This document shows positions 1 to 64,000 of a stretch of DNA of 64,000 nt, piece by piece. The notes beneath the pieces are model-generated. The model was not told where the DNA came from, ran no database searches, and saw only the letters and a list, made by a program, of their open reading frames with translations. The translations under genes and the position numbers were made by a program. The stretch spans positions 1 through 64,000 of the forward strand of contig JAFVRR010000003.1 of the NCBI GenBank assembly GCA_017504165.1, in the 5' to 3' direction. Source of the stretch: Clostridia bacterium (GTDB lineage: Bacteria; Bacillota; Clostridia; Christensenellales; Borkfalkiaceae). The first letter of the stretch is position 1. Every line of letters starts with the position of its first letter.

Positions 1-2
1 AG

Positions 3-1001
3 CAATATATTGCCTCTTGCAAGAATGCTCATGTTGGTGCGTATGAGCAGGCATGTGAAAGTTTTAATCAAATTAAAACAGGTGATTATGTTTTAATGAA
101 ATTGTTAGATGCTAAGTTTTATTTTGGCAAAGTAAAAGAAGAGGCAAGGTGGTATAACGGCGACAAAATTTCTTGGGCCTGTGAAGTTGAGGAATGGGTA
201 ACATATGAGCACGACTATGAATTGCCCTCGGAAATCCTTGGAAGATTGATGAGTCGTCATCAACCTACTATAACAAGAGTAAGTAGCTACAAGCATAGAT
301 TGCTTATGTTAAAGGCTTTCGAGTTAAAAAAGTATGGTAAATCTATTGTTCCTGGTATACAGATCTCTGTTGATAATTTTGCAAATACATTAACGCCCGA
401 ACGATTAGAAGATTTAGTTGCTTTATATATTTACAAAAAACACCCCGACTATATTTTGTTACCATCTTCTTGCAAAGTCAGCAGACCAATGTATGAATTT
501 GATTTTGTAAAAAATGGTTCTTTGCCAATTACATGTCAAGTAAAAAATGAGGCTGAAATTTCTTTAGAATATTATTTAAACGAGAAGTGTTATAATAAAA
601 TTTATCTCTTTTCTAATAGATGGTCTAATAGTAAAATATCTACTTTAAAAGAAAGGTGTTTAAATACTTGTGTCGAAATTATCACGCGCGAAGATTTATT
701 TGGACTTTTAACGGGGAAAGATAAGCTTATCGACTTCTCTAATGTTTACTATTCCTTTGATTATCGTGTAATCGATGTAGAAAAAGCGAAGTGCATATTA
801 GAAGAAAACGGGTATTATGTGTCTACTAAAAAGGCAAGAACACATAATTGTGACGTTGTTAACTTAAATACTGCGTGGATAGATTTTTACAAATATGGTA
901 TTTGGTATTCTGCGGAATTTAATGCTTTGATAAATGAATGGCAGATAGATAATCAAGTGATAGAAAAGATACAAACCGTGATAGAAAAAATTTTGGGTTA
1001 A
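3..1001 (+). CDS. Unknown protein, 5'-truncated by the window edge
   Basis: The reading frame is open from base 3 to the TAA at 999-1001, so the ATG at 96 is probably internal and the true start lies upstream of the window. About 332 residues are visible. I do not recognise the family. Numbering from the ATG at 96, a stretch near residues 130-155 reads YEFDFVKNG, then ITCQVKN. This acidic residue followed by a QxK pattern is what a PD-(D/E)XK nuclease core can look like, but it is only suggestive. The protein is rich in aromatic and charged residues and has no membrane segment. It lies just upstream of an exonuclease and an ATPase-like gene. In-frame AAT/TAT/GAT before GTN is common here, unlike the cell-wall genes downstream, which suggests transferred DNA. 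Confidence 0.6.
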   Translation, partial: QYIASCKNAHVGAYEQACESFNQIKTGDYVLMKLLDAKFYFGKVKEEARWYNGDKISWACEVEEWVTYEHDYELPSEILGRLMSRHQPTITRVSSYKHRLLMLKAFELKKYGKSIVPGIQISVDNFANTLTPERLEDLVALYIYKKHPDYILLPSSCKVSRPMYEFDFVKNGSLPITCQVKNEAEISLEYYLNEKCYNKIYLFSNRWSNSKISTLKERCLNTCVEIITREDLFGLLTGKDKLIDFSNVYYSFDYRVIDVEKAKCILEENGYYVSTKKARTHNCDVVNLNTAWIDFYKYGIWYSAEFNALINEWQIDNQVIEKIQTVIEKILG

Positions 1002-1029
1002 GCTTGTCCTTTTTTTGGTACAAGGGATA

Positions 1030-1038
1030 TGATATACT
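1030..1038 (+). promoter_or_regulatory. Extended -10 promoter for the exonuclease gene
   Basis: TGA followed by TATACT (1033-1038) is an extended -10. No good -35 lies 17 bases upstream. Transcription would start near 1045, inside the left arm of the hairpin at 1034-1067. Confidence 0.5.
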
Positions 1039-1072
1039 CTCTTTGAAAGAAAATTCAAGGAGAGTATTTTTT
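1034..1072 (+). terminator. Terminator hairpin that contains the next gene's ribosome-binding site
   Basis: ATACTCTCTTTGAA (1034-1047) pairs with TTCAAGGAGAGTAT (1054-1067): 14 bp with one G-T pair and a 6-base loop. Six T residues follow directly, then the ATG at 1073. The right arm includes the AAGGAGAG ribosome-binding site. Upstream transcripts would terminate here or have the site sequestered. Transcripts from the internal promoter would lack most of the left arm. Confidence 0.65.
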
Positions 1073-1906
1073 ATGGAAAAAGATAGAACTTTTATCGTGA
1101 TTGATATAGAAACGACAGGACTCAATAGTAACCCAGATTATGGGGAGGTAAATCATATTATTGAAGTGGGAGCAGTAAAAATCGAACAAGGTAAAATAAC
1201 AGAAAAGTTTAGTTCATTTTGTGCCTGTCCTATCTCTTTGCCGGATGAAATTGTAAAATTAACCGGAATATCAAATGAGGATTTAGCAAACGCACCAAGC
1301 GTGAAACAAGTTTTATTTGAATTAAATAATTTTTGCAAAAAAAGTGAAATTGTGGGGCATAACGTTTCATTCGATTTAGGCTTTTTGAATTATTATGGAG
1401 CGCAACAAAAAATATTGTTCAAACAAGCGTATGCGGATACGCTTACTATGTCCAGACTACTTTTGAAAAATAAGCTTGTAAATTATCGACTTGCAACTGT
1501 AGCTGACTATTTTAAGTTAAAATTTAATGGGCATAGAGCGTTAAATGATGCGATGGTTACGGCAAAAATTTTTATAAAACTTATCAATTTGCAAGATAAG
1601 CAAGAGAAAAAGAGGAATCGTTGGGTTGAAAAGCTTTGTAAAAACTGTAAAAACAAATGCCATTTATATGAAGATAATGGCAAGTGGGTGCCTGAAATCA
1701 CACCAAACGTTTATAGAAAAACGCTATGTTGGCTTTTAGACAAAAAGACAATAACGCTTGCAATGATGCAACGGGAACTGAAAATGGAGTATCCGTTGGC
1801 GGCAAATATAATGGACAGTCTAAAATTAGACGGGTTCATATCTTGCACTCAAAACATAATGGAAAAGAGAGTAAATCAAAAAAAGGTAAAGGTGATGTTC
1901 AAATGA
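1073..1906 (+). CDS. DEDDh 3'-5' exonuclease (DnaQ-like) with C-terminal winged helix
   Basis: The 277-residue protein removes nucleotides from DNA 3' ends if active. The DEDDh set is complete: D11 and E13 in DIET, D101 after HNVSF, H154 and D159 in HRALND. A four-Cys stretch at about 189-196 (CKNCKNKC) could bind metal. Residues about 213-260 resemble the FtsK-gamma DNA-binding winged helix (MMQRELKMEYPLAANIMDSL). The start at 1073 is chosen because AAGGAGAG lies 8-10 bases upstream; a TTG at 1004 in the same frame has no ribosome-binding site and would precede the DIET core with 23 unrelated residues. The stop overlaps the next gene's start as ATGA, so the two are translationally coupled. 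The pair could serve repair or defence; the sequence does not decide. Confidence 0.8.
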   Translation: MEKDRTFIVIDIETTGLNSNPDYGEVNHIIEVGAVKIEQGKITEKFSSFCACPISLPDEIVKLTGISNEDLANAPSVKQVLFELNNFCKKSEIVGHNVSFDLGFLNYYGAQQKILFKQAYADTLTMSRLLLKNKLVNYRLATVADYFKLKFNGHRALNDAMVTAKIFIKLINLQDKQEKKRNRWVEKLCKNCKNKCHLYEDNGKWVPEITPNVYRKTLCWLLDKKTITLAMMQRELKMEYPLAANIMDSLKLDGFISCTQNIMEKRVNQKKVKVMFK

Positions 1907-2835
1907 AAATTAAAAAAATTCAAATAAATAATTATTTCAATATTAAAGAATTTGTCTGCACGTTTGATAATGATAAAAATGTTATAAATATAGTTGAATC
2001 GCTAGAGAGTGATGGCGAGGAATTCTTTAATGAGGATGGTGATTTTTCATCGGCTATAAAAATGTTGTTTGATAATGATTCTTGTAATAAATTAAGAACT
2101 AGGATTAATAAAGGAACAATAGTTAAATGTGACATAGAGCACTATGGTGTAGATTTTACTTGGGGCTTAAAAGGTCATGCGGCAAGAGTTGAAACACCCG
2201 AAAAAATACTTTACGGCGATACGGTTCTTTGGGTTAGTGAATGCTATAATGACAAGCTTGAAGATAGGAAATATCCAAAAAGTCTATTTCGTTATAATTC
2301 TCAAGAATTTTTTTATCCTGAGATTCATAGGGAAGTAATGTTTTTTGATGAGGAATCATATATTCCCGACGTGATAATTGAAGGGGAATGCTCGCTAAAT
2401 GAATATTGCAAGCAAAAAGGATTCGAGTTAGATGTTGAAAAAGAGGCAGAAAATTTTTGCAAAAAAAAGGAATTTGTTTGGGTTGATGACAATACGCATT
2501 TAATGTTCAACGACGACTACGAGTATTTATTGGGAAATAAAGACCGTCTTATATACGATTTAACCGAAGAACAACGTGTGTTTTTATATCTTTACAACTG
2601 GATACAGCGATTATATGTTGTTACTAATATATACGATAAACTTGGCGAAGAAAATAAATATCCTGTTTTTGTGGATGGGGTTTTAGATAAAATTCATAAT
2701 CAGAAAATGGTAGAGTTTATTATAGATGAATTGCGCGGTACTGGTAGGCAGGTTTTTATAATATCGCATACAAATAGTGAAATAATTTCAGGATATAGCG
2801 ATCATATTGCTGAGATAAGAAAAGCGATAAGATAG
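1903..2835 (+). CDS. SMC/RecF-like ATPase relative without Walker A
   Basis: The 310-residue protein begins like SMC/RecF-type ATPases (MKIKKIQINNYFNIKEF), but the segment where GxxGxGK(S/T) should follow has no P-loop. The C-terminal half keeps a signature-like stretch (LTEEQRVF, about 221-228), a Walker-B/D-loop-like block (YPVFVDGVLDKI, about 253-264) and an H-loop-like IISHTNSE (about 287-293). It may be a catalytically dead relative or a regulatory partner of the coupled exonuclease. The start at 1903 is chosen over an upstream ATG at 1726 because it forms an ATGA overlap with the exonuclease stop and yields the family-like N-terminus. No ribosome-binding site is obvious, as expected for termination-reinitiation. 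The specific role is unknown. Confidence 0.6.
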   Translation: MKIKKIQINNYFNIKEFVCTFDNDKNVINIVESLESDGEEFFNEDGDFSSAIKMLFDNDSCNKLRTRINKGTIVKCDIEHYGVDFTWGLKGHAARVETPEKILYGDTVLWVSECYNDKLEDRKYPKSLFRYNSQEFFYPEIHREVMFFDEESYIPDVIIEGECSLNEYCKQKGFELDVEKEAENFCKKKEFVWVDDNTHLMFNDDYEYLLGNKDRLIYDLTEEQRVFLYLYNWIQRLYVVTNIYDKLGEENKYPVFVDGVLDKIHNQKMVEFIIDELRGTGRQVFIISHTNSEIISGYSDHIAEIRKAIR

Positions 2836-2952
2836 TTATGTTAGCTTTTAATAAGACACAAGCTAATAAAAATCGACAAAACTTAATATAAAAATTCCAA
2901 CCCTATATTTTATTATATATAATGTTTATAGGTTTATTTTTACGATTATAAA

Positions 2953-2968
2953 AAGTTTACACAAGTAA
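2953..2968 (+). repeat. 16-bp direct repeat, copy 1
   Basis: AAGTTTACACAAGTAA recurs exactly at 3056-3071. With a few mismatches the match extends to about 26 bases. The second copy sits at the edge of the spoVD/ftsI tail, so the pair may be attachment-site cores or scars of insertion. The 2836-3031 interval holds no credible gene. Confidence 0.7.
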
Positions 2969-3031
2969 GGGGAAAAACATCTTACTAAAAATTTGAGCAC
3001 ATGGAAACAGGCTAAGCTCCTTTATTTATAA

Positions 3032-3298
3032 GGGATTTTCAATGTTTTTATTGCCAAGTTTACACAAGTAAAAGGAAATACAGGTACTGCTCAAAAATAC
3101 GAAAACGGCGTTATTTCTCAAGGTAAATACGTTATGAGTTTTATTGGTTTTTTTCCAAGCAATAATCCAAAATATTTATGTTTAACTATCGTTGACGAGC
3201 CTAAAAATGGGAATTATGGTTCAACCGTTGCTGCACCACTTTGTAAAAAGGTGTTTGAGGGAATAATTAAGGCAAAGGAGATTAAAAATGTTGCTTAA
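3032..3298 (+). pseudogene. 3' remnant of spoVD/ftsI (class B penicillin-binding protein)
   Basis: In the frame ending at the TAA 3296-3298, codons 3083 onward read TGTAQKYENG, then SFIGFFP, IVDEP and YGSTVAAP. This is the C-terminal transpeptidase signature of SpoVD/FtsI, the septal peptidoglycan crosslinker that normally precedes murE. A stop at 3029-3031 closes the frame and about 88 codons remain of an expected 600 or more. The catalytic KTG triad reads NTG (AAT for AAA). The 16-bp repeat copy 2 (3056-3071) lies exactly where homology begins. The stop overlaps the murE start by 11 bases, as in intact operons. This looks like a gene cut by insertion or recombination. A functional copy would have to exist elsewhere, unless only a sporulation paralogue was lost. 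Confidence 0.8.
3056..3071 (+). repeat. 16-bp direct repeat, copy 2
   Basis: Exact repeat of 2953-2968, located where recognisable spoVD/ftsI coding sequence starts. The spacing between the copies is 103 bases. Confidence 0.7.
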
Positions 3299-4754
3299 AA
3301 AATTGATTTCAAAGTTAAAAGTCAAAAAGGTAATAGGAGATTTAGATATAAATATAGAAAAGCTTGCCTTAAACAGTTTAGACGTGACTAAAAACGCTTT
3401 ATTTATTGCAGTTAAGGGAATTGACGACGACGGCAATAAATATCTTTTAGACGCTAAATTGCGCGGTGCAGTGGCAGTATTAACGGAGCAAGAGAGTGAT
3501 ATTTCTATAACTCAAATTATAGTTGATGACGTAAGGGTAGAATTAAATAAGTTGGTTTATGAATATTTTGCTTTAAAAAACGCAAAAATTAAATTTATAG
3601 GCATTGTTGGAACTAATGGTAAGACTACTACGTCGTTTATAATAAAGTCTATTTTAATAAGTGACGGTAAAAAAGTAGGATTGATAGGAACTTCGGGTAT
3701 TTATTATGAAAATAAATTTATATCCCCGGAACTAACTACGCCAGACACCGTAACTTTAGCCGAAATTATTTATGATATGGCAAATTATGGTGTTGAATAC
3801 GTTGTTATGGAACTTTCGGCACATGCAATAGAGCAAAACAGATGTGACTTTATAAAATTTGACTGTCTTATTTTTACTAATTGCACGGAAGATCATTTAG
3901 ATTACTTTAAAGATATGGAAAATTATTCAAGCGTTAAAGAATCGGTCTTTAATAATTTAAGAACTAAACTGGCAGTTGTTAATATAGACGATAGTTTAGG
4001 GCTTAATATAATCAAAAACAATAAAGTTGAATGTTATTCTTACGGGGTTGATAATCCAAGCGACGTATTTTCTATTGATATAAAATGCGTGGACGACGGA
4101 ACTGTATTTGTAATGAATTTATTTGATGAGATTTTGCCTTTAAAGTTTAAATACGTTGGCAAGTTTAACGTGTATAACTGTATGGCGGGCGCTACTGCTT
4201 GTTATAAATTAGGTACGTCGGTTAGTGCAATTAAAAGAGGAATTGAAAATATAAAAGGCTTAGAGGGTAGAATGGAATTTATAGAAAACTATAACGGCGC
4301 AAAAATATTTATTGATTACGCGCACACGCCCGACGGACTTGAAAATACGTTAAAAGAACTAAAGAAAATTACTGATAAAAGACTAGTGGTTTTGTTCGGT
4401 TGCGGTGGTAATCGCGAAAAAGAAAAACGCTCAAAAATGGGCATTATTGCAGGAAAATATGCAGATTTTTCTATTTTGACAAGCGACAATCCAAGATACG
4501 AAGAGCCATATTTAATTATCAGTGAAATAGAGCGTGGTATAAGAACTAAAACGCTTAATTACATAACGATAGAAAACAGGTATATTGCAACTGGGTACGC
4601 CATAGAATTTTTAAAAGAAGGAGACGTTTTAGTAGTTGCAGGTAAAGGTGCGGAAAACTATCAAGAAATTATGGGGGTCAAAACTAAGTATAGCGATAAA
4701 GAATGTATAAAAGATATAATTGCTAAAATTAGTTTATCGGGAGAACTTATTTGA
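3288..4754 (+). CDS. murE: UDP-MurNAc-tripeptide synthetase MurE
   Basis: This cytoplasmic Mur ligase adds the third amino acid to UDP-MurNAc-L-Ala-D-Glu using ATP. At 488 residues it has family length. The ATP loop GTNGKTTT is at 108-115, the central ligase block includes TEDHLDY (about 200-206), and the C-terminal domain has DYAHTPDGLE. DNPR at 400-403 is the motif of meso-diaminopimelate-adding enzymes, so the wall is probably meso-DAP type. The start overlaps the spoVD remnant's stop. Its own stop overlaps the TTG start of mraY by four bases. murF, which usually follows murE, is absent. Confidence 0.95.
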   Translation: MLLKKLISKLKVKKVIGDLDINIEKLALNSLDVTKNALFIAVKGIDDDGNKYLLDAKLRGAVAVLTEQESDISITQIIVDDVRVELNKLVYEYFALKNAKIKFIGIVGTNGKTTTSFIIKSILISDGKKVGLIGTSGIYYENKFISPELTTPDTVTLAEIIYDMANYGVEYVVMELSAHAIEQNRCDFIKFDCLIFTNCTEDHLDYFKDMENYSSVKESVFNNLRTKLAVVNIDDSLGLNIIKNNKVECYSYGVDNPSDVFSIDIKCVDDGTVFVMNLFDEILPLKFKYVGKFNVYNCMAGATACYKLGTSVSAIKRGIENIKGLEGRMEFIENYNGAKIFIDYAHTPDGLENTLKELKKITDKRLVVLFGCGGNREKEKRSKMGIIAGKYADFSILTSDNPRYEEPYLIISEIERGIRTKTLNYITIENRYIATGYAIEFLKEGDVLVVAGKGAENYQEIMGVKTKYSDKECIKDIIAKISLSGELI

Positions 4755-5737
4755 AAAAGTATTTGTTGGCGGGGTTTATTTCAACTTTATTGACGATCGT
4801 TTTAGGGTTTTTAATAATACCCCTGCTAAAAAGGTTAAAGGCTAATCAAAATATATTAGGCTACGTAAAAGAGCACAAAGAAAAAAGTGGTACGCCTACT
4901 ATGGGTGGCGTGTTTTTTATGCTTGCAATTAGTATTACGTTTTTTATATTTCGCCGTGGGTTTTCCTTAATTTCAATAATGATTTTAACCATTTCTCTAG
5001 GGTTTTTCGTTATAGGATTTTTAGATGATTTTATTAAAATAAAGTTTAAAAGAAATTTAGGTTTAACCGCATTGCAAAAAACGTTGTTTATGGTAGTAGT
5101 ATCCATAATAGCATCGTTATTTTCTTATAGGCAAGGTTTAGATTTTATATTTTTACCAATAGTTAACCGAACTGTAAATTTAGGCGTTTTATCGATATTT
5201 TTAAACCTTATAGTCTTTATAGCAACTGTAAACGGCGCTAATTTAACCGACGGGCTTGACGGGCTTTGCGCCTCCGTTTCTATAATTATTTTTATTTCCT
5301 TTTCGGTAATTATTGGAATAGAAACTACAACGTATAACAATATGTATCTATCTAAAGAAGAATACGAAAACGTAATTTTACTTTCGGTTATATTTGCAGG
5401 CGCATTAATAGGGTATTTAGCGTTTAACGTCAACAAAGCGTCGGTATTTATGGGAGATACGGGCTCTTTAGCAATAGGCGGGGCAATTTCTTCAATTGCA
5501 ATCTTTTCTGGTAATACTTTATATATACCGCTAGTTTGCATAACTTTCGTAATTTCCGCTTTGTCGGTAATAATACAAGTTATTTACTTTAAAAAAACTA
5601 AGAAGAGGGTGTTTAAAATGTCGCCTTTCCATCATCATTTACAATTGATTGGTAAAACAGAGTGGCAAATATCGTATATTTACACCTTAATTACTTTATT
5701 AATTTCAGTATTGTTAATTATTTTTATAATGAGGTAA
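4751..5737 (+). CDS. mraY: Phospho-MurNAc-pentapeptide translocase MraY
   Basis: This integral membrane enzyme transfers phospho-MurNAc-pentapeptide to undecaprenyl phosphate, forming lipid I. The 328 residues form about ten membrane segments. Family motifs are present in order: TPTMGGVFF, LDDFIKI, NLTDGLDGL, MGDTGSLA and the histidine cluster MSPFHHHLQL. The start is TTG at 4751, overlapping the murE stop (TTGA), and the reading continues directly into the first membrane helix. murD follows after two bases. The gene sits where murF would normally separate it from murE. Confidence 0.95.
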   Translation: MKKYLLAGFISTLLTIVLGFLIIPLLKRLKANQNILGYVKEHKEKSGTPTMGGVFFMLAISITFFIFRRGFSLISIMILTISLGFFVIGFLDDFIKIKFKRNLGLTALQKTLFMVVVSIIASLFSYRQGLDFIFLPIVNRTVNLGVLSIFLNLIVFIATVNGANLTDGLDGLCASVSIIIFISFSVIIGIETTTYNNMYLSKEEYENVILLSVIFAGALIGYLAFNVNKASVFMGDTGSLAIGGAISSIAIFSGNTLYIPLVCITFVISALSVIIQVIYFKKTKKRVFKMSPFHHHLQLIGKTEWQISYIYTLITLLISVLLIIFIMR

Positions 5738-5739
5738 AA

Positions 5740-7080
5740 ATGTATATTAAATTAACGTCGTTTTTAGTTGTTGGCTTAAAAAGAAGTGGGGTTTCAATTG
5801 CTAAACTATTGCTTAGCAAGGGGGCTGACGTATGCGTTTACGATCCATCAAGTGATAAAAACGTTGAAGAAAATAAGCGAGAACTGGTCTTGCTTAACGC
5901 AAAGGTAGTAAAAGAGCCGTTAGAAGTTCTAAAAAATATTGACGTTTTGGTGTTGAGCCCGGGCGTTCCAATCGATAGCGAAATACCTATTACTGCAAGG
6001 AGATTAAAAAAGCGTATTATTGGGGAATTAGAACTTGCTAGTTATTTCATTTCTTCGCCAATCGTTGCGGTTACCGGGACTAACGGTAAAACTACGGTTT
6101 GTTCGATTTTATCGCACGTTTTAGATAAAATTAAAAGTGAAAATTTGCTTGTTGGCAACGTTGGGACACCTTTATCTTCTAAATTAAACGAAATGAATGA
6201 AAATACCATTTTAATTACTGAAGTATCTAGTTTTCAACTTGAAACTACTAGTAGATTTTGTCCGCATATCGCTTGCATTTTGAATATAACGCCCGACCAT
6301 TTAGACAGGCATTACAATATGCAAAATTACATATTTTTAAAGGGTAAACTACTTTCTAATTTAAAAGAGAGCGAATACGCGGTACTTAACTACGACGATG
6401 AAAACGTTAGGGTGCTTAGCAAAAACACTAGGGCTAACGTCGTTTGGTTTTCTAAAGAATATAAGGTAGACGGCGCGTATTTAGAAAACGGCGATATTTA
6501 TTTTAACGAAGAGTTAATTTTATCTGCTGACGAAATTAATTTACCGGGTAAGCATAATTTAGAAAACGTTTTAGCGTGCGTTGCTATATTAAAACTGTTA
6601 GGTGTAAATAATAGCGAAATAAAAGATAATATATTATCTTTTAACGGTGTAAAACATAGGATTGAAGAAGTTAAAAATATAAACGGTATAACTTTTTATA
6701 ACGACTCTAAATCAACTAATCCCGACGCTACTATTAAGGCTATCAACTCAATGCAAAATCCAACCGTTTTAATTATGGGTGGTTTCGATAAGGGGCTTGA
6801 TTATAATTTAGTAATGAAAACGGTTGCGGACTCTAAACAGGTAAAAGAATTAATTTTAACGGGAGATAGCGCAAAAAAAATGTATGAAACGGCAGTTTTA
6901 AACAAGGTTAAAAGGGTGAGCGTTGTGCCTGATTTTACTTCTTCAATTAAACTTGCTTACTTAGAGTGTGAAAGTGGCGATTCCGTACTATTTTCGCCGT
7001 CGACTTCTAGTTTCGATATATTTACTAGTTACGAAGAAAGGGGAGATAAGTTCATTGAAATTGTTAACGGACTTAAATAA
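5740..7080 (+). CDS. murD: UDP-MurNAc-L-alanine:D-glutamate ligase MurD
   Basis: Adds D-glutamate to UDP-MurNAc-L-Ala in the cytoplasm. The 446 residues match the family length. The N-terminal nucleotide-binding fold begins FLVVGLKRSGVS, the ATP loop GTNGKTT is at 113-119, and the C-terminal domain contains FYNDSKSTNPDAT and IMGGFDKG. The start at 5740 follows a GAGG site right after the mraY stop. A longer frame from 5662 would run into mraY and add unrelated residues. The neighbours are cell-wall genes in the same orientation, so it is one operon. Confidence 0.95.
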   Translation: MYIKLTSFLVVGLKRSGVSIAKLLLSKGADVCVYDPSSDKNVEENKRELVLLNAKVVKEPLEVLKNIDVLVLSPGVPIDSEIPITARRLKKRIIGELELASYFISSPIVAVTGTNGKTTVCSILSHVLDKIKSENLLVGNVGTPLSSKLNEMNENTILITEVSSFQLETTSRFCPHIACILNITPDHLDRHYNMQNYIFLKGKLLSNLKESEYAVLNYDDENVRVLSKNTRANVVWFSKEYKVDGAYLENGDIYFNEELILSADEINLPGKHNLENVLACVAILKLLGVNNSEIKDNILSFNGVKHRIEEVKNINGITFYNDSKSTNPDATIKAINSMQNPTVLIMGGFDKGLDYNLVMKTVADSKQVKELILTGDSAKKMYETAVLNKVKRVSVVPDFTSSIKLAYLECESGDSVLFSPSTSSFDIFTSYEERGDKFIEIVNGLK

Positions 7081-8164
7081 AAACAATAAAGGTTTAATTA
7101 TTCCCTTATTGGCTATACTAATTACTCTTTTTGGAATAGTGATGGTCTATTCAGCGTCTAATTACTTTGCTGAAGTTACTTATAATGACAAGTTCTTTTT
7201 TGTAAAAAAGCAAGTTTTAGGATTTGTTTTAGGGCTTGTTTGTATGTTTATAACGTCAAAGATAAATTATTATAAACTCTTTAAAATAAAATATCCGCTA
7301 ATAATTAGCGGAATAGTGTTACTATTGCTTGTATTTACTCCTTTAGGTGTAGAAAATTACGGCGCTAAGCGTTGGATAAATTTAGGGGTGTTTACCATTC
7401 AACCGTCAGAACTTGCTAAGTTTTTTTACGTAATATTTTTAGCGGGGTATTTTGGCGATAAACCCGATAGGGCAAAAACCTTTAAAGGTATAATTATTCC
7501 ACTTTTATTGGGCGGTGTATTGTGTTTGGTTATAATGCTAGAACCCAATATGAGTATAACGATGTGCGTTGGAATGGTAATGATGGCTATTTTATTTGCA
7601 TCGGGGGTAAAACTAAAATATTTAATAATGATATTAATTCCCGTCGTTTTATTAGTTCCCGTGCTTATAATATCCGAGCCGTATAGATTAAAAAGGCTTT
7701 TAGCCTTTTTAAATCCTTGGGCGTCGCCTAAAAACGAAGGTTATCAACTAATACAATCTCTATACGCGTTAGGCGGTGGCGGAATGTTTGGATTAGGCTT
7801 ATTTAACTCTAGGCAAAAGTATCGGTTTTTGCCTTTCGCTGAAAGTGATTTTATACTGTCGGTAATAGGGGAAGAGTTAGGTTTTTTCGGTATACTTTTA
7901 CTCTTTTTAACTATGCTTTATTTGTGTTTTAGATGTTATAGGGTGGCGGTTAATTCTAAAGACGTGTATTCTTTTTTATTGTCAATAGGTATAACCACGG
8001 TTTTTATCGTTCAGGTTGCTGTAAATGCCCTAGTCGTAACTGGTAGTATTCCGCCGACTGGGTTACCGTTACCGCTTATCAGTTCCGGCAATACGTCTAT
8101 TATCGTATTTATGTCGGCGTTTGGACTAATTTATAATATTTCAAAAAGAACGGAAAATTATTAA
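7055..8164 (+). CDS. ftsW: SEDS-family peptidoglycan polymerase FtsW/SpoVE
   Basis: A polytopic membrane glycosyltransferase of the SEDS family that polymerises lipid II at the septum with a class B PBP. The 369 residues include YGAKRWINLGVFTIQPSEL, EPNMSITM, AESDFILSVIGEELGF and TGLPLPLISSGNTS, all typical of FtsW/RodA/SpoVE. I take the TTG at 7055 as the start: AAGGGGAGA lies eight bases upstream and the first helix begins soon after. The in-frame ATG at 6968 lies deep in murD. The start region overlaps the end of murD by 26 bases. By position the cognate PBP would be SpoVD/FtsI, whose gene is broken here. FtsW and SpoVE cannot be told apart from sequence alone. Confidence 0.9.
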   Translation: MKLLTDLNKNNKGLIIPLLAILITLFGIVMVYSASNYFAEVTYNDKFFFVKKQVLGFVLGLVCMFITSKINYYKLFKIKYPLIISGIVLLLLVFTPLGVENYGAKRWINLGVFTIQPSELAKFFYVIFLAGYFGDKPDRAKTFKGIIIPLLLGGVLCLVIMLEPNMSITMCVGMVMMAILFASGVKLKYLIMILIPVVLLVPVLIISEPYRLKRLLAFLNPWASPKNEGYQLIQSLYALGGGGMFGLGLFNSRQKYRFLPFAESDFILSVIGEELGFFGILLLFLTMLYLCFRCYRVAVNSKDVYSFLLSIGITTVFIVQVAVNALVVTGSIPPTGLPLPLISSGNTSIIVFMSAFGLIYNISKRTENY

Positions 8165-8214
8165 AATAATAACTTTAAATTACTTTTCTTCATAAACTGA
8201 AGTAAAGGGTAATT

Positions 8215-9474
8215 ATGAGTAAATTAATAATAAACGGCGGAAATAAATTATATGGAGAAATCACTGCGGAAAGCGCTAAAAACGGCTTGTTGCCATTGCT
8301 TTCCGCTTGCATTTTATACGAAGGCAAAGTTACTTTTATAAATTGTCCTAAAATAAAAGATATTTTAGTTATGTTAGAAATCATTAAGTATTTAGGCGGT
8401 AAATACGTTTTTAATAACGAAAACTTAACTGTAGATTGTTCTACACTTCATTCGTACGAACTTCCTTGCGAATTAACTAAAAAAATACGCGCGTCTATTT
8501 TTACGATAGGCGCTATTATTGCGCGCTTTAGAAAGGCTTATTTTTGCATGCCAGGCGGTTGCAGTATTGGTGATAGACCTATAGATATTCATCTTGACGT
8601 ATTTAAAAAACTAGGCGTAGAAGTATGTGGAGATACTATCGTATATTGCCGAGCAGACCGATTAAACGGCGCGGAAATTACTTTAAAGTATAAAAGCGTT
8701 GGCGCTACTATAAACGCCTTGTTGGCGTCTATTACGGCTGACGGTAAAACGATTATTAGAAACGTTGCAAAAGAGCCTGAAATAACTTCACTTATTACGC
8801 TACTTAAAAAATTCGGCGCAAAAATTAACGGCGAAGGCACTTCAACGCTAGTTGTTAACGGTGTTAAAAGACTTAAAAAAGAAAACGTTACGTTTTATCC
8901 TATATCCGATAGAATTGAAGTTGGCACTTACGTTTTAGCACTTCTTTCGACGGGTGGTGAAATTCAAATAAATAACGTTAATTTTATACATAATTTATCT
9001 TTATTTAAAAAAATTCAAAATAACACTTGCAAAATGGTGTATGAAGATGATAAAATATATATAAAATCAAGTGGTGAAGGAAGTGGGTTAGGCGTTGTCA
9101 AAACCGCGCCGTATCCATTCTTTCCAACCGATCTTCAACCTCAAATATCTTCGTACGCTACAACCCTTAAAGGCGAAACGACTATCATTGAAACGGTTTT
9201 TGAAAATAGGCTTAAGCATTTCGACGGGTTAAAGGTAATGGGTGCTAACGTTTTGGTTAAAGGCAATACTGCTAAAATCAAAGGGGTTAATCGATTGACC
9301 GGTGCTAACGTTTGCGCATACGATTTGCGCGGTGGTGCATCAATGGTGATTGCAGGGCTTAAATGTGATGGCGAAACGGTAGTTAGCAACGCGGAAGTTA
9401 TCGATAGGGGTTATTATAACCTAGAAGAGAAGTTGTTAAAACTTGGCGCAAAAATAAAAAGGACGGAATTATGA
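8215..9474 (+). CDS. murA: UDP-GlcNAc 1-carboxyvinyltransferase MurA
   Basis: Catalyses the first committed step of peptidoglycan synthesis, moving enolpyruvate from PEP to UDP-GlcNAc. The 419 residues match the family. K22 in SAKNGLLPLL and the active-site C116 in MPGGCSIGDRP are both present; C116 is the residue targeted by fosfomycin. A C-terminal block reads DLRGGASMVIAGL. The AAAGGG site lies seven bases before the ATG. The stop overlaps the ftsQ start as ATGA. murG, usually between ftsW and this gene, is missing. Confidence 0.95.
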   Translation: MSKLIINGGNKLYGEITAESAKNGLLPLLSACILYEGKVTFINCPKIKDILVMLEIIKYLGGKYVFNNENLTVDCSTLHSYELPCELTKKIRASIFTIGAIIARFRKAYFCMPGGCSIGDRPIDIHLDVFKKLGVEVCGDTIVYCRADRLNGAEITLKYKSVGATINALLASITADGKTIIRNVAKEPEITSLITLLKKFGAKINGEGTSTLVVNGVKRLKKENVTFYPISDRIEVGTYVLALLSTGGEIQINNVNFIHNLSLFKKIQNNTCKMVYEDDKIYIKSSGEGSGLGVVKTAPYPFFPTDLQPQISSYATTLKGETTIIETVFENRLKHFDGLKVMGANVLVKGNTAKIKGVNRLTGANVCAYDLRGGASMVIAGLKCDGETVVSNAEVIDRGYYNLEEKLLKLGAKIKRTEL

Positions 9475-10241
9475 AGTATAAAAAACTACTTATATTTATA
9501 ACTAGTTTAATTTTTGTTACGACGCTCGTATTTTCATCGGTTTTCTTTTTTAAGATTGCCGAAATAGACCTTACCGTTAATTCGGTTATTGGCTCTAATG
9601 AAAATCTTGACGGTGTGCTTTCCTCGCGCCTTGAAAAATATAATGGCAAAAATTTTTTATTCGTTAGCGTTAACGACGTTAAAAAGGAGATGGAAAACGC
9701 GTCTGGTTACGTTAAAGTTAATAGCGTTAAAAAGGTCTTTCCCAACAAACTAGCGGTAGACGTAGAAGAAAGGGTAGAAGTTTTTGCTATAAAACGCCAA
9801 AACGAATATTATATCTTAGACGAAAATTTTAATACCTTAGTTAAAAAGCAAGAAAACGTTAACAACGTAAACGGACTGCCTAATATACTTTTAGATATTT
9901 CTTTATCTGATTATGATGAAGAAACGCTAGTATCTTCAAAAACTCTTTCGTTATACGATGAAAAAACTACTGATACTTTTAACGAAATTAAAGAATTTTT
10001 ATTATTGAGAAGGGAAAATATAGCGTCAATTAAAGTAAACGTTAGAAGTGACGGTATGCTTAATAGATATCTCGTGTTTAATATGACTGAAGGTATGGAA
10101 ATTCAAATTGATAGGTCGAACGTTTTAAGTAAGGACAAGCTAGTTAAGATGTTTGAGTATTACGATTCTTCCGAAAATAAAGGCGATACTACTAAAAGGT
10201 ACGTTACTTTATTAGAGACTGGGGAAATCGTTGTAGTTTAA
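9471..10241 (+). CDS. ftsQ: Cell-division protein FtsQ/DivIB
   Basis: A bitopic membrane protein that bridges early and late divisome components. The 256 residues have a short cytoplasmic start, one membrane helix (about 5-27) and an extracytoplasmic POTRA-like domain including KVNSVKKVFPNKLAVDVEERVEV, though sequence conservation in this family is low. Assignment leans on topology and on the position between murA and ftsA/ftsZ. The start overlaps the murA stop by four bases (ATGA). The C-terminal part has a duplicated acidic stretch and no catalytic motif, as expected. Confidence 0.8.
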   Translation: MKYKKLLIFITSLIFVTTLVFSSVFFFKIAEIDLTVNSVIGSNENLDGVLSSRLEKYNGKNFLFVSVNDVKKEMENASGYVKVNSVKKVFPNKLAVDVEERVEVFAIKRQNEYYILDENFNTLVKKQENVNNVNGLPNILLDISLSDYDEETLVSSKTLSLYDEKTTDTFNEIKEFLLLRRENIASIKVNVRSDGMLNRYLVFNMTEGMEIQIDRSNVLSKDKLVKMFEYYDSSENKGDTTKRYVTLLETGEIVVV

Positions 10242-10252
10242 ATTTTTGTATA

Positions 10253-10281
10253 TTGACATATTATACAATATATTGTATACT
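10253..10281 (+). promoter_or_regulatory. Sigma-A promoter for ftsA-ftsZ
   Basis: TTGACA (10253-10258), a 17-base spacer and TATACT (10276-10281) make a near-consensus promoter upstream of ftsA, with a leader of about 35 bases. Confidence 0.85.
10262..10279 (+). promoter_or_regulatory. Perfect 18-bp palindrome over the ftsA promoter
   Basis: TATACAATA followed by TATTGTATA is a perfect inverted repeat filling the spacer and reaching the -10 box. It is a candidate operator. The same half-sites recur at the spoVG promoter (13101-13114). Confidence 0.5.
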
Positions 10282-10321
10282 ATAAAGGTAAACTTAATTT
10301 TTACTAACTAATGGTAGGGCT

Positions 10322-11461
10322 ATGTTAAAAGATTGTGTTGCGGTACTCAGTATCGGTTCGTCAAATATAAATTTAATAATCGGAGAAAGGGGTGTAAACG
10401 GTACGTTCATTATAAGGTCTAACGTTTCGATGGATTATTACGCCTTTTCAAACGGCGAGTTTTCCGACGTTAAAGAACTTGCAACGATTATTACTAGGCT
10501 TTTAGATAACGTAGCAAAATCTAGCGAGATTGCCGTTGTGGACAAGGTTTTCGTCGGCATTCCTGGCGAGTTTTGTAAAACCATTACCAAAAACTTTAAA
10601 ATAACTTTTAATACCGTAAAAAAAATAAACGTTAAGGCGTTAAACGCTTTATACGATATTGCCTTTGAAGACGTTGATTGCGAATACTCGTTAGCGCATC
10701 GTTCGGCGGTATATTATACCGTTGACGACGTTAAGGTTAGTAGTCCGCTCGGTAAAAAGGGATCTTCACTTGCAGGTAGGCTTTCTTATACTATGGTAAG
10801 CAATAATTTTAAAGAAGTTGTTACCGATATTTTGAAAAAATGCAAGGTTAAAGAAGTAAAGTTTATTTCAGAAGATTACGCTGAAAGTCAATATCTATTT
10901 AAAGGAGATGAAAAGTCCGCTTGTAAAATTGTTATTGACGTTGGTAGCGTAACTACTTCATTTGCCATTTCAGTTGGTGGCGGATTGCTTTATAGTGGCG
11001 CAATTCCGTTAGGTGGTGGAATGATAACGGCGTATTTGTACGACAAGTTTAAATGCGATTATAGCGTAGCGGAATTATTAAAGCGTAAAATAAACTTAGG
11101 TTTAAGGGAAAATCCGCTTGCCGAATATCAAATTATCGGCGAAACGGGTGAAGATTATTCATTCTCTCGCGATACCGCTAACGACGTTGCTAGAATGGTT
11201 CTAGATAGTATTGCGGAAGAGTTTGATAAGGCGTTTTCAAGATGTACGCTTAAAATCCCAAGTGATTCGGACACTTATTTTACAGGTGGTGGAATTTGCT
11301 ATAATAGGGGCGCTGTAGAGTATATTTCTTCTAGAATAGGCGTAATTCCTAGGGTTATTAAACCTTCGTTACCACGCTATAACAAGCCTGAATATTCTGC
11401 AAGGCTTTCATTATTGGATACTGCACTTAACAAGTGTAACGATAAAGTATTTTTTATTTAG
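10322..11461 (+). CDS. ftsA: Cell-division actin homologue FtsA
   Basis: An actin-fold protein that tethers FtsZ filaments to the membrane. The 379 residues start with an actin-type phosphate-1 loop (VAVLSIGSSNINLIIGE). An SHS2-type inserted domain with HRSAVYYTVDD occupies about 80-190, and the second ATP-binding lobe has VIDVGSVTTSFAI and YFTGGG. The recognisable C-terminal amphipathic membrane helix of longer FtsA proteins is not obvious; the protein ends KCNDKVFFI. It directly precedes ftsZ and is transcribed from its own promoter at 10253. The ribosome-binding site is GGTAGGG. SHS2-containing paralogues such as PilM are less likely given the ftsZ neighbour. Confidence 0.85.
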   Translation: MLKDCVAVLSIGSSNINLIIGERGVNGTFIIRSNVSMDYYAFSNGEFSDVKELATIITRLLDNVAKSSEIAVVDKVFVGIPGEFCKTITKNFKITFNTVKKINVKALNALYDIAFEDVDCEYSLAHRSAVYYTVDDVKVSSPLGKKGSSLAGRLSYTMVSNNFKEVVTDILKKCKVKEVKFISEDYAESQYLFKGDEKSACKIVIDVGSVTTSFAISVGGGLLYSGAIPLGGGMITAYLYDKFKCDYSVAELLKRKINLGLRENPLAEYQIIGETGEDYSFSRDTANDVARMVLDSIAEEFDKAFSRCTLKIPSDSDTYFTGGGICYNRGAVEYISSRIGVIPRVIKPSLPRYNKPEYSARLSLLDTALNKCNDKVFFI

Positions 11462-11479
11462 ATAAGGAGTTTTTTACTT

Positions 11480-12721
11480 ATGTACGAAAATGAAACTTTT
11501 GATTTTGAAAATCAAGATAATTTAACTGAAGAAGTAACCGTTAACGAAGGCGTTGATTATGCAAGCGACGTTATGCCCAACGCAGTTCCTAACGTGTGCA
11601 AGATTAAAGTTGTAGGCGTTGGTGGTGGCGGTAATAACGCCATTAATAGAATGCTTGAAGAAGGTGTTGTTGGTGCGGAATTCGTGGCTGTAAACACCGA
11701 TTTGCAAGCCTTAATGATGTCTAAAGCCCCAATTCAAAACCGCATTCAAATCGGCAAGGAAAAAACTCAAGGCTTAGGCGCGGGTTCTTTTCCTGAAATT
11801 GGCGAAAAGGCCGCAGAAGAAAGCAGGGCGGAAATTGAAGAGGCGTTAAGAGGCGTAAACTTATTATTTATTACCGCTGGTATGGGTGGTGGTACTGGTA
11901 CTGGCGCTGCTCCCGTTATTGCAAGAATTGCCAAAGATTTAGGTTGCGTTACCGTTGCAGTTGTAACTAAACCGTTTGCATTTGAAGGTAAAAGAAGGGA
12001 AGAAAACGCTAAACGCGGTATAGCAAACCTTGCTAAATTCGTAGATACTTTAATCGTTATTCCTAACGATAAGATTATTGAATCTCTTGATAAAAACACT
12101 TCAATGGTTGATGCGTTTAAACTTGCAGATAGTAACTTAAAACAAGCAATTTGCGGTATTTCCGATTTAATTACAATTCCAGGTTTAATCAACCTTGACT
12201 TTGCCGACATTAAAACGGTTATTCAAGGCCAAGGTCTTGCTCACATGGGTGTTGGTAGGGCTAAAGGCGAAAATAGAATCGTTGAAGCAATTCGTCAAGC
12301 GGTTACGTCTCCTATGCTTGAAACTACGATTGAGGGCGCTAGAAACATTATTTTAAATATTACGGGCGACCCTAAAATGTCTATTGGTGACGTATATCAA
12401 GCAACTGACCTGGTACACGGCGTGGTAGATTATTCGGCAAATATTATTTGGGGTACTAACACTTCTCCTGATCTTCAAGACGAAGTTGTTATTACGGTAA
12501 TTGCTACGGGTTTTGTCGATGGTATTGAAAAACGTATCGACTCTATTAAAAACGATCGCGCAATGCCTGATATTCAACCTACAAACGTTGCTCCACAAGT
12601 TTCTGAAACACCTAAGGCGGTTGTAGAGGAACAAGCGTCAATCGTCGTTGAAGAAGCTCCTGTTGAAGAGCCTAAAAAAGAAATTCCACCATTCGTTAAA
12701 AAATTGTTTGGTAAAAAATAA
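11480..12721 (+). CDS. ftsZ: Tubulin-like cell-division GTPase FtsZ
   Basis: Forms the Z ring by GTP-dependent polymerisation. The 413 residues contain KVVGVGGGGNNA, the tubulin signature GGGTGTG at 136-142 and the T7-type synergy region NLDFADIKTV. An acidic N-terminal extension of about 38 residues precedes the core. A proline- and glutamate-rich linker ends in the conserved tail PFVKKLFGKK that binds FtsA and other partners. AAGGAG precedes the ATG. A strong hairpin terminator follows at 12740, shared with the convergent spoVG. Confidence 0.97.
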   Translation: MYENETFDFENQDNLTEEVTVNEGVDYASDVMPNAVPNVCKIKVVGVGGGGNNAINRMLEEGVVGAEFVAVNTDLQALMMSKAPIQNRIQIGKEKTQGLGAGSFPEIGEKAAEESRAEIEEALRGVNLLFITAGMGGGTGTGAAPVIARIAKDLGCVTVAVVTKPFAFEGKRREENAKRGIANLAKFVDTLIVIPNDKIIESLDKNTSMVDAFKLADSNLKQAICGISDLITIPGLINLDFADIKTVIQGQGLAHMGVGRAKGENRIVEAIRQAVTSPMLETTIEGARNIILNITGDPKMSIGDVYQATDLVHGVVDYSANIIWGTNTSPDLQDEVVITVIATGFVDGIEKRIDSIKNDRAMPDIQPTNVAPQVSETPKAVVEEQASIVVEEAPVEEPKKEIPPFVKKLFGKK

Positions 12722-12739
12722 AATTTAAGTATAGAAAAA

Positions 12740-12776
12740 GGGCGTACAGTTCAAACTGTACGCCCTAAATTTTTAT
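12740..12776. terminator. Bidirectional terminator between ftsZ and spoVG
   Basis: GGGCGTACAGT (12740-12750), loop TCAA, ACTGTACGCCC (12755-12765), with a T-rich run to the right and an A-rich run to the left. It serves both convergent genes. Confidence 0.9.
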
Positions 12777-12779
12777 TGA

Positions 12780-13049
12780 TTATTCTTGTTTTTCTAATTC
12801 TTCTTTGAAAGCATCTAAAATTATTTTAATAATTTGTTCACGCGTTTCTGTGTTGATTGGGTGAACGATATCTTTGTATTCGCCGTCACTAGTTTTACGG
12901 GAAGGCATTGCAATAAAGTAATCTTCTTGACCTTGAATTACTTTGATGTCGTGGACTACGAAACAATCTTCAATAGTCATGGATGCTACAGCTTTAAGTT
13001 TACTGTCTTCTTTCGCTACTAAACGAACTCTTACGTCTGAAATCTTCAA
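12780..13049 (-). CDS. spoVG: Septation/sporulation regulator SpoVG
   Basis: A small DNA/RNA-binding protein that influences septation at sporulation onset and other genes. The 89 residues match the family throughout ([46 protein letters not shown]). The start is TTG at 13049 with AAGGTGG nine bases upstream (13059-13065 on the complement). It is transcribed toward ftsZ, unlike its neighbours. The promoter is at 13103-13131, and a palindromic leader element lies at 13078-13091. Confidence 0.95.
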
Positions 13050-13077
13050 TTTTGTTTACCACCTTAATATATTTTTT

Positions 13078-13091
13078 TTCCGATGTCGGAA
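13078..13091 (-). promoter_or_regulatory. Palindrome in the spoVG leader
   Basis: TTCCGA, TG, TCGGAA forms a six-pair inverted repeat between the predicted transcription start and the ribosome-binding site. It could be an RNA hairpin or a protein-binding site. Confidence 0.35.
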
Positions 13092-13100
13092 TTTCTTATT

Positions 13101-13131
13101 ATATTGTACAATATGTTTTTACAAATTTCAA
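13101..13131 (-). promoter_or_regulatory. Sigma-A promoter of spoVG with palindromic -10
   Basis: On the complement, TTGAAA (13126-13131), a 17-base spacer and TACAAT (13103-13108). The -10 lies in the perfect palindrome ATATTGTACAATAT (13101-13114). Confidence 0.75.
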
Positions 13132-13225
13132 TAGGTTTTTTAAAAAAAATTGCAAAAAAATGATAATTTTTTTTAAAAATGGGTCATTTTTATATTTTTT
13201 TGTCAATTTTTATATCGTATTTTCA

Positions 13226-13231
13226 TATAAT
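13226..13231 (+). promoter_or_regulatory. -10 box immediately before murC
   Basis: TATAAT ends five bases before the ATG at 13237. A TTGTCA (13200-13205) is 20 bases away, so the -35 is poor. No ribosome-binding site is visible, so the mRNA may be leaderless. Confidence 0.45.
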
Positions 13232-13236
13232 ATTTT

Positions 13237-14574
13237 ATGTTAATGAAAAATAATTTCAAAATTTATTTTATTGGAGTATGTGGTTCGGGTATGTCTACTC
13301 TTGCAAAATATTTAAAAAAGCGTGGCTTTTGGGTTGCAGGTTCGGACGTGTCTATGGGTGAAAATTATTTAGATTTGATAAGTTGTGGCATAACGGTTTA
13401 TACTAGCCACGATGCTAAAAACGTACGCGATGCAGATATAGTGGTGGTGTCGTCAAGCATATCGTGTAGCAACGCGGAATACCTTGAGGCGCTGAGGTTA
13501 AATAAGGCGATATATAAGCGTGCGGAACTTTTAGGGTTAGTTTTTTCTACTTTTAAAAATACGGTTGGTTATGCGGGAAGTCATGGAAAAACTACTGCCG
13601 TTTGTATGGGTAGCCATATTTTAAAGCGTTCGCTTACTGCTTTTGTTTCGCTTATTGGCGGTAAAGACTTAGATTTAGATAATTTTCAATACAATAACAA
13701 CTCTAAAATTTTGCTTGGAGAAGTTTGCGAGTTTGATAGGAATATTAAATACGTTCATCCGTTGGTTTCCGTTGTGTTAAACGTAGATAACGACCATTTA
13801 AACTCTTATAGCGATATTTTTGACCTAAAAAACGAATTTTATTCATACTTAGATAGGGCTAAATTCAAGATTGTATGTAAAGATGACAAATTTTTAAAAG
13901 AATATACTTCTAATAACGTTATAACGTATTCGATAAAGGAAAAATCTGATTATAAGGCTGAAAACGTTAAAAGTAGTAACGGAAAATACTCTTTTACTTG
14001 TAAACTTAAAAATGGTAATAGTATTGAAGTAAATTTAAACGTCTATGGTAAGCATAATATATATAACGCTTTAGCAAATATTGCGGTTTTCGATAGCGTT
14101 TTTAAGTTGGACGCTGAAATTATTAAATCAGGATTAGAGAGTTTTAATGGGGTAGTTAGGAGATTTGAATATTTAGGTAGTGTGAACGATATTAATTTTT
14201 ATGCCGATTATTGTCATCATCCTACTGAAATTAAAGAAAGTTTAAAGGTTTATAAAGAAACCGTTAAAGATGATTACGTTATAATTTTTCAGCCACATAC
14301 CTATTCAAGAACAAAATTATTGTTTGACGACTTTATAAGCGTATTTAAAAATGAAAACGTAGTTATATATAAAACTTACCCATCAAGAGAAAAAAAGATG
14401 TTAAACGGGGATGGTAAAAGGTTAGCGAAAGCGTTAAAATGCCCGTACATTAAAAATGAAAAAATATTCAAAAAAGCAGTTGCTAAGGGAAAATATGCAA
14501 AAAATTATATTTTACTAGGCGCTGGTAATTTGTATGATATAGCAAATAGTATTGTAAAAAACGGTTTAGTGTAA
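13237..14574 (+). CDS. murC: UDP-MurNAc:L-alanine ligase MurC
   Basis: Adds L-alanine to UDP-MurNAc in the cytoplasm. The 445 residues start with the nucleotide fold IYFIGVCGSGMSTLAKYL. The ATP loop GSHGKTT is at 114-120, NVDNDHLNSY forms the central block, and the C-terminal domain has CHHPTEIKESL and FQPHTYSRT. ADYCHHP replaces the more usual DDYGHHP. Two ATG codons, at 13237 and 13243, lie right after a TATAAT box with no Shine-Dalgarno site, so either could be the start. It is separated from the main Mur cluster by spoVG, in its own transcription unit. Confidence 0.92.
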   Translation: MLMKNNFKIYFIGVCGSGMSTLAKYLKKRGFWVAGSDVSMGENYLDLISCGITVYTSHDAKNVRDADIVVVSSSISCSNAEYLEALRLNKAIYKRAELLGLVFSTFKNTVGYAGSHGKTTAVCMGSHILKRSLTAFVSLIGGKDLDLDNFQYNNNSKILLGEVCEFDRNIKYVHPLVSVVLNVDNDHLNSYSDIFDLKNEFYSYLDRAKFKIVCKDDKFLKEYTSNNVITYSIKEKSDYKAENVKSSNGKYSFTCKLKNGNSIEVNLNVYGKHNIYNALANIAVFDSVFKLDAEIIKSGLESFNGVVRRFEYLGSVNDINFYADYCHHPTEIKESLKVYKETVKDDYVIIFQPHTYSRTKLLFDDFISVFKNENVVIYKTYPSREKKMLNGDGKRLAKALKCPYIKNEKIFKKAVAKGKYAKNYILLGAGNLYDIANSIVKNGLV

Positions 14575-14592
14575 CTAAGCCGTTTTTATATT
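14558..14592 (+). terminator. Terminator of murC
   Basis: AAAACGGTTTAG (14558-14569), a five-base loop, CTAAGCCGTTTT (14575-14586), then T-rich sequence. It overlaps the murC stop codon. Confidence 0.8.
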
Positions 14593-14674
14593 TGTTTTAA
14601 AGTCTGTTTTGCTTAAACGTTTTGGCGTTTAATTTTATATTTTTTTACTCTTCATTTTAGTTAATTTATTCTTA

Positions 14675-14696
14675 AAAGTGGAATATAGTGCAAAAA
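14675..14696 (+). promoter_or_regulatory. Tandem AGTG element upstream of the sugar operon
   Basis: AAAAGTGGAA followed by TATAGTGCAA gives AGTG cores ten bases apart. The 15-mer AATATAGTGCAAAAA is identical at 49339-49353, before the GH36 gene. It lies 17 bases upstream of the -35 and is a candidate activator site. Confidence 0.5.
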
Positions 14697-14713
14697 AAGA
14701 ATACTTTTATGTA

Positions 14714-14742
14714 TTGAATTTTATTAAATTATATGTTAGAAT
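14714..14742 (+). promoter_or_regulatory. Sigma-A promoter of the six-gene sugar operon
   Basis: TTGAAT (14714-14719), a 17-base spacer and TAGAAT (14737-14742). Confidence 0.7.
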
Positions 14743-14778
14743 TATATTATCTTAATCTATATAAAGGAGATAAAGCCA

Positions 14779-15789
14779 ATGAATACTAATCGTAAAATTT
14801 ATATTGCAGGTAATATTTTAGTTGACATTGTTAAAAATATCGATTCTTATCCAAAAATCGGTATGCTTTCTCATATTAATGAAATTTCACTCGCCGTAGG
14901 CGGTTGTGTACCTAACGTTGCAATTAATTTAGCGAAAATTGATAAAAATATTCCAATTTCTGCTCTCGGTATGGTTGGTAATGACGATAACGGTAAATTC
15001 GTATTGTCAAAACTTAATGAAAACGGCGTAAATACCGATTTAGTTCTCACTTCAAGCGAGCCTACCGGTTTTAGCGACGTTATGAGTGTTGAAGGCGGTG
15101 AACGTACTTTCTTCTTTAAAAAAGGAACTAACGGCGTTTTTGCGCCTAGCAATATCGATATTTCTAAATTGGACTGTGATATTTTCCATATCGGATATAT
15201 TTTATTATTAGATAAGTTCGATGAAAACGATGAAGTTTACGGCACTAAAATGGCTAAACTTTTAAAAGAAGTTCAAGAAAAGGGCATTAAAACTTCGATT
15301 GACGTCGTTAGCGATAATACCGCAGACTACGGTAAGAAAATTCTTCCTGCGTTAAAGTATTCTAACTATGCAATTATTAACGAAATTGAATGTTGCAATA
15401 TCTTTAAACTCAACGCTTATGATAGCGACGGCAAGTTGAATAAAGATAACGTAAAACTTGCTATGCAAAAAATGAAAGACGCGGGCGTTAAAGATAAAAT
15501 TATTATTCACTGTAAAGAAACTTCTTTCGCTCTTGACGTTAAAACGGACAAGTTTACCGAAGTTCATTCCTTAAAAATTCCATCAAGCATGATAAAGGGT
15601 AGCGTTGGCGCGGGCGATTCTTTCTGTGCGGGCTCTTTATATGGTATTTATCATGGTTTAACTGATGAAGATATTTTAAAATTTGCTTCCGCCGCTGCTG
15701 CGTGCAATTTATTTGAGGCTAACTCAATTGACGGTATGAAGTCTAATGAAGAAATTAGTGAAATGGCTAACAATTGGGAAAGACTTTAA
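14779..15789 (+). CDS. PfkB-family carbohydrate kinase
   Basis: Transfers phosphate from ATP to a sugar or sugar derivative. The 336 residues show the ribokinase-type N-terminus (IYIAGNILVDIV), the substrate glycines AVGGCVPNVAINLAK (about 39-53) and the C-terminal anion-hole motif GAGD (277-280), where D280 is the catalytic base. The substrate cannot be read off; fructose, a ketohexose or a ketopentose would fit the isomerases downstream. AAAGGAG precedes the ATG. It leads a six-gene operon with its own promoter and tandem upstream element. Confidence 0.88.
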   Translation: MNTNRKIYIAGNILVDIVKNIDSYPKIGMLSHINEISLAVGGCVPNVAINLAKIDKNIPISALGMVGNDDNGKFVLSKLNENGVNTDLVLTSSEPTGFSDVMSVEGGERTFFFKKGTNGVFAPSNIDISKLDCDIFHIGYILLLDKFDENDEVYGTKMAKLLKEVQEKGIKTSIDVVSDNTADYGKKILPALKYSNYAIINEIECCNIFKLNAYDSDGKLNKDNVKLAMQKMKDAGVKDKIIIHCKETSFALDVKTDKFTEVHSLKIPSSMIKGSVGAGDSFCAGSLYGIYHGLTDEDILKFASAAAACNLFEANSIDGMKSNEEISEMANNWERL

Positions 15790-15876
15790 AACTTTAGGTT
15801 AATTTTATTTAGCATTGCTAAATATTTAATAAATAATTATAAAATCTTTAATTTTATTCAAGGAGGATAAAAAGTA

Positions 15877-17691
15877 ATGCCAGTATATGAATCTATAAAG
15901 AATGCTGACAACAAAATCGTTATTTCTCAAAAAAATAGAGATAGCGTTACTTTCGGTTGGGACAAAGTAGTTGAAAAATTAGTTTCACTTGTTGATTCTA
16001 CCGATAAAAACATTGCCATTGACGGTTGGTATGGTATTGATTTTGCTAAAATTGCAAACGCATTAGCAGAAAAACTCCAAAAGAAAGGTTTAAGTGTTGA
16101 ACTTTACGCTGCAAGCCAACTTTACAAGACAAGAGAAGAAATTATTGCGTATAACGCTCCATTCGTAACTGATGACCCAGGTTTTGGTAAAGTTAACAAA
16201 ACAGGTGTTATTGAAGACATTATGAATGCTGACGCTATTAAAGAATTAAAGAAAAAACTTGCATCTAGCAAAGTTGTTATCGTTTACGGCGAAGGCGCTT
16301 GCATTAAAGAACTTGCAGACCTTTACGCAGTAAAATGCTACGTTGATAACACTCACCAAAAAGTACAATGGGATATGTGGGAAGGCAGACTTAATACTTT
16401 CGGTATGACTACTCCTACTAAAGGTTATAACTGGAAAGAATATAACTATTCTGACTACTATATGTTAAAACGCCAAAAAGATTTCATGTACGGTGCTATG
16501 GATTTCTACGTAGAAAACTACTTTGAAAACGATTTAGTATTAGTTCCACGCGTTGCATACGATGAAATTATGTCTACACTCGTTAAATATCCTATCCACG
16601 AAGTTAAAATCTTCAGCCCAGGTCCATGGGGTGCGTATAGATATTTAGATATGGATTACGGTGTTGAAGGCCTTGCAAACAATGCTTGGAACAAAATCGG
16701 TGGTCCAGAACTTCGTATCTTAATCGATTTCGGTGGCGAAAGAAGTATTTCTATGCCAATGCTCAACGCAATGCAATATGGTGAAGAACTCGTAGGTGCT
16801 TTAATCAACAAGCAATACCCAGGTCTTTTCCCACTTGACATTTGGCTTGACGACGGTTGGCACCCAACAAAACAACCAGCAGAAAGAATTTCAATGCCTA
16901 TGCATATTCACCCAAGTAGCAAATACGTTCAAGATAACTTTGACGAACCACTTGGAAGATATGAAACTTACTACATAGCAGAAGCATACGAAGGCGCTAA
17001 CACTTGGATGGGCTTCCACGACGATGCTGACATCGAAGAATGGGAAAGACTTTGTGAAGAATCACAAAACATTAAACCTATCGAAAACTGGAAAGACTTC
17101 ATTGCTAACTGGTCAAGCAAGGAAGGCGACCTTTACCTTATCCCACCAGGAACAATGCACGGTCACGGCGGTAACCAAATGGTACTTGAAATGGATACTA
17201 ACCCATCTATTAACGGTACTGAATATTCATTCTTTGAATATGACTTCGCTAGACCATCTTGGGACGACAATGCAAAGACAATGACTGGTAAACCACTTAA
17301 AATGCACCTTGAACACGGTAGAAACATGGAAAAGACAAGAAGAGCATCTTGGGTTAAAGATCATCTCTTATCTACTCCAACAGTTATTAAGTGGACTAAA
17401 GATTACTTCATTGACCAATACAAGACAACTCCTGTAATGCCATACCACGTAGAAAGAATTCACTTTGAAAAAGTTGGTGAATTATCTACTGAAGGTAAGT
17501 TTATGCACATGCTTACTTTAACTGTTGGCTCTAAAGTAACAGTTCGTTCTAAAACAAACAAAGATTACTTCGCAGTTTGCGATAAATTCCAAACTTTAGT
17601 AATTCCTGCTCAATTCGGTGATTATGAAATCATTAACGAAGAAGGCGGTAGAGCAACTTGCGTAGTACAAAGATGGAAAAAAGGTGAATAA
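15877..17691 (+). CDS. Phosphomannose-isomerase-like cupin with degenerate kinase-like N-terminus
   Basis: The 604-residue protein has two parts. Residues about 20-230 resemble the uridine-kinase P-loop fold (NIAIDGWYGIDFAKIA where DGxxGxGK(S/T) would be; KVVIVYGEGACI at 132-143), but the phosphate-binding lysine is gone. Residues about 315-604 resemble type I phosphomannose isomerase: H343 and H345 in MHIHPSSKY, E363 in ETYYIAEA, and H428/H430 in IPPGTMHGHGG form the expected metal set. The likely reaction is isomerisation of a sugar or sugar phosphate. Codon use is richer in C-ending codons and in CCA, AAC and ATC than in neighbours, suggesting high expression. AAGGAGG precedes the ATG. The real substrate is unknown. 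Confidence 0.7.
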   Translation: MPVYESIKNADNKIVISQKNRDSVTFGWDKVVEKLVSLVDSTDKNIAIDGWYGIDFAKIANALAEKLQKKGLSVELYAASQLYKTREEIIAYNAPFVTDDPGFGKVNKTGVIEDIMNADAIKELKKKLASSKVVIVYGEGACIKELADLYAVKCYVDNTHQKVQWDMWEGRLNTFGMTTPTKGYNWKEYNYSDYYMLKRQKDFMYGAMDFYVENYFENDLVLVPRVAYDEIMSTLVKYPIHEVKIFSPGPWGAYRYLDMDYGVEGLANNAWNKIGGPELRILIDFGGERSISMPMLNAMQYGEELVGALINKQYPGLFPLDIWLDDGWHPTKQPAERISMPMHIHPSSKYVQDNFDEPLGRYETYYIAEAYEGANTWMGFHDDADIEEWERLCEESQNIKPIENWKDFIANWSSKEGDLYLIPPGTMHGHGGNQMVLEMDTNPSINGTEYSFFEYDFARPSWDDNAKTMTGKPLKMHLEHGRNMEKTRRASWVKDHLLSTPTVIKWTKDYFIDQYKTTPVMPYHVERIHFEKVGELSTEGKFMHMLTLTVGSKVTVRSKTNKDYFAVCDKFQTLVIPAQFGDYEIINEEGGRATCVVQRWKKGE

Positions 17692-17709
17692 ACCTAAAAC
17701 TTAAAACCT

Positions 17710-17760
17710 TATGAGCCGTGCTGAAAACGATATATTGTTTTTCGTATGGCTCATATTTTT
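17710..17760 (+). terminator. Hairpin between the PMI-like and PIG-L genes
   Basis: ATGAGCC (17711-17717) pairs with GGCTCAT (17748-17754), with an inner GAAAAC/GTTTTTC stem, followed by T residues. It may be a leaky terminator or an mRNA end that sets higher levels of the first two genes. Confidence 0.6.
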
Positions 17761-17776
17761 AAAAAGGAGATAATAT

Positions 17777-18499
17777 ATGAATATATTAGCAATCGGCGCT
17801 CACCCAGACGATATTGAAGAATCTTGTGGTGGTACTCTTGCCAAATACGTAAAACAAGGTCACAAAGTATTTACTGCAACTGCAACTAACGGCAACATCG
17901 GTTCGGCAACTCTTCCTATGGATGAAATTGCAAGAATTAGAAAGGAAGAGGCGCGTCGCGCAGCGGCAATTATCGGCGCGGAATATATCTGTTTAGACTA
18001 TGATGATGAAATGTTCTTTGAAGATAAAGCGGCAAGAATTAACTTTATCAACCTTGTTAGATACTGCAAGGCGGACGTTATTTTAACACATAGCCCACAC
18101 GACTACAACCCAGACCACGAACTTACTTCTAAAATTATCAATGATATTGCGGTAATGATTCCTATCGCTAAAATTGAAACAAAGGCAAAACCATACGATA
18201 AAATTCCAATTATCGCATACTTTGAACCTGTACATGGTTTAGGTTTTATCCCAACGGAATACGTTGATATTACTGAAGAAATTGAAATTAAAAAGGCAAT
18301 GTGCGCAGAGCATAAGAGCCAAATTGCTTGGATGCAAGATAATTATAAAGACGCATTAGGCAACGGCGATAAGAATTTCTTTGACGGTATGATTACGATG
18401 GCTAAATTCAGAGGTATGCAATGTGGCGTAGATTACGCTGAAGGTTTCAGAATGGCTAACGACGCGTTTAGAGTTGTTCCTAGACGTATTCTTCCATAA
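17777..18499 (+). CDS. PIG-L/LmbE-family deacetylase
   Basis: A zinc hydrolase family that removes N-acyl groups from amino sugars and related compounds. The 240 residues carry the hallmark AHPDD (8-12), with H9 and D12 as zinc ligands and D11 as general base, plus the third ligand H114 in NPDHELTSK. No signal peptide, so it is cytoplasmic. AAGGAG precedes the ATG. In this operon it could deacetylate an N-acetylated sugar before isomerisation and phosphorylation, but the substrate is inferred only from context. Confidence 0.88.
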   Translation: MNILAIGAHPDDIEESCGGTLAKYVKQGHKVFTATATNGNIGSATLPMDEIARIRKEEARRAAAIIGAEYICLDYDDEMFFEDKAARINFINLVRYCKADVILTHSPHDYNPDHELTSKIINDIAVMIPIAKIETKAKPYDKIPIIAYFEPVHGLGFIPTEYVDITEEIEIKKAMCAEHKSQIAWMQDNYKDALGNGDKNFFDGMITMAKFRGMQCGVDYAEGFRMANDAFRVVPRRILP

Positions 18500-18501
18500 T
18501 C

Positions 18502-19332
18502 ATGAAGAGTTATATTGAAAATTATAAACATTTTGGAAAATGCCTTTTCGTTGAAAACGTAGACGTAAAAATTGGAATTCCTTTAGAATTTGGTATTAGA
18601 ATAGTTTATCTTTCGTATAAGGGTAGTGAAAACTTGTTTTTTGAACAACCTAGCGATATGGTAGATTTGTCAACCGAGTGGGGTTGGCGTGTTTTTGGTG
18701 GGCATAGGCTTTGGCTTGCCCCCGAAAGCGAAAAGAATTATAGGGTGGAAACTAGCCCTATAAACTACGAAATTAAAGGCGAAACTGTAATTTTATCTCA
18801 AGGTTTAGACGATTGGCTTAAAGTTTATAAAAGCGTGGAAATATCCTTTGAAAATACAAACGTTGTAAAAATCACTCACAAGTTAAAAAACGCAGATGAT
18901 AAAACTCGTAAATTTTCCGTTTGGGGTGTGTCGTCAATGGCGGGTGGCGGTGTAGAGTATATTCCGCTTAAATATCGCGATAATGGTTACGACCCGTTAA
19001 ACGTTATAACCACTTGGGACTATACAAGTTTAGGTGATGAAAGGGTAAAATACGAGCGTGAACTTATAACGCTTACGCATAGACCTATCGGCAAAAAGTA
19101 TAAAATTGGCGTAGGTCATCCAAAATGTGCCCCTAAATATATAAACAAAGGGGTAATTTTTGAAAAGGAATACGAAATTAATACTGATAAGGTTTATCCG
19201 GACGGAAACGTGTCCTTTGAAACTTTTTTATGCGATCATATGGTTGAAATCGAAAGTCTTTCTCCGCTTTACGATGTTAAGGTTGGGGAAACCGTTTGCC
19301 ATACGGAAAAATGGATTTTAAATAAAGAATAA
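18502..19332 (+). CDS. Galactose-mutarotase-like (DUF4380-type) protein
   Basis: The 276 residues show a beta-rich protein with GIRIVYLSYKGSEN near the start and GGHRLWLAPESE at about 72-83, features of DUF4380-type proteins that share the aldose-1-epimerase fold. The function is probably interconversion of sugar anomers or binding of a sugar, which is inference. No signal peptide or membrane segment. It begins two bases after the PIG-L stop without a clear ribosome-binding site, suggesting coupled translation, and is followed directly by the fucose-isomerase-like gene. Confidence 0.55.
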   Translation: MKSYIENYKHFGKCLFVENVDVKIGIPLEFGIRIVYLSYKGSENLFFEQPSDMVDLSTEWGWRVFGGHRLWLAPESEKNYRVETSPINYEIKGETVILSQGLDDWLKVYKSVEISFENTNVVKITHKLKNADDKTRKFSVWGVSSMAGGGVEYIPLKYRDNGYDPLNVITTWDYTSLGDERVKYERELITLTHRPIGKKYKIGVGHPKCAPKYINKGVIFEKEYEINTDKVYPDGNVSFETFLCDHMVEIESLSPLYDVKVGETVCHTEKWILNKE

Positions 19333-19344
19333 ATGGAGAAGATT

Positions 19345-20649
19345 ATGAAATTAAACGTTGCGGCAGTTGCTTTAGCGTGTCCAACAGAGGTTGGTTTTGA
19401 TGAAGCAATGCCTTTACTTAATCAAACTGTAGACGCTATGAAATCACAAGGTATTAATTGTGAAAACGTTGGCGTTGTAATGCACAGTCTTGAAACGGTA
19501 CGCGAGGCGGCAGAAAAACTTAAAACTACTAATGCAGACGTTTTAATGATTTGTATCGCTACGTGGAGTGAAGACCATCATCTTTTAGACTTGTTGTCTT
19601 ACGTTGATATGCCTTTAATTCTTCGCGCATATCCCGCTTTCGATACAGGTTCACTCTGTTGTGCGCACCAAATTGGCGCAGTATTTAGAGATATTGGCAA
19701 AACTTGCGAATTCGTTTACGGTTATGCCGATGATTTAGAATGCGTTAAAGAAACCAAAACTATCGTTACTGCATACGCACTTAAAAACTCTATGAACGAA
19801 ACGAGAGTGGGTGCTATCGGTGGCCGTGTTAAAGGTATGACTGAAATTGCTTACGATGAGTTTTCTATTAAGCAAAAATTAGGCTCTAGGGTAGTAAACC
19901 TTGACGAAAAGGAAATGACTGAAAAGGTTAACGCAATCTCCGACGAAGAGGCTAAAGCCCTATTGGAAGAGAAAAAAGATATTTTAAAACCTTGTAAAAT
20001 CACTTCTACTTGTGAGTCTATGCTTGAATCTATTAAGTATTATAAGGCTCTTAAAGACCTTGCTAAAGAATATGAACTTCAAGCGTTATCGGTAAAATGC
20101 TACACGACTTATATGGGTAAGATTTGCCTTGGTTATTCTCTTCTTGCGGAAGAAGGTATTGTAGCATCTTGTGAAGGTGACGTTACTAACGCCCTTACAA
20201 TGAAACTTTTATACGATTTAAGTGGTAAACCTATCAATAATACAGACCTACTTTATCTTGACGATGAGGCGAATACTATTTTATTTGCTCACTGTGGTTC
20301 TTCGGGTTTCTCTATTGCGGAAGGCGAAGTTGAACTTGCGCCTGTTAGACTTATGGAATGTGGCGTATGTACTAAATTCCTTGTAAAACCTGGCAAAGTT
20401 ACTGCAGTTAATATTTGTGGTCACGGTGATGAATTCCGCCTTTCGTTTATGGTTGGCGATGCAGTACCTTGCGGTATGGAATTCCCTGGCAACCCTGTTA
20501 AGATTAAATACGAAAAGCCTGTTTCTCAAATTAATAAAGAAATTATGAAAAACGGCATAGGTCACCACTGGATGGTTGCTTACGGTGATTTTAGTGAAGA
20601 GTTAAAATACTTCTGCAAAATCAACAATATTTTAGTTTACGAAATTTAA
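19345..20649 (+). CDS. L-fucose/L-arabinose-isomerase-fold protein
   Basis: This family interconverts aldoses and ketoses with a divalent metal. The protein is about 434 residues. The N-terminal fold has CPTEVGFDEAM and a DVLMICIATWSEDH stretch; the C-terminal part has CEGDVTNALTMKLLYDLSG and FAHCGSSGF, which match the metal- and substrate-binding region of fucose isomerase relatives. It is shorter than E. coli FucI (about 590). I take the ATG at 19345, six bases after GGAG; an in-frame ATG at 19333 contains that site. It lies in the sugar operon, upstream of a lyxose-isomerase-like gene. A second, divergent member is at 24667. Confidence 0.75.
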   Translation: MKLNVAAVALACPTEVGFDEAMPLLNQTVDAMKSQGINCENVGVVMHSLETVREAAEKLKTTNADVLMICIATWSEDHHLLDLLSYVDMPLILRAYPAFDTGSLCCAHQIGAVFRDIGKTCEFVYGYADDLECVKETKTIVTAYALKNSMNETRVGAIGGRVKGMTEIAYDEFSIKQKLGSRVVNLDEKEMTEKVNAISDEEAKALLEEKKDILKPCKITSTCESMLESIKYYKALKDLAKEYELQALSVKCYTTYMGKICLGYSLLAEEGIVASCEGDVTNALTMKLLYDLSGKPINNTDLLYLDDEANTILFAHCGSSGFSIAEGEVELAPVRLMECGVCTKFLVKPGKVTAVNICGHGDEFRLSFMVGDAVPCGMEFPGNPVKIKYEKPVSQINKEIMKNGIGHHWMVAYGDFSEELKYFCKINNILVYEI

Positions 20650-20664
20650 AGGTAGGAAATTTTT

Positions 20665-21345
20665 ATGAAACGTTCTGAAATAAATAAAGCAATGCGCGAT
20701 GCGCTTGAACTTTTTAAAGAATATAAAATCGTGCTTCCTAAATTTGTTCGCCTTACTCCAGAAGAATGGAAAACTAAAGGGGAAGAAATGCAAGAAGTAA
20801 AAGATAATATGCTTGGTTGGGACATTACCGATTTCGGCAATGGCGATTTTAATAAAGTTGGTTTATTTTTAATCACGTTAAGAAATGGTAACCAACTCAA
20901 CAAAGAAAAATATCCAAAACCATACGCTGAAAAATTAATGATTGTAAAGGAAAAACAAATTACTCCTATGCATTATCACTGGTCAAAAATGGAAGATATT
21001 ATCAACTGTGGCGGTGGTAACCTTGTAATTAAACTTTACAATTCAACTGCAGATAATAAACTTGCCGATACCGACGTTAACGTTTCGGTTGACGGTGAAA
21101 AAATGACTTTCCCTGCAGGTTACGAACTCGTATTAAAACCTGGCGACAGCGTAACGTTAACTCCTGGTTTATATCATAGATTTTGGGGTGAAGAAGGAAA
21201 AGGTACTGTTCTTGTTCGTGAAGTTTCTATGTGTAACGACGATTCTAACGATAACTGTTTCTATGATAAGGCAGGTCGTTTCCCTGAAATTGAAGAGGAT
21301 GAAGCGCCATTACATTTACTTTGTAACGAATATAATAAGATTTAA
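20665..21345 (+). CDS. D-lyxose ketol-isomerase-like cupin
   Basis: The 226 residues match the cupin-type D-lyxose isomerases, which convert D-lyxose to D-xylulose and often D-mannose to D-fructose. The metal set is visible: H103 and H105 in PMHYHWSKMED, E110, and H171 in GLYHRFWGEEG. RLTPEEWKTKG near residue 29 and an acidic C-terminus are also seen. The ribosome-binding site is GGTAGG. It is the last gene of the operon; a strong terminator follows at 21359. Confidence 0.85.
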   Translation: MKRSEINKAMRDALELFKEYKIVLPKFVRLTPEEWKTKGEEMQEVKDNMLGWDITDFGNGDFNKVGLFLITLRNGNQLNKEKYPKPYAEKLMIVKEKQITPMHYHWSKMEDIINCGGGNLVIKLYNSTADNKLADTDVNVSVDGEKMTFPAGYELVLKPGDSVTLTPGLYHRFWGEEGKGTVLVREVSMCNDDSNDNCFYDKAGRFPEIEEDEAPLHLLCNEYNKI

Positions 21346-21358
21346 TTATTAAAAATTT

Positions 21359-21393
21359 AAGCCCGCTTTCAAGTTTGAAAGTGGGCTTTTTAT
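21359..21393. terminator. Bidirectional terminator after the sugar operon
   Basis: AAGCCCGCTTTCAA (21359-21372) pairs with TTGAAAGTGGGCTT (21375-21388), then TTT. It also serves the convergent AraC gene. Confidence 0.9.
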
Positions 21394-21402
21394 CGCAAAA
21401 TT

Positions 21403-22212
21403 TCAAGATTTTTCTAAATGAGTTTTTCTAAAATGCGTCGGTGTTATGCCGACGTGTTTTTTAAATAGTCTACTAAAGTAATAAGGATCGCTAAATCCGC
21501 ACATTTCCGAAATACTAGATATTTCAAGTTGGGTATCAAGAAGTAGGTTTTTTGCTTGAGTTAGTTGGTGGTTTATTCTATAGTTTGCAGGTGTAGTTCC
21601 ATATGCCTTTTTAAATGAGCGGATAAAATGTTCCGGTGTCATATTATAATATGAACAAACTTCCGCAATGCTTTTATTAATAGATAAATCTTCTAAATCG
21701 TTTTTTGCTCTTAAAAACTGAAACGCTTTAGGGGTTGGAGATGCAAATAGTTGTAGTATAGCGTATAATAATGCAACGGCATAGTCTGTTTTTTCTCCCG
21801 ATGCGTGAATTGCCTCACGCGATAATGATAAAAATAAAGTATCAATTTCGTTAATTCTTCCATTGCTTTCGTGAATTCCCGATTTTAAGGTTTTGTCGTT
21901 TAAAATATCTTTAACTTTATTGCCTGTAAAATGTAGCCAATAATACCTTGAATTTTCTTTTACTTTATATACGTACGATTGCGGTTCGTTAGGGTAATAA
22001 ACGCAATAATCTCCATTTTTTAGAAGTGTACCGTTAATTTCAATATTTCCATTAGAAACGTAAATTATATGATAATCAAGCCTACCGTTTGGGCGAAAAA
22101 CCTTAATGTCTTGATTAATATTGTCAAAATATCCAAAATTGTTTAAATAAAGGTTAAATTTATTGCCGTATTCTTGGTCATAATCGCTTGTTTTGTGGTA
22201 TGTCATTTTCAT
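21403..22212 (-). CDS. AraC-family transcriptional regulator
   Basis: About 269 residues with an N-terminal cupin-like sugar-sensing domain (IEINGTLLKNGDYCVYYPNEPQ) and two C-terminal helix-turn-helix units: SIAEVCSYYNMTPEHFIRSFKK and ISSISEMCGFSDPYYFSRLFKK. I take the start at 22212 because GGGGA lies eight bases before that ATG; the upstream in-frame ATG at 22227 has no ribosome-binding site. It is divergent from the GH2 gene and convergent with the six-gene sugar operon, so either or both are its likely targets, probably as an activator. Confidence 0.88.
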   Translation of the reverse strand: MKMTYHKTSDYDQEYGNKFNLYLNNFGYFDNINQDIKVFRPNGRLDYHIIYVSNGNIEINGTLLKNGDYCVYYPNEPQSYVYKVKENSRYYWLHFTGNKVKDILNDKTLKSGIHESNGRINEIDTLFLSLSREAIHASGEKTDYAVALLYAILQLFASPTPKAFQFLRAKNDLEDLSINKSIAEVCSYYNMTPEHFIRSFKKAYGTTPANYRINHQLTQAKNLLLDTQLEISSISEMCGFSDPYYFSRLFKKHVGITPTHFRKTHLEKS

Positions 22213-22245
22213 AGTAAATTTCCCCATATCGTTTATTTAATAAAT

Positions 22246-22274
22246 ATTTTACCATATAAAATCAATTTTGTCTA
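22246..22274 (-). promoter_or_regulatory. Promoter of the AraC gene
   Basis: On the complement, TAGACA (22269-22274), 17 bases, TAAAAT (22246-22251). Confidence 0.55.
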
Positions 22275-22294
22275 GTTAATATCAGTATTGTTTA

Positions 22295-22323
22295 TTGTTG
22301 TAATTATTTATAGAAGATATAAT
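22295..22323 (+). promoter_or_regulatory. Promoter of the GH2 operon
   Basis: TTGTTG (22295-22300), 17 bases, TATAAT (22318-22323). Confidence 0.65.
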
Positions 22324-22343
22324 TAAATCAAGGTAGGTGCATT

Positions 22344-24656
22344 ATGCGAGAAAAAATTAAACTAGATAAAAACTGGCAATTCCATAAAGGGGATATAGAT
22401 ATTCCACTTTTAACCGATAAAGTTTACGTTTACCAATCTTCTAAAACCCAACGCCAATGTTTTGGTGTTGCGTCCCCTAATTATCCGGTTGGTCCTTATC
22501 CTTACCCAAAAGAAAACTGGAAAACGGTTGATATACCACACGATTACGTAATTGAAGGTGAAGTAAGTCCTGATAAAAATGAGGGCTTAGGCTTTTTTGA
22601 TTACGACAACGCTTGGTACGTTAAAAAATTTGACGTTCCTAAAGAAGACGAGAATAAAAGATTAACTATTTTGTTCGACGGTGTTGCAAAGTACGCAACC
22701 GTTTATTTAAACGGCTGTTTAATGAAACGTAACTTTAGCGGATACACTAGTTTTGAAGTAGATATTACCGACGTTGCTAGGTTTGGACAAACGAACACAC
22801 TTGCCGTATACGTTGATGCAAAGCAATTTGAAGGTTGGTGGTACGAGGGCGGTGGTATTTATCGTCACGTTTGGCTTAATAAAACAGACCTTGTTTCCGT
22901 TGACTTATGGGGCGTTTTTGTAAAACCTAAAAAGATTAGCGAAAAAACTTGGGAAGTTTCAGTTGAAACGGACGTTAGAAACGATTACGATGCTAATAAA
23001 TCCGTTTCCGTTGAAGGTTTTATTATAGATAAAGACGGAAAGATTGTTGCTAGCGGAAAAACTGCAGGGTTAATTAATAAAAGAGATATTAGAAAGTTAA
23101 AATATAAATTAATGGTAGATTCTCCTAATTTATGGTCGCCTGATAGTCCTACGCAATACACCTTTAAAACTAAAGTTTATCAAGGTAAAAAGCAAGTAGA
23201 TGAGGTGGACGTTAAATTTGGTTTTAGAACGGTTTATGCCGACCCTAATAAAGGCTTATTTATTAACGATAAGCATTATAAAATTAAAGGTGTTTGCGGT
23301 CATGCCGATTTTGGTTTATCAGGTAAAGCAGTTCCCGATAATATTCATAAATATAAAGTAAGACTTTTAAAAGAAATGGGCGCAAACGGCTATCGTTGTT
23401 CACACTACGCGCAAGCGTCTGAACTTATGGACGAACTTGACAGTAACGGCTTTATCGTTATGAATGAAACTAGATGGTTTGAGTCTAGCGAGGAAGGCAA
23501 AGCACAACTAGAAATGCTCGTTAAAAGGGATAGAAATAGACCGTCCGTTATGTTTTGGTCGCTTGGAAACGAAGAGTATTTCCATTTAACGGAAGAAGGT
23601 AGAAGAATAACTAAAAGTTTAAGAGCAGTTGTTGAAAAACTTGATGATACAAGGTATATTATGACGGCAATCAATAGAACGCCCGACGTTGCTACCGTTT
23701 GCGAAGAACTTGACGTTATTGGGGTAAATTACACCTGGGAAGCCTACGAGGCCGTACATAAAAATTTCCCTAAAACCCCAGTTCTTTCTAGTGAAAACTG
23801 CGCTACAGGCACTACGAGGGGACACTATTTTGCCGACGCTCCTGAAAAGGCGTTTATTACCGCATACGACCACGATTCTTCAGATAGATATAAAAGTAGG
23901 GAATATACTTGGAATTTTATAATGGAGCGCGATTGGATGCTAGGTGGTTATCAATGGATTGCCTTTGAGCACCGCGGTGAAGCAAAATGGCCAAGATTAT
24001 GTTCGCAAAGTGGCGCTATCGACTTGTTTATGCAAAAAAAGGACGCCTTTTATCAAAATAAATCGCATTGGACAAGCGAACCTATGGTGCATTTACTTCC
24101 GCATTGGAATTTTAAGGGTTTTAAAGGGGAAACTGTTAAGGTGTTTGCTTATACAAACCAACCTAAAGTAGAACTTTTCTTAAACGGTAAAAGTTTAGGC
24201 GTTAAAAACTTAAATAAAATCGACCACGGCGAATGGGACGTTAAGTACGAGCCCGGCACGTTAGAAGTGTTAGCGTATAACGACGATAAAGTTGTTGCTA
24301 AAGATAAAAGGGTTACTTCAGGCGCGCCAACTAAACTTATGCTTAAACTTGAAAACGAAGTCAAAGCAAACGGCGAAGATTTAGCAGTTGTTACTTGCTA
24401 CGTTGTAGATAAAGACGGTAACGAAATTTACGATGCGTCTGTAAACGTTGATTTTTACACTAACGAACTTGGTAAAATATATTCGACGGGGTCAGATATT
24501 AGCGATCATACTAGCATTTTCTTATCGAATAGAAAAATGCGCGCTGGCAGAATAACTGCAACTATAAAAGTTGGCGAAACTGAAGGCGAACTTAAAGTTT
24601 ACGCAACTTCAAACGGATTAGAAAACGCAGTATTAACCATCAATTTAGAAAAATAA
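22344..24656 (+). CDS. GH2 glycosidase, probable beta-galactosidase
   Basis: The 770 residues show the GH2 order: jelly-roll sugar-binding domain with IPHDYVIEGEVSPDKNEG (about 64-81), immunoglobulin-like domain, then a TIM barrel. The acid/base is E410 in WSLGNE and the nucleophile E484 in PVLSSEN. After the barrel come two beta-sandwich domains of the DUF4982/Ig type seen in Bacteroides- and Firmicutes-type beta-galactosidases. No signal peptide, so the enzyme is intracellular. GGTAGG precedes the ATG. It is divergent from an AraC gene and followed by a fucose-isomerase-like gene. Beta-glucuronidase or another GH2 activity is possible; the exact substrate cannot be read. Confidence 0.88.
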   Translation: MREKIKLDKNWQFHKGDIDIPLLTDKVYVYQSSKTQRQCFGVASPNYPVGPYPYPKENWKTVDIPHDYVIEGEVSPDKNEGLGFFDYDNAWYVKKFDVPKEDENKRLTILFDGVAKYATVYLNGCLMKRNFSGYTSFEVDITDVARFGQTNTLAVYVDAKQFEGWWYEGGGIYRHVWLNKTDLVSVDLWGVFVKPKKISEKTWEVSVETDVRNDYDANKSVSVEGFIIDKDGKIVASGKTAGLINKRDIRKLKYKLMVDSPNLWSPDSPTQYTFKTKVYQGKKQVDEVDVKFGFRTVYADPNKGLFINDKHYKIKGVCGHADFGLSGKAVPDNIHKYKVRLLKEMGANGYRCSHYAQASELMDELDSNGFIVMNETRWFESSEEGKAQLEMLVKRDRNRPSVMFWSLGNEEYFHLTEEGRRITKSLRAVVEKLDDTRYIMTAINRTPDVATVCEELDVIGVNYTWEAYEAVHKNFPKTPVLSSENCATGTTRGHYFADAPEKAFITAYDHDSSDRYKSREYTWNFIMERDWMLGGYQWIAFEHRGEAKWPRLCSQSGAIDLFMQKKDAFYQNKSHWTSEPMVHLLPHWNFKGFKGETVKVFAYTNQPKVELFLNGKSLGVKNLNKIDHGEWDVKYEPGTLEVLAYNDDKVVAKDKRVTSGAPTKLMLKLENEVKANGEDLAVVTCYVVDKDGNEIYDASVNVDFYTNELGKIYSTGSDISDHTSIFLSNRKMRAGRITATIKVGETEGELKVYATSNGLENAVLTINLEK

Positions 24657-24666
24657 TAGGAGCAAT

Positions 24667-26061
24667 ATGGATTACAAATTAAAAATAGGCTTGTTGCCAA
24701 TAAGAAGATATATAAAAGAACCGCCAAAGCGCATAGGAATATTCCAAAGCGATTATGCGGTAGAAAATAAAGAAAAAAGCGTAAAGTACGTAAAAGAAAA
24801 TTACTCTGACGATATTACGGAGTTTGTTGATATCAATTGGCTTAACGAAGAAGGCGTTTTGTGTTTAGATAGCGATTGTGATAGGGTGGCGGAATATTTT
24901 AAAAAAGAAAAAATCGACGCTTTATTTATAATAAACTGTAACTTTGGTCAAGAAAATTGCGCGGGGCTTGTTGCCAAAAAACTTCACGTGCCAACTTTAC
25001 TTTGGGGTCCGCGCGATAGGAATTTTACTAACGATATTCGCTATACCGATACTCAATGCGGATTGTTTGCTATGAGTAAACAGTTAAAGAGAAACAACGT
25101 AAAATTTTCTTATATTGAAAACTGTGACGTAGATTCGCCCGTATTTGATAAAGGCTTAAAACAATTCTTTGGCGTTGCAACTATGGTTAAAAACTTCAAA
25201 GATATGAAGATTTTACAAGTGGGCACTAGGGTAAAACCTTTTAAATCTATTATGTATAACGAACTTGAACTTTGCGAAAAGTTTGGTATTGATATAGTTG
25301 CCTTTAATCTTGCCGAGGCTGTTGGCGATCTTCAAATAATTTACGATACTAAAAAAGAAGAACTTAATAAAGATTTAATAGACCTTAAAAACACCTTTGA
25401 TTGTGGTAATTTAGACGACGATTATTTAATTAAAATGTTATGTATCGTTCACTACTACGAAAAACTTGCTAAAGATAATAACTGTAATATAATTAGTAGT
25501 GAGTGTTGGACGGGTATTACGCTCGGTTGGGGCGCAAATCCATGCCTTGCAATGTGTTTACTTGCAGATAAAGACGTTTACGTTACTTGTGAATGGGATA
25601 TTCATATGACCATAACTAACGTATTATTGCTTTCCGCAACACGTGGTAAAGAAAAACCAATTCAAGGCGAGTTTACCTGCCGACATCCAAGTAACGATAA
25701 TGCCGAACTCTTATGGCATTGCGGTCCATTCCCACTTAAATACAAAGCAAAAGGCGAAAAGCCATGGCTTTATAATACAAAACCAAGTTTTAGAATGGAA
25801 GACGGCGAGTATACAATCGCGCGTTTCCAAGCGGAAAAGGGTAAATACTATTTACTTTGCGATAAGTTTAATACTTGTAAAGGGCCTAAAACTTTCGGTA
25901 CGTATATGTGGGCAGAGTTTGATAATTTAAGCAAGGTTGAAAGAAAACTTGTAAAAGGACCTTATATTCATCATATGTCTGAAATTCCAGGCGATTACGT
26001 TGAATATTTTAAAGAGTTTACCGAATATTTTGATGAAATAGAATACGATTCTTTTAATTGA
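24667..26061 (+). CDS. Fucose-isomerase-like protein, second copy
   Basis: The 464-residue protein has the FucI/AraA-type fold: an N-terminal Rossmann-like part with DALFIINCNFGQENC, a middle domain ending KILQVGTRVKPFKS, and a C-terminal part with SSECWTGI, CEWDIHMTITNVLL and LLWHCGPFP. Its sequence differs strongly from the copy at 19345, so it probably acts on another sugar. AGGAG lies five bases before the ATG. It follows GH2 by ten bases and precedes a membrane protein, so it likely processes a monosaccharide released by GH2. The specific sugar is unknown. Confidence 0.72.
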   Translation: MDYKLKIGLLPIRRYIKEPPKRIGIFQSDYAVENKEKSVKYVKENYSDDITEFVDINWLNEEGVLCLDSDCDRVAEYFKKEKIDALFIINCNFGQENCAGLVAKKLHVPTLLWGPRDRNFTNDIRYTDTQCGLFAMSKQLKRNNVKFSYIENCDVDSPVFDKGLKQFFGVATMVKNFKDMKILQVGTRVKPFKSIMYNELELCEKFGIDIVAFNLAEAVGDLQIIYDTKKEELNKDLIDLKNTFDCGNLDDDYLIKMLCIVHYYEKLAKDNNCNIISSECWTGITLGWGANPCLAMCLLADKDVYVTCEWDIHMTITNVLLLSATRGKEKPIQGEFTCRHPSNDNAELLWHCGPFPLKYKAKGEKPWLYNTKPSFRMEDGEYTIARFQAEKGKYYLLCDKFNTCKGPKTFGTYMWAEFDNLSKVERKLVKGPYIHHMSEIPGDYVEYFKEFTEYFDEIEYDSFN

Positions 26062-26107
26062 CTTTATTAAGCGTTTGTATTATAATCGCTTGTAAAGGAT
26101 TTACTAT

Positions 26108-26833
26108 ATGAAAAAATTATCAAAATCATCAGAATTGTTGTGGATAATGGGCACTGTATTCGTGGCGCTTGGCGTTTCTATTTGCAGTAAGGCAAATTTA
26201 GGCGTTTCAATGATTGCCGCGCCCGCATTCGTTATAAGCGAAGCCTTAATTAACGTTTGGAGCGGTTTTACTGTAGGCGTTGTTGAGTACGTGTTTCAGG
26301 GTGTTTTGCTTGTTATACTGTTTATTATCATTCGCAAATTTAACGTTAAGTATTTATTTGCATTTGCGGTAGCGGTTGTCTATGGTTACGTTTTAAACTT
26401 CTTTATTTGGGCTCTTCGCGGAGTAGAATTTAACGAAGTTTGGGTTAGATGGGTAATGCTTATCGTTGGCGATACTATAACCGCGCTTGGCGTTGCTAGT
26501 TTCTTTAGAACTACTTATCCACTTCAAGTTTACGAACTTTTCGTTTCTAAAACTGCGTACAAGTTTGAAGTTAGCATAAATAGGGTAAAGTCGATATTCG
26601 ATATTTCATTACTTATTGTATCTATAATTTTGGCTTTAACTTTGTTTGGTGACGTCACTACGTTTGATTGGTCTACTATTTATTATAATAGTTTCCATAG
26701 TATAGGTTTAGGTACGATTTTAACAACCTTAATTAATTCGCCACTCATTGCTTTAACGGGCAAAGTAATTGATAAAATTTTTGATAATAAGCCACTTTTT
26801 GAAAAAATGGAAAAGGCTTTGTTAATTAAATAA
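26108..26833 (+). CDS. YczE/YitT-type membrane protein
   Basis: The 241 residues form about five or six membrane segments. The N-terminus (ELLWIMGTVFVALGVSICSKANLGVSMI) is typical of the YczE/YyaS family, whose function is not established. It ends the GH2 cluster, 46 bases after the isomerase-like gene, so it is probably cotranscribed. A transport role for the sugar would be inference from position. A terminator follows at 26838. Confidence 0.7.
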   Translation: MKKLSKSSELLWIMGTVFVALGVSICSKANLGVSMIAAPAFVISEALINVWSGFTVGVVEYVFQGVLLVILFIIIRKFNVKYLFAFAVAVVYGYVLNFFIWALRGVEFNEVWVRWVMLIVGDTITALGVASFFRTTYPLQVYELFVSKTAYKFEVSINRVKSIFDISLLIVSIILALTLFGDVTTFDWSTIYYNSFHSIGLGTILTTLINSPLIALTGKVIDKIFDNKPLFEKMEKALLIK

Positions 26834-26837
26834 AAAT

Positions 26838-26867
26838 AAAAGCACTAAAATTAGTGCTTTTATTTTT
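26838..26867. terminator. Bidirectional terminator overlapping the luxS end
   Basis: AAAAGCACTAA (26838-26848) pairs with TTAGTGCTTTT (26851-26861), with T- and A-runs on either side. Confidence 0.85.
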
Positions 26868-27327
26868 GGTATTCAAAGTGTTTAAAAGTTTGTAATTCTT
26901 TTAAATATTTTTTAGCGTATTTTTTAGCGTCTTCTAAATTCTGGTCGCTATAATTTCCGCATTCTATTGGCGTTGCGCCAGGTATATCTCCTTGATAATT
27001 TATAATAAAATCTAACATTTCGCAAATAATAGGGTACACGTCTATCGGGAAAAGGTCGCCAAACATAACTAGATAAAATCCAGTTCTGCAACCCATAGGA
27101 CCAAAGTATATTATTTTATCTTTCAAATAAGAATTTCTTAAAAAGGTTGCCCCTAAATGTTCAAGGGTATGTACGCCTGCGCAGTTTAAAACTTCTTCTT
27201 TGTTAGGCGCGGTAAAGCGAACGTCAAAAGTAGTCGTTACTACACCGTCGCACTCGTCTTTTCTTGAAACGTAAAGACCTGTTTCTAAATTTAAATGGTT
27301 AACTAAAAAACTTTCAATCGTGTTCAT
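26860..27327 (-). CDS. luxS: S-ribosylhomocysteine lyase LuxS
   Basis: Cleaves S-ribosylhomocysteine to homocysteine and DPD, the precursor of autoinducer-2, as part of the activated methyl cycle. The 155 residues carry the metal motif HTLEH with H53, E56 and H57, the third ligand C123 in IECGNYSDQNL, and the catalytic C80 in FGPMGCRTGFY. The ATG lies six bases after a TATAAT box and no ribosome-binding site is present, so the mRNA is probably leaderless. It stands alone, convergent with the YczE-like gene. Confidence 0.96.
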   Translation of the reverse strand: MNTIESFLVNHLNLETGLYVSRKDECDGVVTTTFDVRFTAPNKEEVLNCAGVHTLEHLGATFLRNSYLKDKIIYFGPMGCRTGFYLVMFGDLFPIDVYPIICEMLDFIINYQGDIPGATPIECGNYSDQNLEDAKKYAKKYLKELQTFKHFEYQK

Positions 27328-27333
27328 ATATCT

Positions 27334-27362
27334 ATTATATATTATATTTAAAATTTTTTCAA
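27334..27362 (-). promoter_or_regulatory. luxS promoter, predicted leaderless
   Basis: On the complement, TTGAAA (27357-27362), 17 bases, TATAAT (27334-27339). Only six bases separate the -10 from the ATG. Confidence 0.75.
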
Positions 27363-27417
27363 CTAAATAGCAAACTAATTCGTTATAAAAAAAATTTAAA
27401 AAATTTTATTCAAATAT

Positions 27418-27447
27418 TTGTAATATTATAAAAAACTATGCTATAAT
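27418..27447 (+). promoter_or_regulatory. Promoter of the CofE-like gene
   Basis: TTGTAA (27418-27423), 18 bases, extended TGC plus TATAAT (27442-27447). The leader has a small hairpin, CCGCAA/TTGCGG (27469-27482). Confidence 0.65.
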
Positions 27448-27504
27448 GTATTGTCAAATTGAGTTTAGCCGCAATTTTGCGGTGATATAAGGATGGTATT
27501 TAAT

Positions 27505-28701
27505 ATGAGTCGTATGGTAGGCACGGTTTCCCGTGGTATTAGAGCTCCAATCATTAAACAAGGTGACGATATTGTTAAAATCGTAACGGATTGTATTTTA
27601 GAAGCGTCAAAAGATGCAAAATTCGATTTTTACGATCGCGACGTTGTTGCTATTACTGAAGCCATCGTTGCAAGGGCGCAAGGCAACTACGCAAGTGTTA
27701 ACGATATTGCTATTGACGTTAAGAATAAGTTTGGCGAAGGCGCTACTGTAGGCGTAATTTTCCCAATATTATCTCGTAACCGTTTTGCTATTTGTTTACG
27801 CGGTATTGCTAAAGGCGCTAAAAAAATCGTTTTAATGCTATCTTATCCTTCAGACGAAGTAGGTAACCACTTAGTTAGCCTTGATAAACTTGATGAAAAG
27901 GGCGTAAATCCGTATACGGATGTGTTATCGCTTGAAAAATACCGTGAACTTTTCGGTTACGAAAAACACACTTTTACGGGTATTGACTACGTTGAATATT
28001 ACGAAAACCTTATTCGTGAATGCGGTGCGGATTGTGAAATCGTATTTGCTAACAACCCTAAAGCAATTTTAAACTACACTAAAAAAGTGCTTAACTGTGA
28101 TATTCACACAAGGGCGCGTACAAAACGTATTTTAAAAGATGCCGGTGCGGAAATCGTTTTAGGTCTTGACGATATTTTAACTGAATCTATAAACGGTAGT
28201 GGTTATAACGCTAATTACGGTTTATTAGGTTCTAACAAAGCGACTGAAGACACTATTAAACTTTTCCCTAAAGATTGTCAAAGGGTAGTTGATGCAATAT
28301 CTGAAAACCTTACTAAAGCAACTGGTAAAAAAATTGAAGTTATGGTATATGGTGACGGCGCGTTTAAAGACCCTGTTGGTAAAATTTGGGAACTTGCCGA
28401 CCCTGTTGTTTCTCCTGCATATACTAACGGTTTAATGGGTACACCTAACGAACTTAAACTTAAATATCTTGCAGATAACGAATTCGGCGCTTTAAAAGGC
28501 GAAGAATTAAAGGATGCTATCAAGAATAAGATTAAAGAAAAAGACGCGGATTTATTCGGTCAAATGGCATCTGAGGGTACTACTCCTAGAAGACTTACCG
28601 ACCTTATCGGTTCACTTTCAGACTTAACTTCAGGTTCTGGCGATAAAGGTACGCCTATCGTATTCATCCAAGGTTATTTCGATAATTATACAACAGACTA
28701 A
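27505..28701 (+). CDS. CofE/F420-0:gamma-glutamyl-ligase-family protein
   Basis: About 398 residues matching the clostridial branch of the F420 gamma-glutamyl-ligase family. Visible features are VGTVSRGIRAPIIKQGDDIV at the start, YDRDVVAITEAIVARAQGNY (about 44-63), SRNRFAICLRGIAKGAKKI and MVYGDGAFKDPVGKIWELADPVV. True CofE adds glutamate to coenzyme F420; most Clostridia lack F420, so another amide- or peptide-forming ligation is more likely. AAGGA lies upstream; I place the start at the ATG at 27505, though 27493 is possible. Monocistronic, with its own promoter and terminator. Confidence 0.75.
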   Translation: MSRMVGTVSRGIRAPIIKQGDDIVKIVTDCILEASKDAKFDFYDRDVVAITEAIVARAQGNYASVNDIAIDVKNKFGEGATVGVIFPILSRNRFAICLRGIAKGAKKIVLMLSYPSDEVGNHLVSLDKLDEKGVNPYTDVLSLEKYRELFGYEKHTFTGIDYVEYYENLIRECGADCEIVFANNPKAILNYTKKVLNCDIHTRARTKRILKDAGAEIVLGLDDILTESINGSGYNANYGLLGSNKATEDTIKLFPKDCQRVVDAISENLTKATGKKIEVMVYGDGAFKDPVGKIWELADPVVSPAYTNGLMGTPNELKLKYLADNEFGALKGEELKDAIKNKIKEKDADLFGQMASEGTTPRRLTDLIGSLSDLTSGSGDKGTPIVFIQGYFDNYTTD

Positions 28702-28725
28702 AATTTAAGATTGTATCTAAAAATA

Positions 28726-28755
28726 AAGCCCCGACATTTTTGTCGGGGCTTTTAA
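28726..28755. terminator. Bidirectional terminator after the CofE-like gene
   Basis: AAGCCCCGACA (28726-28736), loop TTTT, TGTCGGGGCTT (28741-28751), then TTT. Also serves the convergent MDR gene. Confidence 0.9.
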
Positions 28756-28760
28756 TTACT

Positions 28761-29717
28761 TTATAATAAGTTTACCGTAAATTCAGTTTTATTATTGTTG
28801 ATTTGTAAATTTTCGCAAGCGTTTTCAAATTGTTTTGAAATATAGTCGAATTTATAATCGTTAAGTTGGAAGTAGTTTAAGTTGACAGCCTTTTGTACTA
28901 AAAGGTTAATAGACGTACCAACGTTTTCTACGCCTTGAGAAATAAACTTAACCGTTAACCCTTTTTTAAATGCAGAGTTTAGGTTGAACTTTTGAATAGG
29001 GTTCATAATACCGGTTACCGCTACCATTGCGTCGTTAGACGCTAGCGTTAAAGTGGTTTCAAAACTTAAATTATTATCGGTAACGTAAATAACTTTTTTA
29101 CATTTTCTACCACCGGTAATATTAATAACGTCTTGCTCAACTAGTCTATCCGCTACTATAGAGTAGTAGATATCGGTTTTTTTAGCAATTTCTAAATTAT
29201 ACTCGTTATCGTCAATTAAAATAGGCACTGCTTTATAATAAGATAGAAGTTGAGCGATTAAGTTGCCAAGTATTGAACCGCCAACGACCGCAACATATTC
29301 GCCTTTATCAATTTTAAGCGCGTCAATAACCGATAGGGCAATAGATAAGTGGTTTACGAAAAGCGCTTCGTACTCGCTAACTGCTTGTGGTAATAAATGG
29401 CAGTGTTTTTTGTTAACGACGGCAAACTCTTTTAAAAAGCCGGAATTGTTTCCATTTTCAGCGTGGGATAAATAAACTTTTTGACCTTTAGTAAAGTAAT
29501 TAGATTCGTTTAAAACTTCGCTTATTTGCCCAACTGCGATATAGCCTGGCGTAATAGGGTAAGTAATGCCATCAACGTTGCCTGCGTATAAGTTAATATC
29601 TTTTTTAGTTATAAAGCACTTAGTGATTTTAATTTTAAGGTCGTCTACTTGCTCAAGGTTTTCAACGACGTTTACCTTGCTTATTTGTTTTGTATTTGTA
29701 ATTTGATATGAAATCAT
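28761..29717 (-). CDS. MDR-family dehydrogenase-like protein lacking zinc ligands
   Basis: About 318 residues with the medium-chain dehydrogenase/reductase layout: an N-terminal GroES-like domain (KCFITKKDINLYAG, PGYIAVGQI) and a nucleotide-binding domain with AVVGGSILGNLIAQLLSYY. The usual catalytic zinc positions (GHE and the cysteine cluster) are replaced, so any activity is zinc-independent and the substrate is unknown. I take the start at 29717, seven bases after a TATAAT box, with no ribosome-binding site; a longer frame from 29753 would start upstream of the -10 box. Confidence 0.65.
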   Translation of the reverse strand: MISYQITNTKQISKVNVVENLEQVDDLKIKITKCFITKKDINLYAGNVDGITYPITPGYIAVGQISEVLNESNYFTKGQKVYLSHAENGNNSGFLKEFAVVNKKHCHLLPQAVSEYEALFVNHLSIALSVIDALKIDKGEYVAVVGGSILGNLIAQLLSYYKAVPILIDDNEYNLEIAKKTDIYYSIVADRLVEQDVINITGGRKCKKVIYVTDNNLSFETTLTLASNDAMVAVTGIMNPIQKFNLNSAFKKGLTVKFISQGVENVGTSINLLVQKAVNLNYFQLNDYKFDYISKQFENACENLQINNNKTEFTVNLL

Positions 29718-29724
29718 ATAAGTT

Positions 29725-29753
29725 ATTATATACTTTTTACAGGTTTTTTGCAA
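29725..29753 (-). promoter_or_regulatory. Promoter of the MDR gene, predicted leaderless
   Basis: On the complement, TTGCAA (29748-29753), 17 bases, TATAAT (29725-29730), with the ATG seven bases further. Confidence 0.7.
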
Positions 29754-29820
29754 CTGATTTTATAAAAAAGTGTAAATCAATAAAATTTTATAAAATTCCT
29801 TAAATATTGCTAAGAAAAAG

Positions 29821-29849
29821 TTGACTTATTATAAAAAATCATATATAAT
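29821..29849 (+). promoter_or_regulatory. Promoter of rpmE
   Basis: TTGACT (29821-29826), 17 bases, TATAAT (29844-29849). Confidence 0.8.
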
Positions 29850-29881
29850 AGCACAGTAGAAATTAACAAAGAGGTGAGAAT

Positions 29882-30085
29882 ATGCAAGCAAATATTCATC
29901 CAGAATATAAAATTGTAAAGGTTCAATGCGCATGTGGTGCGTCTTTCCGCACTGGTACAACTAAGAATACTGACGTTATTAAAGTTGACATTTGTTCTAA
30001 ATGCCACCCATTCTTCACAGGTAAACAAAAACTTGTTGATGCTGGTGGTCGTGTTGATAAATTCAAAAAAAGATACGGTATTTAA
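29882..30085 (+). CDS. rpmE: Ribosomal protein L31, zinc-binding form
   Basis: A 67-residue large-subunit protein bridging the two ribosomal subunits. C16 and C18 in CAC and C38 and C41 in ICSKC give the zinc-binding (C+) form; QANIHPEYK and [14 protein letters not shown] match the family. GAGGTGA precedes the ATG. It has a strong promoter and a terminator hairpin after it. A DUF1385-PrmC gene and prfA follow, a common Firmicute order. Confidence 0.95.
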
Positions 30086-30121
30086 TTTTACAAAGTTGTT
30101 ATACCTAAAAGGGTATAGTGT

Positions 30122-30153
30122 CAGCGCTAAGATTTCTCTTAGCGCTGTTTTAA
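30122..30153 (+). terminator. Terminator after rpmE
   Basis: CAGCGCTAAGA (30122-30132), loop TTTC, TCTTAGCGCTG (30137-30147), TTTT. It probably limits expression of the fusion gene downstream. Confidence 0.8.
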
Positions 30154-30162
30154 TAGGTTTTT

Positions 30163-31977
30163 ATGAAAGGTAATAAAAGCAATAAAAAATGCACTTCAAT
30201 AGGCGGTCAAGCGGTTATTGAAGGCGTAATGATGCGTGGCGCAAAGTCTATGGCAACTGCCGTTCGTGATGAACGCGGTGAGATATTAGTAGAGGCAAAG
30301 CGCTTAAAAGCCCCCGATAAAAAATCGGGTTTTTTAAAGTTGCCTATAATTCGCGGTGTAGTTGCGTTTATTTCGTCTTTGGTTACTGGTACTAAATGTT
30401 TAATGCGTTCCGCAACCGTGTACGGAGAAGAAGAAAGTTCTAACTTTGATAATTGGCTTTCTAAAAAAACGGGAATTAATCCTATAGATATTGCAATGTA
30501 TTTAGGTGTGATACTCGGCGTTTTGCTTTCGGTTGGATTGTTCTTCTTTTTGCCACAAGTTATTGCCGATTTATTCACTTTTATTGATAAAACTTCTATT
30601 ATTTACTTCTTAATTGAAGGTTTGGTTAGAATTTTAATATTTATATCTTATATATTACTTACTACTTTACTAAAAGATATTAGGCGCACTTATATGTATC
30701 ATGGAGCAGAGCATAAAACTATATCTTGCTATGAAAGCGGTATGGAACTAACGGTAGAAAACGTAAAAACTTGTACTAGGGTGCACGATAGATGCGGTAC
30801 TACCTTTACTTTTTTAGTAATGATTATAAGTATTTTAATCTTTGCCATAATGAACACCGTGCTTTTAGAATTAGGGTTAGACTTAAACTACTTAGGATTA
30901 GGCAAGTTATGGCGTTTTTTAATAAAACTAGCAACACTTCCTATAGTGGCGGGCGTTTCTTACGAAATATTGAAACTTTTAGCAAAAACTAAAGCAAAAT
31001 TCTTTATTATTTTTAAAGCGCCAGGTCTTTTATTGCAAAGATTAACCACGCGCGAGCCTGACGATAAGATGATAGAAGTAGCAATTACGGCATTTAAAAA
31101 GGTTTTAGAAATGGATGAAGACGAAAGTATTCCCGAATGTGAATTTAACGTTTTCGGTACTTCTAAAACGCTACTAGAAAAGGTCAAATCAATCGTCAAT
31201 AAAAAGGGCGAAAACGATGCGGATGCCGAATGGATTGTATCAATTGTTTTAGGCGTTAAAAGAAGTGAAATCGGCGATTTAACGGCAGTAACTAGAGAGC
31301 AAAGCGAAAGGGCGTTAGAAATTGCTAAAAAGCGCGCTGAAGGCGTTCCACTTTGGTATATTATTGGCGAAACTGAGTTTTACGGATATAAAATCAAAGT
31401 AAATGAAAACGTGCTTATTCCTAGACCTGAAACGGAAGAACTTTGCTACAACGCTCTTAAAGAAATAACTGAAAATAGTACCGTACTTGATATGTGTACG
31501 GGTAGTGGTGCAATCGCTATTACTATTAGTAAAGAGTCGGGCGCTCAAGTTACCGCAGTTGACGTTAGCGAAAAAGCCTTAGAAGTTGCGAAAGAAAACG
31601 CTATAATTAACGGCGCAAGCGTAGAGTTTGTTTTATCTAACGCGTTTACTAATTTGGATAAAAAGTACGACTTTATTTTGTCTAATCCGCCGTATATAAA
31701 AACGGGTGATTTAGCCTCTTTACAAGAAGAAGTAAAACGTGAGCCGTCACTCGCTTTAGACGGTGGAAAAGACGGGTTGAACTTTTATAGAATTTTATCC
31801 GAAAATGCACATAAATTCTTAAATTTTGGTGGAACTATATTTATGGAAATAGGTATAAATCAAGATGAAGAAGTTATTAAACTTTTCCTTGAAAACGGCA
31901 ATTATAAAAGCGCTAATGCAATTAAGGATATTAACGGTATAAATAGAATTATTAAGGTGGTTAGAAATGACGTCTAA
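30163..31977 (+). CDS. prmC: DUF1385 (YqhQ-like) and PrmC methyltransferase fusion
   Basis: One uninterrupted 604-residue frame. Residues about 1-310 match DUF1385/YqhQ membrane proteins: [14 protein letters not shown] (13-26), several membrane helices (about 108-170 and 215-275) and [13 protein letters not shown] (179-191). Residues about 350-604 match PrmC, which methylates the GGQ glutamine of release factors: [10 protein letters not shown], the SAM site DMCTGSGA (443-450) and the catalytic NPPY (508-511). The two are usually adjacent separate genes. No ribosome-binding site or start codon is seen at the junction, so they are fused, placing a soluble methyltransferase on a membrane protein. 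The gene overlaps prfA by 11 bases. A sequencing frameshift would be the alternative. Confidence 0.85.
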
Positions 31978-33040
31978 ACTTGAAACGATTTATCAAAGAT
32001 ATTTAAAACTTAACGACTTAGTCGGCGATCCTGAAGTCATTAAAAATATAGACGAATGGAGAAAGTACACTAAAGAACTTTCCGAAATGGAAGAAGTTAT
32101 TGACAAATATAAAGAATATAAAAAGGTACTCGAAGAAAAAACCGATGCCGAAAAGTCTATTTTAACGGAAACTGATAGCGAAATGAAGGCTCTTCTTTCC
32201 GATGAAATTCAAGCGTTAAAAGAAAAGTTAACTGAAATAACTAGCGAACTTAAAATTCTTTTAATACCAAAAGATGAAAACGACGATAAGAACGTTATTA
32301 TAGAAATCCGCGCGGGCGCAGGTGGTGAAGAGGCGGCTTTATTTGCCTACGAACTTTACCGTATGTACGTTAACTACGCCGATAAAAATCGCTTTAAAAC
32401 GGAAGAAATCGACTCCAACGAAACGGAACTTGGTGGTATTAAAGAAGTAACTTTCTCGGTGGTTGGTAAAGGCGCTTATGCTAAACTTAAATATGAAAGC
32501 GGTGTTCATAGGGTACAACGCGTGCCTGAAACGGAATCTCAAGGTAGAATACAAACGTCAACGGCAACCGTTGCGGTGCTCCCAGAAGTAGAAGATATCG
32601 AGATTAAAATTGATGAAAAAGATTTAAAAGTGGATACTTATCGTTCAAGCGGTGCTGGTGGTCAGCACGTTAACAAGACGGAAAGTTGTATTCGTATGAC
32701 GCATATTCCAACAGGTATAGTCGTTACTTGTCAAGACGAAAGGTCGCAAATTAAAAACCGTGAAAAAGCCTTAAAAGTATTAAAATCTAGGCTTTACGAC
32801 CATTACAACTCTGAATACCGTAAAGAATACGACGAAAATCGTAAAAGTCAAATTGGTACGGGCGATAGAAGTGAAAGAATTAGAACTTATAACTTTCCAC
32901 AAGGTAGAATTACCGATCATAGAATTGGTTTTACTTTGTATTCTCTTGAAAACTTCTTGTCTGGCGATATTGGCGAAATGATTGAGGCTTTAGCAATCGC
33001 CGATAGAGAGGCAAAACTTTCAAATCAAGAAGAAGATTAA
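31967..33040 (+). CDS. prfA: Peptide chain release factor 1
   Basis: Recognises UAA and UAG and triggers release of the finished protein. The 357 residues contain the recognition loop [13 protein letters not shown] and the catalytic GGQ in [14 protein letters not shown], plus [19 protein letters not shown] in place of the E. coli PAT is common in Firmicutes. It overlaps the end of the PrmC domain, its own modifying enzyme, by 11 bases. A terminator follows. Confidence 0.97.
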
Positions 33041-33064
33041 AACTCTATAAAAATGTTAAAAATT

Positions 33065-33100
33065 AAACTTGTTTGCAATTCGCAAACAAGTTTTTTATTT
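33065..33100 (+). terminator. Terminator of prfA
   Basis: AAACTTGTTTGC (33065-33076), loop AATTC, GCAAACAAGTTT (33082-33093), followed by a T run. Confidence 0.9.
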
Positions 33101-33143
33101 TTGTATTTATAATGAGAACATATTTTATATTTTGGTAAAAAAA

Positions 33144-33173
33144 TTGACATTTTTTATTAATTTACTATATAAT
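33144..33173 (+). promoter_or_regulatory. Promoter of the aminotransferase gene
   Basis: TTGACA (33144-33149), 18 bases, TATAAT (33168-33173). Confidence 0.8.
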
Positions 33174-33195
33174 AAGTCAAGTATTTGGAGGCAAC

Positions 33196-34383
33196 ATGAA
33201 ATTATCTAAAAAAGCATTATCAATTCCAGCGTCAGTAACGCTTGAAATAACGGCAAAAGTAAAACAACTTAAAAGTGAAGGTAAGTCGATTATCGGCTTT
33301 ACTGCGGGCGAGCCTGATTTTAACACTCCCGATTATATTATTGACAGCGCGAAAGAAGCGCTTGATATTGGGTTTACTAAATACACGCCGGTTGCAGGTA
33401 TGCCTGAACTTAAGGAAGTAATTTGTAAAAAATTTAAAGATGATAATAATCTTATTTACGACCCGTCTCAAATTATTGTGTCTGACGGCGCTAAGGCGTC
33501 ACTTTTTCACGCTATTTACGCGCTTGTAGACGATGGCGACGAAGTTATTATTCCCGCTCCATTTTGGTTTACTTATGAAGAACAAGTTAAAATTTGCGGT
33601 GGTAAGCCAATAATCATTCAAACTAAAGAAGAAAACGGCTATAAACTTACACCAAGCGAACTTGAAAACGCTATTACTGATAGAACGGTAACTATATTAT
33701 TAAACTCTCCGTCAAACCCAACAGGCGCAATTTATTCTAAAGAAGAACTTGAAGCGCTTGCTAAAGTTGTTGAAAAACACAATTTAACGGTTATTTCTGA
33801 TGAGATTTACGAAAAGTTAATTTACGACGGTAATAAGCATTACTCAATTGCGCAAGTATCTGATTATATGAAAGAAAACACTATAGTTATTAACGGCGTT
33901 AGTAAAACTTATTCTATGACAGGTTGGCGCGTAGGTTATCTTGCAGCGCCTAAAGCGATTGCTAGTATTATTTCAAGGGTGCAAGGCCATACGACAAGTA
34001 ACGCTTGTTCAATTTCGCAATACGCATCCGTAACTGCTATGAGTAAAGGTGCAGAAATAGTAGAAAGTATGCGTCAAGAATTTGATAAAAGGCGTAAACT
34101 CATGTCTAAACTCTGTGATGATTTAGGTTTAACTTACATAAATCCTCAAGGCGCTTTTTATATGTTTATTAATATTAAGGAATTTATCGGTAAATCGGTA
34201 GACGGCAAGGTTATAAACGGCAGTTTAGATTTTGCATCAATTCTTACCGATCACGGCGTTGCGGTTATACCAGGTCTTCCTTTCCACGCCGACGAATTTA
34301 TTAGGCTTTCTTACGCCGTTTCTGAGGCGGATATCGTGGGCGGATTTGAAAGAATTGCTAAATTTATCTCTTTAATTAAATAA
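33196..34383 (+). CDS. Class I/II pyridoxal-phosphate aminotransferase
   Basis: Transfers amino groups between amino acids and 2-oxo acids. The 395 residues follow the aspartate-aminotransferase subgroup Ib: GFTAGEPDFNTPDYI, NSPSNPTGAIYS, ISDEIYEKLIYDG and the cofactor lysine K237 in VSKTYSMTGWRVGY. A conserved arginine in FIRLSYAVS near the end binds the substrate carboxylate. GGAGG precedes the ATG. Monocistronic. Aspartate is the likeliest substrate, though close relatives act on tyrosine or other amino acids. Confidence 0.9.
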   Translation: MKLSKKALSIPASVTLEITAKVKQLKSEGKSIIGFTAGEPDFNTPDYIIDSAKEALDIGFTKYTPVAGMPELKEVICKKFKDDNNLIYDPSQIIVSDGAKASLFHAIYALVDDGDEVIIPAPFWFTYEEQVKICGGKPIIIQTKEENGYKLTPSELENAITDRTVTILLNSPSNPTGAIYSKEELEALAKVVEKHNLTVISDEIYEKLIYDGNKHYSIAQVSDYMKENTIVINGVSKTYSMTGWRVGYLAAPKAIASIISRVQGHTTSNACSISQYASVTAMSKGAEIVESMRQEFDKRRKLMSKLCDDLGLTYINPQGAFYMFINIKEFIGKSVDGKVINGSLDFASILTDHGVAVIPGLPFHADEFIRLSYAVSEADIVGGFERIAKFISLIK

Positions 34384-34419
34384 AATTATAAAAAAATATA
34401 AAAATTTTTAAATTTGCTA

Positions 34420-34448
34420 TTGAAAAGTTGTAATTTTTGTTTTATAAT
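34420..34448 (+). promoter_or_regulatory. Promoter of the P-loop gene pair
   Basis: TTGAAA (34420-34425), 17 bases, TATAAT (34443-34448). Confidence 0.75.
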
Positions 34449-34479
34449 AAGAGTACCAAATAAATGGAGGACTAAAATT

Positions 34480-34893
34480 ATGATAAAAATTGTTTACGGC
34501 CCAAAAGGGTTTGGCAAAACTAAAATTATGCTTGACGAAGTTAATAAAGCAGGCGAAGGCGCAAAAGGCAACGTAGTATTTATTAGTGATAAACGCTTTA
34601 ATACGGTGTCTATTAACTTAAACGTTAGATGTCTTTACACTGAAGAATATAAGATTACTACCGCTCAAGCGTTTACAGGTTTTGTTAACGGATTACTTGC
34701 GGGTAATAGCGATATAGAATATGTATTTATTGATGGGTTAAAGAGAATTATTGGTAATGAGTTAAGAGGTGGCCAAGCATTATTTAAATCTATTAACGCA
34801 TTACAAAAAGCATATCCTGAACTTAAATTCATTGTTTCGGTAAGCGCCGCTAAGGAAGATTTACCAAAATATATTGCAAAATATGTTAAATAA
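34480..34893 (+). CDS. Small P-loop ATP-binding protein
   Basis: A 137-residue protein with a clear Walker A, GPKGFGKT, at the start and a Walker-B-like YVFIDGLKRI in the middle. It looks like a minimal P-loop NTPase of a kind common in Clostridia and without known function. GGAGG lies eight bases before the ATG at 34480; a frame from 34414 would begin inside the promoter. The next gene starts inside its last codons, so the two are coupled. Confidence 0.75.
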   Translation: MIKIVYGPKGFGKTKIMLDEVNKAGEGAKGNVVFISDKRFNTVSINLNVRCLYTEEYKITTAQAFTGFVNGLLAGNSDIEYVFIDGLKRIIGNELRGGQALFKSINALQKAYPELKFIVSVSAAKEDLPKYIAKYVK

Positions 34894-35758
34894 TATAATA
34901 ATTAATGATAATAAAATACAAATCGGTGGGTATATATTACCTGCCGATTTTAAATATTTAGAAATAGACTTTTTAGGTAGTCTGCAAGGTAAAGAATTTT
35001 CAACTAAAGTTGAAGAAGTTTATTTTAAGTTAACAGGGAAAGAGTATAATTTTAATAAAAACGTAGAAATATTTATGGTGGACGATACTATTTGCGCGCT
35101 AGATTTAGCGTCAAATAGAAATGCTAATTATTTAGACGTTATCGATGATAATGAAGATTTTTCTACTAAAATTTACACCCTTGTTTCAATCTTTACCGCG
35201 TGTTACGTTGACCTTGTTGACAGTGGTATTATAAAAAGTTTAGAAAAGGTTAATTTTGCCTTGCCGTCTGATGATGGAATTTTTCTTTTGTCTTTATTTA
35301 TTGCTAAAAAGATAGGGTTGCCAATTGATACCATTATATGCGGTGGAGAAGTTAAAACCGTACCTCAAATTAAAGGTTTATATTTTAAAAGGGTTAATGA
35401 AACTGATATAGAAGATTTTATTGGTATTTTCTTTGATGAATACGATATGGCTTTAGACCCTATAAGCGTAAAGGGTATAGTCGCAATGGATGGTTTTTAC
35501 GATAGTTACGAAGATGAAAACGTAACCGTTTATTTAAACCTTTCTTCGCCGTATCTTTTTGCAAGAAAGGTATTAAATATCGTATCGGGCGAAAAGATTT
35601 TAGACGTTTATAAGGCAATAGATAAACTTTACTTTGAAACTTCGCAAGATATACCCGAAAGTATAAAAAATAAAGAAATTCCTTTATATTACCAAGAAAA
35701 TATTAAAATGCCTTTAGATATCGCAATTTCTTTTATAAATGCATATCTTAAAGTTTGA
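34883..35758 (+). CDS. Threonine-synthase-like protein lacking the catalytic half
   Basis: About 291 residues with the order of the C-terminal half of threonine synthase: KIYTLVSIFTACYVDLV, then VNFALPSDDGIFLLSLFIAKKIGLPIDTIIC (the ThrC vPtGNfGdilAgyyAkkmGLPI block), a DPISVKG segment and YLNLSSPYLFARKVL (the STASPYKF block). The N-terminal part with the PLP-binding lysine is absent and glycines of the phosphate-binding loop are altered, so it should not be a synthase. A binding or structural role is possible. The start is the ATG at 34883, overlapping the P-loop gene by 11 bases; an upstream TTG at 34874 is less likely. Confidence 0.55.
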   Translation: MLNNIIINDNKIQIGGYILPADFKYLEIDFLGSLQGKEFSTKVEEVYFKLTGKEYNFNKNVEIFMVDDTICALDLASNRNANYLDVIDDNEDFSTKIYTLVSIFTACYVDLVDSGIIKSLEKVNFALPSDDGIFLLSLFIAKKIGLPIDTIICGGEVKTVPQIKGLYFKRVNETDIEDFIGIFFDEYDMALDPISVKGIVAMDGFYDSYEDENVTVYLNLSSPYLFARKVLNIVSGEKILDVYKAIDKLYFETSQDIPESIKNKEIPLYYQENIKMPLDIAISFINAYLKV

Positions 35759-35783
35759 TTTTTAATAACTTGTGTGATATAAT
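35755..35783 (+). promoter_or_regulatory. Promoter of trpS
   Basis: TTGATT (35755-35760), 17 bases, TATAAT (35778-35783). An inverted repeat, ATTACAAT/ATTGTAAT (35782-35800), sits at the predicted transcription start. No T-box leader is present. Confidence 0.65.
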
Positions 35784-35864
35784 TACAATAAAATTGTAAT
35801 AATTTTAAAAATACTTGCAATTTAAAGTATATTTAACTAAAAGATTTTAAACTAATGGTGAATT

Positions 35865-36863
35865 ATGGAAGATAAAAAAACTCTTTTTAGCGCCGTGCAA
35901 CCAAGCGGTACTCCAACTATCGGAAATTACGTAGGTGCAATCAACAACTTTGTAAAACTTCAAGATGAATATAACTGCATTTATTCTATTGCCGACCTTC
36001 ATTGTTTAACGGTTAAGCAAGACCCTCAAAAGTTAAGAAAGGCTACTCTAGAACTTATGGCTTTATACATTGCGTGTGGTATTGACCCTGAAAAATGTAT
36101 AATGTTCATTCAATCTCACGTTCCGGAACACGCTGAACTTACTTGGGTGTTAAATACTATTACTTATCCAGGCGAACTTAATAGAATGACGCAGTTTAAA
36201 GATAAATCTCGTTCTCACGCCGATAACGTAAATATGGGTCTTATGGATTACCCGGTATTAATGGCGTCTGACATTTTGCTTTACAACACCGCGGTAGTAC
36301 CGGTTGGCGCGGACCAAAAGCAACATATTGAAATTACTAGAGATTTAGCAATTCGTTTCAACTCTAGATTTGGCGAAACTTTCGTCGTGCCTGAAGGTGT
36401 TTTCCCTAAATACGGCGCTAAGATAATGTCTCTTCAAGACGCTACTAAAAAAATGAGTAAGAGTGATGAAAATATCAACTCGTATATTTCAATGTACGAC
36501 GATAGCGACACTATTATTAGAAAGTTCAAAAGGGCGGTTACCGATAGCGATAATAAAATCGTGTTTGACCCTGAAAATAAAGCGGGCATTTCAAACCTTT
36601 TAACGATTTATTCGGTATTTGCGGGCAAATCTATAGAAGATGCTTGTAAAGAATTTGAAGGTAAAGGCTATGGCGACTTTAAACTTAAAGTTGGCGAGGC
36701 GGTTGTAGAAGGTTTAAAACCTATTTCAGAAAAGCGTGAAAAACTTATGCAAGATAAGGCGTACCTTGATGAAATTATCGTTAAAGGCGCTGAAAACGCT
36801 AGAAGAATTGCATATAAAACAATTAGAAAAGTATATAAAAAGGTGGGTCTATATAGACCGTAA
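35865..36863 (+). CDS. trpS: Tryptophanyl-tRNA synthetase
   Basis: Charges tRNA-Trp. The 332 residues are of normal bacterial length. The class I signature appears as TIGN (18-21, in PSGTPTIGNYVGA) and KMSKS at 196-200. YPVLMASDILLY and VGADQKQHIEITRD also match. GGTGA precedes the ATG. The gene has its own promoter with a palindrome at the start site. A DUF5685 gene follows five bases after the stop. Confidence 0.96.
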   Translation: MEDKKTLFSAVQPSGTPTIGNYVGAINNFVKLQDEYNCIYSIADLHCLTVKQDPQKLRKATLELMALYIACGIDPEKCIMFIQSHVPEHAELTWVLNTITYPGELNRMTQFKDKSRSHADNVNMGLMDYPVLMASDILLYNTAVVPVGADQKQHIEITRDLAIRFNSRFGETFVVPEGVFPKYGAKIMSLQDATKKMSKSDENINSYISMYDDSDTIIRKFKRAVTDSDNKIVFDPENKAGISNLLTIYSVFAGKSIEDACKEFEGKGYGDFKLKVGEAVVEGLKPISEKREKLMQDKAYLDEIIVKGAENARRIAYKTIRKVYKKVGLYRP

Positions 36864-36868
36864 GAATT

Positions 36869-37723
36869 ATGTTTGGTTATATCTTACCCGATAAGCCGTA
36901 CTTGTATTTAAAAGACGATACTTTATACAATTCTTTATACTGTGGAATATGTAAAAGTTTAAAAAAAGAAACGGGGCAATTATCTCGTTTTACTTTAAGT
37001 TACGATATGGCTTTTATGTCAGCGCTCGCCCATAATATTATGGGGGTAGACGTTACAATTGAAAAGAAAAATTGCATTGCGCATCCAATAAAAAAACGCC
37101 CAATAGCAAAGACTGATGAGATTTCTTCAACACTTGCATCACTCAACGTGATTTTGGCTTACTATAAGTTAAAGGACGACGTTTTGGATGAAAACAAAGG
37201 CAATTTTAAAAGCGCGGTATTTAAAAAAGCGTATAAAAAGGCTAAAAAGAAGTATCCTGAAATTGATTTAACGGTTAAAACCTGTTACGGCGACCTTTTA
37301 AAATTAGAAAAGGATAATTCAGATAGTATTGATATCGTTGCCGACCCGTTTGCGGAAATGCTTAAAAAGATTTCTACTTTAGTTTTTAAAGACAAGGCGT
37401 CAAAGTATACTGAAAATTTAGTGTACGCAATAGGTAAATGGATATATTTAATCGATGCGCTTGACGATTACGATAAAGATATAAAAAATAAAAACTTTAA
37501 CGTTTTTTATAACTATTATAAATGCAAAAATTATTTTGAACTTATATCAAAGCACGAGCAAGATATAGTATTTGTGTTTAGTACTATATTCGTTATGATT
37601 TCAGAAAATTATTCTAAAATTCCTATGAAATATAATACGGATTTAGTTGCTAATATTATAATGAGGGGAATTCCTTCAAAAACTAAACAAATTATTGATA
37701 AAGGTAAAGAAAATAATGGATAA
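36869..37723 (+). CDS. DUF5685-type protein
   Basis: A 284-residue, mostly helical protein that begins MFGYILPDKPYLYLKDDTLYNSLYCG, contains CGICKSLKKETG and LSYDMAFM near the start, and has IYLIDALDDYDKDI around residue 190. These match DUF5685, a clostridial family of unknown function with conserved Cys and Asp residues that could bind metal. It has no signal peptide or long membrane segment. It follows trpS by five bases and overlaps the J-like gene by eight. The same three-gene neighbourhood (DUF5685, J-like, small membrane protein) suggests a shared function. Confidence 0.7.
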   Translation: MFGYILPDKPYLYLKDDTLYNSLYCGICKSLKKETGQLSRFTLSYDMAFMSALAHNIMGVDVTIEKKNCIAHPIKKRPIAKTDEISSTLASLNVILAYYKLKDDVLDENKGNFKSAVFKKAYKKAKKKYPEIDLTVKTCYGDLLKLEKDNSDSIDIVADPFAEMLKKISTLVFKDKASKYTENLVYAIGKWIYLIDALDDYDKDIKNKNFNVFYNYYKCKNYFELISKHEQDIVFVFSTIFVMISENYSKIPMKYNTDLVANIIMRGIPSKTKQIIDKGKENNG

Positions 37724-38327
37724 ATTTTATAAAATTTTAGGCGTAAATGAAAATTCTTCTAATGAAGAAATTAAAGAGAAGTATTTTTCACTTAGGGAAA
37801 AATATCTTGAAGAAAGATTTTTAGAAGGTGAAGCGGGCAACAATGCTGCAAAAAAACTTACCGAAGTGGAAAACGCATATAATGAAATTATGTCGTTTAG
37901 GGCTCAATATAGTGGTTTTGAATCAAAATCTCAATTATTTAATGAAATTGACGATGCTATTAGAAGTGGCGACCTTCGTTTAGCGCAAGAAAAATTAGAC
38001 TTGTTTGATGAAAGAAACGGCGAATGGCACTATTATCAATCGGTAATTTTTTACAAAAAGAATTGGATTAACGAAAGTAAAAAACAACTTGAAATAGCCC
38101 TTCAATGCGACCCCGATAACGAAAAATATAAAAACGCTTTAAACAAGATAAACGAAAAGATAACTAACTCTGGTAGGGTTAATCCTAATTGGAATCAATC
38201 GGGTAACGCAACGCCTGAAAGCGATGCAGAGCCCGTTCAACAAATGGGTGGCGAAGGCTGTTTACAATGGTGTTGCGATATGCTTATTTGTAACATGCTT
38301 TTAAACTGCTGTTGTAATTGTAGATAA
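37716..38327 (+). CDS. J-domain-like TPR protein with cysteine-rich tail
   Basis: About 203 residues. The N-terminus (MDKFYKILGVNENSSNEEIKEKYFSL) is a J domain by pattern, but the HPD triad that activates Hsp70 is missing: LREKYLEERF follows directly. A TPR-like helical region (about 75-150) comes next, and the tail from about 178 holds nine cysteines in clusters such as CCCNC, perhaps for metal binding or membrane association. GGTAAAG lies before the ATG at 37716; the longer frame starts at 37695 within the preceding gene. It overlaps DUF5685 by eight bases and the next gene by one. Confidence 0.75.
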   Translation: MDKFYKILGVNENSSNEEIKEKYFSLREKYLEERFLEGEAGNNAAKKLTEVENAYNEIMSFRAQYSGFESKSQLFNEIDDAIRSGDLRLAQEKLDLFDERNGEWHYYQSVIFYKKNWINESKKQLEIALQCDPDNEKYKNALNKINEKITNSGRVNPNWNQSGNATPESDAEPVQQMGGEGCLQWCCDMLICNMLLNCCCNCR

Positions 38328-38842
38328 TGAAGAACGGCAAACTAATTGCGCTTTCCGCTTTAACTACTGCTTTCGGGCTAGTTTTTATAGTGTTTGGTGC
38401 GTATTTTTCAAGTTTTGATTTATCTTGCTTGTTTATGGCAAGCGTCGCTATAATGTTTCCGCTTAGTAAAGACTCGGTTAAGGGCGCGTTTTTATCTTAT
38501 TTAGCGGTAACGCTTTTATCGTTAATTCTTGTTGGCGGTAAGTTTTATATAACTATTTTATACGCGGTGTTTTTTGGATTGCATCCAATAGTTAATTACT
38601 ATCAGTTAAAAAAGGGTAAAACTTTTTCATGGCTAACGATTGTAAAGGGCGTTTGGTTTGTTTTAACGTTAGCGCTTATGGTATATTTGTTTAAACTTTT
38701 TACCATAGAAAATCCAATACTTGATAAGTATTTACCATTCGCAGTTGTAATTGGCGGAATGATATTTTTCATCTTTTACGACTTCGTAATGTTAAGAATA
38801 CAAAAGACAACTAAAATTTTAATAAACCGTTTAAAGTTTTAA
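38327..38842 (+). CDS. Small polytopic membrane protein
   Basis: A 171-residue protein with about five membrane helices and a basic C-terminus (RIQKTTKILINRLKF). Its start overlaps the J-like stop by one base (TAATG). I do not recognise a named family with certainty; similar proteins lie next to DnaJ-type genes in clostridia and resemble ECF-type substrate-binding membrane proteins only in general topology. Function unknown. Confidence 0.6.
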   Translation: MKNGKLIALSALTTAFGLVFIVFGAYFSSFDLSCLFMASVAIMFPLSKDSVKGAFLSYLAVTLLSLILVGGKFYITILYAVFFGLHPIVNYYQLKKGKTFSWLTIVKGVWFVLTLALMVYLFKLFTIENPILDKYLPFAVVIGGMIFFIFYDFVMLRIQKTTKILINRLKF

Positions 38843-38854
38843 TGGGTACTCGTT

Positions 38855-40255
38855 ATGAAAAAGAATGACGTATTAACGGCAGAAATAACCGCAATCGGTT
38901 CAAATTGTGAAGGGATAGCAAAGGTAGATGGTATCGTTTGCTTTATCCCTTTTTCTTTATTGGGTGAAAAAGTAGAATTTAAAGTTTTAAAGGTAAATAA
39001 AAACATTGCCTTTTGTAAACTTTTAGACGTTTTAACCCCTTCAGAAGATAGGGTAAGACCGCTTTGTAAGTTTTATACTAAATGCGGTGGTTGCCAACTT
39101 CAACACGTTCGCCAAAAGGCAGAGTTTAAAATAAAGTCTAATATAATTAAAGACTGTTTTAAGAAAATTGCGGGGCTTGAAGTTGAAGTTAATCCAATTG
39201 TTAAAAGCGAAAACGAATACGGTTATAGAAACAAAATGCAACTTCCAATTCGCAGTATTAACTCAGTTAACCAAATCGGTTTATTTTACGAAAACTCGCA
39301 TAGAATCGTAGAAATTGACGAATGCGTTATTCAAAAACCAATTTTTAACGACGTTATTAAAGCGTTTAAATTATTTATTGCTGAGACGCAAATTTCTTGC
39401 TATAACGACGAGAGTAACGCGGGTTTATTAAAACACGTAGTCGTTCGTGACGTAAAAGGTAAACTTTTAATAATTGTAGTTATAAACGGAAAAGAACTTC
39501 CGTTTAAAGATCGTTTAATAGATATTTTAAACGGCTATTTTGAAGAGTATTCTTTAATTTTAAACGAAAACACCAAAAACAACAACGTAATACTTGGCAA
39601 TAAATTTACCGTAATTTATGGTCAAGGTTACTATTACGACGAGTTTTTAGGTATTAAATATCCCGTTTTTCCAGAGTCTTTTATGCAGGTTAACGATAGC
39701 GTAAAAGAAAGGCTTTACGCTGACGTAATTAAAAGATTAGAACTCAATGAAAACAGCGTTGTAATCGACGCGTATAGCGGTGCGGGTATTATGACTGCAA
39801 TGATGGCTAAAACCGCTAAAAAGGCAATAGGTATAGAAGTTATACCAGAGGCGGTAAAAGCAGGGGATGAACTTGCCGTTTTAAATAAATTGTCAGACAA
39901 AATGACTAATATTTGCGCTTTATGTGAAGAAGTGTTGCCTGACGTTATAGCCAAGGAAAAGGCGGAAAACGGCTCTATTTCCGTCGTTTTAGATCCTCCA
40001 AGAAAAGGTTGCGACGATAAAGTTTTATCCGCCATAATCAAGGCTATGCCCGATAAAATAGTATACGTTGCGTGTTCTCCGCAGTCACTAGCGCGTGACG
40101 TCGGTATATTAACGGGTAGCCTTGCTTGGACTAACGGCGAACTTAAAAGGGTGGAAAATTTTGTGCCGCGTTACGAAATAGAAAGTGTAACCCCATACGA
40201 CATGTTCCCTAAAACCAAACACGTAGAGACGCTTGTTGCGCTCAAAAGGGTATAA
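38855..40255 (+). CDS. rlmD: 23S rRNA uracil-C5 methyltransferase, RlmD/RumA family
   Basis: A SAM-dependent RNA methyltransferase. The 466 residues begin with a TRAM-like RNA-binding domain (about 1-60). An iron-sulphur cysteine set follows (C71, C77, C80 in CKFYTKCGGC), then the Rossmann fold with AYSGAGIMTAMMA. Catalytic motifs are DPPRKGCD and ACSPQSLARD. RlmD, RlmC and RlmCD cannot be distinguished here; Firmicute forms often modify both U747 and U1939. The stop is followed within three bases by the ASCH gene. Confidence 0.88.
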   Translation: MKKNDVLTAEITAIGSNCEGIAKVDGIVCFIPFSLLGEKVEFKVLKVNKNIAFCKLLDVLTPSEDRVRPLCKFYTKCGGCQLQHVRQKAEFKIKSNIIKDCFKKIAGLEVEVNPIVKSENEYGYRNKMQLPIRSINSVNQIGLFYENSHRIVEIDECVIQKPIFNDVIKAFKLFIAETQISCYNDESNAGLLKHVVVRDVKGKLLIIVVINGKELPFKDRLIDILNGYFEEYSLILNENTKNNNVILGNKFTVIYGQGYYYDEFLGIKYPVFPESFMQVNDSVKERLYADVIKRLELNENSVVIDAYSGAGIMTAMMAKTAKKAIGIEVIPEAVKAGDELAVLNKLSDKMTNICALCEEVLPDVIAKEKAENGSISVVLDPPRKGCDDKVLSAIIKAMPDKIVYVACSPQSLARDVGILTGSLAWTNGELKRVENFVPRYEIESVTPYDMFPKTKHVETLVALKRV

Positions 40256-40257
40256 TT

Positions 40258-40596
40258 ATGCACGAAATGAAACTTCAACCCTCTCCTTTTGAAAAGATTA
40301 AGAGGGGTATAAAAACTATCGAATTAAGGTTGTACGACGAAAAACGCCAAAGAATTAAAGTTGGCGACAAAATTACTTTTACTAACGCTACTACTGGAGA
40401 AAAACTAGTTGCAACCGTTAAAAAATTACATTTATTCGATAGTTTTGAAAAACTCTATCAAACTTTGCCACTGTTAAAATGCGGTTATACGCCTAACGAC
40501 TTAAATACCGCAACTCCGACTGATATGGATAAATACTATTCTAAAGAAGAGCAACGAAAACACGGCGTAGTTGGGATAGAAATAGAAGTAATTTAA
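40258..40596 (+). CDS. ASCH-domain protein
   Basis: A 112-residue protein with the ASCH/PUA-like RNA-binding fold: MKLQPSPFEKIKRGIKTIELRLYDEKR, KVGDKITF and an SKEEQRKHGVVGIEIE ending are typical. Such proteins are thought to bind RNA or to act as nucleoside amidohydrolases in some branches. It starts two bases after the methyltransferase stop, so it is probably cotranscribed. Confidence 0.8.
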   Translation: MHEMKLQPSPFEKIKRGIKTIELRLYDEKRQRIKVGDKITFTNATTGEKLVATVKKLHLFDSFEKLYQTLPLLKCGYTPNDLNTATPTDMDKYYSKEEQRKHGVVGIEIEVI

Positions 40597-40607
40597 AGGA
40601 TAAAATT

Positions 40608-41237
40608 ATGAAAATTAATAAAGATAAAAATTTTGAAAGAGAACTGCCTAGCGGTTATAAACAATTATTACATATTAACGCAAAGGACGCAAAATTTGGT
40701 ATTATTTTTAATTTGATTTCCCTTTTAGTGCTTGCGGTTGTCCTTGCGGTTGCTATATTTTCTTTATCGTTTAAAGGGTATACTTTCGGCGAAGTTTTTA
40801 GTTTAGACTTGCCGAATTTATTAATTGCCTATCTTGTTTTTTTTCTTTCAATTTTTTCTTATATAATTTTGCATGAATTAGTGCATGGCGTTGCATATAA
40901 ATCATTAACGGGTGAAAAACTTACTTTTGGTTTAAGTTGGAGTTGTGCTTTTTGCGGTGTGCCTAATATCTTTACTTATCGTAAAACTGCAATCATTGCA
41001 ATAGTTGCGCCTTTTGCCGTGTTTACTATACTTTTAATTCCAACTATCATCGCTTTATATTTTGTTAGCCCGTTATATTATTTAATTTTTGCATTTGTTT
41101 TTGGACTTCATTTTGGTGGTTGTAGTGGCGACTTGTATTTATTAATACTTTTATTGATTAAGTATAAAGATAATACTACGCTAATGCGAGATACGGGTCC
41201 AGAACAATTTATTTACGTTAAAACAAAAGAAAGTTAG
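40608..41237 (+). CDS. DUF3267 membrane metalloprotease-like protein
   Basis: A 209-residue protein with about four membrane helices and a zinc-protease motif HELVH (89-93) within the second helix, as in DUF3267/site-2-protease-like proteins. A later FGLHFGGCSGDLYL holds a further His and Asp that could complete the site. The substrate is unknown. AAGGA lies before the ATG. It sits in a run of small, diverse genes. Confidence 0.7.
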   Translation: MKINKDKNFERELPSGYKQLLHINAKDAKFGIIFNLISLLVLAVVLAVAIFSLSFKGYTFGEVFSLDLPNLLIAYLVFFLSIFSYIILHELVHGVAYKSLTGEKLTFGLSWSCAFCGVPNIFTYRKTAIIAIVAPFAVFTILLIPTIIALYFVSPLYYLIFAFVFGLHFGGCSGDLYLLILLLIKYKDNTTLMRDTGPEQFIYVKTKES

Positions 41238-41244
41238 GAGATAT

Positions 41245-41673
41245 ATGCAATTTAAATATAAGTATTTTAACGAACTTTCCGTATCGGAACTTTACGAAAT
41301 AGTAAGGGCAAGGACTGAAATTTTTTTATTAGAACAAAAAATTATTTGTCAAGATTTTGATGGTGAAGATTATAACGCTCTTCATTGTTTTATTGAAGAT
41401 AACGGCAAGGTTGTTGCGTACTTGCGCGCTTATAAAATTGATAAAAACACCGTAAAAATAGGTAGAGTGCTTACTATTACTCACGGAATAGGCTTGGGTA
41501 AAGAGTTGATGAATAAATCAATGCCGATAATTTTAGAAAAATTTAACGGCTTAAAAATAACGTTAAACGCTCAATCTTATGCAAAAGGTTTTTATGAAAA
41601 GTGTGGTTTTAAAGTCGTTTCTAACGAATTTTTAGAAGAAAACATCCCACACCTAAAAATGGAGTATTGTTAA
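41245..41673 (+). CDS. GNAT N-acetyltransferase, ElaA-like
   Basis: A 142-residue acetyltransferase. ELYEIVRARTEIFLLEQKIICQDFDGED is the characteristic ElaA start, and GIGLGKELMNKSM is the acetyl-CoA pyrophosphate loop, followed by LNAQSYAKGFYEKCGF. The substrate is unknown. AGGAG precedes the ATG. Its last codons overlap upstream in-frame codons of the next gene. Confidence 0.85.
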   Translation: MQFKYKYFNELSVSELYEIVRARTEIFLLEQKIICQDFDGEDYNALHCFIEDNGKVVAYLRAYKIDKNTVKIGRVLTITHGIGLGKELMNKSMPIILEKFNGLKITLNAQSYAKGFYEKCGFKVVSNEFLEENIPHLKMEYC

Positions 41674-41687
41674 TAGGAGTTCAAGTT

Positions 41688-42512
41688 ATGAGTATTATTA
41701 AAACCAAATTAAACGTTGGAGCAACAAAGCCTTTTAAGGTTTTACATATGACTGATACCCATTTAACCTATGCGGATATGCGCGATGGGGAAAGAAAGGT
41801 TAATTTAGCGTTATCTCGTGAAAAGATTTTTCCTGAAAACGTTAAGACGTTGGAGTACGGTGTTAAAACAGCTAAAGAATTAAACGTGCCAATTTTTCAC
41901 ACGGGTGATTTAATAGATTTTGTTTCACTTGCAAATTTAGAAGAAACTAAAAAGTTCACCGATGAAGTTGACGTATTTATATCGGCAGGCAATCACGAGT
42001 TTTCCCAATACGTTGGCGAGGCTGTTGAAGATGCAGACTATAGAAACCAAAGTTTAGATAAAGTTCAAAAGGTTTTTAAAAACGATATAAGGGCATCTTC
42101 TAGGGTAATAAACGGAGTTAACTTTCTTGCTATAGATAATGGCTATTATCTTTTTGAAAAAGAGCAGTTAGCCTTTTTAAAAAGTGAAGTAAAAAAGGGT
42201 TTACCTATCGTTTTACTATTCCATAACCCACTTTTTGAAAAAAATCTTTTTGATTTAAGAATGAAAGAGGGGAACAATGCGGCGCTTGTTGGCGTACCAA
42301 AGGAATTAATGGCAAATTATCCTGAAAAGAGATTTATTCAGCAATTAGCCGATGATGTAACATTAGAAACGATTGAATTTATTAAAAATGAAAGCAAAAT
42401 AAAAGCAATAATTACAGGGCATTTACACTTTAATTATGAAAGTGAACTTTATGGTAGAATACCGCAAATAATAACGTCTTGCATAGATATTAGGCTTATA
42501 GAATTTATTTAA
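41688..42512 (+). CDS. Calcineurin-like metallophosphoesterase
   Basis: About 274 residues with the dimetal phosphoesterase order: D23 and H25 in MTDTHL, GDLIDF, GNHEF, LFHNPLF and the final GHLHFNYE. The substrate is unknown. The start at 41688 has AGGAG eight bases upstream; the longer frame from 41667 overlaps the previous gene. No signal peptide. It precedes a nitrilase-GDPD fusion, so a joint role in organophosphate or phosphodiester metabolism is plausible but inferred. Confidence 0.8.
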   Translation: MSIIKTKLNVGATKPFKVLHMTDTHLTYADMRDGERKVNLALSREKIFPENVKTLEYGVKTAKELNVPIFHTGDLIDFVSLANLEETKKFTDEVDVFISAGNHEFSQYVGEAVEDADYRNQSLDKVQKVFKNDIRASSRVINGVNFLAIDNGYYLFEKEQLAFLKSEVKKGLPIVLLFHNPLFEKNLFDLRMKEGNNAALVGVPKELMANYPEKRFIQQLADDVTLETIEFIKNESKIKAIITGHLHFNYESELYGRIPQIITSCIDIRLIEFI

Positions 42513-42524
42513 GGAGTACTTTAT

Positions 42525-44156
42525 ATGAAAGTTTGCGCTTTGCAACCAAAATATTCTTTTAATAGCATTGATTTGAACGATTGCTTTAATGGTCTTATCG
42601 AACTACTTGATAGTTGCGATAATTCTTTAGATATTATCGTTTTACCAGAGTATAGCGATGCTTTAGCCGACGTAAAGGGTAAAGACGGTTATTATAATGC
42701 AGTAAAAACTTATGGGGAAACCTTGCTTAATAAGGCGAAAGAAACGGCAACTCGATGCAATGCAATAGTGTTTGTTAATGCAGGCTACAATACCCCAAAT
42801 GGGATTAGAAACACAACTTATGCAATTGATAGAAAGGGAAATATCGTAGGTAAGTATTTTAAGGCTCATCCTGCTCCTAGCGAAGTAAAAAAAGATAGTG
42901 AAGGTGGGCACGAACTTGACGTTGAATATAGTTATGAAAGTTCATCGCCTTACGTTTTAGAAATTGAAGGGATAAGGTTTGGTTTTTTAACTTGTTACGA
43001 CTTTTATTTTTACGAAAACTTTGCTCAAATAGCACGTGAAAAAGTAGACGTGATTATTGGTTGCTCGCTACAGAGAACGGACACGCACGAGGCGTTGTCG
43101 ATTATTTGTAAGTTTTTATGCTATCAAACTAACGCGTATTTAGTTAGGGCGTCCGTTTCGCTTGGAAAAGATTCTAAAGTATGCGGTTCTAGCATGGTTG
43201 TTTCTCCTAAAGGGGAAGAGTTAAAAAATATGAAAAACGACGTTGGTTTATTAGTTTGCGATATTGACGTTAACGATAAATACTACAAACCAGCGGGATT
43301 TGGCGGAAATTTAAAGGCTCATTACGAGTATATCGAAGAAGGTCGTAGACCTTGGCTTTATAGAAATGGTGGTGCGTCCGTTTCAAAGTTTGATAGCGTT
43401 ATGAAATACCCAAGATTATGCGCGCATAGGGGCTTTAATACGGTTGCGCCTGAAAATAGCATGCCTGCATTTGGCTCGGCAGTTGCGCTTGGTGCTGATG
43501 AGATTGAATTTGATATTTGGTCGACACTTGACGGTGTTTTAGTATCTTGCCACGATGCAACTTTATCAAGGGTTAGTGATGGCGAAGGTAAAATTTACGA
43601 AAAGACTTATGCCGAACTTTTAGAATTAGATTTTGGCGTAAAACACGGCGAAAAGTTTAAAGGTTTAAAAATTCCTACTTTTGAAGAGATTTTACAAAAG
43701 TTTGCAGGGCGTGTTATCATGAATATACACGTAAAAATTTGGGATAATGAATTTGAAAACCCAATGATTGAAGAAATAGTTGCGCTTATTAGAAAGTACG
43801 ATTGCAGTAAACACGTTTACTTTATGACTCATAGCGATTTAAACATTAAAAAAGTTATGGAATATGCACCCGATATTAAAGTTTGCGTAGGTTGGGACGG
43901 AAATAAAGAAGACCCAATGTCAATAGTCGATCGCGCTATTAAACTTGGCGCTTATAAAGTGCAATTATTTAAGCCGTATTTTAATGAAGATACGGTTAAA
44001 AAAGCGCACGAGTACGGAATCTTGTGTAACGTCTTTTATGCTGACGATGCCGATGAGGCGCGTAAGTATTTTGAAATGGGTATTGAAACGGTGTTGACTA
44101 ACGATTATTTAACTATATATAATTCTGTGAAAGATGATTATTTAAAAAGAGGATAA
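42525..44156 (+). CDS. Nitrilase-superfamily amidase fused to glycerophosphodiester phosphodiesterase
   Basis: A 543-residue two-domain protein. Residues 1-about 280 are a carbon-nitrogen hydrolase with the complete Glu-Lys-Cys triad: E42 (LPEYS), K112 (YFKAHP) and C156 (TCYDFYF). Residues about 296-543 are a GDPD TIM barrel with H300-R301 (CAHRGF), E310 (APENS), E327 and D329 (EFDIW) and H342 (SCHDATL). Both active sites look intact, so the enzyme may cleave both an amide and a phosphodiester of one substrate, such as an N-acylated glycerophospho-compound. That is inference. AAGGAG precedes the ATG. No signal peptide. Confidence 0.85.
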   Translation: MKVCALQPKYSFNSIDLNDCFNGLIELLDSCDNSLDIIVLPEYSDALADVKGKDGYYNAVKTYGETLLNKAKETATRCNAIVFVNAGYNTPNGIRNTTYAIDRKGNIVGKYFKAHPAPSEVKKDSEGGHELDVEYSYESSSPYVLEIEGIRFGFLTCYDFYFYENFAQIAREKVDVIIGCSLQRTDTHEALSIICKFLCYQTNAYLVRASVSLGKDSKVCGSSMVVSPKGEELKNMKNDVGLLVCDIDVNDKYYKPAGFGGNLKAHYEYIEEGRRPWLYRNGGASVSKFDSVMKYPRLCAHRGFNTVAPENSMPAFGSAVALGADEIEFDIWSTLDGVLVSCHDATLSRVSDGEGKIYEKTYAELLELDFGVKHGEKFKGLKIPTFEEILQKFAGRVIMNIHVKIWDNEFENPMIEEIVALIRKYDCSKHVYFMTHSDLNIKKVMEYAPDIKVCVGWDGNKEDPMSIVDRAIKLGAYKVQLFKPYFNEDTVKKAHEYGILCNVFYADDADEARKYFEMGIETVLTNDYLTIYNSVKDDYLKRG

Positions 44157-44170
44157 CTGAATAATTACAA

Positions 44171-44205
44171 TAAATTCCGCAACGTACAATTGCGGAATTT
44201 ATTTG
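44171..44205 (+). terminator. Terminator after the fusion gene
   Basis: TAAATTCCGCAA (44171-44182) pairs with TTGCGGAATTTA (44190-44201), followed by TTT. Confidence 0.75.
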
Positions 44206-44250
44206 TGTTAAGTTGTCGTTTTTAGACATTTATTATATCGTTATTATCAA

Positions 44251-44279
44251 TTGACTTTTGATGTGTAAGATAGTATTAT
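44251..44279 (+). promoter_or_regulatory. Promoter of the DUF4886 gene
   Basis: TTGACT (44251-44256), 17 bases, TATTAT (44274-44279). Confidence 0.6.
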
Positions 44280-44311
44280 ATAATATATTATTATATTAAA
44301 GGGGATTAGTG

Positions 44312-45034
44312 ATGAAAACTTTATCAATAGGAAACAGTTTTTCGCAAGATGCGCAAAGATATTTACATAATTTAGCAAAGTTTAACGGCGATAATATTAA
44401 ATGTGTAAACTTATATATCAGTGGTTGTCCGCTTAAAACGCATTACATTAATTCTTTGGAAGACGCGCCTGCTTACGATTTTGAGTTTAACGGTCAAAAA
44501 ACGGGTATAAAAGTTTCTATAAAACAAGCGCTTATTAGCGATGAATGGGACTATATAACACTTCAACAAGCAAGTAGATTTAGTTTTGACTTTGATACGT
44601 ATATTCCGTATATAGAAGAAGTTTACGCTTACGTTAAAAAGTATGCGCCAAAGTCTAAAATTTTAATTCATCAAACTTGGGGTTATGCGGACGGCAGTGC
44701 TAAACTAATAGACTTAAATTGTTTTGAAAACTATCAACAAATGTTTGAAGGTGTGTTCGATGCTTACGATAAAGCCTATAACCATATAAAGGCTGACGGA
44801 CTTATACCGAGCGGTAAAGCCATGTATAACGCGTTAAACTTGGGGATTGGTAAAATTCATCGTGATGGCTATCACGCTACTTTGGGCGCGGGAAGATACC
44901 TTTTAGCCCTTTGTTGGTATAAATTTTTAACAGGTAAAGATATATCTAACGACAAGTTTAACGACTTCGATGAAAAAGTCACTAGAAAAGAAAGGGAAAT
45001 AGTAATCAACGCGGTTAACGAGGCTTTTAAGTAA
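44312..45034 (+). CDS. DUF4886 SGNH-hydrolase-like protein
   Basis: About 240 residues with SGNH esterase features: the first block IGNSFSQDAQRYLH with the catalytic-type Ser, and a late block DGYHATLGAGRYL with Asp and His. DUF4886 proteins are often found with polysaccharide-degrading genes, where they would remove acyl groups from sugars; that role is inferred. AAAGGGGA precedes the ATG at 44312. It starts an operon that continues into MATE and YitT genes. Confidence 0.75.
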   Translation: MKTLSIGNSFSQDAQRYLHNLAKFNGDNIKCVNLYISGCPLKTHYINSLEDAPAYDFEFNGQKTGIKVSIKQALISDEWDYITLQQASRFSFDFDTYIPYIEEVYAYVKKYAPKSKILIHQTWGYADGSAKLIDLNCFENYQQMFEGVFDAYDKAYNHIKADGLIPSGKAMYNALNLGIGKIHRDGYHATLGAGRYLLALCWYKFLTGKDISNDKFNDFDEKVTRKEREIVINAVNEAFK

Positions 45035-45037
45035 AAT

Positions 45038-46372
45038 ATGAACGTTCAATTGTCAGATCACTTTTCTTATGGAAAACTAATTAAATTTACCTTGCCATCT
45101 ATTGCAATGATGATATTTTCGTCAATATACGGTATTGTTGACGGATATTTTGTTTCTAACTTTGCGGGAAGTACTCCCTTTGCGGCGGTAAATTTTATTT
45201 TTCCTTTTATAATGATTATATCAACCGTTGGGTTTATGTTTGGTACTGGTGGTACGGCAATAGTCGCTAAAACGCTAGGCGAAAACGATAGGGAAAAGGC
45301 TAACGAATACTTTTCTCTATTTACATATATTTCTTTTGGCTTAGGCGCTGTCTTTTCTATATTGGCAATTATTTTTATAAGACCGATAGCAACGTTTTTA
45401 GGCGCTAGTGGGGCGCTACTTGAAAATGCGGTTATTTACGCGACGATTTTACTTATAGTTATGCCGTTTTTTATATTGCAGTTGTTATTTCAAAGTTTTT
45501 TTGTTACGGCAGAAAAACCACAACTTGGCTTTATAGTAATTGTAATTGCAGGTATATCTAATATTATATTAGATGCGGTTTTGGTTACCTTACTTCCTTA
45601 CGAGTATAAACTAATAGGCGCAGCTGTTGCTACGGCGGTTAGTCAGTTGTTAGGCGGTGGATTACCACTTATTTATTTCTTTAGTAAAAATAGTAGTCTT
45701 TTACGTTTAGGCAAAACTAAATTTTATTTTAAAGCGACAATAAAAGCATTGGTTAACGGTTCGTCTGAATTTATGAGTAACGTTTCTATGAGTTTAGTTG
45801 GTATGCTTTTTAATATTCAACTTTTAAAATACGCAGGCGAAAATGGCGTATCGGCATATGGTGTTATGATGTACGTAAGTATGGTGTTTAATTCTGCGTT
45901 TATAGGCTACTCAATAGGAACAGCGCCTATTATTGGTTATAACTTCGGGGCTAAAAATAATAAAGAACTTAAAAACGTTTTAAGAAAAAGCATAGTTTTT
46001 ACAATTATCGTTGGATTGGCAATGGTTGTTTTTGCCGAACTTTTAAACGTACCGTTATCAAAAATTTTCGTTGGGTATAATAAGGAACTACTCGATTTAA
46101 CCGTTAGCGGTTTTAAAATATTTGCACTCTGCTTTTTATTTATGGGTTTTGCAATATTTGGTTCGGGATTTTTTACCGCTCTTAGTGACGGATTGACTTC
46201 GGCTATTATATCATTTTTAAGAACTATGGTATTTGAAGTTTTAGCAGTTTTATTATTGCCTTTACTTATTGGTATAGACGGTATTTGGTATTCCGTTGTT
46301 ATTGCAGAACTTATGGCTTGTGTTCTTAGTATTTTGTTTATAATAATAAAAAAGAAAATGTATAATTATTAG
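45038..46372 (+). CDS. MATE-family multidrug/organic cation exporter
   Basis: A 444-residue membrane protein with about twelve helices in two MATE repeats. Features include FTLPSIAMMIFSSIYGIVDGYFV near the start, GTGGTAIVAKTLGE, and the second-half matching region NGSSEFMSNVSMSLVG. It should export a cationic drug or metabolite using an ion gradient. It starts three bases after the DUF4886 stop, with no clear ribosome-binding site, so translation is likely coupled. Confidence 0.88.
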   Translation: MNVQLSDHFSYGKLIKFTLPSIAMMIFSSIYGIVDGYFVSNFAGSTPFAAVNFIFPFIMIISTVGFMFGTGGTAIVAKTLGENDREKANEYFSLFTYISFGLGAVFSILAIIFIRPIATFLGASGALLENAVIYATILLIVMPFFILQLLFQSFFVTAEKPQLGFIVIVIAGISNIILDAVLVTLLPYEYKLIGAAVATAVSQLLGGGLPLIYFFSKNSSLLRLGKTKFYFKATIKALVNGSSEFMSNVSMSLVGMLFNIQLLKYAGENGVSAYGVMMYVSMVFNSAFIGYSIGTAPIIGYNFGAKNNKELKNVLRKSIVFTIIVGLAMVVFAELLNVPLSKIFVGYNKELLDLTVSGFKIFALCFLFMGFAIFGSGFFTALSDGLTSAIISFLRTMVFEVLAVLLLPLLIGIDGIWYSVVIAELMACVLSILFIIIKKKMYNY

Positions 46373-46389
46373 TAGATTAAAGGTGTAGG

Positions 46390-47268
46390 ATGAATAATTT
46401 TAAAATTATAATTTTAGACGTTGTTATTGCAATAATTTCAGGCGTAATCGTAGGTACTGCGTATTTCTTTTTCCAAAACAGTAACGGTTTTGCGCCTGGT
46501 GGTGTTGGTGGTTTAGCGACAATCACTCACTACTTAATTTCAGATAAAGTAAGTTGGTCAATTTTAATGATTGCGTTTAACTTACCAATCTTTATTTTTG
46601 TAAGTATATTAGTTAACAAAAAACTTGGAATTATGCTTAGTATATATATGATTGTGCAATCGTGCATGCCTTACCTTTATGAATTTTTGGGCGCTAAAGC
46701 ATATTCGCTTGCAAATAATAGCGAAGATTTTAATATTGTGTTTGCTTGTATTGCTACGGGTGTAATTTCGGGTTTTGGTTTTACAATAATGCTTAGGCAT
46801 TTTGGTGCAAGCGGTGGAACGTACGGTATTTCGGCTATTATTAAAAAAGTTAAGCCTGCAACTAATATTGCTTATTTATCTTTTATACTTGATGCAAGCG
46901 TTGTATTTATTGCCTTTTTCGTTTATGGAATGAGAATTACGCCTGTAATTTGTACTTTAGTTAACTTATTTATCGCAGATATTATTGTAGATAATTTCTT
47001 AAGCGGTGTTAAAAACGGTTATAAATTTGAAATAATAACCTCAAATCCTGGGGAACTAACAAATGAACTTTTAACAAAAATGAAACACGGTGTAACGGGG
47101 ATTTCCGTTCACGGAATGTACTCTGATACAGATAAATATATGCTTATTTGCATTATAAACAAACGCCAAATAGGCGAAATGATGAAAATTTTAAAAAGGC
47201 ATCCTGAAACGTTTGCAAGTTTTTCTAAAGTAAACGAGGTTTTTGGTAACTTTAAAAGAAAAGTCTAA
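46390..47268 (+). CDS. YitT-family membrane protein with DUF2179 domain
   Basis: A 292-residue protein with about five or six membrane helices (residues 8-200) including NGFAPGGVGGLATITHYL and RHFGASGGTYGISAI, and a cytoplasmic DUF2179 domain (about 215-290: HGVTGISVHGMYSDTDKYMLICII). The family is widespread in Firmicutes; the physiological role is not settled. AGGTGTAGG precedes the ATG. It closes the MATE operon. Confidence 0.85.
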   Translation: MNNFKIIILDVVIAIISGVIVGTAYFFFQNSNGFAPGGVGGLATITHYLISDKVSWSILMIAFNLPIFIFVSILVNKKLGIMLSIYMIVQSCMPYLYEFLGAKAYSLANNSEDFNIVFACIATGVISGFGFTIMLRHFGASGGTYGISAIIKKVKPATNIAYLSFILDASVVFIAFFVYGMRITPVICTLVNLFIADIIVDNFLSGVKNGYKFEIITSNPGELTNELLTKMKHGVTGISVHGMYSDTDKYMLICIINKRQIGEMMKILKRHPETFASFSKVNEVFGNFKRKV

Positions 47269-47294
47269 TATTAAATATTTTAAAGGAGAAAATT

Positions 47295-48146
47295 ATGGCA
47301 ACTAAAATTAATAAAAGAAGGCATTTACGTTTTCCGGGTTTTAAACAAAAGGCACTCACTTTAAGTTATGACGACGGTGTTAAGCAAGATAGACGCCTAA
47401 TCGAACTTATGCAAAAGTATGGTGTTAAAGGCACGTTTAATATTAATAGTGGTCTTTATGCAAAAGTTACGGGTGGTAGTGGAAACCGTTTAACTTTGGA
47501 AGAATGTAAAGAATTATACTTAAATTCTGGTATGGAAGTTGCCGTACACGGTTATAAGCACGCTAAAATTTTAGAATTAGATAGCGCAAAACAAGTTTTT
47601 GAAGTAATAAAAGATAGGGAAGAACTTGAAAAAACGTACGATAGAATTATTCAAGGTATGGCTTACGCTTATGGTGATTATAACGATGACGTTGTAGAAA
47701 TTTTGAAACTATGCGGTATTAAATACGCAAGAACTACAATTTCAAACGAAAACTTTGATATTCCTACTGACTTTTTAAGATTGCCTGCAACTTGCCATCA
47801 TAAAAACGCAAAACTTTTTGAACTTTTAGAAGAGTTTTTAAAGCCTGAAGAAGAAAGATATGTTAATAGAAATCCACGTTTATTCTATCTTTGGGGGCAC
47901 TCTTACGAATTTGATAACGATAACAACTGGCACGTTATTGAAGAATTTTTATCTAAAGTTGGCAATCGTGACGACGTGTGGTATGCAACTAATATGGAAG
48001 TTTATGATTACGTTCAAGCATACGATAATTTAGTTTTCTCTTTAGACGGTAAAACCGTTTATAATCCATCTGCAATCGACGTTTATATTGATTATTATGG
48101 TAATAACGTTATAAAGCCAGGCGAAACTAAAAAATTTGAAGAGTAA
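47295..48146 (+). CDS. NodB-type polysaccharide deacetylase-like protein
   Basis: A 283-residue protein with the carbohydrate-esterase-4 fold. The first motif LSYDDGV (24-30) has the paired Asp, and VHGYKHAK supplies the HxxxH metal site. Later DFLRLPATCHH and FYLWGHSYEFD complete the barrel. No signal peptide, unlike cell-wall deacetylases, so it likely acts on imported acetylated oligosaccharides. AAGGAG precedes the ATG. An FAD oxidoreductase gene follows by eleven bases, and an alpha-galactosidase after that. Confidence 0.8.
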   Translation: MATKINKRRHLRFPGFKQKALTLSYDDGVKQDRRLIELMQKYGVKGTFNINSGLYAKVTGGSGNRLTLEECKELYLNSGMEVAVHGYKHAKILELDSAKQVFEVIKDREELEKTYDRIIQGMAYAYGDYNDDVVEILKLCGIKYARTTISNENFDIPTDFLRLPATCHHKNAKLFELLEEFLKPEEERYVNRNPRLFYLWGHSYEFDNDNNWHVIEEFLSKVGNRDDVWYATNMEVYDYVQAYDNLVFSLDGKTVYNPSAIDVYIDYYGNNVIKPGETKKFEE

Positions 48147-48157
48147 GGGAACGCTAA

Positions 48158-49327
48158 ATGTTAACTAATAAAAATTATGAAATTGCCGTTTGCGGTGGTG
48201 GTTTTGCGGGTGTTTCCGCCGCATTATCCGCGTCGCGTTTAGGCAAAAAAGTAGTATTATTTGAAAAAGAATATATGCTTGGCGGTCTTGGTACTGCGGG
48301 GCTTATTACAATCTATCTTCCTATTTGCGACGGTTTAGGCAAACAAGTTTCTTTTGGTATAGCGGAAGAACTGCTTAAACTTTCTATTAAATACGGTTAT
48401 GAAGATTTATATCCCGATAATTGGCTTGACGGTGTTGGCACTAAGACGGAAAAAGATAAAAGATACGAAGTACAATATAATCCACAAGTTTGCGCTATTT
48501 TAATGGAAAAATTACTTATTGAAAACGGCGTTGATATTATGTACGGCAGTTACGTAATTGATGCAGAAGTTCTTAATGGTAAAATTGATAATTTAACAGT
48601 AGTCAATAAGTCTGGGCAAACTAAATACTATATAAAATCGGTAGTAGATGCAACGGGTGATTGCGACGTTGCTAAATTTTCTAGCGCGCCAACTGAAGAA
48701 TACGAGCAAAAAAACGTTCTTGCCGCGTGGTATTATAGTATTGTTGATGGTAAATACGATTTACATAAACGCGGTCTTGCAGATTTACCTAAAGAAGAAT
48801 TGGTTGGTAGACCACCCGTAAAACATTTAGTAGATAAGCGCTTTTCGGGTCTTGACGGGGAAGAGTTAAGTGAAATGGTAACCCTTTCTCATAACGAAAT
48901 TTTTAATAATTTCTTAAATAAGCGTAAAAGCGATAAAGATTTTATCGTTACAATGCCGACTATTCCACTTGTTAGAATGACGAGAAAAATCGTAGGCGAA
49001 TACACCTTAAAATATAACGAAATGCATACTTATTTTGAAGATTCTATCGGTATGGTATCAAATTGGAAGGTGCGTGGACCTATATATGAAGTACCGTTTA
49101 CTACTTTATATAACGGCAAAGTTAAAAACTTAATTTGCGCTGGAAGATGTACTTCGGTTGATCAAAGGCTTTGGGACGTAATGCGCGTTATTCCATGTTG
49201 TGTTATAACAGGTCAAGCGGCGGGTACAGCGTCGGCGTTAACCGATGATTTTTCTACTTTAGATATTAAAAAATTGCAAAAAGTTTTAGTTGATAACGGC
49301 GTTAAATTGCACGAATTCGACCTTTAA
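48158..49327 (+). CDS. FAD-dependent oxidoreductase
   Basis: A 389-residue flavoprotein. The dinucleotide-binding GGGFAG lies at about 11-16, followed by VVLFEKEYMLGGLGTAGL, and a second FAD block at the C-terminus reads LICAGRCTSVDQRLWDVMRV. This is the FAD_oxidored family found beside glycoside hydrolases; it may oxidise a sugar hydroxyl as part of an oxidative deglycosylation route, which is inference. The spacing to the deacetylase gene is short, so they are an operon. Confidence 0.8.
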   Translation: MLTNKNYEIAVCGGGFAGVSAALSASRLGKKVVLFEKEYMLGGLGTAGLITIYLPICDGLGKQVSFGIAEELLKLSIKYGYEDLYPDNWLDGVGTKTEKDKRYEVQYNPQVCAILMEKLLIENGVDIMYGSYVIDAEVLNGKIDNLTVVNKSGQTKYYIKSVVDATGDCDVAKFSSAPTEEYEQKNVLAAWYYSIVDGKYDLHKRGLADLPKEELVGRPPVKHLVDKRFSGLDGEELSEMVTLSHNEIFNNFLNKRKSDKDFIVTMPTIPLVRMTRKIVGEYTLKYNEMHTYFEDSIGMVSNWKVRGPIYEVPFTTLYNGKVKNLICAGRCTSVDQRLWDVMRVIPCCVITGQAAGTASALTDDFSTLDIKKLQKVLVDNGVKLHEFDL

Positions 49328-49338
49328 ATATATAGTGT

Positions 49339-49353
49339 AATATAGTGCAAAAA
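49339..49353 (+). promoter_or_regulatory. Tandem AGTG element, second copy
   Basis: The 15-mer AATATAGTGCAAAAA matches 14682-14696 exactly. Another TATAGTG sits ten bases upstream (49331-49337). It ends 37 bases before the -35 of the GH36 promoter. Confidence 0.5.
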
Positions 49354-49390
49354 TACGATAGTATTTTAATAAAATAATAATATAATTTTA

Positions 49391-49419
49391 TTGAAACGAT
49401 AAATTTTTTATGATATAAT
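49391..49419 (+). promoter_or_regulatory. Promoter of the GH36 operon
   Basis: TTGAAA (49391-49396), 17 bases, extended TGA plus TATAAT (49414-49419). Confidence 0.8.
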
Positions 49420-49453
49420 TTTATTGTTAAGACTATTTACTAGGGGGATTAGT

Positions 49454-51508
49454 ATGGCTCGTAATTACACAAACAAAAACGCGGATTTATGGTATGAAAA
49501 AGTAACTAGTAATCTTAAACTTTTTCCATCAACGTTTATATACGATAACGTTAAGTATAAAGGTTTTGATGAAAAATACTTTACTGTTTTAAACGTGGAA
49601 ACGCTTTTAAACGGCGAAAAGGAAACAAAAACTATAACTTTCTCTTTTGTTGATGATATTGAAGTTAAACTTCTTGTTTCTCATTATTATTCTCACGGCG
49701 TTACAGAGTGGACTTTACACTTTGAAAATAAGGGTGATAAAAACACTAAACGCATTAAAGAATTGTGCATCGAATATGAAGTTGAAGGTAAATATCCTAA
49801 CTTAAAAGGTATTTTAGGCGACCACGTTAATAGATATAAACCATATACTTTTGACTTAACTAATAACCTTTTAGAGTTTACTTCTCACACAGGTCAAACT
49901 TCGCATAACTATTTCCCATATTTTAATTTAGAGTGTGGCGACGGTGGTGTTATGTTTGCTATTGGCTGGGCAGGTACTTGGAATGCTCGATTTGTTTCAG
50001 ATGGCTATAAAACAACTTATACCGCTAATGCGGTTATAGGTATGGATTTGTTTTTACAACCAAACGAAAAAATCCGTTCCGCGCTTTTTGTAATTGCTCC
50101 GTATACTGAAAGAAACGAATATTACTCAACTAACTATTGGCGTAGTTGGTTTGTTGAATATAACTTACCTAAAGACGATAAGAGTGGAGTTACTGTTAAG
50201 CCTTTAACTAATATTAACTTGTCGCTCGATACTGGTTTACCTCATTCAGACGGAAGTATTTCCGAAAGGTATTTTACTTGGAAACCAAGTATGGATAAAC
50301 TCTTTGAAGAGAATCTCCACTTTGATTTTAGGTGGGTAGATGCTGGTTGGTCAATCGCTCCAGACGGTGGTAGCGCTATTCCACGTGAGTCTGGTCATGA
50401 TTGGTGGGATACTATTGGTACTTGGGAAATGGACCCGGAAAAATGGCCAGATAAATCTTTCCTTGAACTTACCGACTATCATCGCGCGCACAATATGCGT
50501 ACTTTATTATGGTTTGAACCGGAACGCGTTACTATGGTTGATGATTTAGTTAAAAATTACGGCTATAAACGCGAATGGGCGGTAGAAGTTGAAGGAATGC
50601 GCGGTATTTGTAATAATATTGGCAATCCAGAATGTTTAAAATGGACTACAGACCGAATTTGCAAGGTTTTAAAGGAAAATAAGATTGAACTTTACCGTGA
50701 AGACCACAACTTTAAATCGGGCTATTTATGGGCAATAATGGACGAACGCGAGGGTTTAGGTAGAAAAGGTTTTACTGAAATTGGTGTAGTTTGCGCTCAC
50801 TATAAATTGTGGGATGATATTATTGCTTGTACGTTATCTTTCGGTGGTTGCGGATTTATTGACAGTTGCGCAAGCGGTGGTGGTAGAAATGACTTAGAAT
50901 CTCTTCGTCGTTCAGTCCCACTTCTTAGAAGTGATAGTGATAGAAAATATATTGCTCGTAGGCTCTCAATTACTACGGCGTTTAATAAGTGGATACCTTT
51001 TAACGGTGCTGGTAGTATTGGCGATAATCAATCGAATGCAGGTTGGGGTATAGGCGCTACGGATAAATATACCGTTCGTGCGTCATATTTACCATCACTT
51101 CACGTGTCGACTTTACAACCAACGAAAAAACCTGATACCGATTTTGAAATTTATAGGTTTGCTTTGAATGAATGGGCAAAACTTAAAGATTACTTATTAA
51201 AAGAATTTTACGTGTTTACTCCATGGCATCGTGAGCCGGATTTAAGAGAACATGCTGGAGTTGATGCTAACGAGTTTACCGCGTTTGCTTATTACGATGA
51301 AGAAAAGGGTAAAGGTTGCTTGCTTGCTTTCCGTGAAGAAATCTGTCAAAAAGCAACTCACTCAATTAGTTTATCGTGTATCGAAAAAGGCGCAAAGTTC
51401 CGCTTAATTGATGAAGATACTAAAGAAGAAATTATCGTAGACGGAATTGTAGACCTTTATTTTGATAAACCTAGAACGGCAAGACTTCTTTGGATTGAAA
51501 AAATTTAA
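49454..51508 (+). CDS. GH36 alpha-galactosidase
   Basis: About 684 residues with the GH36 order: beta-sandwich N-terminus, TIM barrel and C-terminal beta domain. WVDAGW (294-299), LLWFEPERV (351-359) and the nucleophile D417 in YREDHNF are present, and SCASGGGRND (471-480) with LLRSDSD supplies the acid/base region. No signal peptide: an intracellular enzyme for raffinose- or melibiose-type oligosaccharides. The start at 49454 has AGGGGGA upstream; the longer frame from 49424 has none. It is preceded by a promoter with the tandem AGTG element and followed by a DMT transporter. Confidence 0.9.
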   Translation: MARNYTNKNADLWYEKVTSNLKLFPSTFIYDNVKYKGFDEKYFTVLNVETLLNGEKETKTITFSFVDDIEVKLLVSHYYSHGVTEWTLHFENKGDKNTKRIKELCIEYEVEGKYPNLKGILGDHVNRYKPYTFDLTNNLLEFTSHTGQTSHNYFPYFNLECGDGGVMFAIGWAGTWNARFVSDGYKTTYTANAVIGMDLFLQPNEKIRSALFVIAPYTERNEYYSTNYWRSWFVEYNLPKDDKSGVTVKPLTNINLSLDTGLPHSDGSISERYFTWKPSMDKLFEENLHFDFRWVDAGWSIAPDGGSAIPRESGHDWWDTIGTWEMDPEKWPDKSFLELTDYHRAHNMRTLLWFEPERVTMVDDLVKNYGYKREWAVEVEGMRGICNNIGNPECLKWTTDRICKVLKENKIELYREDHNFKSGYLWAIMDEREGLGRKGFTEIGVVCAHYKLWDDIIACTLSFGGCGFIDSCASGGGRNDLESLRRSVPLLRSDSDRKYIARRLSITTAFNKWIPFNGAGSIGDNQSNAGWGIGATDKYTVRASYLPSLHVSTLQPTKKPDTDFEIYRFALNEWAKLKDYLLKEFYVFTPWHREPDLREHAGVDANEFTAFAYYDEEKGKGCLLAFREEICQKATHSISLSCIEKGAKFRLIDEDTKEEIIVDGIVDLYFDKPRTARLLWIEKI

Positions 51509-51568
51509 TAAAATCTAACCGCAAAGTCTAATTATAGGCTTTGCGGTTAAGTAAGTGTGGGTGTAATT

Positions 51569-52465
51569 ATGTATGAATACATATTGTTAGCGTGTTCGCT
51601 ATTTGCAGTCGTACTCGGTACAGTTATTAAAAAATACTATATGAGAGAATCCGTTAAAGGGTTAACTCCGGTATTTTTATATAACGCAATTACCGGTTTA
51701 GTGTCTGCAATTATCATATTTTTTTGGGGTGGAATTGATAAAGTTTCATTATTTACTTTGCTACTTGGCATAGTTTTTGGTCTTATTACGACTTTGCAAA
51801 CTATAACGCTATTAAAGGCAATGGAAATAGGTCCAATGTCGTATACAACGCTTATTAATTCTTTTTCTACGTTAATTCCTACTTTATCCGGTGCTTTATT
51901 CTTTAACGAAAAGATAGAATTAGTACATATTTTCGGCATAATTTTAATGATAATAAGTTTTATTTTATCGGTTGATAAGTCGAAAAATAACGATTCTGCA
52001 TCAATAAAATGGCTTATTTATAGTATTATTGCTTTCCTTTGCACAGGTGCTATCGGTGTAATGCAAAAAATTCATCAAAGTTCTGATTATAAGGGTGAAT
52101 TAAACGCATTTTTAGTGTTGGCATTTGTAGTTTCGTTTGTTTTTGCTATAATTTTAACTTTATTGTTTAGTAAAAAAGAGAATAACCCTATATTACAAAA
52201 AAATCAAAGTGGTAAAGTAAACTATATAATTTTATTAGTAATTGTTATTGCGGGCGCATGCGTTGCAGTTAATAACAAACTTAACTTGTATTTATCCGGC
52301 GTTATGGATAGCGCGGTATTTTTCCCAATAGTTAGCGGTGGTGGTTTAGTTTTAACAACTATATCGGCGCTTATAGTATTTAAAGAAAAACTTACTAAAA
52401 AACAATGGGCTGGAATAATAATTGGAATATTATCGGTTATACTTTTATGTAATCCGTTTAGATAA
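51569..52465 (+). CDS. DMT/EamA-family transporter
   Basis: About 298 residues with ten membrane helices in two EamA halves: SALFFNEKIELVHIFGIILMIISFIL ends the first, and AVFFPIVSGGGLVLTTISALIVFKEKL the second. DMT relatives such as GlcU and RhaT import sugars, and this gene follows the intracellular alpha-galactosidase directly, so sugar uptake is plausible; export of metabolites is the other option. The start is the ATG at 51569; the longer frame uses a GTG at 51557. A terminator follows. Confidence 0.78.
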   Translation: MYEYILLACSLFAVVLGTVIKKYYMRESVKGLTPVFLYNAITGLVSAIIIFFWGGIDKVSLFTLLLGIVFGLITTLQTITLLKAMEIGPMSYTTLINSFSTLIPTLSGALFFNEKIELVHIFGIILMIISFILSVDKSKNNDSASIKWLIYSIIAFLCTGAIGVMQKIHQSSDYKGELNAFLVLAFVVSFVFAIILTLLFSKKENNPILQKNQSGKVNYIILLVIVIAGACVAVNNKLNLYLSGVMDSAVFFPIVSGGGLVLTTISALIVFKEKLTKKQWAGIIIGILSVILLCNPFR

Positions 52466-52497
52466 AAATAAGCAGGCAAATGCCTGCTTTTATTTTT
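52464..52497. terminator. Bidirectional terminator
   Basis: AAAAATAAGCAGGCA (52464-52478) pairs with TGCCTGCTTTTATTTTT. It serves the DMT gene and the convergent propeller-like gene. Confidence 0.9.
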
Positions 52498-52547
52498 AGA
52501 AAAATATTTAAAATTACTTTATATAATCGAAAAATATAAATAAAATT

Positions 52548-53711
52548 CTATTTTAAAACCGATATTGTAGTTGCAAGTTTGCATTCGGTTAATTTTTCCG
52601 TTTTTTTACCATCGGTTTTAAGTATGTATTTTCCGTTGCTTACTATAAAATTGCCATCATTGTCAAAGTCATATGCAATAACACCTTTACAAATTACTTC
52701 AATTTCGCCATTTTTTAAAAACTTAACAAGTTCGTAATTTCTTGGAATAATGCCAGCAAAATCTCCAGAGTGTTTTTTGTTTAGTTTATATTCTTTATCG
52801 GCGTAAATTAAATTGCCTTCAATAAATATTTGTTTTGGGTTTTTCTCGTTATTTTTTGCGGGATTTGAAGATTTTTCGGTAAAACCTTTGCCTGTATAGG
52901 CTTTAGTAAATGATTCAAACATATAATAAATTGCCTTCACAAGTCTAAAAGGTATAAGCAATATATTTAAAAATAAATTATCGTTATTCTTATCTTTAAT
53001 CGGCTTTCTTATTGCAAAAATTTCGCCGTTTTTATTTTGTTTTGGTTTAATAAAGGAGTAATTTTCACTAGCAAACAGTTCCTCAACTTCTCCAGCGTAA
53101 ACGTTATAAGTAAAAATAGAAGAAGGAGAGTATTCAACAAAGTTTCCATTATAATCTCTACCAACGCCTTTTGACGAGAATAATATCACACCGTCGTCAC
53201 TTTCCGAATACGACGGATATTCATCGCAACTATCACCTGCGGTAACTTCTATAAAATCATTGTCTTTTTTAGAAAAAATGGCAAGGTGAGAAATGAGCGC
53301 GTCTTTTGATATGGTTAAAGCAATATTTTCATTTTTTTGTGATGCACCTTTAATTATTAATGAATTATCGTGTAAAATATGGCTTTCACTTGACTGTTTA
53401 GATTGTAAATTTTTACCATAAATTGCTGAAATATCATTAATAAATAACGAATAATTGATATTGTTTTCATCTAAAAATTGAAGTGATGTGATTTCACTTC
53501 TAATTATCTCGTTTGCTTGAGAATTTCTTAAATGCTCAATCGCATCACCACGGAACTGAGCGCCTGCTCCACTGTGTTTCCAGGCGTCTTTTTCCGTTTC
53601 GCGTATGCTAGTTTCGATGTATCGGTCAAAAAAGTCTAAACTGTATTCAGTAGTTTTGCCTTCATCGTATTTTACTATTTTCATTCCATCGTTAAATATA
53701 AATTTGCTCAT
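52548..53711 (-). CDS. Unknown beta-propeller-like protein with a central hydrophobic segment
   Basis: A 387-residue protein I cannot assign to a family. The middle looks like TolB/PD40-type propeller blades (DSCDEYPSYSESDDGVILFSS, SSIFTYNVYAGEVEELF, NGEIFAIRKP). These are followed by a hydrophobic stretch at about 248-270 (NLFLNILLIPFRLVKAIYYMF), a charged linker, and further blade-like repeats to the end. No signal peptide. The ATG lies six bases after a TATAAT box and has no ribosome-binding site, so it is probably leaderless. It may bind or monitor a membrane-associated partner; this is only a guess. Confidence 0.55.
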   Translation of the reverse strand: MSKFIFNDGMKIVKYDEGKTTEYSLDFFDRYIETSIRETEKDAWKHSGAGAQFRGDAIEHLRNSQANEIIRSEITSLQFLDENNINYSLFINDISAIYGKNLQSKQSSESHILHDNSLIIKGASQKNENIALTISKDALISHLAIFSKKDNDFIEVTAGDSCDEYPSYSESDDGVILFSSKGVGRDYNGNFVEYSPSSIFTYNVYAGEVEELFASENYSFIKPKQNKNGEIFAIRKPIKDKNNDNLFLNILLIPFRLVKAIYYMFESFTKAYTGKGFTEKSSNPAKNNEKNPKQIFIEGNLIYADKEYKLNKKHSGDFAGIIPRNYELVKFLKNGEIEVICKGVIAYDFDNDGNFIVSNGKYILKTDGKKTEKLTECKLATTISVLK

Positions 53712-53717
53712 GATTTT

Positions 53718-53746
53718 ATTATATAATATCTAAATTTAAAAATCAA
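53718..53746 (-). promoter_or_regulatory. Promoter of the propeller-like gene, predicted leaderless
   Basis: On the complement, TTGATT (53741-53746), 17 bases, TATAAT (53718-53723), with the ATG six bases further. Confidence 0.7.
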
Positions 53747-53753
53747 TAATATC

Positions 53754-53782
53754 TTGAAAAATTTACTTTTTTATTGTATAAT
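53754..53782 (+). promoter_or_regulatory. Promoter of the MBL-fold gene
   Basis: TTGAAA (53754-53759), 17 bases, TATAAT (53777-53782). Confidence 0.75.
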
Positions 53783-53811
53783 TATATATAAGAAATGTAA
53801 GGAGTTAACGT

Positions 53812-54975
53812 ATGGCTAAAAGAAAATCTAAAAAAAGACATTTTACTAAAACACTATCACTTATTTTAATTGTATTTATTGCTATAATATCACTAATCTT
53901 TTATCTAAACCCCGGGCTTTATAATAATTTGAACGACCTTATTAATAAAGGTGATACAAATTCTTTAATTTCTAATATAAATCGCGATAATTATTACGCC
54001 AAAGAAAACAATCCGTTTTTAGTTCATTTTATTGATATTGGTCAAGGCGATGCTATATTTATAGAGTTTCCCGATAACAAAACTATGCTTATAGATTCTG
54101 GAGATAATAAAAGCGAAAACAACAATACACTAGTAAATTATATTTTAGATCTTGGCGTTGAAACTATAGATTACGTAGTGGCAACTCACGCCGATGCCGA
54201 TCATATTGGCGGAATGGATAATATTTTTTATAATTTTAACGTTAAAAAGGTGTTTAGACCTTACGTATTATATTCGGGAGATGATTACGAGTTTAAGGAT
54301 GATTACAATAAAGGCTCTATAGAGTATAAGCAAAAATCAAAAACTTACGGTAAGTTTTTGAACGATATTTTAAATGAAACTTACGAAGTTAACGGTAAAA
54401 CTCAAAAATGCGAATGGGAGTTTTTTAATTACAAAAGCGATTTTGGTACAAATATTATTTATAACGGCAAAACGACTTATTATACGGTAGATTTCTTAAC
54501 CCCAACTAAAAGTTTTAGCGAAATTTTATATGAAGATGCTAACGATTATTCGCCACTTATAAAAATCAGTTATTGTGATTTTGATATGCTTTTTACCGGC
54601 GATGCAGAAACCGATGCCGAACTTGACTTTGTAACCGCTTATTCTGAAAATGAAGAGTATGCAAAGTACGTTGACGTAGAATTACTTAAAGTCTCACATC
54701 ACGGGTCGGGGACTTCGACTACAGAATTGTTTTTAGACCTTGTAAAGCCTGAAATTGCCGTTATTTCTTGTGGTGAGGATAATAGTTATTATCATCCGCA
54801 CCAACAAGTATTAGATAGACTTTTTGAAAATAATTGTTTTACGTTATATAGAACGGATAAAAATGGGCATATAGTTCTTTCGATTAATAATTTGGGTGAA
54901 TATGAGATCGACGTAATTAATGAAAACGTTGATGATAATTTCATCGCACCTGAAAAACCTAATACAAATGATTAA
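53812..54975 (+). CDS. Membrane-anchored metallo-beta-lactamase-fold hydrolase, ComEC-like
   Basis: A 387-residue protein with a basic N-terminus, one membrane helix (about 16-33) and a metallo-beta-lactamase domain: HFIDIGQGDAIFIEFP, THADADHIGGM (metal ligands), LFTGDAE and VSHHGSGTST. This is the order of the ComEC C-terminal nuclease domain, here without the ComEC channel. It would act outside the cell, perhaps on DNA or another phosphodiester. AAGGAG precedes the ATG. It lies directly upstream of the sporulation sigma-F operon but ends at its own terminator. Confidence 0.82.
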   Translation: MAKRKSKKRHFTKTLSLILIVFIAIISLIFYLNPGLYNNLNDLINKGDTNSLISNINRDNYYAKENNPFLVHFIDIGQGDAIFIEFPDNKTMLIDSGDNKSENNNTLVNYILDLGVETIDYVVATHADADHIGGMDNIFYNFNVKKVFRPYVLYSGDDYEFKDDYNKGSIEYKQKSKTYGKFLNDILNETYEVNGKTQKCEWEFFNYKSDFGTNIIYNGKTTYYTVDFLTPTKSFSEILYEDANDYSPLIKISYCDFDMLFTGDAETDAELDFVTAYSENEEYAKYVDVELLKVSHHGSGTSTTELFLDLVKPEIAVISCGEDNSYYHPHQQVLDRLFENNCFTLYRTDKNGHIVLSINNLGEYEIDVINENVDDNFIAPEKPNTND

Positions 54976-54995
54976 AATTTAATATTTTTTAAATT

Positions 54996-55034
54996 AGTCC
55001 TAAACAAGTTAATTTGTTTAGGGCTTTTTATTTT
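54996..55034 (+). terminator. Terminator of the MBL-fold gene
   Basis: AGTCCTAAACAA (54996-55007) pairs with TTGTTTAGGGCT, then a T run. Confidence 0.85.
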
Positions 55035-55121
55035 ACAATTTATACCAAAATAATATAAAAAAGGGTAATTTTATATAAATTTTATATGCTAATATCTAAT
55101 AAGTAATTGTAAGGAGAAATT

Positions 55122-55430
55122 ATGAAAATTAAATACCAACGTTTAGGTGGAGATACTTATATATATCTAAATGGAGAATTAGACGAGTGTTCGGCGTCAA
55201 AAACTCGCGAAATTATAGATGATATTATATCAAAACCTTTAGTAAAAAATAAAGTAATATTCAATTTTTCTAGCGTAACTTTTATGGATAGTACGGGTAT
55301 AGGAATGTTAATTGGAAGGTATAAAAAATTAAAGTCTAAAGGAGTTCCAATTTATATTCAAAATCCTAGTAGCGAGGCGGACAAAATTTTAGAAATATCC
55401 GGACTTTATAAGATTATGCCAAAAATTTGA
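55122..55430 (+). CDS. spoIIAA: Anti-anti-sigma factor SpoIIAA
   Basis: Releases sigma-F from SpoIIAB in the forespore. The 102 residues form a STAS domain with the phosphorylated serine S57 in FMDSTGIGMLIGR, and the N-terminal GELDECSASK. AAGGAG precedes the ATG. It heads the spoIIAA-spoIIAB-sigF operon, strong evidence that the organism makes endospores. In Bacillus dacF precedes it; here an MBL-fold gene does. A sigma-H-type promoter is expected upstream but I could not identify one with confidence. Confidence 0.95.
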   Translation: MKIKYQRLGGDTYIYLNGELDECSASKTREIIDDIISKPLVKNKVIFNFSSVTFMDSTGIGMLIGRYKKLKSKGVPIYIQNPSSEADKILEISGLYKIMPKI

Positions 55431-55439
55431 GGTAGACGT

Positions 55440-55859
55440 ATGTACAATAAAATGAGTTTAAATTTTTTATCTTTATCTGAAAATGAAGCGTTTGCGCGAA
55501 ACGTTATAGCAATGTTTAGCCTTTCAATTAATCCTACGCTTAATGAAATTAGCGACGTAAAAACTGCAGTAAGCGAAGCAGTTACTAACGCGATTGTTCA
55601 CGGTTATCCCGATACCGTTGGAAGTATAGACGTTGAGGCGGAAATACAAGACGATATATTACATATTATTATAAGGGATTATGGCGTTGGCATAAATAAC
55701 GTTGAAGAAGTTTTAGAGCCTTTTTATACTACTAAACCCGAAGAAGAAAGGTCGGGCATGGGCTTTACCATAATGAAAAATTTTATGGATAAAGTTACGG
55801 TTGAAAGTAAAATTAACAAAGGTACGATTGTTAAAATGACTAAAACGTTTAAAAAATAA
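55440..55859 (+). CDS. spoIIAB: Anti-sigma-F factor and kinase SpoIIAB
   Basis: Binds sigma-F and phosphorylates SpoIIAA. The 139 residues show the GHKL ATPase motifs: N-box SEAVTNAIVHGYPD, DYGVGI and the G2 region RSGMGFTIMKNFMD. GAGG lies before the ATG. It sits between spoIIAA and sigF with short spacing, so all three are cotranscribed. Confidence 0.95.
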   Translation: MYNKMSLNFLSLSENEAFARNVIAMFSLSINPTLNEISDVKTAVSEAVTNAIVHGYPDTVGSIDVEAEIQDDILHIIIRDYGVGINNVEEVLEPFYTTKPEEERSGMGFTIMKNFMDKVTVESKINKGTIVKMTKTFKK

Positions 55860-55875
55860 CGCCAAAAGGTGAGGT

Positions 55876-56604
55876 ATGCTTTCGTTTGAAGAGACAATTT
55901 TTCACATAAGAAAAGCAAAACTTGGAGATAATGAAAGTAAAGAAATATTAATAAAGAATAACGTATTACTTATAAAAAGTATAGTTAATAGATTTAGAAA
56001 TAAAGGTGTTGATTACGATGATTTGTTTCAATTAGGCTCGGTAGGACTATTAAAAGCCATTTACAATTTTGACGAAAAGTTTGGGGTTAGGTTTTCAACT
56101 TATGCAGTGCCTATGATAATTGGAGAAATTAAGCGTTTTTTAAGAGACGACGGCGAAATTAAAGTTTCAAGAATTATCAAAATGCAGGCTATAAACATTT
56201 CAAGGTTTATTGAAAACTATCTAAAAGAAAAGGGCGTAGAACCTACTGTTGAAGAAATAAGTATAGGATTAAATATAGACAAAGAAGAAGTTGTTTTTGC
56301 GATTGATTCAACTAAACTTACAGTTTCTCTTTATGAAAAGGTAAACGACGGCGAAGATAAATCGCAAACTTTAATCGATAAAATTCCATCAAATTTTACT
56401 GAAGATGATTACGTTGATAAACTCTTTTTAAAAAATTTAATTAGTAAATTAACTTTAAGAGAGCAACAAATTATTCACCTTAGGTATTTTAAAGATAAAA
56501 CGCAAGGCGAAGTTGCTAAAATTTTAGGTGTGTCACAAGTACAAGTTTCTAGGCTTGAAAACAGGATACTAAATTCATTAAAAGAGAAATACGTAGCAAA
56601 ATAA
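55876..56604 (+). CDS. sigF: Forespore sigma factor SigF
   Basis: Directs early forespore transcription. The 242 residues carry region 2 (NRGVDYDDLFQLGSVGLL-type, here NKGVDYDDLFQLG; FDEKFGVRFSTYAVPMIIGEI), region 3 and region 4 (LREQQIIHLRYFKDKTQGEVA, then VSQVQVSRLENR helix-turn-helix). AGGTGAGG precedes the ATG. A terminator closes the operon at 56604. The family match is to sporulation sigma factors; the position after spoIIAB identifies it as SigF rather than SigG. Confidence 0.95.
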   Translation: MLSFEETIFHIRKAKLGDNESKEILIKNNVLLIKSIVNRFRNKGVDYDDLFQLGSVGLLKAIYNFDEKFGVRFSTYAVPMIIGEIKRFLRDDGEIKVSRIIKMQAINISRFIENYLKEKGVEPTVEEISIGLNIDKEEVVFAIDSTKLTVSLYEKVNDGEDKSQTLIDKIPSNFTEDDYVDKLFLKNLISKLTLREQQIIHLRYFKDKTQGEVAKILGVSQVQVSRLENRILNSLKEKYVAK

Positions 56605-56636
56605 AAATACTTGAATTACTCAAGTATTTTTTTTGT
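56604..56636. terminator. Terminator between sigF and pgsA
   Basis: AAAATACTTGA (56604-56614), loop ATTAC, TCAAGTATTTT (56620-56630), then T. It overlaps the end of the convergent pgsA. Confidence 0.85.
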
Positions 56637-57161
56637 TGTTTTTATATTATTTATCGTGTAGCCGATTAATGATCCAATAACGACTATTTCATTTATAATA
56701 ATTAAAAAAATAGACAAATTTAATGGTAAATTAGGGACTAATATAAAAGTTAGTATAGTTAAATACAGTAAAACGGTTGATATCTTACCAAACCATTTAG
56801 CGCTATATGTCGTGCCGGTTTTTTTAATAATAATTATTCCTTCTATACCCATTATAATCTCTTTAAGTATAAAAATAACAAGTAAAGGCGTGATAGCTGG
56901 GGTTTTAAGGGTAATTGCAAAAAGAATAAATAAAATGGTCATTTTGTCGGCAATAGGATCTAACGCTTTTCCTAAATCGCTTACCATATTAAATTTTCTT
57001 GCAATAAAGCCGTCGACAACGTCTGTTATTCCTGATATAACAATTAATATTGCAGAGGCTATAAATTTTTTTATAGAGTAACTCCACACGATAAAAGGAA
57101 TTAATGCTAATCTTAATAATGAAAGGATATTGGGTATTGTTAAAATTTGTTTACTGTTCAT
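56616..57161 (-). CDS. pgsA: CDP-diacylglycerol-glycerol-3-phosphate 3-phosphatidyltransferase
   Basis: Makes phosphatidylglycerol phosphate in the membrane. The 181 residues form about five membrane helices, and the CDP-alcohol phosphotransferase motif is complete: DVVDGFIARKF followed by DLGKALDPIADK, with the acidic metal ligands. TIPNILSLLRLALIPF near the start is typical. AAGGTGA lies before the ATG, and a TATAAT box lies only about 11 bases upstream, so the leader is very short. Convergent with sigF. Confidence 0.9.
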   Translation of the reverse strand: MNSKQILTIPNILSLLRLALIPFIVWSYSIKKFIASAILIVISGITDVVDGFIARKFNMVSDLGKALDPIADKMTILFILFAITLKTPAITPLLVIFILKEIIMGIEGIIIIKKTGTTYSAKWFGKISTVLLYLTILTFILVPNLPLNLSIFLIIINEIVVIGSLIGYTINNIKTTKKILE

Positions 57162-57224
57162 TTTTTCACCTTATTATATTTTTATTAACAATACAACAAA
57201 ATGTTAAACTGAAAATAAATAAAA

Positions 57225-57243
57225 ACGCCCAAATTTTGGGCGT
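57225..57243 (-). terminator. Terminator of the AraC gene
   Basis: ACGCCCAA (57225-57232) pairs with TTGGGCGT (57236-57243); on the reverse strand the stem is followed by a T-rich run. Confidence 0.75.
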
Positions 57244-57247
57244 AGAG

Positions 57248-57988
57248 TTAAAATTTGATATTAAAATCACTAGGCGAAAAGCCATAAACTTTTTTAAATG
57301 CGCGAGAAAAATACTTTTCATCGTTAAATCCGCTAGCAAAAGCAATTTCCTTAATAGTATATTTACCGTTAGATAACAAATTTAATGCGACGTTAAGGCG
57401 TTGTTTAATAATGTATTCTTTAACTCCCATATTAAAATACTTGTTAAAATGCCTTTGTAAAGTAGAACGGCTAATATGCGCTCTGTTACAAATTTCTTCA
57501 ACGGTTAATTGTGGTGTTGTTAAGTTGCTTTTTATATAATTTATAACCTCTAAAATTTCAGTATTAGTAAAAAGAGTTGAGTGGTCTTCTTCAAAAATTG
57601 TAAGAATATCGTAAACGTAAGATTTAAGTTTGTTGTAAGAGTGGGTAGTTTTCCATAGTGACATTGCGCTAATGAATTTACTTTTTAATTGTTCTACGTT
57701 GTTAGACGTTAATTTTTGAACTTCATCGCAATTACAATCCAATAAGTGAAAAACAATACTTTCACTAAACGAATAGTCCACTTTATATCCGCAGTTAGCG
57801 GGGATAAAGAGAACGTCACCCTCATTTATTGTTATTTTTTCTTCATTAACGTAAAAAGTTGCATTTCCACTTAATCTATAAGATAATGCGGAAAACGGGC
57901 GTGGGGCAACGTCAAGTAAACCGTTTTTATGTTGCCATTTTGCAATACCTAGAATTTTAAACGTTAAATTATCATCATTATATATCAT
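57248..57988 (-). CDS. AraC-family transcriptional regulator
   Basis: About 246 residues: an N-terminal cupin sensor (FYVNEEKITINEGDVLFIPANCG) and C-terminal paired helix-turn-helix units (LTVEEICNRAHISRSTLQRHFNK; YTIKEIAFASGFNDEKYFSRAFKK). The start is placed at 57988, the ATG six bases after an extended TGC plus TATAAT box; the longer frame starting at 58024 lies upstream of the promoter. No ribosome-binding site, so it is predicted to be leaderless. It is divergent from the GH10 and GH20 genes, its likely targets. Confidence 0.88.
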   Translation of the reverse strand: MIYNDDNLTFKILGIAKWQHKNGLLDVAPRPFSALSYRLSGNATFYVNEEKITINEGDVLFIPANCGYKVDYSFSESIVFHLLDCNCDEVQKLTSNNVEQLKSKFISAMSLWKTTHSYNKLKSYVYDILTIFEEDHSTLFTNTEILEVINYIKSNLTTPQLTVEEICNRAHISRSTLQRHFNKYFNMGVKEYIIKQRLNVALNLLSNGKYTIKEIAFASGFNDEKYFSRAFKKVYGFSPSDFNIKF

Positions 57989-57994
57989 AAAATT

Positions 57995-58003
57995 ATTATA
58001 GCA
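57995..58003 (-). promoter_or_regulatory. Extended -10 promoter of the AraC gene, predicted leaderless
   Basis: On the complement, TGC directly followed by TATAAT (57995-58000); the -35 position reads TGGACT. Confidence 0.65.
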
Positions 58004-58092
58004 TATTATGACTAAAAAGTCCACTTGTTTGAATAAAATTTAAGTTTAAAAATTAAATAGAATATTATAAAATTATTACAAGAGGGTATTTT

Positions 58093-59439
58093 ATGAATAT
58101 TCAAACAAAAAAAGATATTTGGCTTAAATATTATTACGGGCAAAAAGATTTTTTAGATAGTGAAATTAGCGATAGCATCAATAAGAACCGTAAAGGCGAT
58201 ATAGAGTTAACCGTTATTGATGAAAAAGGCAATCCTATAATAGATAAAGACGTAGAAATCACTTTAACAAACCACGAGTTTAAACATGGTTGTAATATTT
58301 TTTTACTTGACGAATTTAAAGATGAAAAACTTAACGAAAAATATCGTGAAACTTTTAGTAAATATTTTAACCTTGCAACAATTCCATTTTATTGGAATGA
58401 TTTAGAACCAACGCAAGGCAACCCGCGTTATGATATAAATAGCCCTAAAATATATCGTAGGCCTGCACCTGATTTATGCTTAGAATATTGTAACGAAAAG
58501 GGGATTGATGCAAAACTTCATTGCCTATTTTACGATAAATTTATTCCAGATTGGCTTCCAAAGAACGATATGAAACAAATGGAAGAACTTTACGAAAAAC
58601 GTTTTAAAGAAATTGCTGAAAGGTATAGTGGTAAACTTTACGAATTTGAAGTGTTTAATGAATTTTTGTCTGAGCCTGGATGGCAAAATAAATCAATAAT
58701 TTCTTCAAAAAGAGATATTATTGAATGGGTAATGAACTTAGCGCGTAAATACTTTAAAAATGACCTACTAATGTGTAACGACGGCAATTATATTCCGTCG
58801 CTTGCTTACTCTAAGTACCGTCACCCTTATTTTATGATGCTTGACGCTGCGATAAAAGGCGGTGTTAAATTTGATAAAATAGGTATACAAAATCACTGTT
58901 ATTTAGGTGTTAGTGCAACAAATCAAGAAGAATTAGAACAAGATATTTTAAATGGGCCTAATCCAACTAATATCTTTAATCCTGAAAAAATAAAGCAAGG
59001 TCTTGATATTTTAACCGCGTTTAATATTCCGTTAGAAATAACAGAAATTACAATTCCTACGTTAGGCGAAACCGTCGAAGATGAAGAAATTCAAGCAGAT
59101 TTACTTGAACTTTCGTATTCAGTATGGTTTGCAAATCCATTAGTCACTGGCGCAGTGTACTGGAATATGGTTGATGGGTATGCTTATAATTCTCCTACTT
59201 GGAACGAAAGTAATGGTCGTGGTGGGTTATTCAATAGTGATTTAACACCTAAAAAGTCAGCCGAAAGGTTAAGATATTTGTTTAAAGAAAAATGGCATAC
59301 AAATCTTAAACTTAAAACGGATAAAAACGGCAAAATTAAATTTAATGGTTTTTACGGTGATTATAATTTAACAGTTTCAGACAAAACTGCAAACTTTAAG
59401 TTAATAAAAAACAAAAAGGAGATATCTATAAAAATATAA
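58093..59439 (+). CDS. GH10 endo-beta-xylanase-like enzyme, cytoplasmic
   Basis: A 448-residue protein with an N-terminal beta-domain (RKGDIELTVIDEKGNPI) and a GH10 TIM barrel: the acid/base E190 in EVFNEF and the nucleophile E318 in ITEITIP. NLATIPFYWNDLEPTQG and HCLFYDKFIPDWLP are GH10-type substrate blocks. A short beta-domain follows at the C-terminus. There is no signal peptide, unusual for a xylanase, so it may cleave imported xylo-oligosaccharides. GAGGG precedes the ATG. It starts an operon with a GH20-like gene and a DMT transporter, divergent from an AraC gene. Confidence 0.82.
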   Translation: MNIQTKKDIWLKYYYGQKDFLDSEISDSINKNRKGDIELTVIDEKGNPIIDKDVEITLTNHEFKHGCNIFLLDEFKDEKLNEKYRETFSKYFNLATIPFYWNDLEPTQGNPRYDINSPKIYRRPAPDLCLEYCNEKGIDAKLHCLFYDKFIPDWLPKNDMKQMEELYEKRFKEIAERYSGKLYEFEVFNEFLSEPGWQNKSIISSKRDIIEWVMNLARKYFKNDLLMCNDGNYIPSLAYSKYRHPYFMMLDAAIKGGVKFDKIGIQNHCYLGVSATNQEELEQDILNGPNPTNIFNPEKIKQGLDILTAFNIPLEITEITIPTLGETVEDEEIQADLLELSYSVWFANPLVTGAVYWNMVDGYAYNSPTWNESNGRGGLFNSDLTPKKSAERLRYLFKEKWHTNLKLKTDKNGKIKFNGFYGDYNLTVSDKTANFKLIKNKKEISIKI

Positions 59440-59443
59440 AATT

Positions 59444-60853
59444 ATGATTTACTTAAATAATAACAAAAAATTAACTGGTGGCTCTTATACTTTTGACGGT
59501 AAAGTTAAAGCAATATCAAATAATGCGATAAATAAAGATATTTTTAAAGAGTTTTTTAGTAGGTTTTCTTATACATATTCTAGCCTTGAAATAACCGAAA
59601 TCAACTCTTTAGAATTTATTGTAGGAAATCCCCAAAAGATAGAACTTAACGGCAATTCTTACGCTATTAACGTTGATAACAACGGTATATATTTAGTTGG
59701 GGATAATACTAACTCTTTAATTTGGGCGTTTATGACGCTTATTGACCAAATTAAAATATGTGAAGAAAATAATAAAACTTCATTGCTAATAGAATGTTTT
59801 ACTTTAGCAGAAACTCCTCTAATTAAAAACCGTATCGTTCACTATTGCATTTTTCCCGAAACTAAACTTTACGAATTTGAAAGGTTTATAAGATTTTGCG
59901 GTGCATTAAAATATACGCATATTATATTAGAATTTTGGGGTATGATTAAATACGACGCACTTTCTGAACTTGCTTGGGATAACGCTTTTACCAAAGAAGA
60001 AATTAAACCTATTATAAATTTAGCAAACGATTTAGGTATTGAAGTTGTCCCTATGCTTAATTGTTGGGGGCATGCGTCAAGTTCAAGGGTTATTTTTGGT
60101 AAACACGTAGTTTTAGACCAAAATTTAAGTTTAGCGTCTTATTTTACTGAAGAAGGTTGGTGTTGGGATATTAAAAAAGATAAAGTTAAAATCCTTTTAT
60201 CTAAAATGCGTAACGAACTTATTGAACTTTGCGGAAGTGGCAATTATTTTCATATCGGTTGCGATGAAGCGTATAATTTTAACCTGCGCGACAAAGAAAA
60301 TATGGATTTAATTTGCGACTACGTTAACGAAATTGCTTTAGAGTTAAAAGAAAAAAACAGAAAAACTATTATGTGGGGGGATATGCTTATTTCTAGGCGT
60401 ACCGAATTCAATCCTAAAAATAGGTATTGTTGCTATTCTCCGTCAATTGATAGTGAAAAGTATATGCTAAATAAAATTAGTAAAGATATTATCATTGCAG
60501 ACTGGCAATACACTTGTGAATATGCACCGGTAGAGACTGCTTTAATTTTTAAAGATGCAGGGTTTAACGTAGCGCTTTGCCCTTGGGATAGAAGTGCAGA
60601 ACAACTTTATTCTTGTACTACAACTGTTAAAGATAGTGAACTTTTCGGGTTTATTCATACTACTTGGAACACTTTAGATATGGGTATGCCTTACGTTGCG
60701 ATGGCATCGGTTGCATCGTTTGAGAATAGCGCTCCGTCGCTTATGACAATGCGCCCAAGAACGGCAGGTTTATTAAGAAAAGTTTACGATTGTAAAGGCG
60801 AATATGAAAAATCTGGTTGGGCAAATATACAAACGGGTGTAGGTATAAAATGA
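59444..60853 (+). CDS. GH20 beta-N-acetylhexosaminidase-like enzyme
   Basis: A 469-residue protein with a small alpha/beta N-terminal domain (about 1-120) and a GH20 barrel. The catalytic Asp-Glu pair D274-E275 sits in FHIGCDEAYNF, and VVPMLNCWGHASS is the family pocket. ADWQYTCEYAP is later in the barrel. No signal peptide. It would remove terminal N-acetylglucosamine or N-acetylgalactosamine. It begins four bases after the GH10 stop and overlaps the DMT gene by four, so the three are one operon. Confidence 0.82.
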   Translation: MIYLNNNKKLTGGSYTFDGKVKAISNNAINKDIFKEFFSRFSYTYSSLEITEINSLEFIVGNPQKIELNGNSYAINVDNNGIYLVGDNTNSLIWAFMTLIDQIKICEENNKTSLLIECFTLAETPLIKNRIVHYCIFPETKLYEFERFIRFCGALKYTHIILEFWGMIKYDALSELAWDNAFTKEEIKPIINLANDLGIEVVPMLNCWGHASSSRVIFGKHVVLDQNLSLASYFTEEGWCWDIKKDKVKILLSKMRNELIELCGSGNYFHIGCDEAYNFNLRDKENMDLICDYVNEIALELKEKNRKTIMWGDMLISRRTEFNPKNRYCCYSPSIDSEKYMLNKISKDIIIADWQYTCEYAPVETALIFKDAGFNVALCPWDRSAEQLYSCTTTVKDSELFGFIHTTWNTLDMGMPYVAMASVASFENSAPSLMTMRPRTAGLLRKVYDCKGEYEKSGWANIQTGVGIK

Positions 60854-61710
60854 TAACGCCTATTTTATATTTAATCTTAATACTTTCAGACGTTTTTCAA
60901 TCGGCAACGACCAAACTGTTTAACGGCTGTAATGATAAGCCTCACGCTTACAATTTTTTAAAGTCGTTAACGGCGTTTATTATTATAGCAATTGCAAGTT
61001 GTGTAGGTTTTACTTTTCATAATCAAACTATTATATTTGCAGTCATTCATGGATTAGTTAGTGCTATTTCTATGTATGCAGGCTATAAGGCGTTATCAAA
61101 AGGCCCTATTGCATTGACAAGTGTTTTAGTTTCCTTTTCAGTAATTATACCAATCATTTGGGGTATTATTGCAAGAAAAGAAGACGTTTCTGTTTTTCAG
61201 TATATAGCAATTGCATTATTAGTATTTTCATTAATAACTATGAATTTAGATAAATTTAAAAGTGTTAATGGCGATAAAAAAACTAATTTTGCTTGGTTTA
61301 CGTTCGTCATTTTAACGTTTGTGTTTAACGGTGTTGGTGCAATACTCTCTAAAGAACATCAATTGTTGTACCCGTCGTTATATTTTAAAGAGTTTACGAC
61401 AATATCATTATTCGTATGTGTAATTGTGCATACGCTAATAATTGTAATAACAAAATCAAACCTTAATTTTAAAGAAATAAAAGGTAAAAAATTTGGATTA
61501 ATAGGTGGTATATGTACCTCGCTTTTAACGTTAGTTACGTTGCTCCTATCTGCTACTGAAAATGCCTCCGTCTTATTTCCTTTGCAAACTTCAGGTAAAG
61601 TTTTAGGCGTAGTATTGCTTGGGTACTTTTTATTTAAAGAAAAACTTAAACTAAATCATTACTTAACTATAATTTTAGGTTTAATTGCCGTAATACTTTT
61701 CAAAATTTAA
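60850..61710 (+). CDS. DMT/EamA-family transporter
   Basis: About 286 residues with ten membrane helices in the EamA arrangement (AISMYAGYKALSKGPIALTSVLVSFS and FPLQTSGKVLGVVLLGYFLFKEKL end the two halves). The ATG at 60850 overlaps the GH20 stop as ATGA, so translation is coupled; the longer frame from 60817 lies inside GH20. It resembles the transporter at 51569 in layout and also follows an intracellular glycosidase, suggesting uptake of the operon's sugar, or export. Confidence 0.78.
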   Translation: MITPILYLILILSDVFQSATTKLFNGCNDKPHAYNFLKSLTAFIIIAIASCVGFTFHNQTIIFAVIHGLVSAISMYAGYKALSKGPIALTSVLVSFSVIIPIIWGIIARKEDVSVFQYIAIALLVFSLITMNLDKFKSVNGDKKTNFAWFTFVILTFVFNGVGAILSKEHQLLYPSLYFKEFTTISLFVCVIVHTLIIVITKSNLNFKEIKGKKFGLIGGICTSLLTLVTLLLSATENASVLFPLQTSGKVLGVVLLGYFLFKEKLKLNHYLTIILGLIAVILFKI

Positions 61711-61731
61711 TGAATTTATCCTGTAATTCTA

Positions 61732-61760
61732 TTGATTTTAAATTTTAGATATGATATACT
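61732..61760 (+). promoter_or_regulatory. Promoter of the DUF5596-like gene
   Basis: TTGATT (61732-61737), 17 bases, extended TGA plus TATACT (61755-61760). Confidence 0.7.
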
Positions 61761-61787
61761 TTTTTTAGATTTTAAAGGAGTAATTTT

Positions 61788-63011
61788 ATGTTAGAAAATT
61801 TACTTAAAGACTTGAATGCGGAAATAGAATCTCCATATCTAGAAGAAGCGTATAATAAAGCGATTAAAGACGTTAATCCTTTTTATTTAACTGAAGAATA
61901 TCTTGAAAAGATATTTGAATGTAAAATAATTAAAGAAAACTGTGAAATTTTAAGAACTGCTTTAAAAGGAGTTAATAAAGTTGAAAATTTAGCTTTATTC
62001 GTTAAAATTTTATACCATATAATTGATTTAGGCAGAGGAAAAGGTTGCGCATTTACTAAATTGGTTTTACCTACTGCGCCTGAAAATAGTGAATATTCTA
62101 TTGCTTACGACTGCGCGTCGGCTTTTGCTATACTTGGTCATATGCCAAAATATAAAGAACAATTAAACGCGCGCGGTGTTGAAGATAGAATAGTTTACGA
62201 TACGATTAGTTTAATGGATATCAATATAACTATGGGCTCTGAAAAGGCAGGAAAGCCTATTTGTGACCATGAAACTTTTATTAGTTATGGCGCGTATATT
62301 TATACGGAAACTATTTGGATTGAAAGATTTAGGTTTCAGCTTACAAGTAGTTCTAAATATCCAATATACGTATTTAGAAATAAAGTTGGTGATATAAAAA
62401 TTATGATGCGTGACGTTTACGTTCACGAAAGTGGATACTTATGCGGTTCGGTAGGTATTCCTGATACTGAACCTGGCGCTTATGCGGAACTTACTGAAGG
62501 GGACGATTATTACGAAGGTTATTTTGTTGATAATAAAACTAACCTTGTTATTCCAACGCCACAAAGAATTAGTAAATCAGAATGGGAACTTTTATTAAAA
62601 CCTAATGAAGACGTTTTGAAAATTCACGTTCCGTTTGGGGGCAATTTCACGGCAGAAGTATTTGATAAAACCCTTAAAAAGGGGGAAGAAGTTATGAAAG
62701 CATTTTTCCCCGATAAAAATATTAAAGGGATATGCGCTACGTCTTGGTTCTTTACTCCTGCGCTTAAAGGGCTTTTAAAACCAACTTCTAATATTATGGC
62801 GTTTAGAAATTGCTTTACGCTTTATCCAAAAGTAAGTCAAGGGTATGACGTTTTTGAATTCGTTTTTGAAAACCCTATTAAATCTTACGATGAACTTGAC
62901 GTTGATAAACTTCCAGAAGACAACTCTTTAAGGCGCGGTGTGAAAGAACTTTTTAAAAAGGGTGTATATTTCCCAGAATTTGGCGCTTTTAGACCGTTCA
63001 ATAACAAATAA
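61788..63011 (+). CDS. Acyltransferase-like protein of the DUF5596 type
   Basis: A 407-residue soluble protein. The C-terminal part (LLKPNEDVLKIHVPFGGNFTAEVFDKTLKKG, then GICATSWFFTPALKGLLKPTSNI) matches DUF5596-type proteins, annotated as GNAT-like acyltransferases in Firmicutes; substrate and reaction are unknown. AAAGGAG precedes the ATG. It has its own promoter and terminator, and sits after the GH10/GH20/DMT operon, so it may belong to the same sugar programme, though nothing in the sequence proves this. Confidence 0.6.
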   Translation: MLENLLKDLNAEIESPYLEEAYNKAIKDVNPFYLTEEYLEKIFECKIIKENCEILRTALKGVNKVENLALFVKILYHIIDLGRGKGCAFTKLVLPTAPENSEYSIAYDCASAFAILGHMPKYKEQLNARGVEDRIVYDTISLMDINITMGSEKAGKPICDHETFISYGAYIYTETIWIERFRFQLTSSSKYPIYVFRNKVGDIKIMMRDVYVHESGYLCGSVGIPDTEPGAYAELTEGDDYYEGYFVDNKTNLVIPTPQRISKSEWELLLKPNEDVLKIHVPFGGNFTAEVFDKTLKKGEEVMKAFFPDKNIKGICATSWFFTPALKGLLKPTSNIMAFRNCFTLYPKVSQGYDVFEFVFENPIKSYDELDVDKLPEDNSLRRGVKELFKKGVYFPEFGAFRPFNNK

Positions 63012-63017
63012 ATTAAA

Positions 63018-63048
63018 ACCGCAATGCAAATGCATTGCGGTAATTTTT
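63018..63048 (+). terminator. Terminator of the DUF5596-like gene
   Basis: ACCGCAATGCA (63018-63028), loop AA, TGCATTGCGGT (63031-63041), then AATTTTT. Confidence 0.85.
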
Positions 63049-63148
63049 ATACTTTTTCATTTTTATGTAAGTTAATATAGTCCATATAATTATTCCAATC
63101 GTAATTTGATAGGAAATGAATGCCTTCTCTTAAATGGTAGCCAATTCT
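63047..63148 (-). pseudogene. Possible protein-coding remnant
   Basis: On the complement a stop-to-stop frame reads about 33 residues with no start codon: GYHLREGIHFLSNYDWNNYM, then DYINLHKNEKV and a stop. The even mix of residues looks protein-like for such AT-rich spacer DNA. The family is not recognised. The remaining 63149-63264 interval holds no other credible feature. Confidence 0.35.
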
Positions 63149-63264
63149 TCATTAATTTAATTATAGTTTACCACATTATTTTAATGAAAGCAATATTACT
63201 ATATAAAATAATTTAACCATAAAAACGTAAAGCGATTCATATAATACTCAATAGGGGCTTTTAT

Positions 63265-63843
63265 ATGGTAGAATTAATAAAAAATATAAAAATTGTTATA
63301 AAAAACAATTACTTTTTAGTAATTTTGGGGTTGGCAATATTTGGTGTTGGAACAATCGCTGGTTTTTTCGCTTTATCGGATAACGTTTTAGACTTTTATA
63401 ACGAGCGCGCTTTAAATTTTTACTCGTTGGCACTTGGCGGAAGTACGGTTAAGTTTATATTTATAAGAATAAGCAACTTATTTTTGCTATTTATACCTAT
63501 AATTATATTATCGTTAAATTCTTTTAGCAATTATATCAGTTTTATATTCGTTTTTTATAAAGGGGTAGTTTTAACAATTTCTTTTAAATGTTTATTTGTT
63601 GTATTTGGCTTTAACGGTATAATAATATTTATCGTGTTATCGTTAATTCAAAGCATAACAACCGTTATATCTATGCTAGCGTTTATAATTTTATCATCTT
63701 CAAATAAATGTAAAAACAAAGACGTGTTTTTTAAGAATTTAATAAAAATATCGGTGTTTACTTTAATTATTGCCCTTATTGGAATTCTTTTAGAATTTAT
63801 ATTACTAGTTACTTTTCTTAAACCTTTTAATTTCTATTTTTAA
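63265..63843 (+). CDS. SpoIIM-like membrane protein
   Basis: A 192-residue protein with about five or six membrane helices. It matches the SpoIIM family in length, topology and position near sporulation genes: the first helix IKNNYFLVILGLAIFGVGTIAGFF and a central FVFYKGVVLTISFKCLFVVFGFNG. SpoIIM, with SpoIID and SpoIIP, helps remodel septal peptidoglycan during engulfment. AGGGGC precedes the ATG. The motifs are weak, so another small membrane protein cannot be excluded. Confidence 0.6.
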   Translation: MVELIKNIKIVIKNNYFLVILGLAIFGVGTIAGFFALSDNVLDFYNERALNFYSLALGGSTVKFIFIRISNLFLLFIPIIILSLNSFSNYISFIFVFYKGVVLTISFKCLFVVFGFNGIIIFIVLSLIQSITTVISMLAFIILSSSNKCKNKDVFFKNLIKISVFTLIIALIGILLEFILLVTFLKPFNFYF

Positions 63844-63893
63844 GTATAAAATTATGCCGTTTACTTAAACTATTTCTATTAAAAGGAGTAAAT

Positions 63894-64000
63894 ATGAAAA
63901 AGAAAATAATTTTGCTTTTATCGGCAATTTTAGTTAGTTTTTCATTTTTATTTAGCGTTAACTACGCTAAAGGAGAAAAATTAAACTTTAAAGCCACTTT
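63894..64000 (+). CDS. Start of a secreted or lipoprotein-like gene, cut by the window edge
   Basis: An ATG after AAAAGGAG begins a frame of 35 codons, open to the window end. The N-terminus (KKKIILLLSAILVSFSFLFS) is a signal peptide: two or three lysines, then a hydrophobic core, with NYAKGEK after it. Being next to a SpoIIM-like gene suggests a sporulation or cell-wall enzyme such as a D-Ala-D-Ala carboxypeptidase, which cannot be tested here. Confidence 0.6.
   Translation, partial: MKKKIILLLSAILVSFSFLFSVNYAKGEKLNFKAT

Follow-up and report, generated by a model that had tools for sequence, protein, structure and literature searches.

ICEs that use serine recombinases and disrupt genes (PMC4701971), and intervening elements that lie in sporulation genes, are both already known. 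The streptococcal ICEs with triplet serine integrases insert into mutT, hsdM or traG; they disrupt a coding gene, show a very short direct repeat at the junction, and carry conjugation genes as well as tandem serine recombinases placed beside attR in the orientation of the target (PMC4701971). Sporulation genes are split, by a reversible type of insertion, by the prophages or prophage-like elements skin in sigK (PMC5025042), SPbeta in spsM (PMC4191935) and yin in yabG (PMC10747680), and by gin in gerE of Bacillus cereus, a non-phage element with three serine recombinases and without conjugation genes, for which excision in sporulation was shown (PMC5595907). In the open-licence papers searched, spoVD was not reported as a natural target of either kind; only a laboratory insertion of ICEBs1 at a secondary site in spoVD of B. 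subtilis was found, and its excision was undetectable (PMC3715440).

We analysed a window of 64,000 nucleotides of a Clostridia bacterium (genome G000, contig C18), the first base of which is a contig end (G000:C18:1). The window very probably opens with the right end of an integrative element that a large serine recombinase put into spoVD. The element family resembles the streptococcal ICEs in disrupting a coding gene with a very short direct repeat at the junction, and related elements also show apparent conjugation genes and tandem serine recombinases beside attR in the orientation of the target; it differs from them in the target, in the hosts, which are gut Clostridia, and in the recombinases, one relative having two full-size enzymes and another two together with a 132-aa one. 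It shares with gin the non-phage character, the sporulation-gene target and the serine recombinases, and with skin, SPbeta and yin the splitting of a sporulation gene, whereas it has conjugation-type genes; ICEBs1 is alike as an ICE in spoVD. The closest characterised recombinases are TnpX of Tn4451 and TndX of Tn5397, at about one-third identity, and these differ in attachment site and target. As far as the literature was searched, the target, namely the active-site codons of spoVD, the occurrence in at least 14 species-level genomes of four genera, and the apparent conjugation genes are new. The features of the window, all on the plus strand, are as follows.

1..3082, +, right-hand part of the integrated element, delimited by the junctions and by a 3.8-kb right end with the same ORFs in genome G083
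3..1001, +, cargo ORF truncated at the contig end, with 332 of 395 aa present (phage-defence candidate PDC-S02 of PADLOC, E 1.5e-21)
1073..1906, +, DEDDh exonuclease (RNase_T; PF00929, E 9.8e-35)
1903..2835, +, cargo ORF of 310 aa, without Pfam or NCBIfam match
2954..2979, +, putative second, upstream recombinase half-site with the first repeat copy inside, followed by TC instead of GG (matrix score 30.7)
3057..3082, +, predicted attP right half-site (second repeat copy: TTTACACAAGT plus 13 nt) and right end of the element, mirrored at the left end on contig C14 and with equal spacing in other right and left ends
3083..3084, +, GG in the Gly codon of KTG, the dinucleotide at which crossover is deduced, shared by left and right ends of relatives
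3083..3298, +, 3′ end of the host spoVD, which begins at the Gly of KTG, comprises about 71 codons and overlaps the start of murE; joined to C14 it gives 577 aa
3288..4754, +, murE, first gene of the intact rest of the host dcw cluster (PF08245/PF02875)
6968..8164, +, sole SEDS gene of the genome (SpoVE/FtsW type; PF01098, E 2.2e-98), one copy genome-wide

A sequence-only reading of this DNA had recognised the tail of a SpoVD/FtsI-type PBP immediately before murE, and this was borne out by a profile search (PF00905 positions 234-299, E 2.4e-10) and by the overlap of the tail with the murE start. Its figure of about 88 codons holds for the open frame; the part derived from the gene begins with the GG at 3083 and is shorter. 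The same profile search of the whole genome gave three places: this tail, a PBP in a 732-aa frame on contig C3, and C14:2913-3692, which covers profile positions 4-240. A complete transpeptidase domain was thus not found in one reading frame at this locus; the profile is split across two contigs, C14 (positions 4-240) and C18 (positions 233-299). On C14 the gene order is mraZ, mraW, a small FtsL-like ORF, one more ORF and spoVD, the names being assigned from position and sequence. There spoVD runs unbroken up to GTG GGA GGA AAG ACA GG, so that KTG is encoded. Joining the C14 and C18 halves at GG produced, in frame, a SpoVD/FtsI protein of 577 aa, which aligned without gaps to the intact genus members G003, G006 and G007 (70-72% identity), with one gap to G002 (73%) and with two to G020 (59%). 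The join region, VGGKTGTAQKY, is unbroken in all five alignments.

Because this composite aligns unbroken to intact relatives, the gene is split by inserted DNA and not beheaded. The cut lies inside the transpeptidase KTG motif, between KT and the end of the Gly codon, and both halves are intact and in frame. A full-length gene is normal at this locus, as had been proposed: relatives have an uninterrupted spoVD of 574-596 aa. Entry of DNA at the conserved KTGT codons is likewise supported. A natural short variant, named beforehand as a reason to abandon that view, does not account for a transpeptidase domain in two pieces on two contigs. The NTG that had been noted in the tail is element sequence, as its AAT codon precedes the crossover; the host gene encodes KTG, with no mutation of the catalytic motif.

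The 16-bp repeat, AAGTTTACACAAGTAA, is present at 2953-2968 and 3056-3071, 103 bp apart, exactly as first described, and is absent elsewhere in the genome. It is not a product of chance: when 400 order-1 Markov sequences, each 463 bp long, were generated, such a 16-mer repeat appeared in none, and the pair is the sole exact 16-mer repeat with a spacing of 17-150 bp in the window. It had been placed exactly where gene homology begins, but it belongs to the element DNA, on the upstream side of the crossover, and what looks like homology over GGAAATACAGG is an attP half-site that resembles the gene.

The position of the crossover was deduced from a comparison of ends. Genome G099 has ACAGGT at its left end and ACAGGC at its right end, G047 has ACTGGT and ACAGGT, respectively, the right end of G141 is TTAAGAGGTACGGC, and a third type of right end reads AAGA-GG-TACGGC. 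Since GG is common to all ends compared, it is the probable crossover dinucleotide (3083-3084). Counted from there, the right end of our element reads TTTACACAAGT-N13-GG and its left end GG-N13-ACTTGTGTAAA. Judged from these sequences, the element ends form a symmetric attP of about 50 bp, TTTACACAAGT-N13-GG-N13-ACTTGTGTAAA, of the large-serine-integrase type. The motif occurs at equal spacing in left ends of type B and right ends of type 2, and in a diverged form in the left end of type C. Furthermore, TTACACAAG occupies positions 16-24 counted from the crossover, and in the crystal structure of a Listeria serine integrase on an attP half-site the motif of the zinc-ribbon domain (ZD) lies at positions 16-24 (PMC3783163). 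The locus therefore has the symmetric attP, the crossover dinucleotide and the outer ZD-type motif of a large-serine-recombinase site. Given the location of TTACACAAG, the 16-bp repeat is the outer part of a recombinase half-site that is present twice.

That the repeat itself served as attachment core, or that a deletion removed the 5′ part of the gene, is extremely unlikely. An exact direct repeat near the junction invited this explanation, and yet the 5′ part is present on C14, the predicted core is the GG 12 bp downstream of the repeat, and the motif at the left end is inverted, not direct. Of the missing 5′ part and the further copy of the repeat that had been expected, the first was found; of the repeat there is no exact third copy but an inverted one at the left end. 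We also dropped the repeat as arm site of a tyrosine integrase after serine recombinases and the symmetric 13-nt spacing had been found.

The upstream half-site (2954-2979), 103 bp inside the right end of type 1, matches in 23 of 26 bases and has TC at the place of the core. Its score was obtained on a half-site matrix built without it; the best unrelated site in the 64 kb reached 12.2. It may be either an accessory site or the relic of an earlier end. Right ends of type 2 have a weaker second half-site copy 89 bp upstream of the end. A third ACACAAG, at 2856 and thus at an equal 103-bp pitch, was rejected as half-site (score 3.2).

The same arrangement recurs in relatives. A survey of spoVD tails in 151 family genomes revealed several short frames, and the N-terminal half was found separately in those genomes and in others. 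A search of 398 family genomes with the left-end pattern gave 16 matches. Fourteen of them, eight type A and six type B, are genuine ends, and every one of these sits at the spoVD KTG codons, in a total of four genera; the two others, in G011 and G106, lie inside other genes and are chance matches. Ends are thus carried by only about 4% of these genomes. Genomes G002, G042, G052, G074 and G091, for which an in-frame TAA was merely reported, were left out of the insertion count. Among 84,980 species genomes, a 346-aa protein of the element was found at nine loci, which overlap with the 14 left ends; all nine are behind the spoVD KTG codons, all are in Clostridia MAGs, and those with titles naming a source come from deer, goat and sheep guts. 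A further case is a left end of type C at spoVD in G090 (GGTGTCTTTCCACTTGCTTGCGCAAAC; L134, G090:C29), for which the matching spoVD tail was not found in that genome. This end leads to PHP-like, DeoR-like, rhamnulokinase-like and other sugar-metabolism ORFs, named by eye, and not to a conjugation module. Altogether, three types of left end and three types of right end were distinguished; all are joined to spoVD at one codon, and they combine freely (A-1, A-2, B-1, B-2 and B-3), which possibly reflects mosaic elements or several elements in tandem. In all interrupted genomes that were read, both gene halves are open and in frame.

Since the genome is a MAG-like assembly of 19 contigs with 2.57% contamination, in which contigs end inside the element and its middle is missing, one might suspect that misassembly or a binning chimera made the junction. 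The sequence-only reading, too, had named an assembly join as a way in which it could fail. The junctions are base-identical in independent assemblies of different genera, each with its own spoVD sequence, and the two spoVD halves fit seamlessly; we regard an artefact as hardly credible.

The left part of our own element is C14:1-2913. Contigs of type A in G047 and G129 run on for 12-13 kb and encode an XRE-like regulator, an AAA/DUF4143 protein, the 346-aa protein, a 690-aa ORF of VirB6 size, a PrgI-like protein just below cut-off, and a VirB4-type ATPase (821 aa, complete in G129). At the right end, G047 has recombinases of 545, 499 and 132 aa, and G141 has two, of 541 and 470 aa. Each of them has a Resolvase domain, and all point toward attR in the orientation of the target gene. 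The integrase gene that was to be expected thus belongs to the element family and stands beside attR in relatives. The best PDB match of an element recombinase is the TnpX catalytic domain (E 1.5e-31), and identity to TndX is 33.5%. The left ends bearing the conjugation genes in G129 and G047 are 97-100% identical in protein to that of our genome (99-100% for G129, which is of another genus), and our right end is 99.7-100% identical to that of G083, of a third genus. Such near-identical ends in genomes of other genera indicate recent transfer. Conjugation genes were not seen in G000 itself; from the related elements we infer that our element has its own recombinase and conjugation genes in its missing middle, and the element is thus integrative and probably conjugative. 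A sequence deposited as 'Subdoligranulum variabile plasmid' (OY725878.1; L165) encodes a VirB4 protein and a serine recombinase that share 48% and 33.5% identity, respectively, with their counterparts in the family, and is possibly a related ICE.

The cargo of our right end is shared with G083. In that genome the 3.8-kb right end likewise adjoins the resident spoVD; it agrees with ours in the three ORFs (99.7-100% amino acid identity) and in the end itself, and contains the full-length 395-aa version of the ORF at 3..1001, for which no Pfam match was obtained. The exonuclease has at its C-terminus a weak winged-helix-like FtsK_gamma match (PF09397, 24.8 bits, below the cut-off of 30.6). The 310-aa protein occurs, among the 398 genomes, in G000 and G083 only, and a search for a longer right end gave G083 alone. 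Scans of viral contigs with a recombinase and with the 310-aa protein gave no match. Near the left end of the element lies a PADLOC phage-defence candidate, PDC-S01 (L026:423-1724, G000:C14; E 8e-173). Two PF07508 genes of the genome, at the end of C17 and the start of C19, were rejected as the element integrase: they stand in other contexts and are not close to the element recombinases (about 22-25% identity for the C19 gene, no match for the C17 gene). A tyrosine recombinase gene is found about 66 kb downstream on the contig (G000:C18:69608-70153), and no link to the insertion was seen.

We then considered how carriers survive with a split gene. Of the curated families, stage V sporulation protein D (TIGR02214, E 2e-139) matches the C14 ORF best; the score does not reach the cut-off set for the full-length protein, which is no surprise for a truncated one. 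SpoIVA is present in 21 of 22 family genomes. A SEDS gene occurs exactly once in 21 of them and is absent from the remaining one. The class B-type transpeptidase, whole or in two pieces, is single in every genome and is accompanied by no more than one other transpeptidase, mostly in a class A-sized frame, the class being judged by size. The SEDS gene of the window, expected to encode the partner of the split PBP, scored 346.7 bits with the ftsW family TIGR02614 (cut-off 337.5) and 357.2 bits with the spoVE family TIGR02615 (cut-off 448.8). Many Clostridia are without a separate FtsW/FtsI pair, and in C. difficile the dcw-encoded SpoVD/SpoVE pair serves sporulation specifically, vegetative division being driven by a class A PBP (PMC10693644). 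With one class B PBP and one SEDS protein as in C. difficile, carriers would by analogy survive with spoVD split: SpoVD and its SEDS partner would act in sporulation only, and the class A-sized PBP would serve growth. The interrupted gene matches the spoVD family, and its sporulation-only role, with dispensability for growth, is likely in these uncultured hosts by the same analogy.

While the element is integrated, the split products probably do not work as a PBP, since the left ORF stops about 15 codons past KTG, without the C-terminal part of the fold. It is very unlikely that the N-terminal fragment, with its transmembrane segment and SxxK, keeps a partial function by activating SpoVE without transpeptidation. 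A catalytically inactive SpoVD of C. difficile does support asymmetric division in part, but catalysis is required for cortex synthesis and heat-resistant spores (PMC12713402), and the fragment is without the last approximately 70 residues of the transpeptidase fold.

The recombinase would recombine the attP of the element with an attB in spoVD at the GG crossover, and the reverse reaction between attL and attR would restore the KTG codons exactly. An intervening element interrupts a sporulation gene that precise excision restores; here the gene is interrupted, and the composite is in frame with KTG restored. Against the proposed insertion by a large serine recombinase, neither an excised circle nor an attP junction was seen, the middle of our element, and hence its own recombinase, is absent from the MAG, and the left end in G090 leads to sugar-metabolism genes. 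The insertion is well supported; excision during sporulation is a tentative inference.

Simple disruption of a growth-dispensable gene, serving maintenance of the element and leaving carriers asporogenous until its chance loss, is a real possibility that falls short of probable. The streptococcal ICEs disrupt mutT, hsdM and traG without known reconstitution (PMC4701971). The low share of family genomes with ends is consistent with a costly or transient state. Gut Clostridia are generally held to rely on spores for transmission, and this argues against simple disruption, as does the spread of the element across four genera.

Sporulation-controlled excision, in which the recombinase and a directionality factor would rebuild spoVD as with skin in sigK and gin in gerE, is tentative and rather unlikely. 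The target is of the sporulation-type spoVD family, the hosts retain SpoIVA, the gene halves are still open and in frame, and serine recombinases act in this way in gin, with three of them (PMC5595907), and in skinCd (PMC5025042). On the other hand, SpoVD acts earlier than sigK and gerE, in the asymmetric septum and the cortex in C. difficile, and the intact halves may merely reflect recent insertion. Contigs break at or near the core in G004, G009, G058 and G153. In G153 the left contig (C4 end, L127) stops at GGT, where attB (GGTA) and attL (GGTG) would diverge, and it shares exactly 141 bases with the start of the contig that carries the intact gene (C6, L092). This overlap fits a de Bruijn graph fork between empty and occupied alleles and is consistent with a mixture of both, but it is suggestive only: no element sequence was found at the break, and the right-side fork expected for mixed alleles is absent.

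It is conceivable, though on the whole doubtful, that a conjugative family enters at the KTG codons of the sole class B PBP gene and exits during spore formation, and that it would thereby control whether and when the host builds spore peptidoglycan. As the gene, attB and attP are defined to the base, the recombination is directly testable. Many Clostridia have only one SEDS/class B PBP pair, encoded in the dcw cluster, and these natural knock-outs also bear on whether vegetative division requires that pair; the existence of genome assemblies with a split spoVD suggests that it does not.
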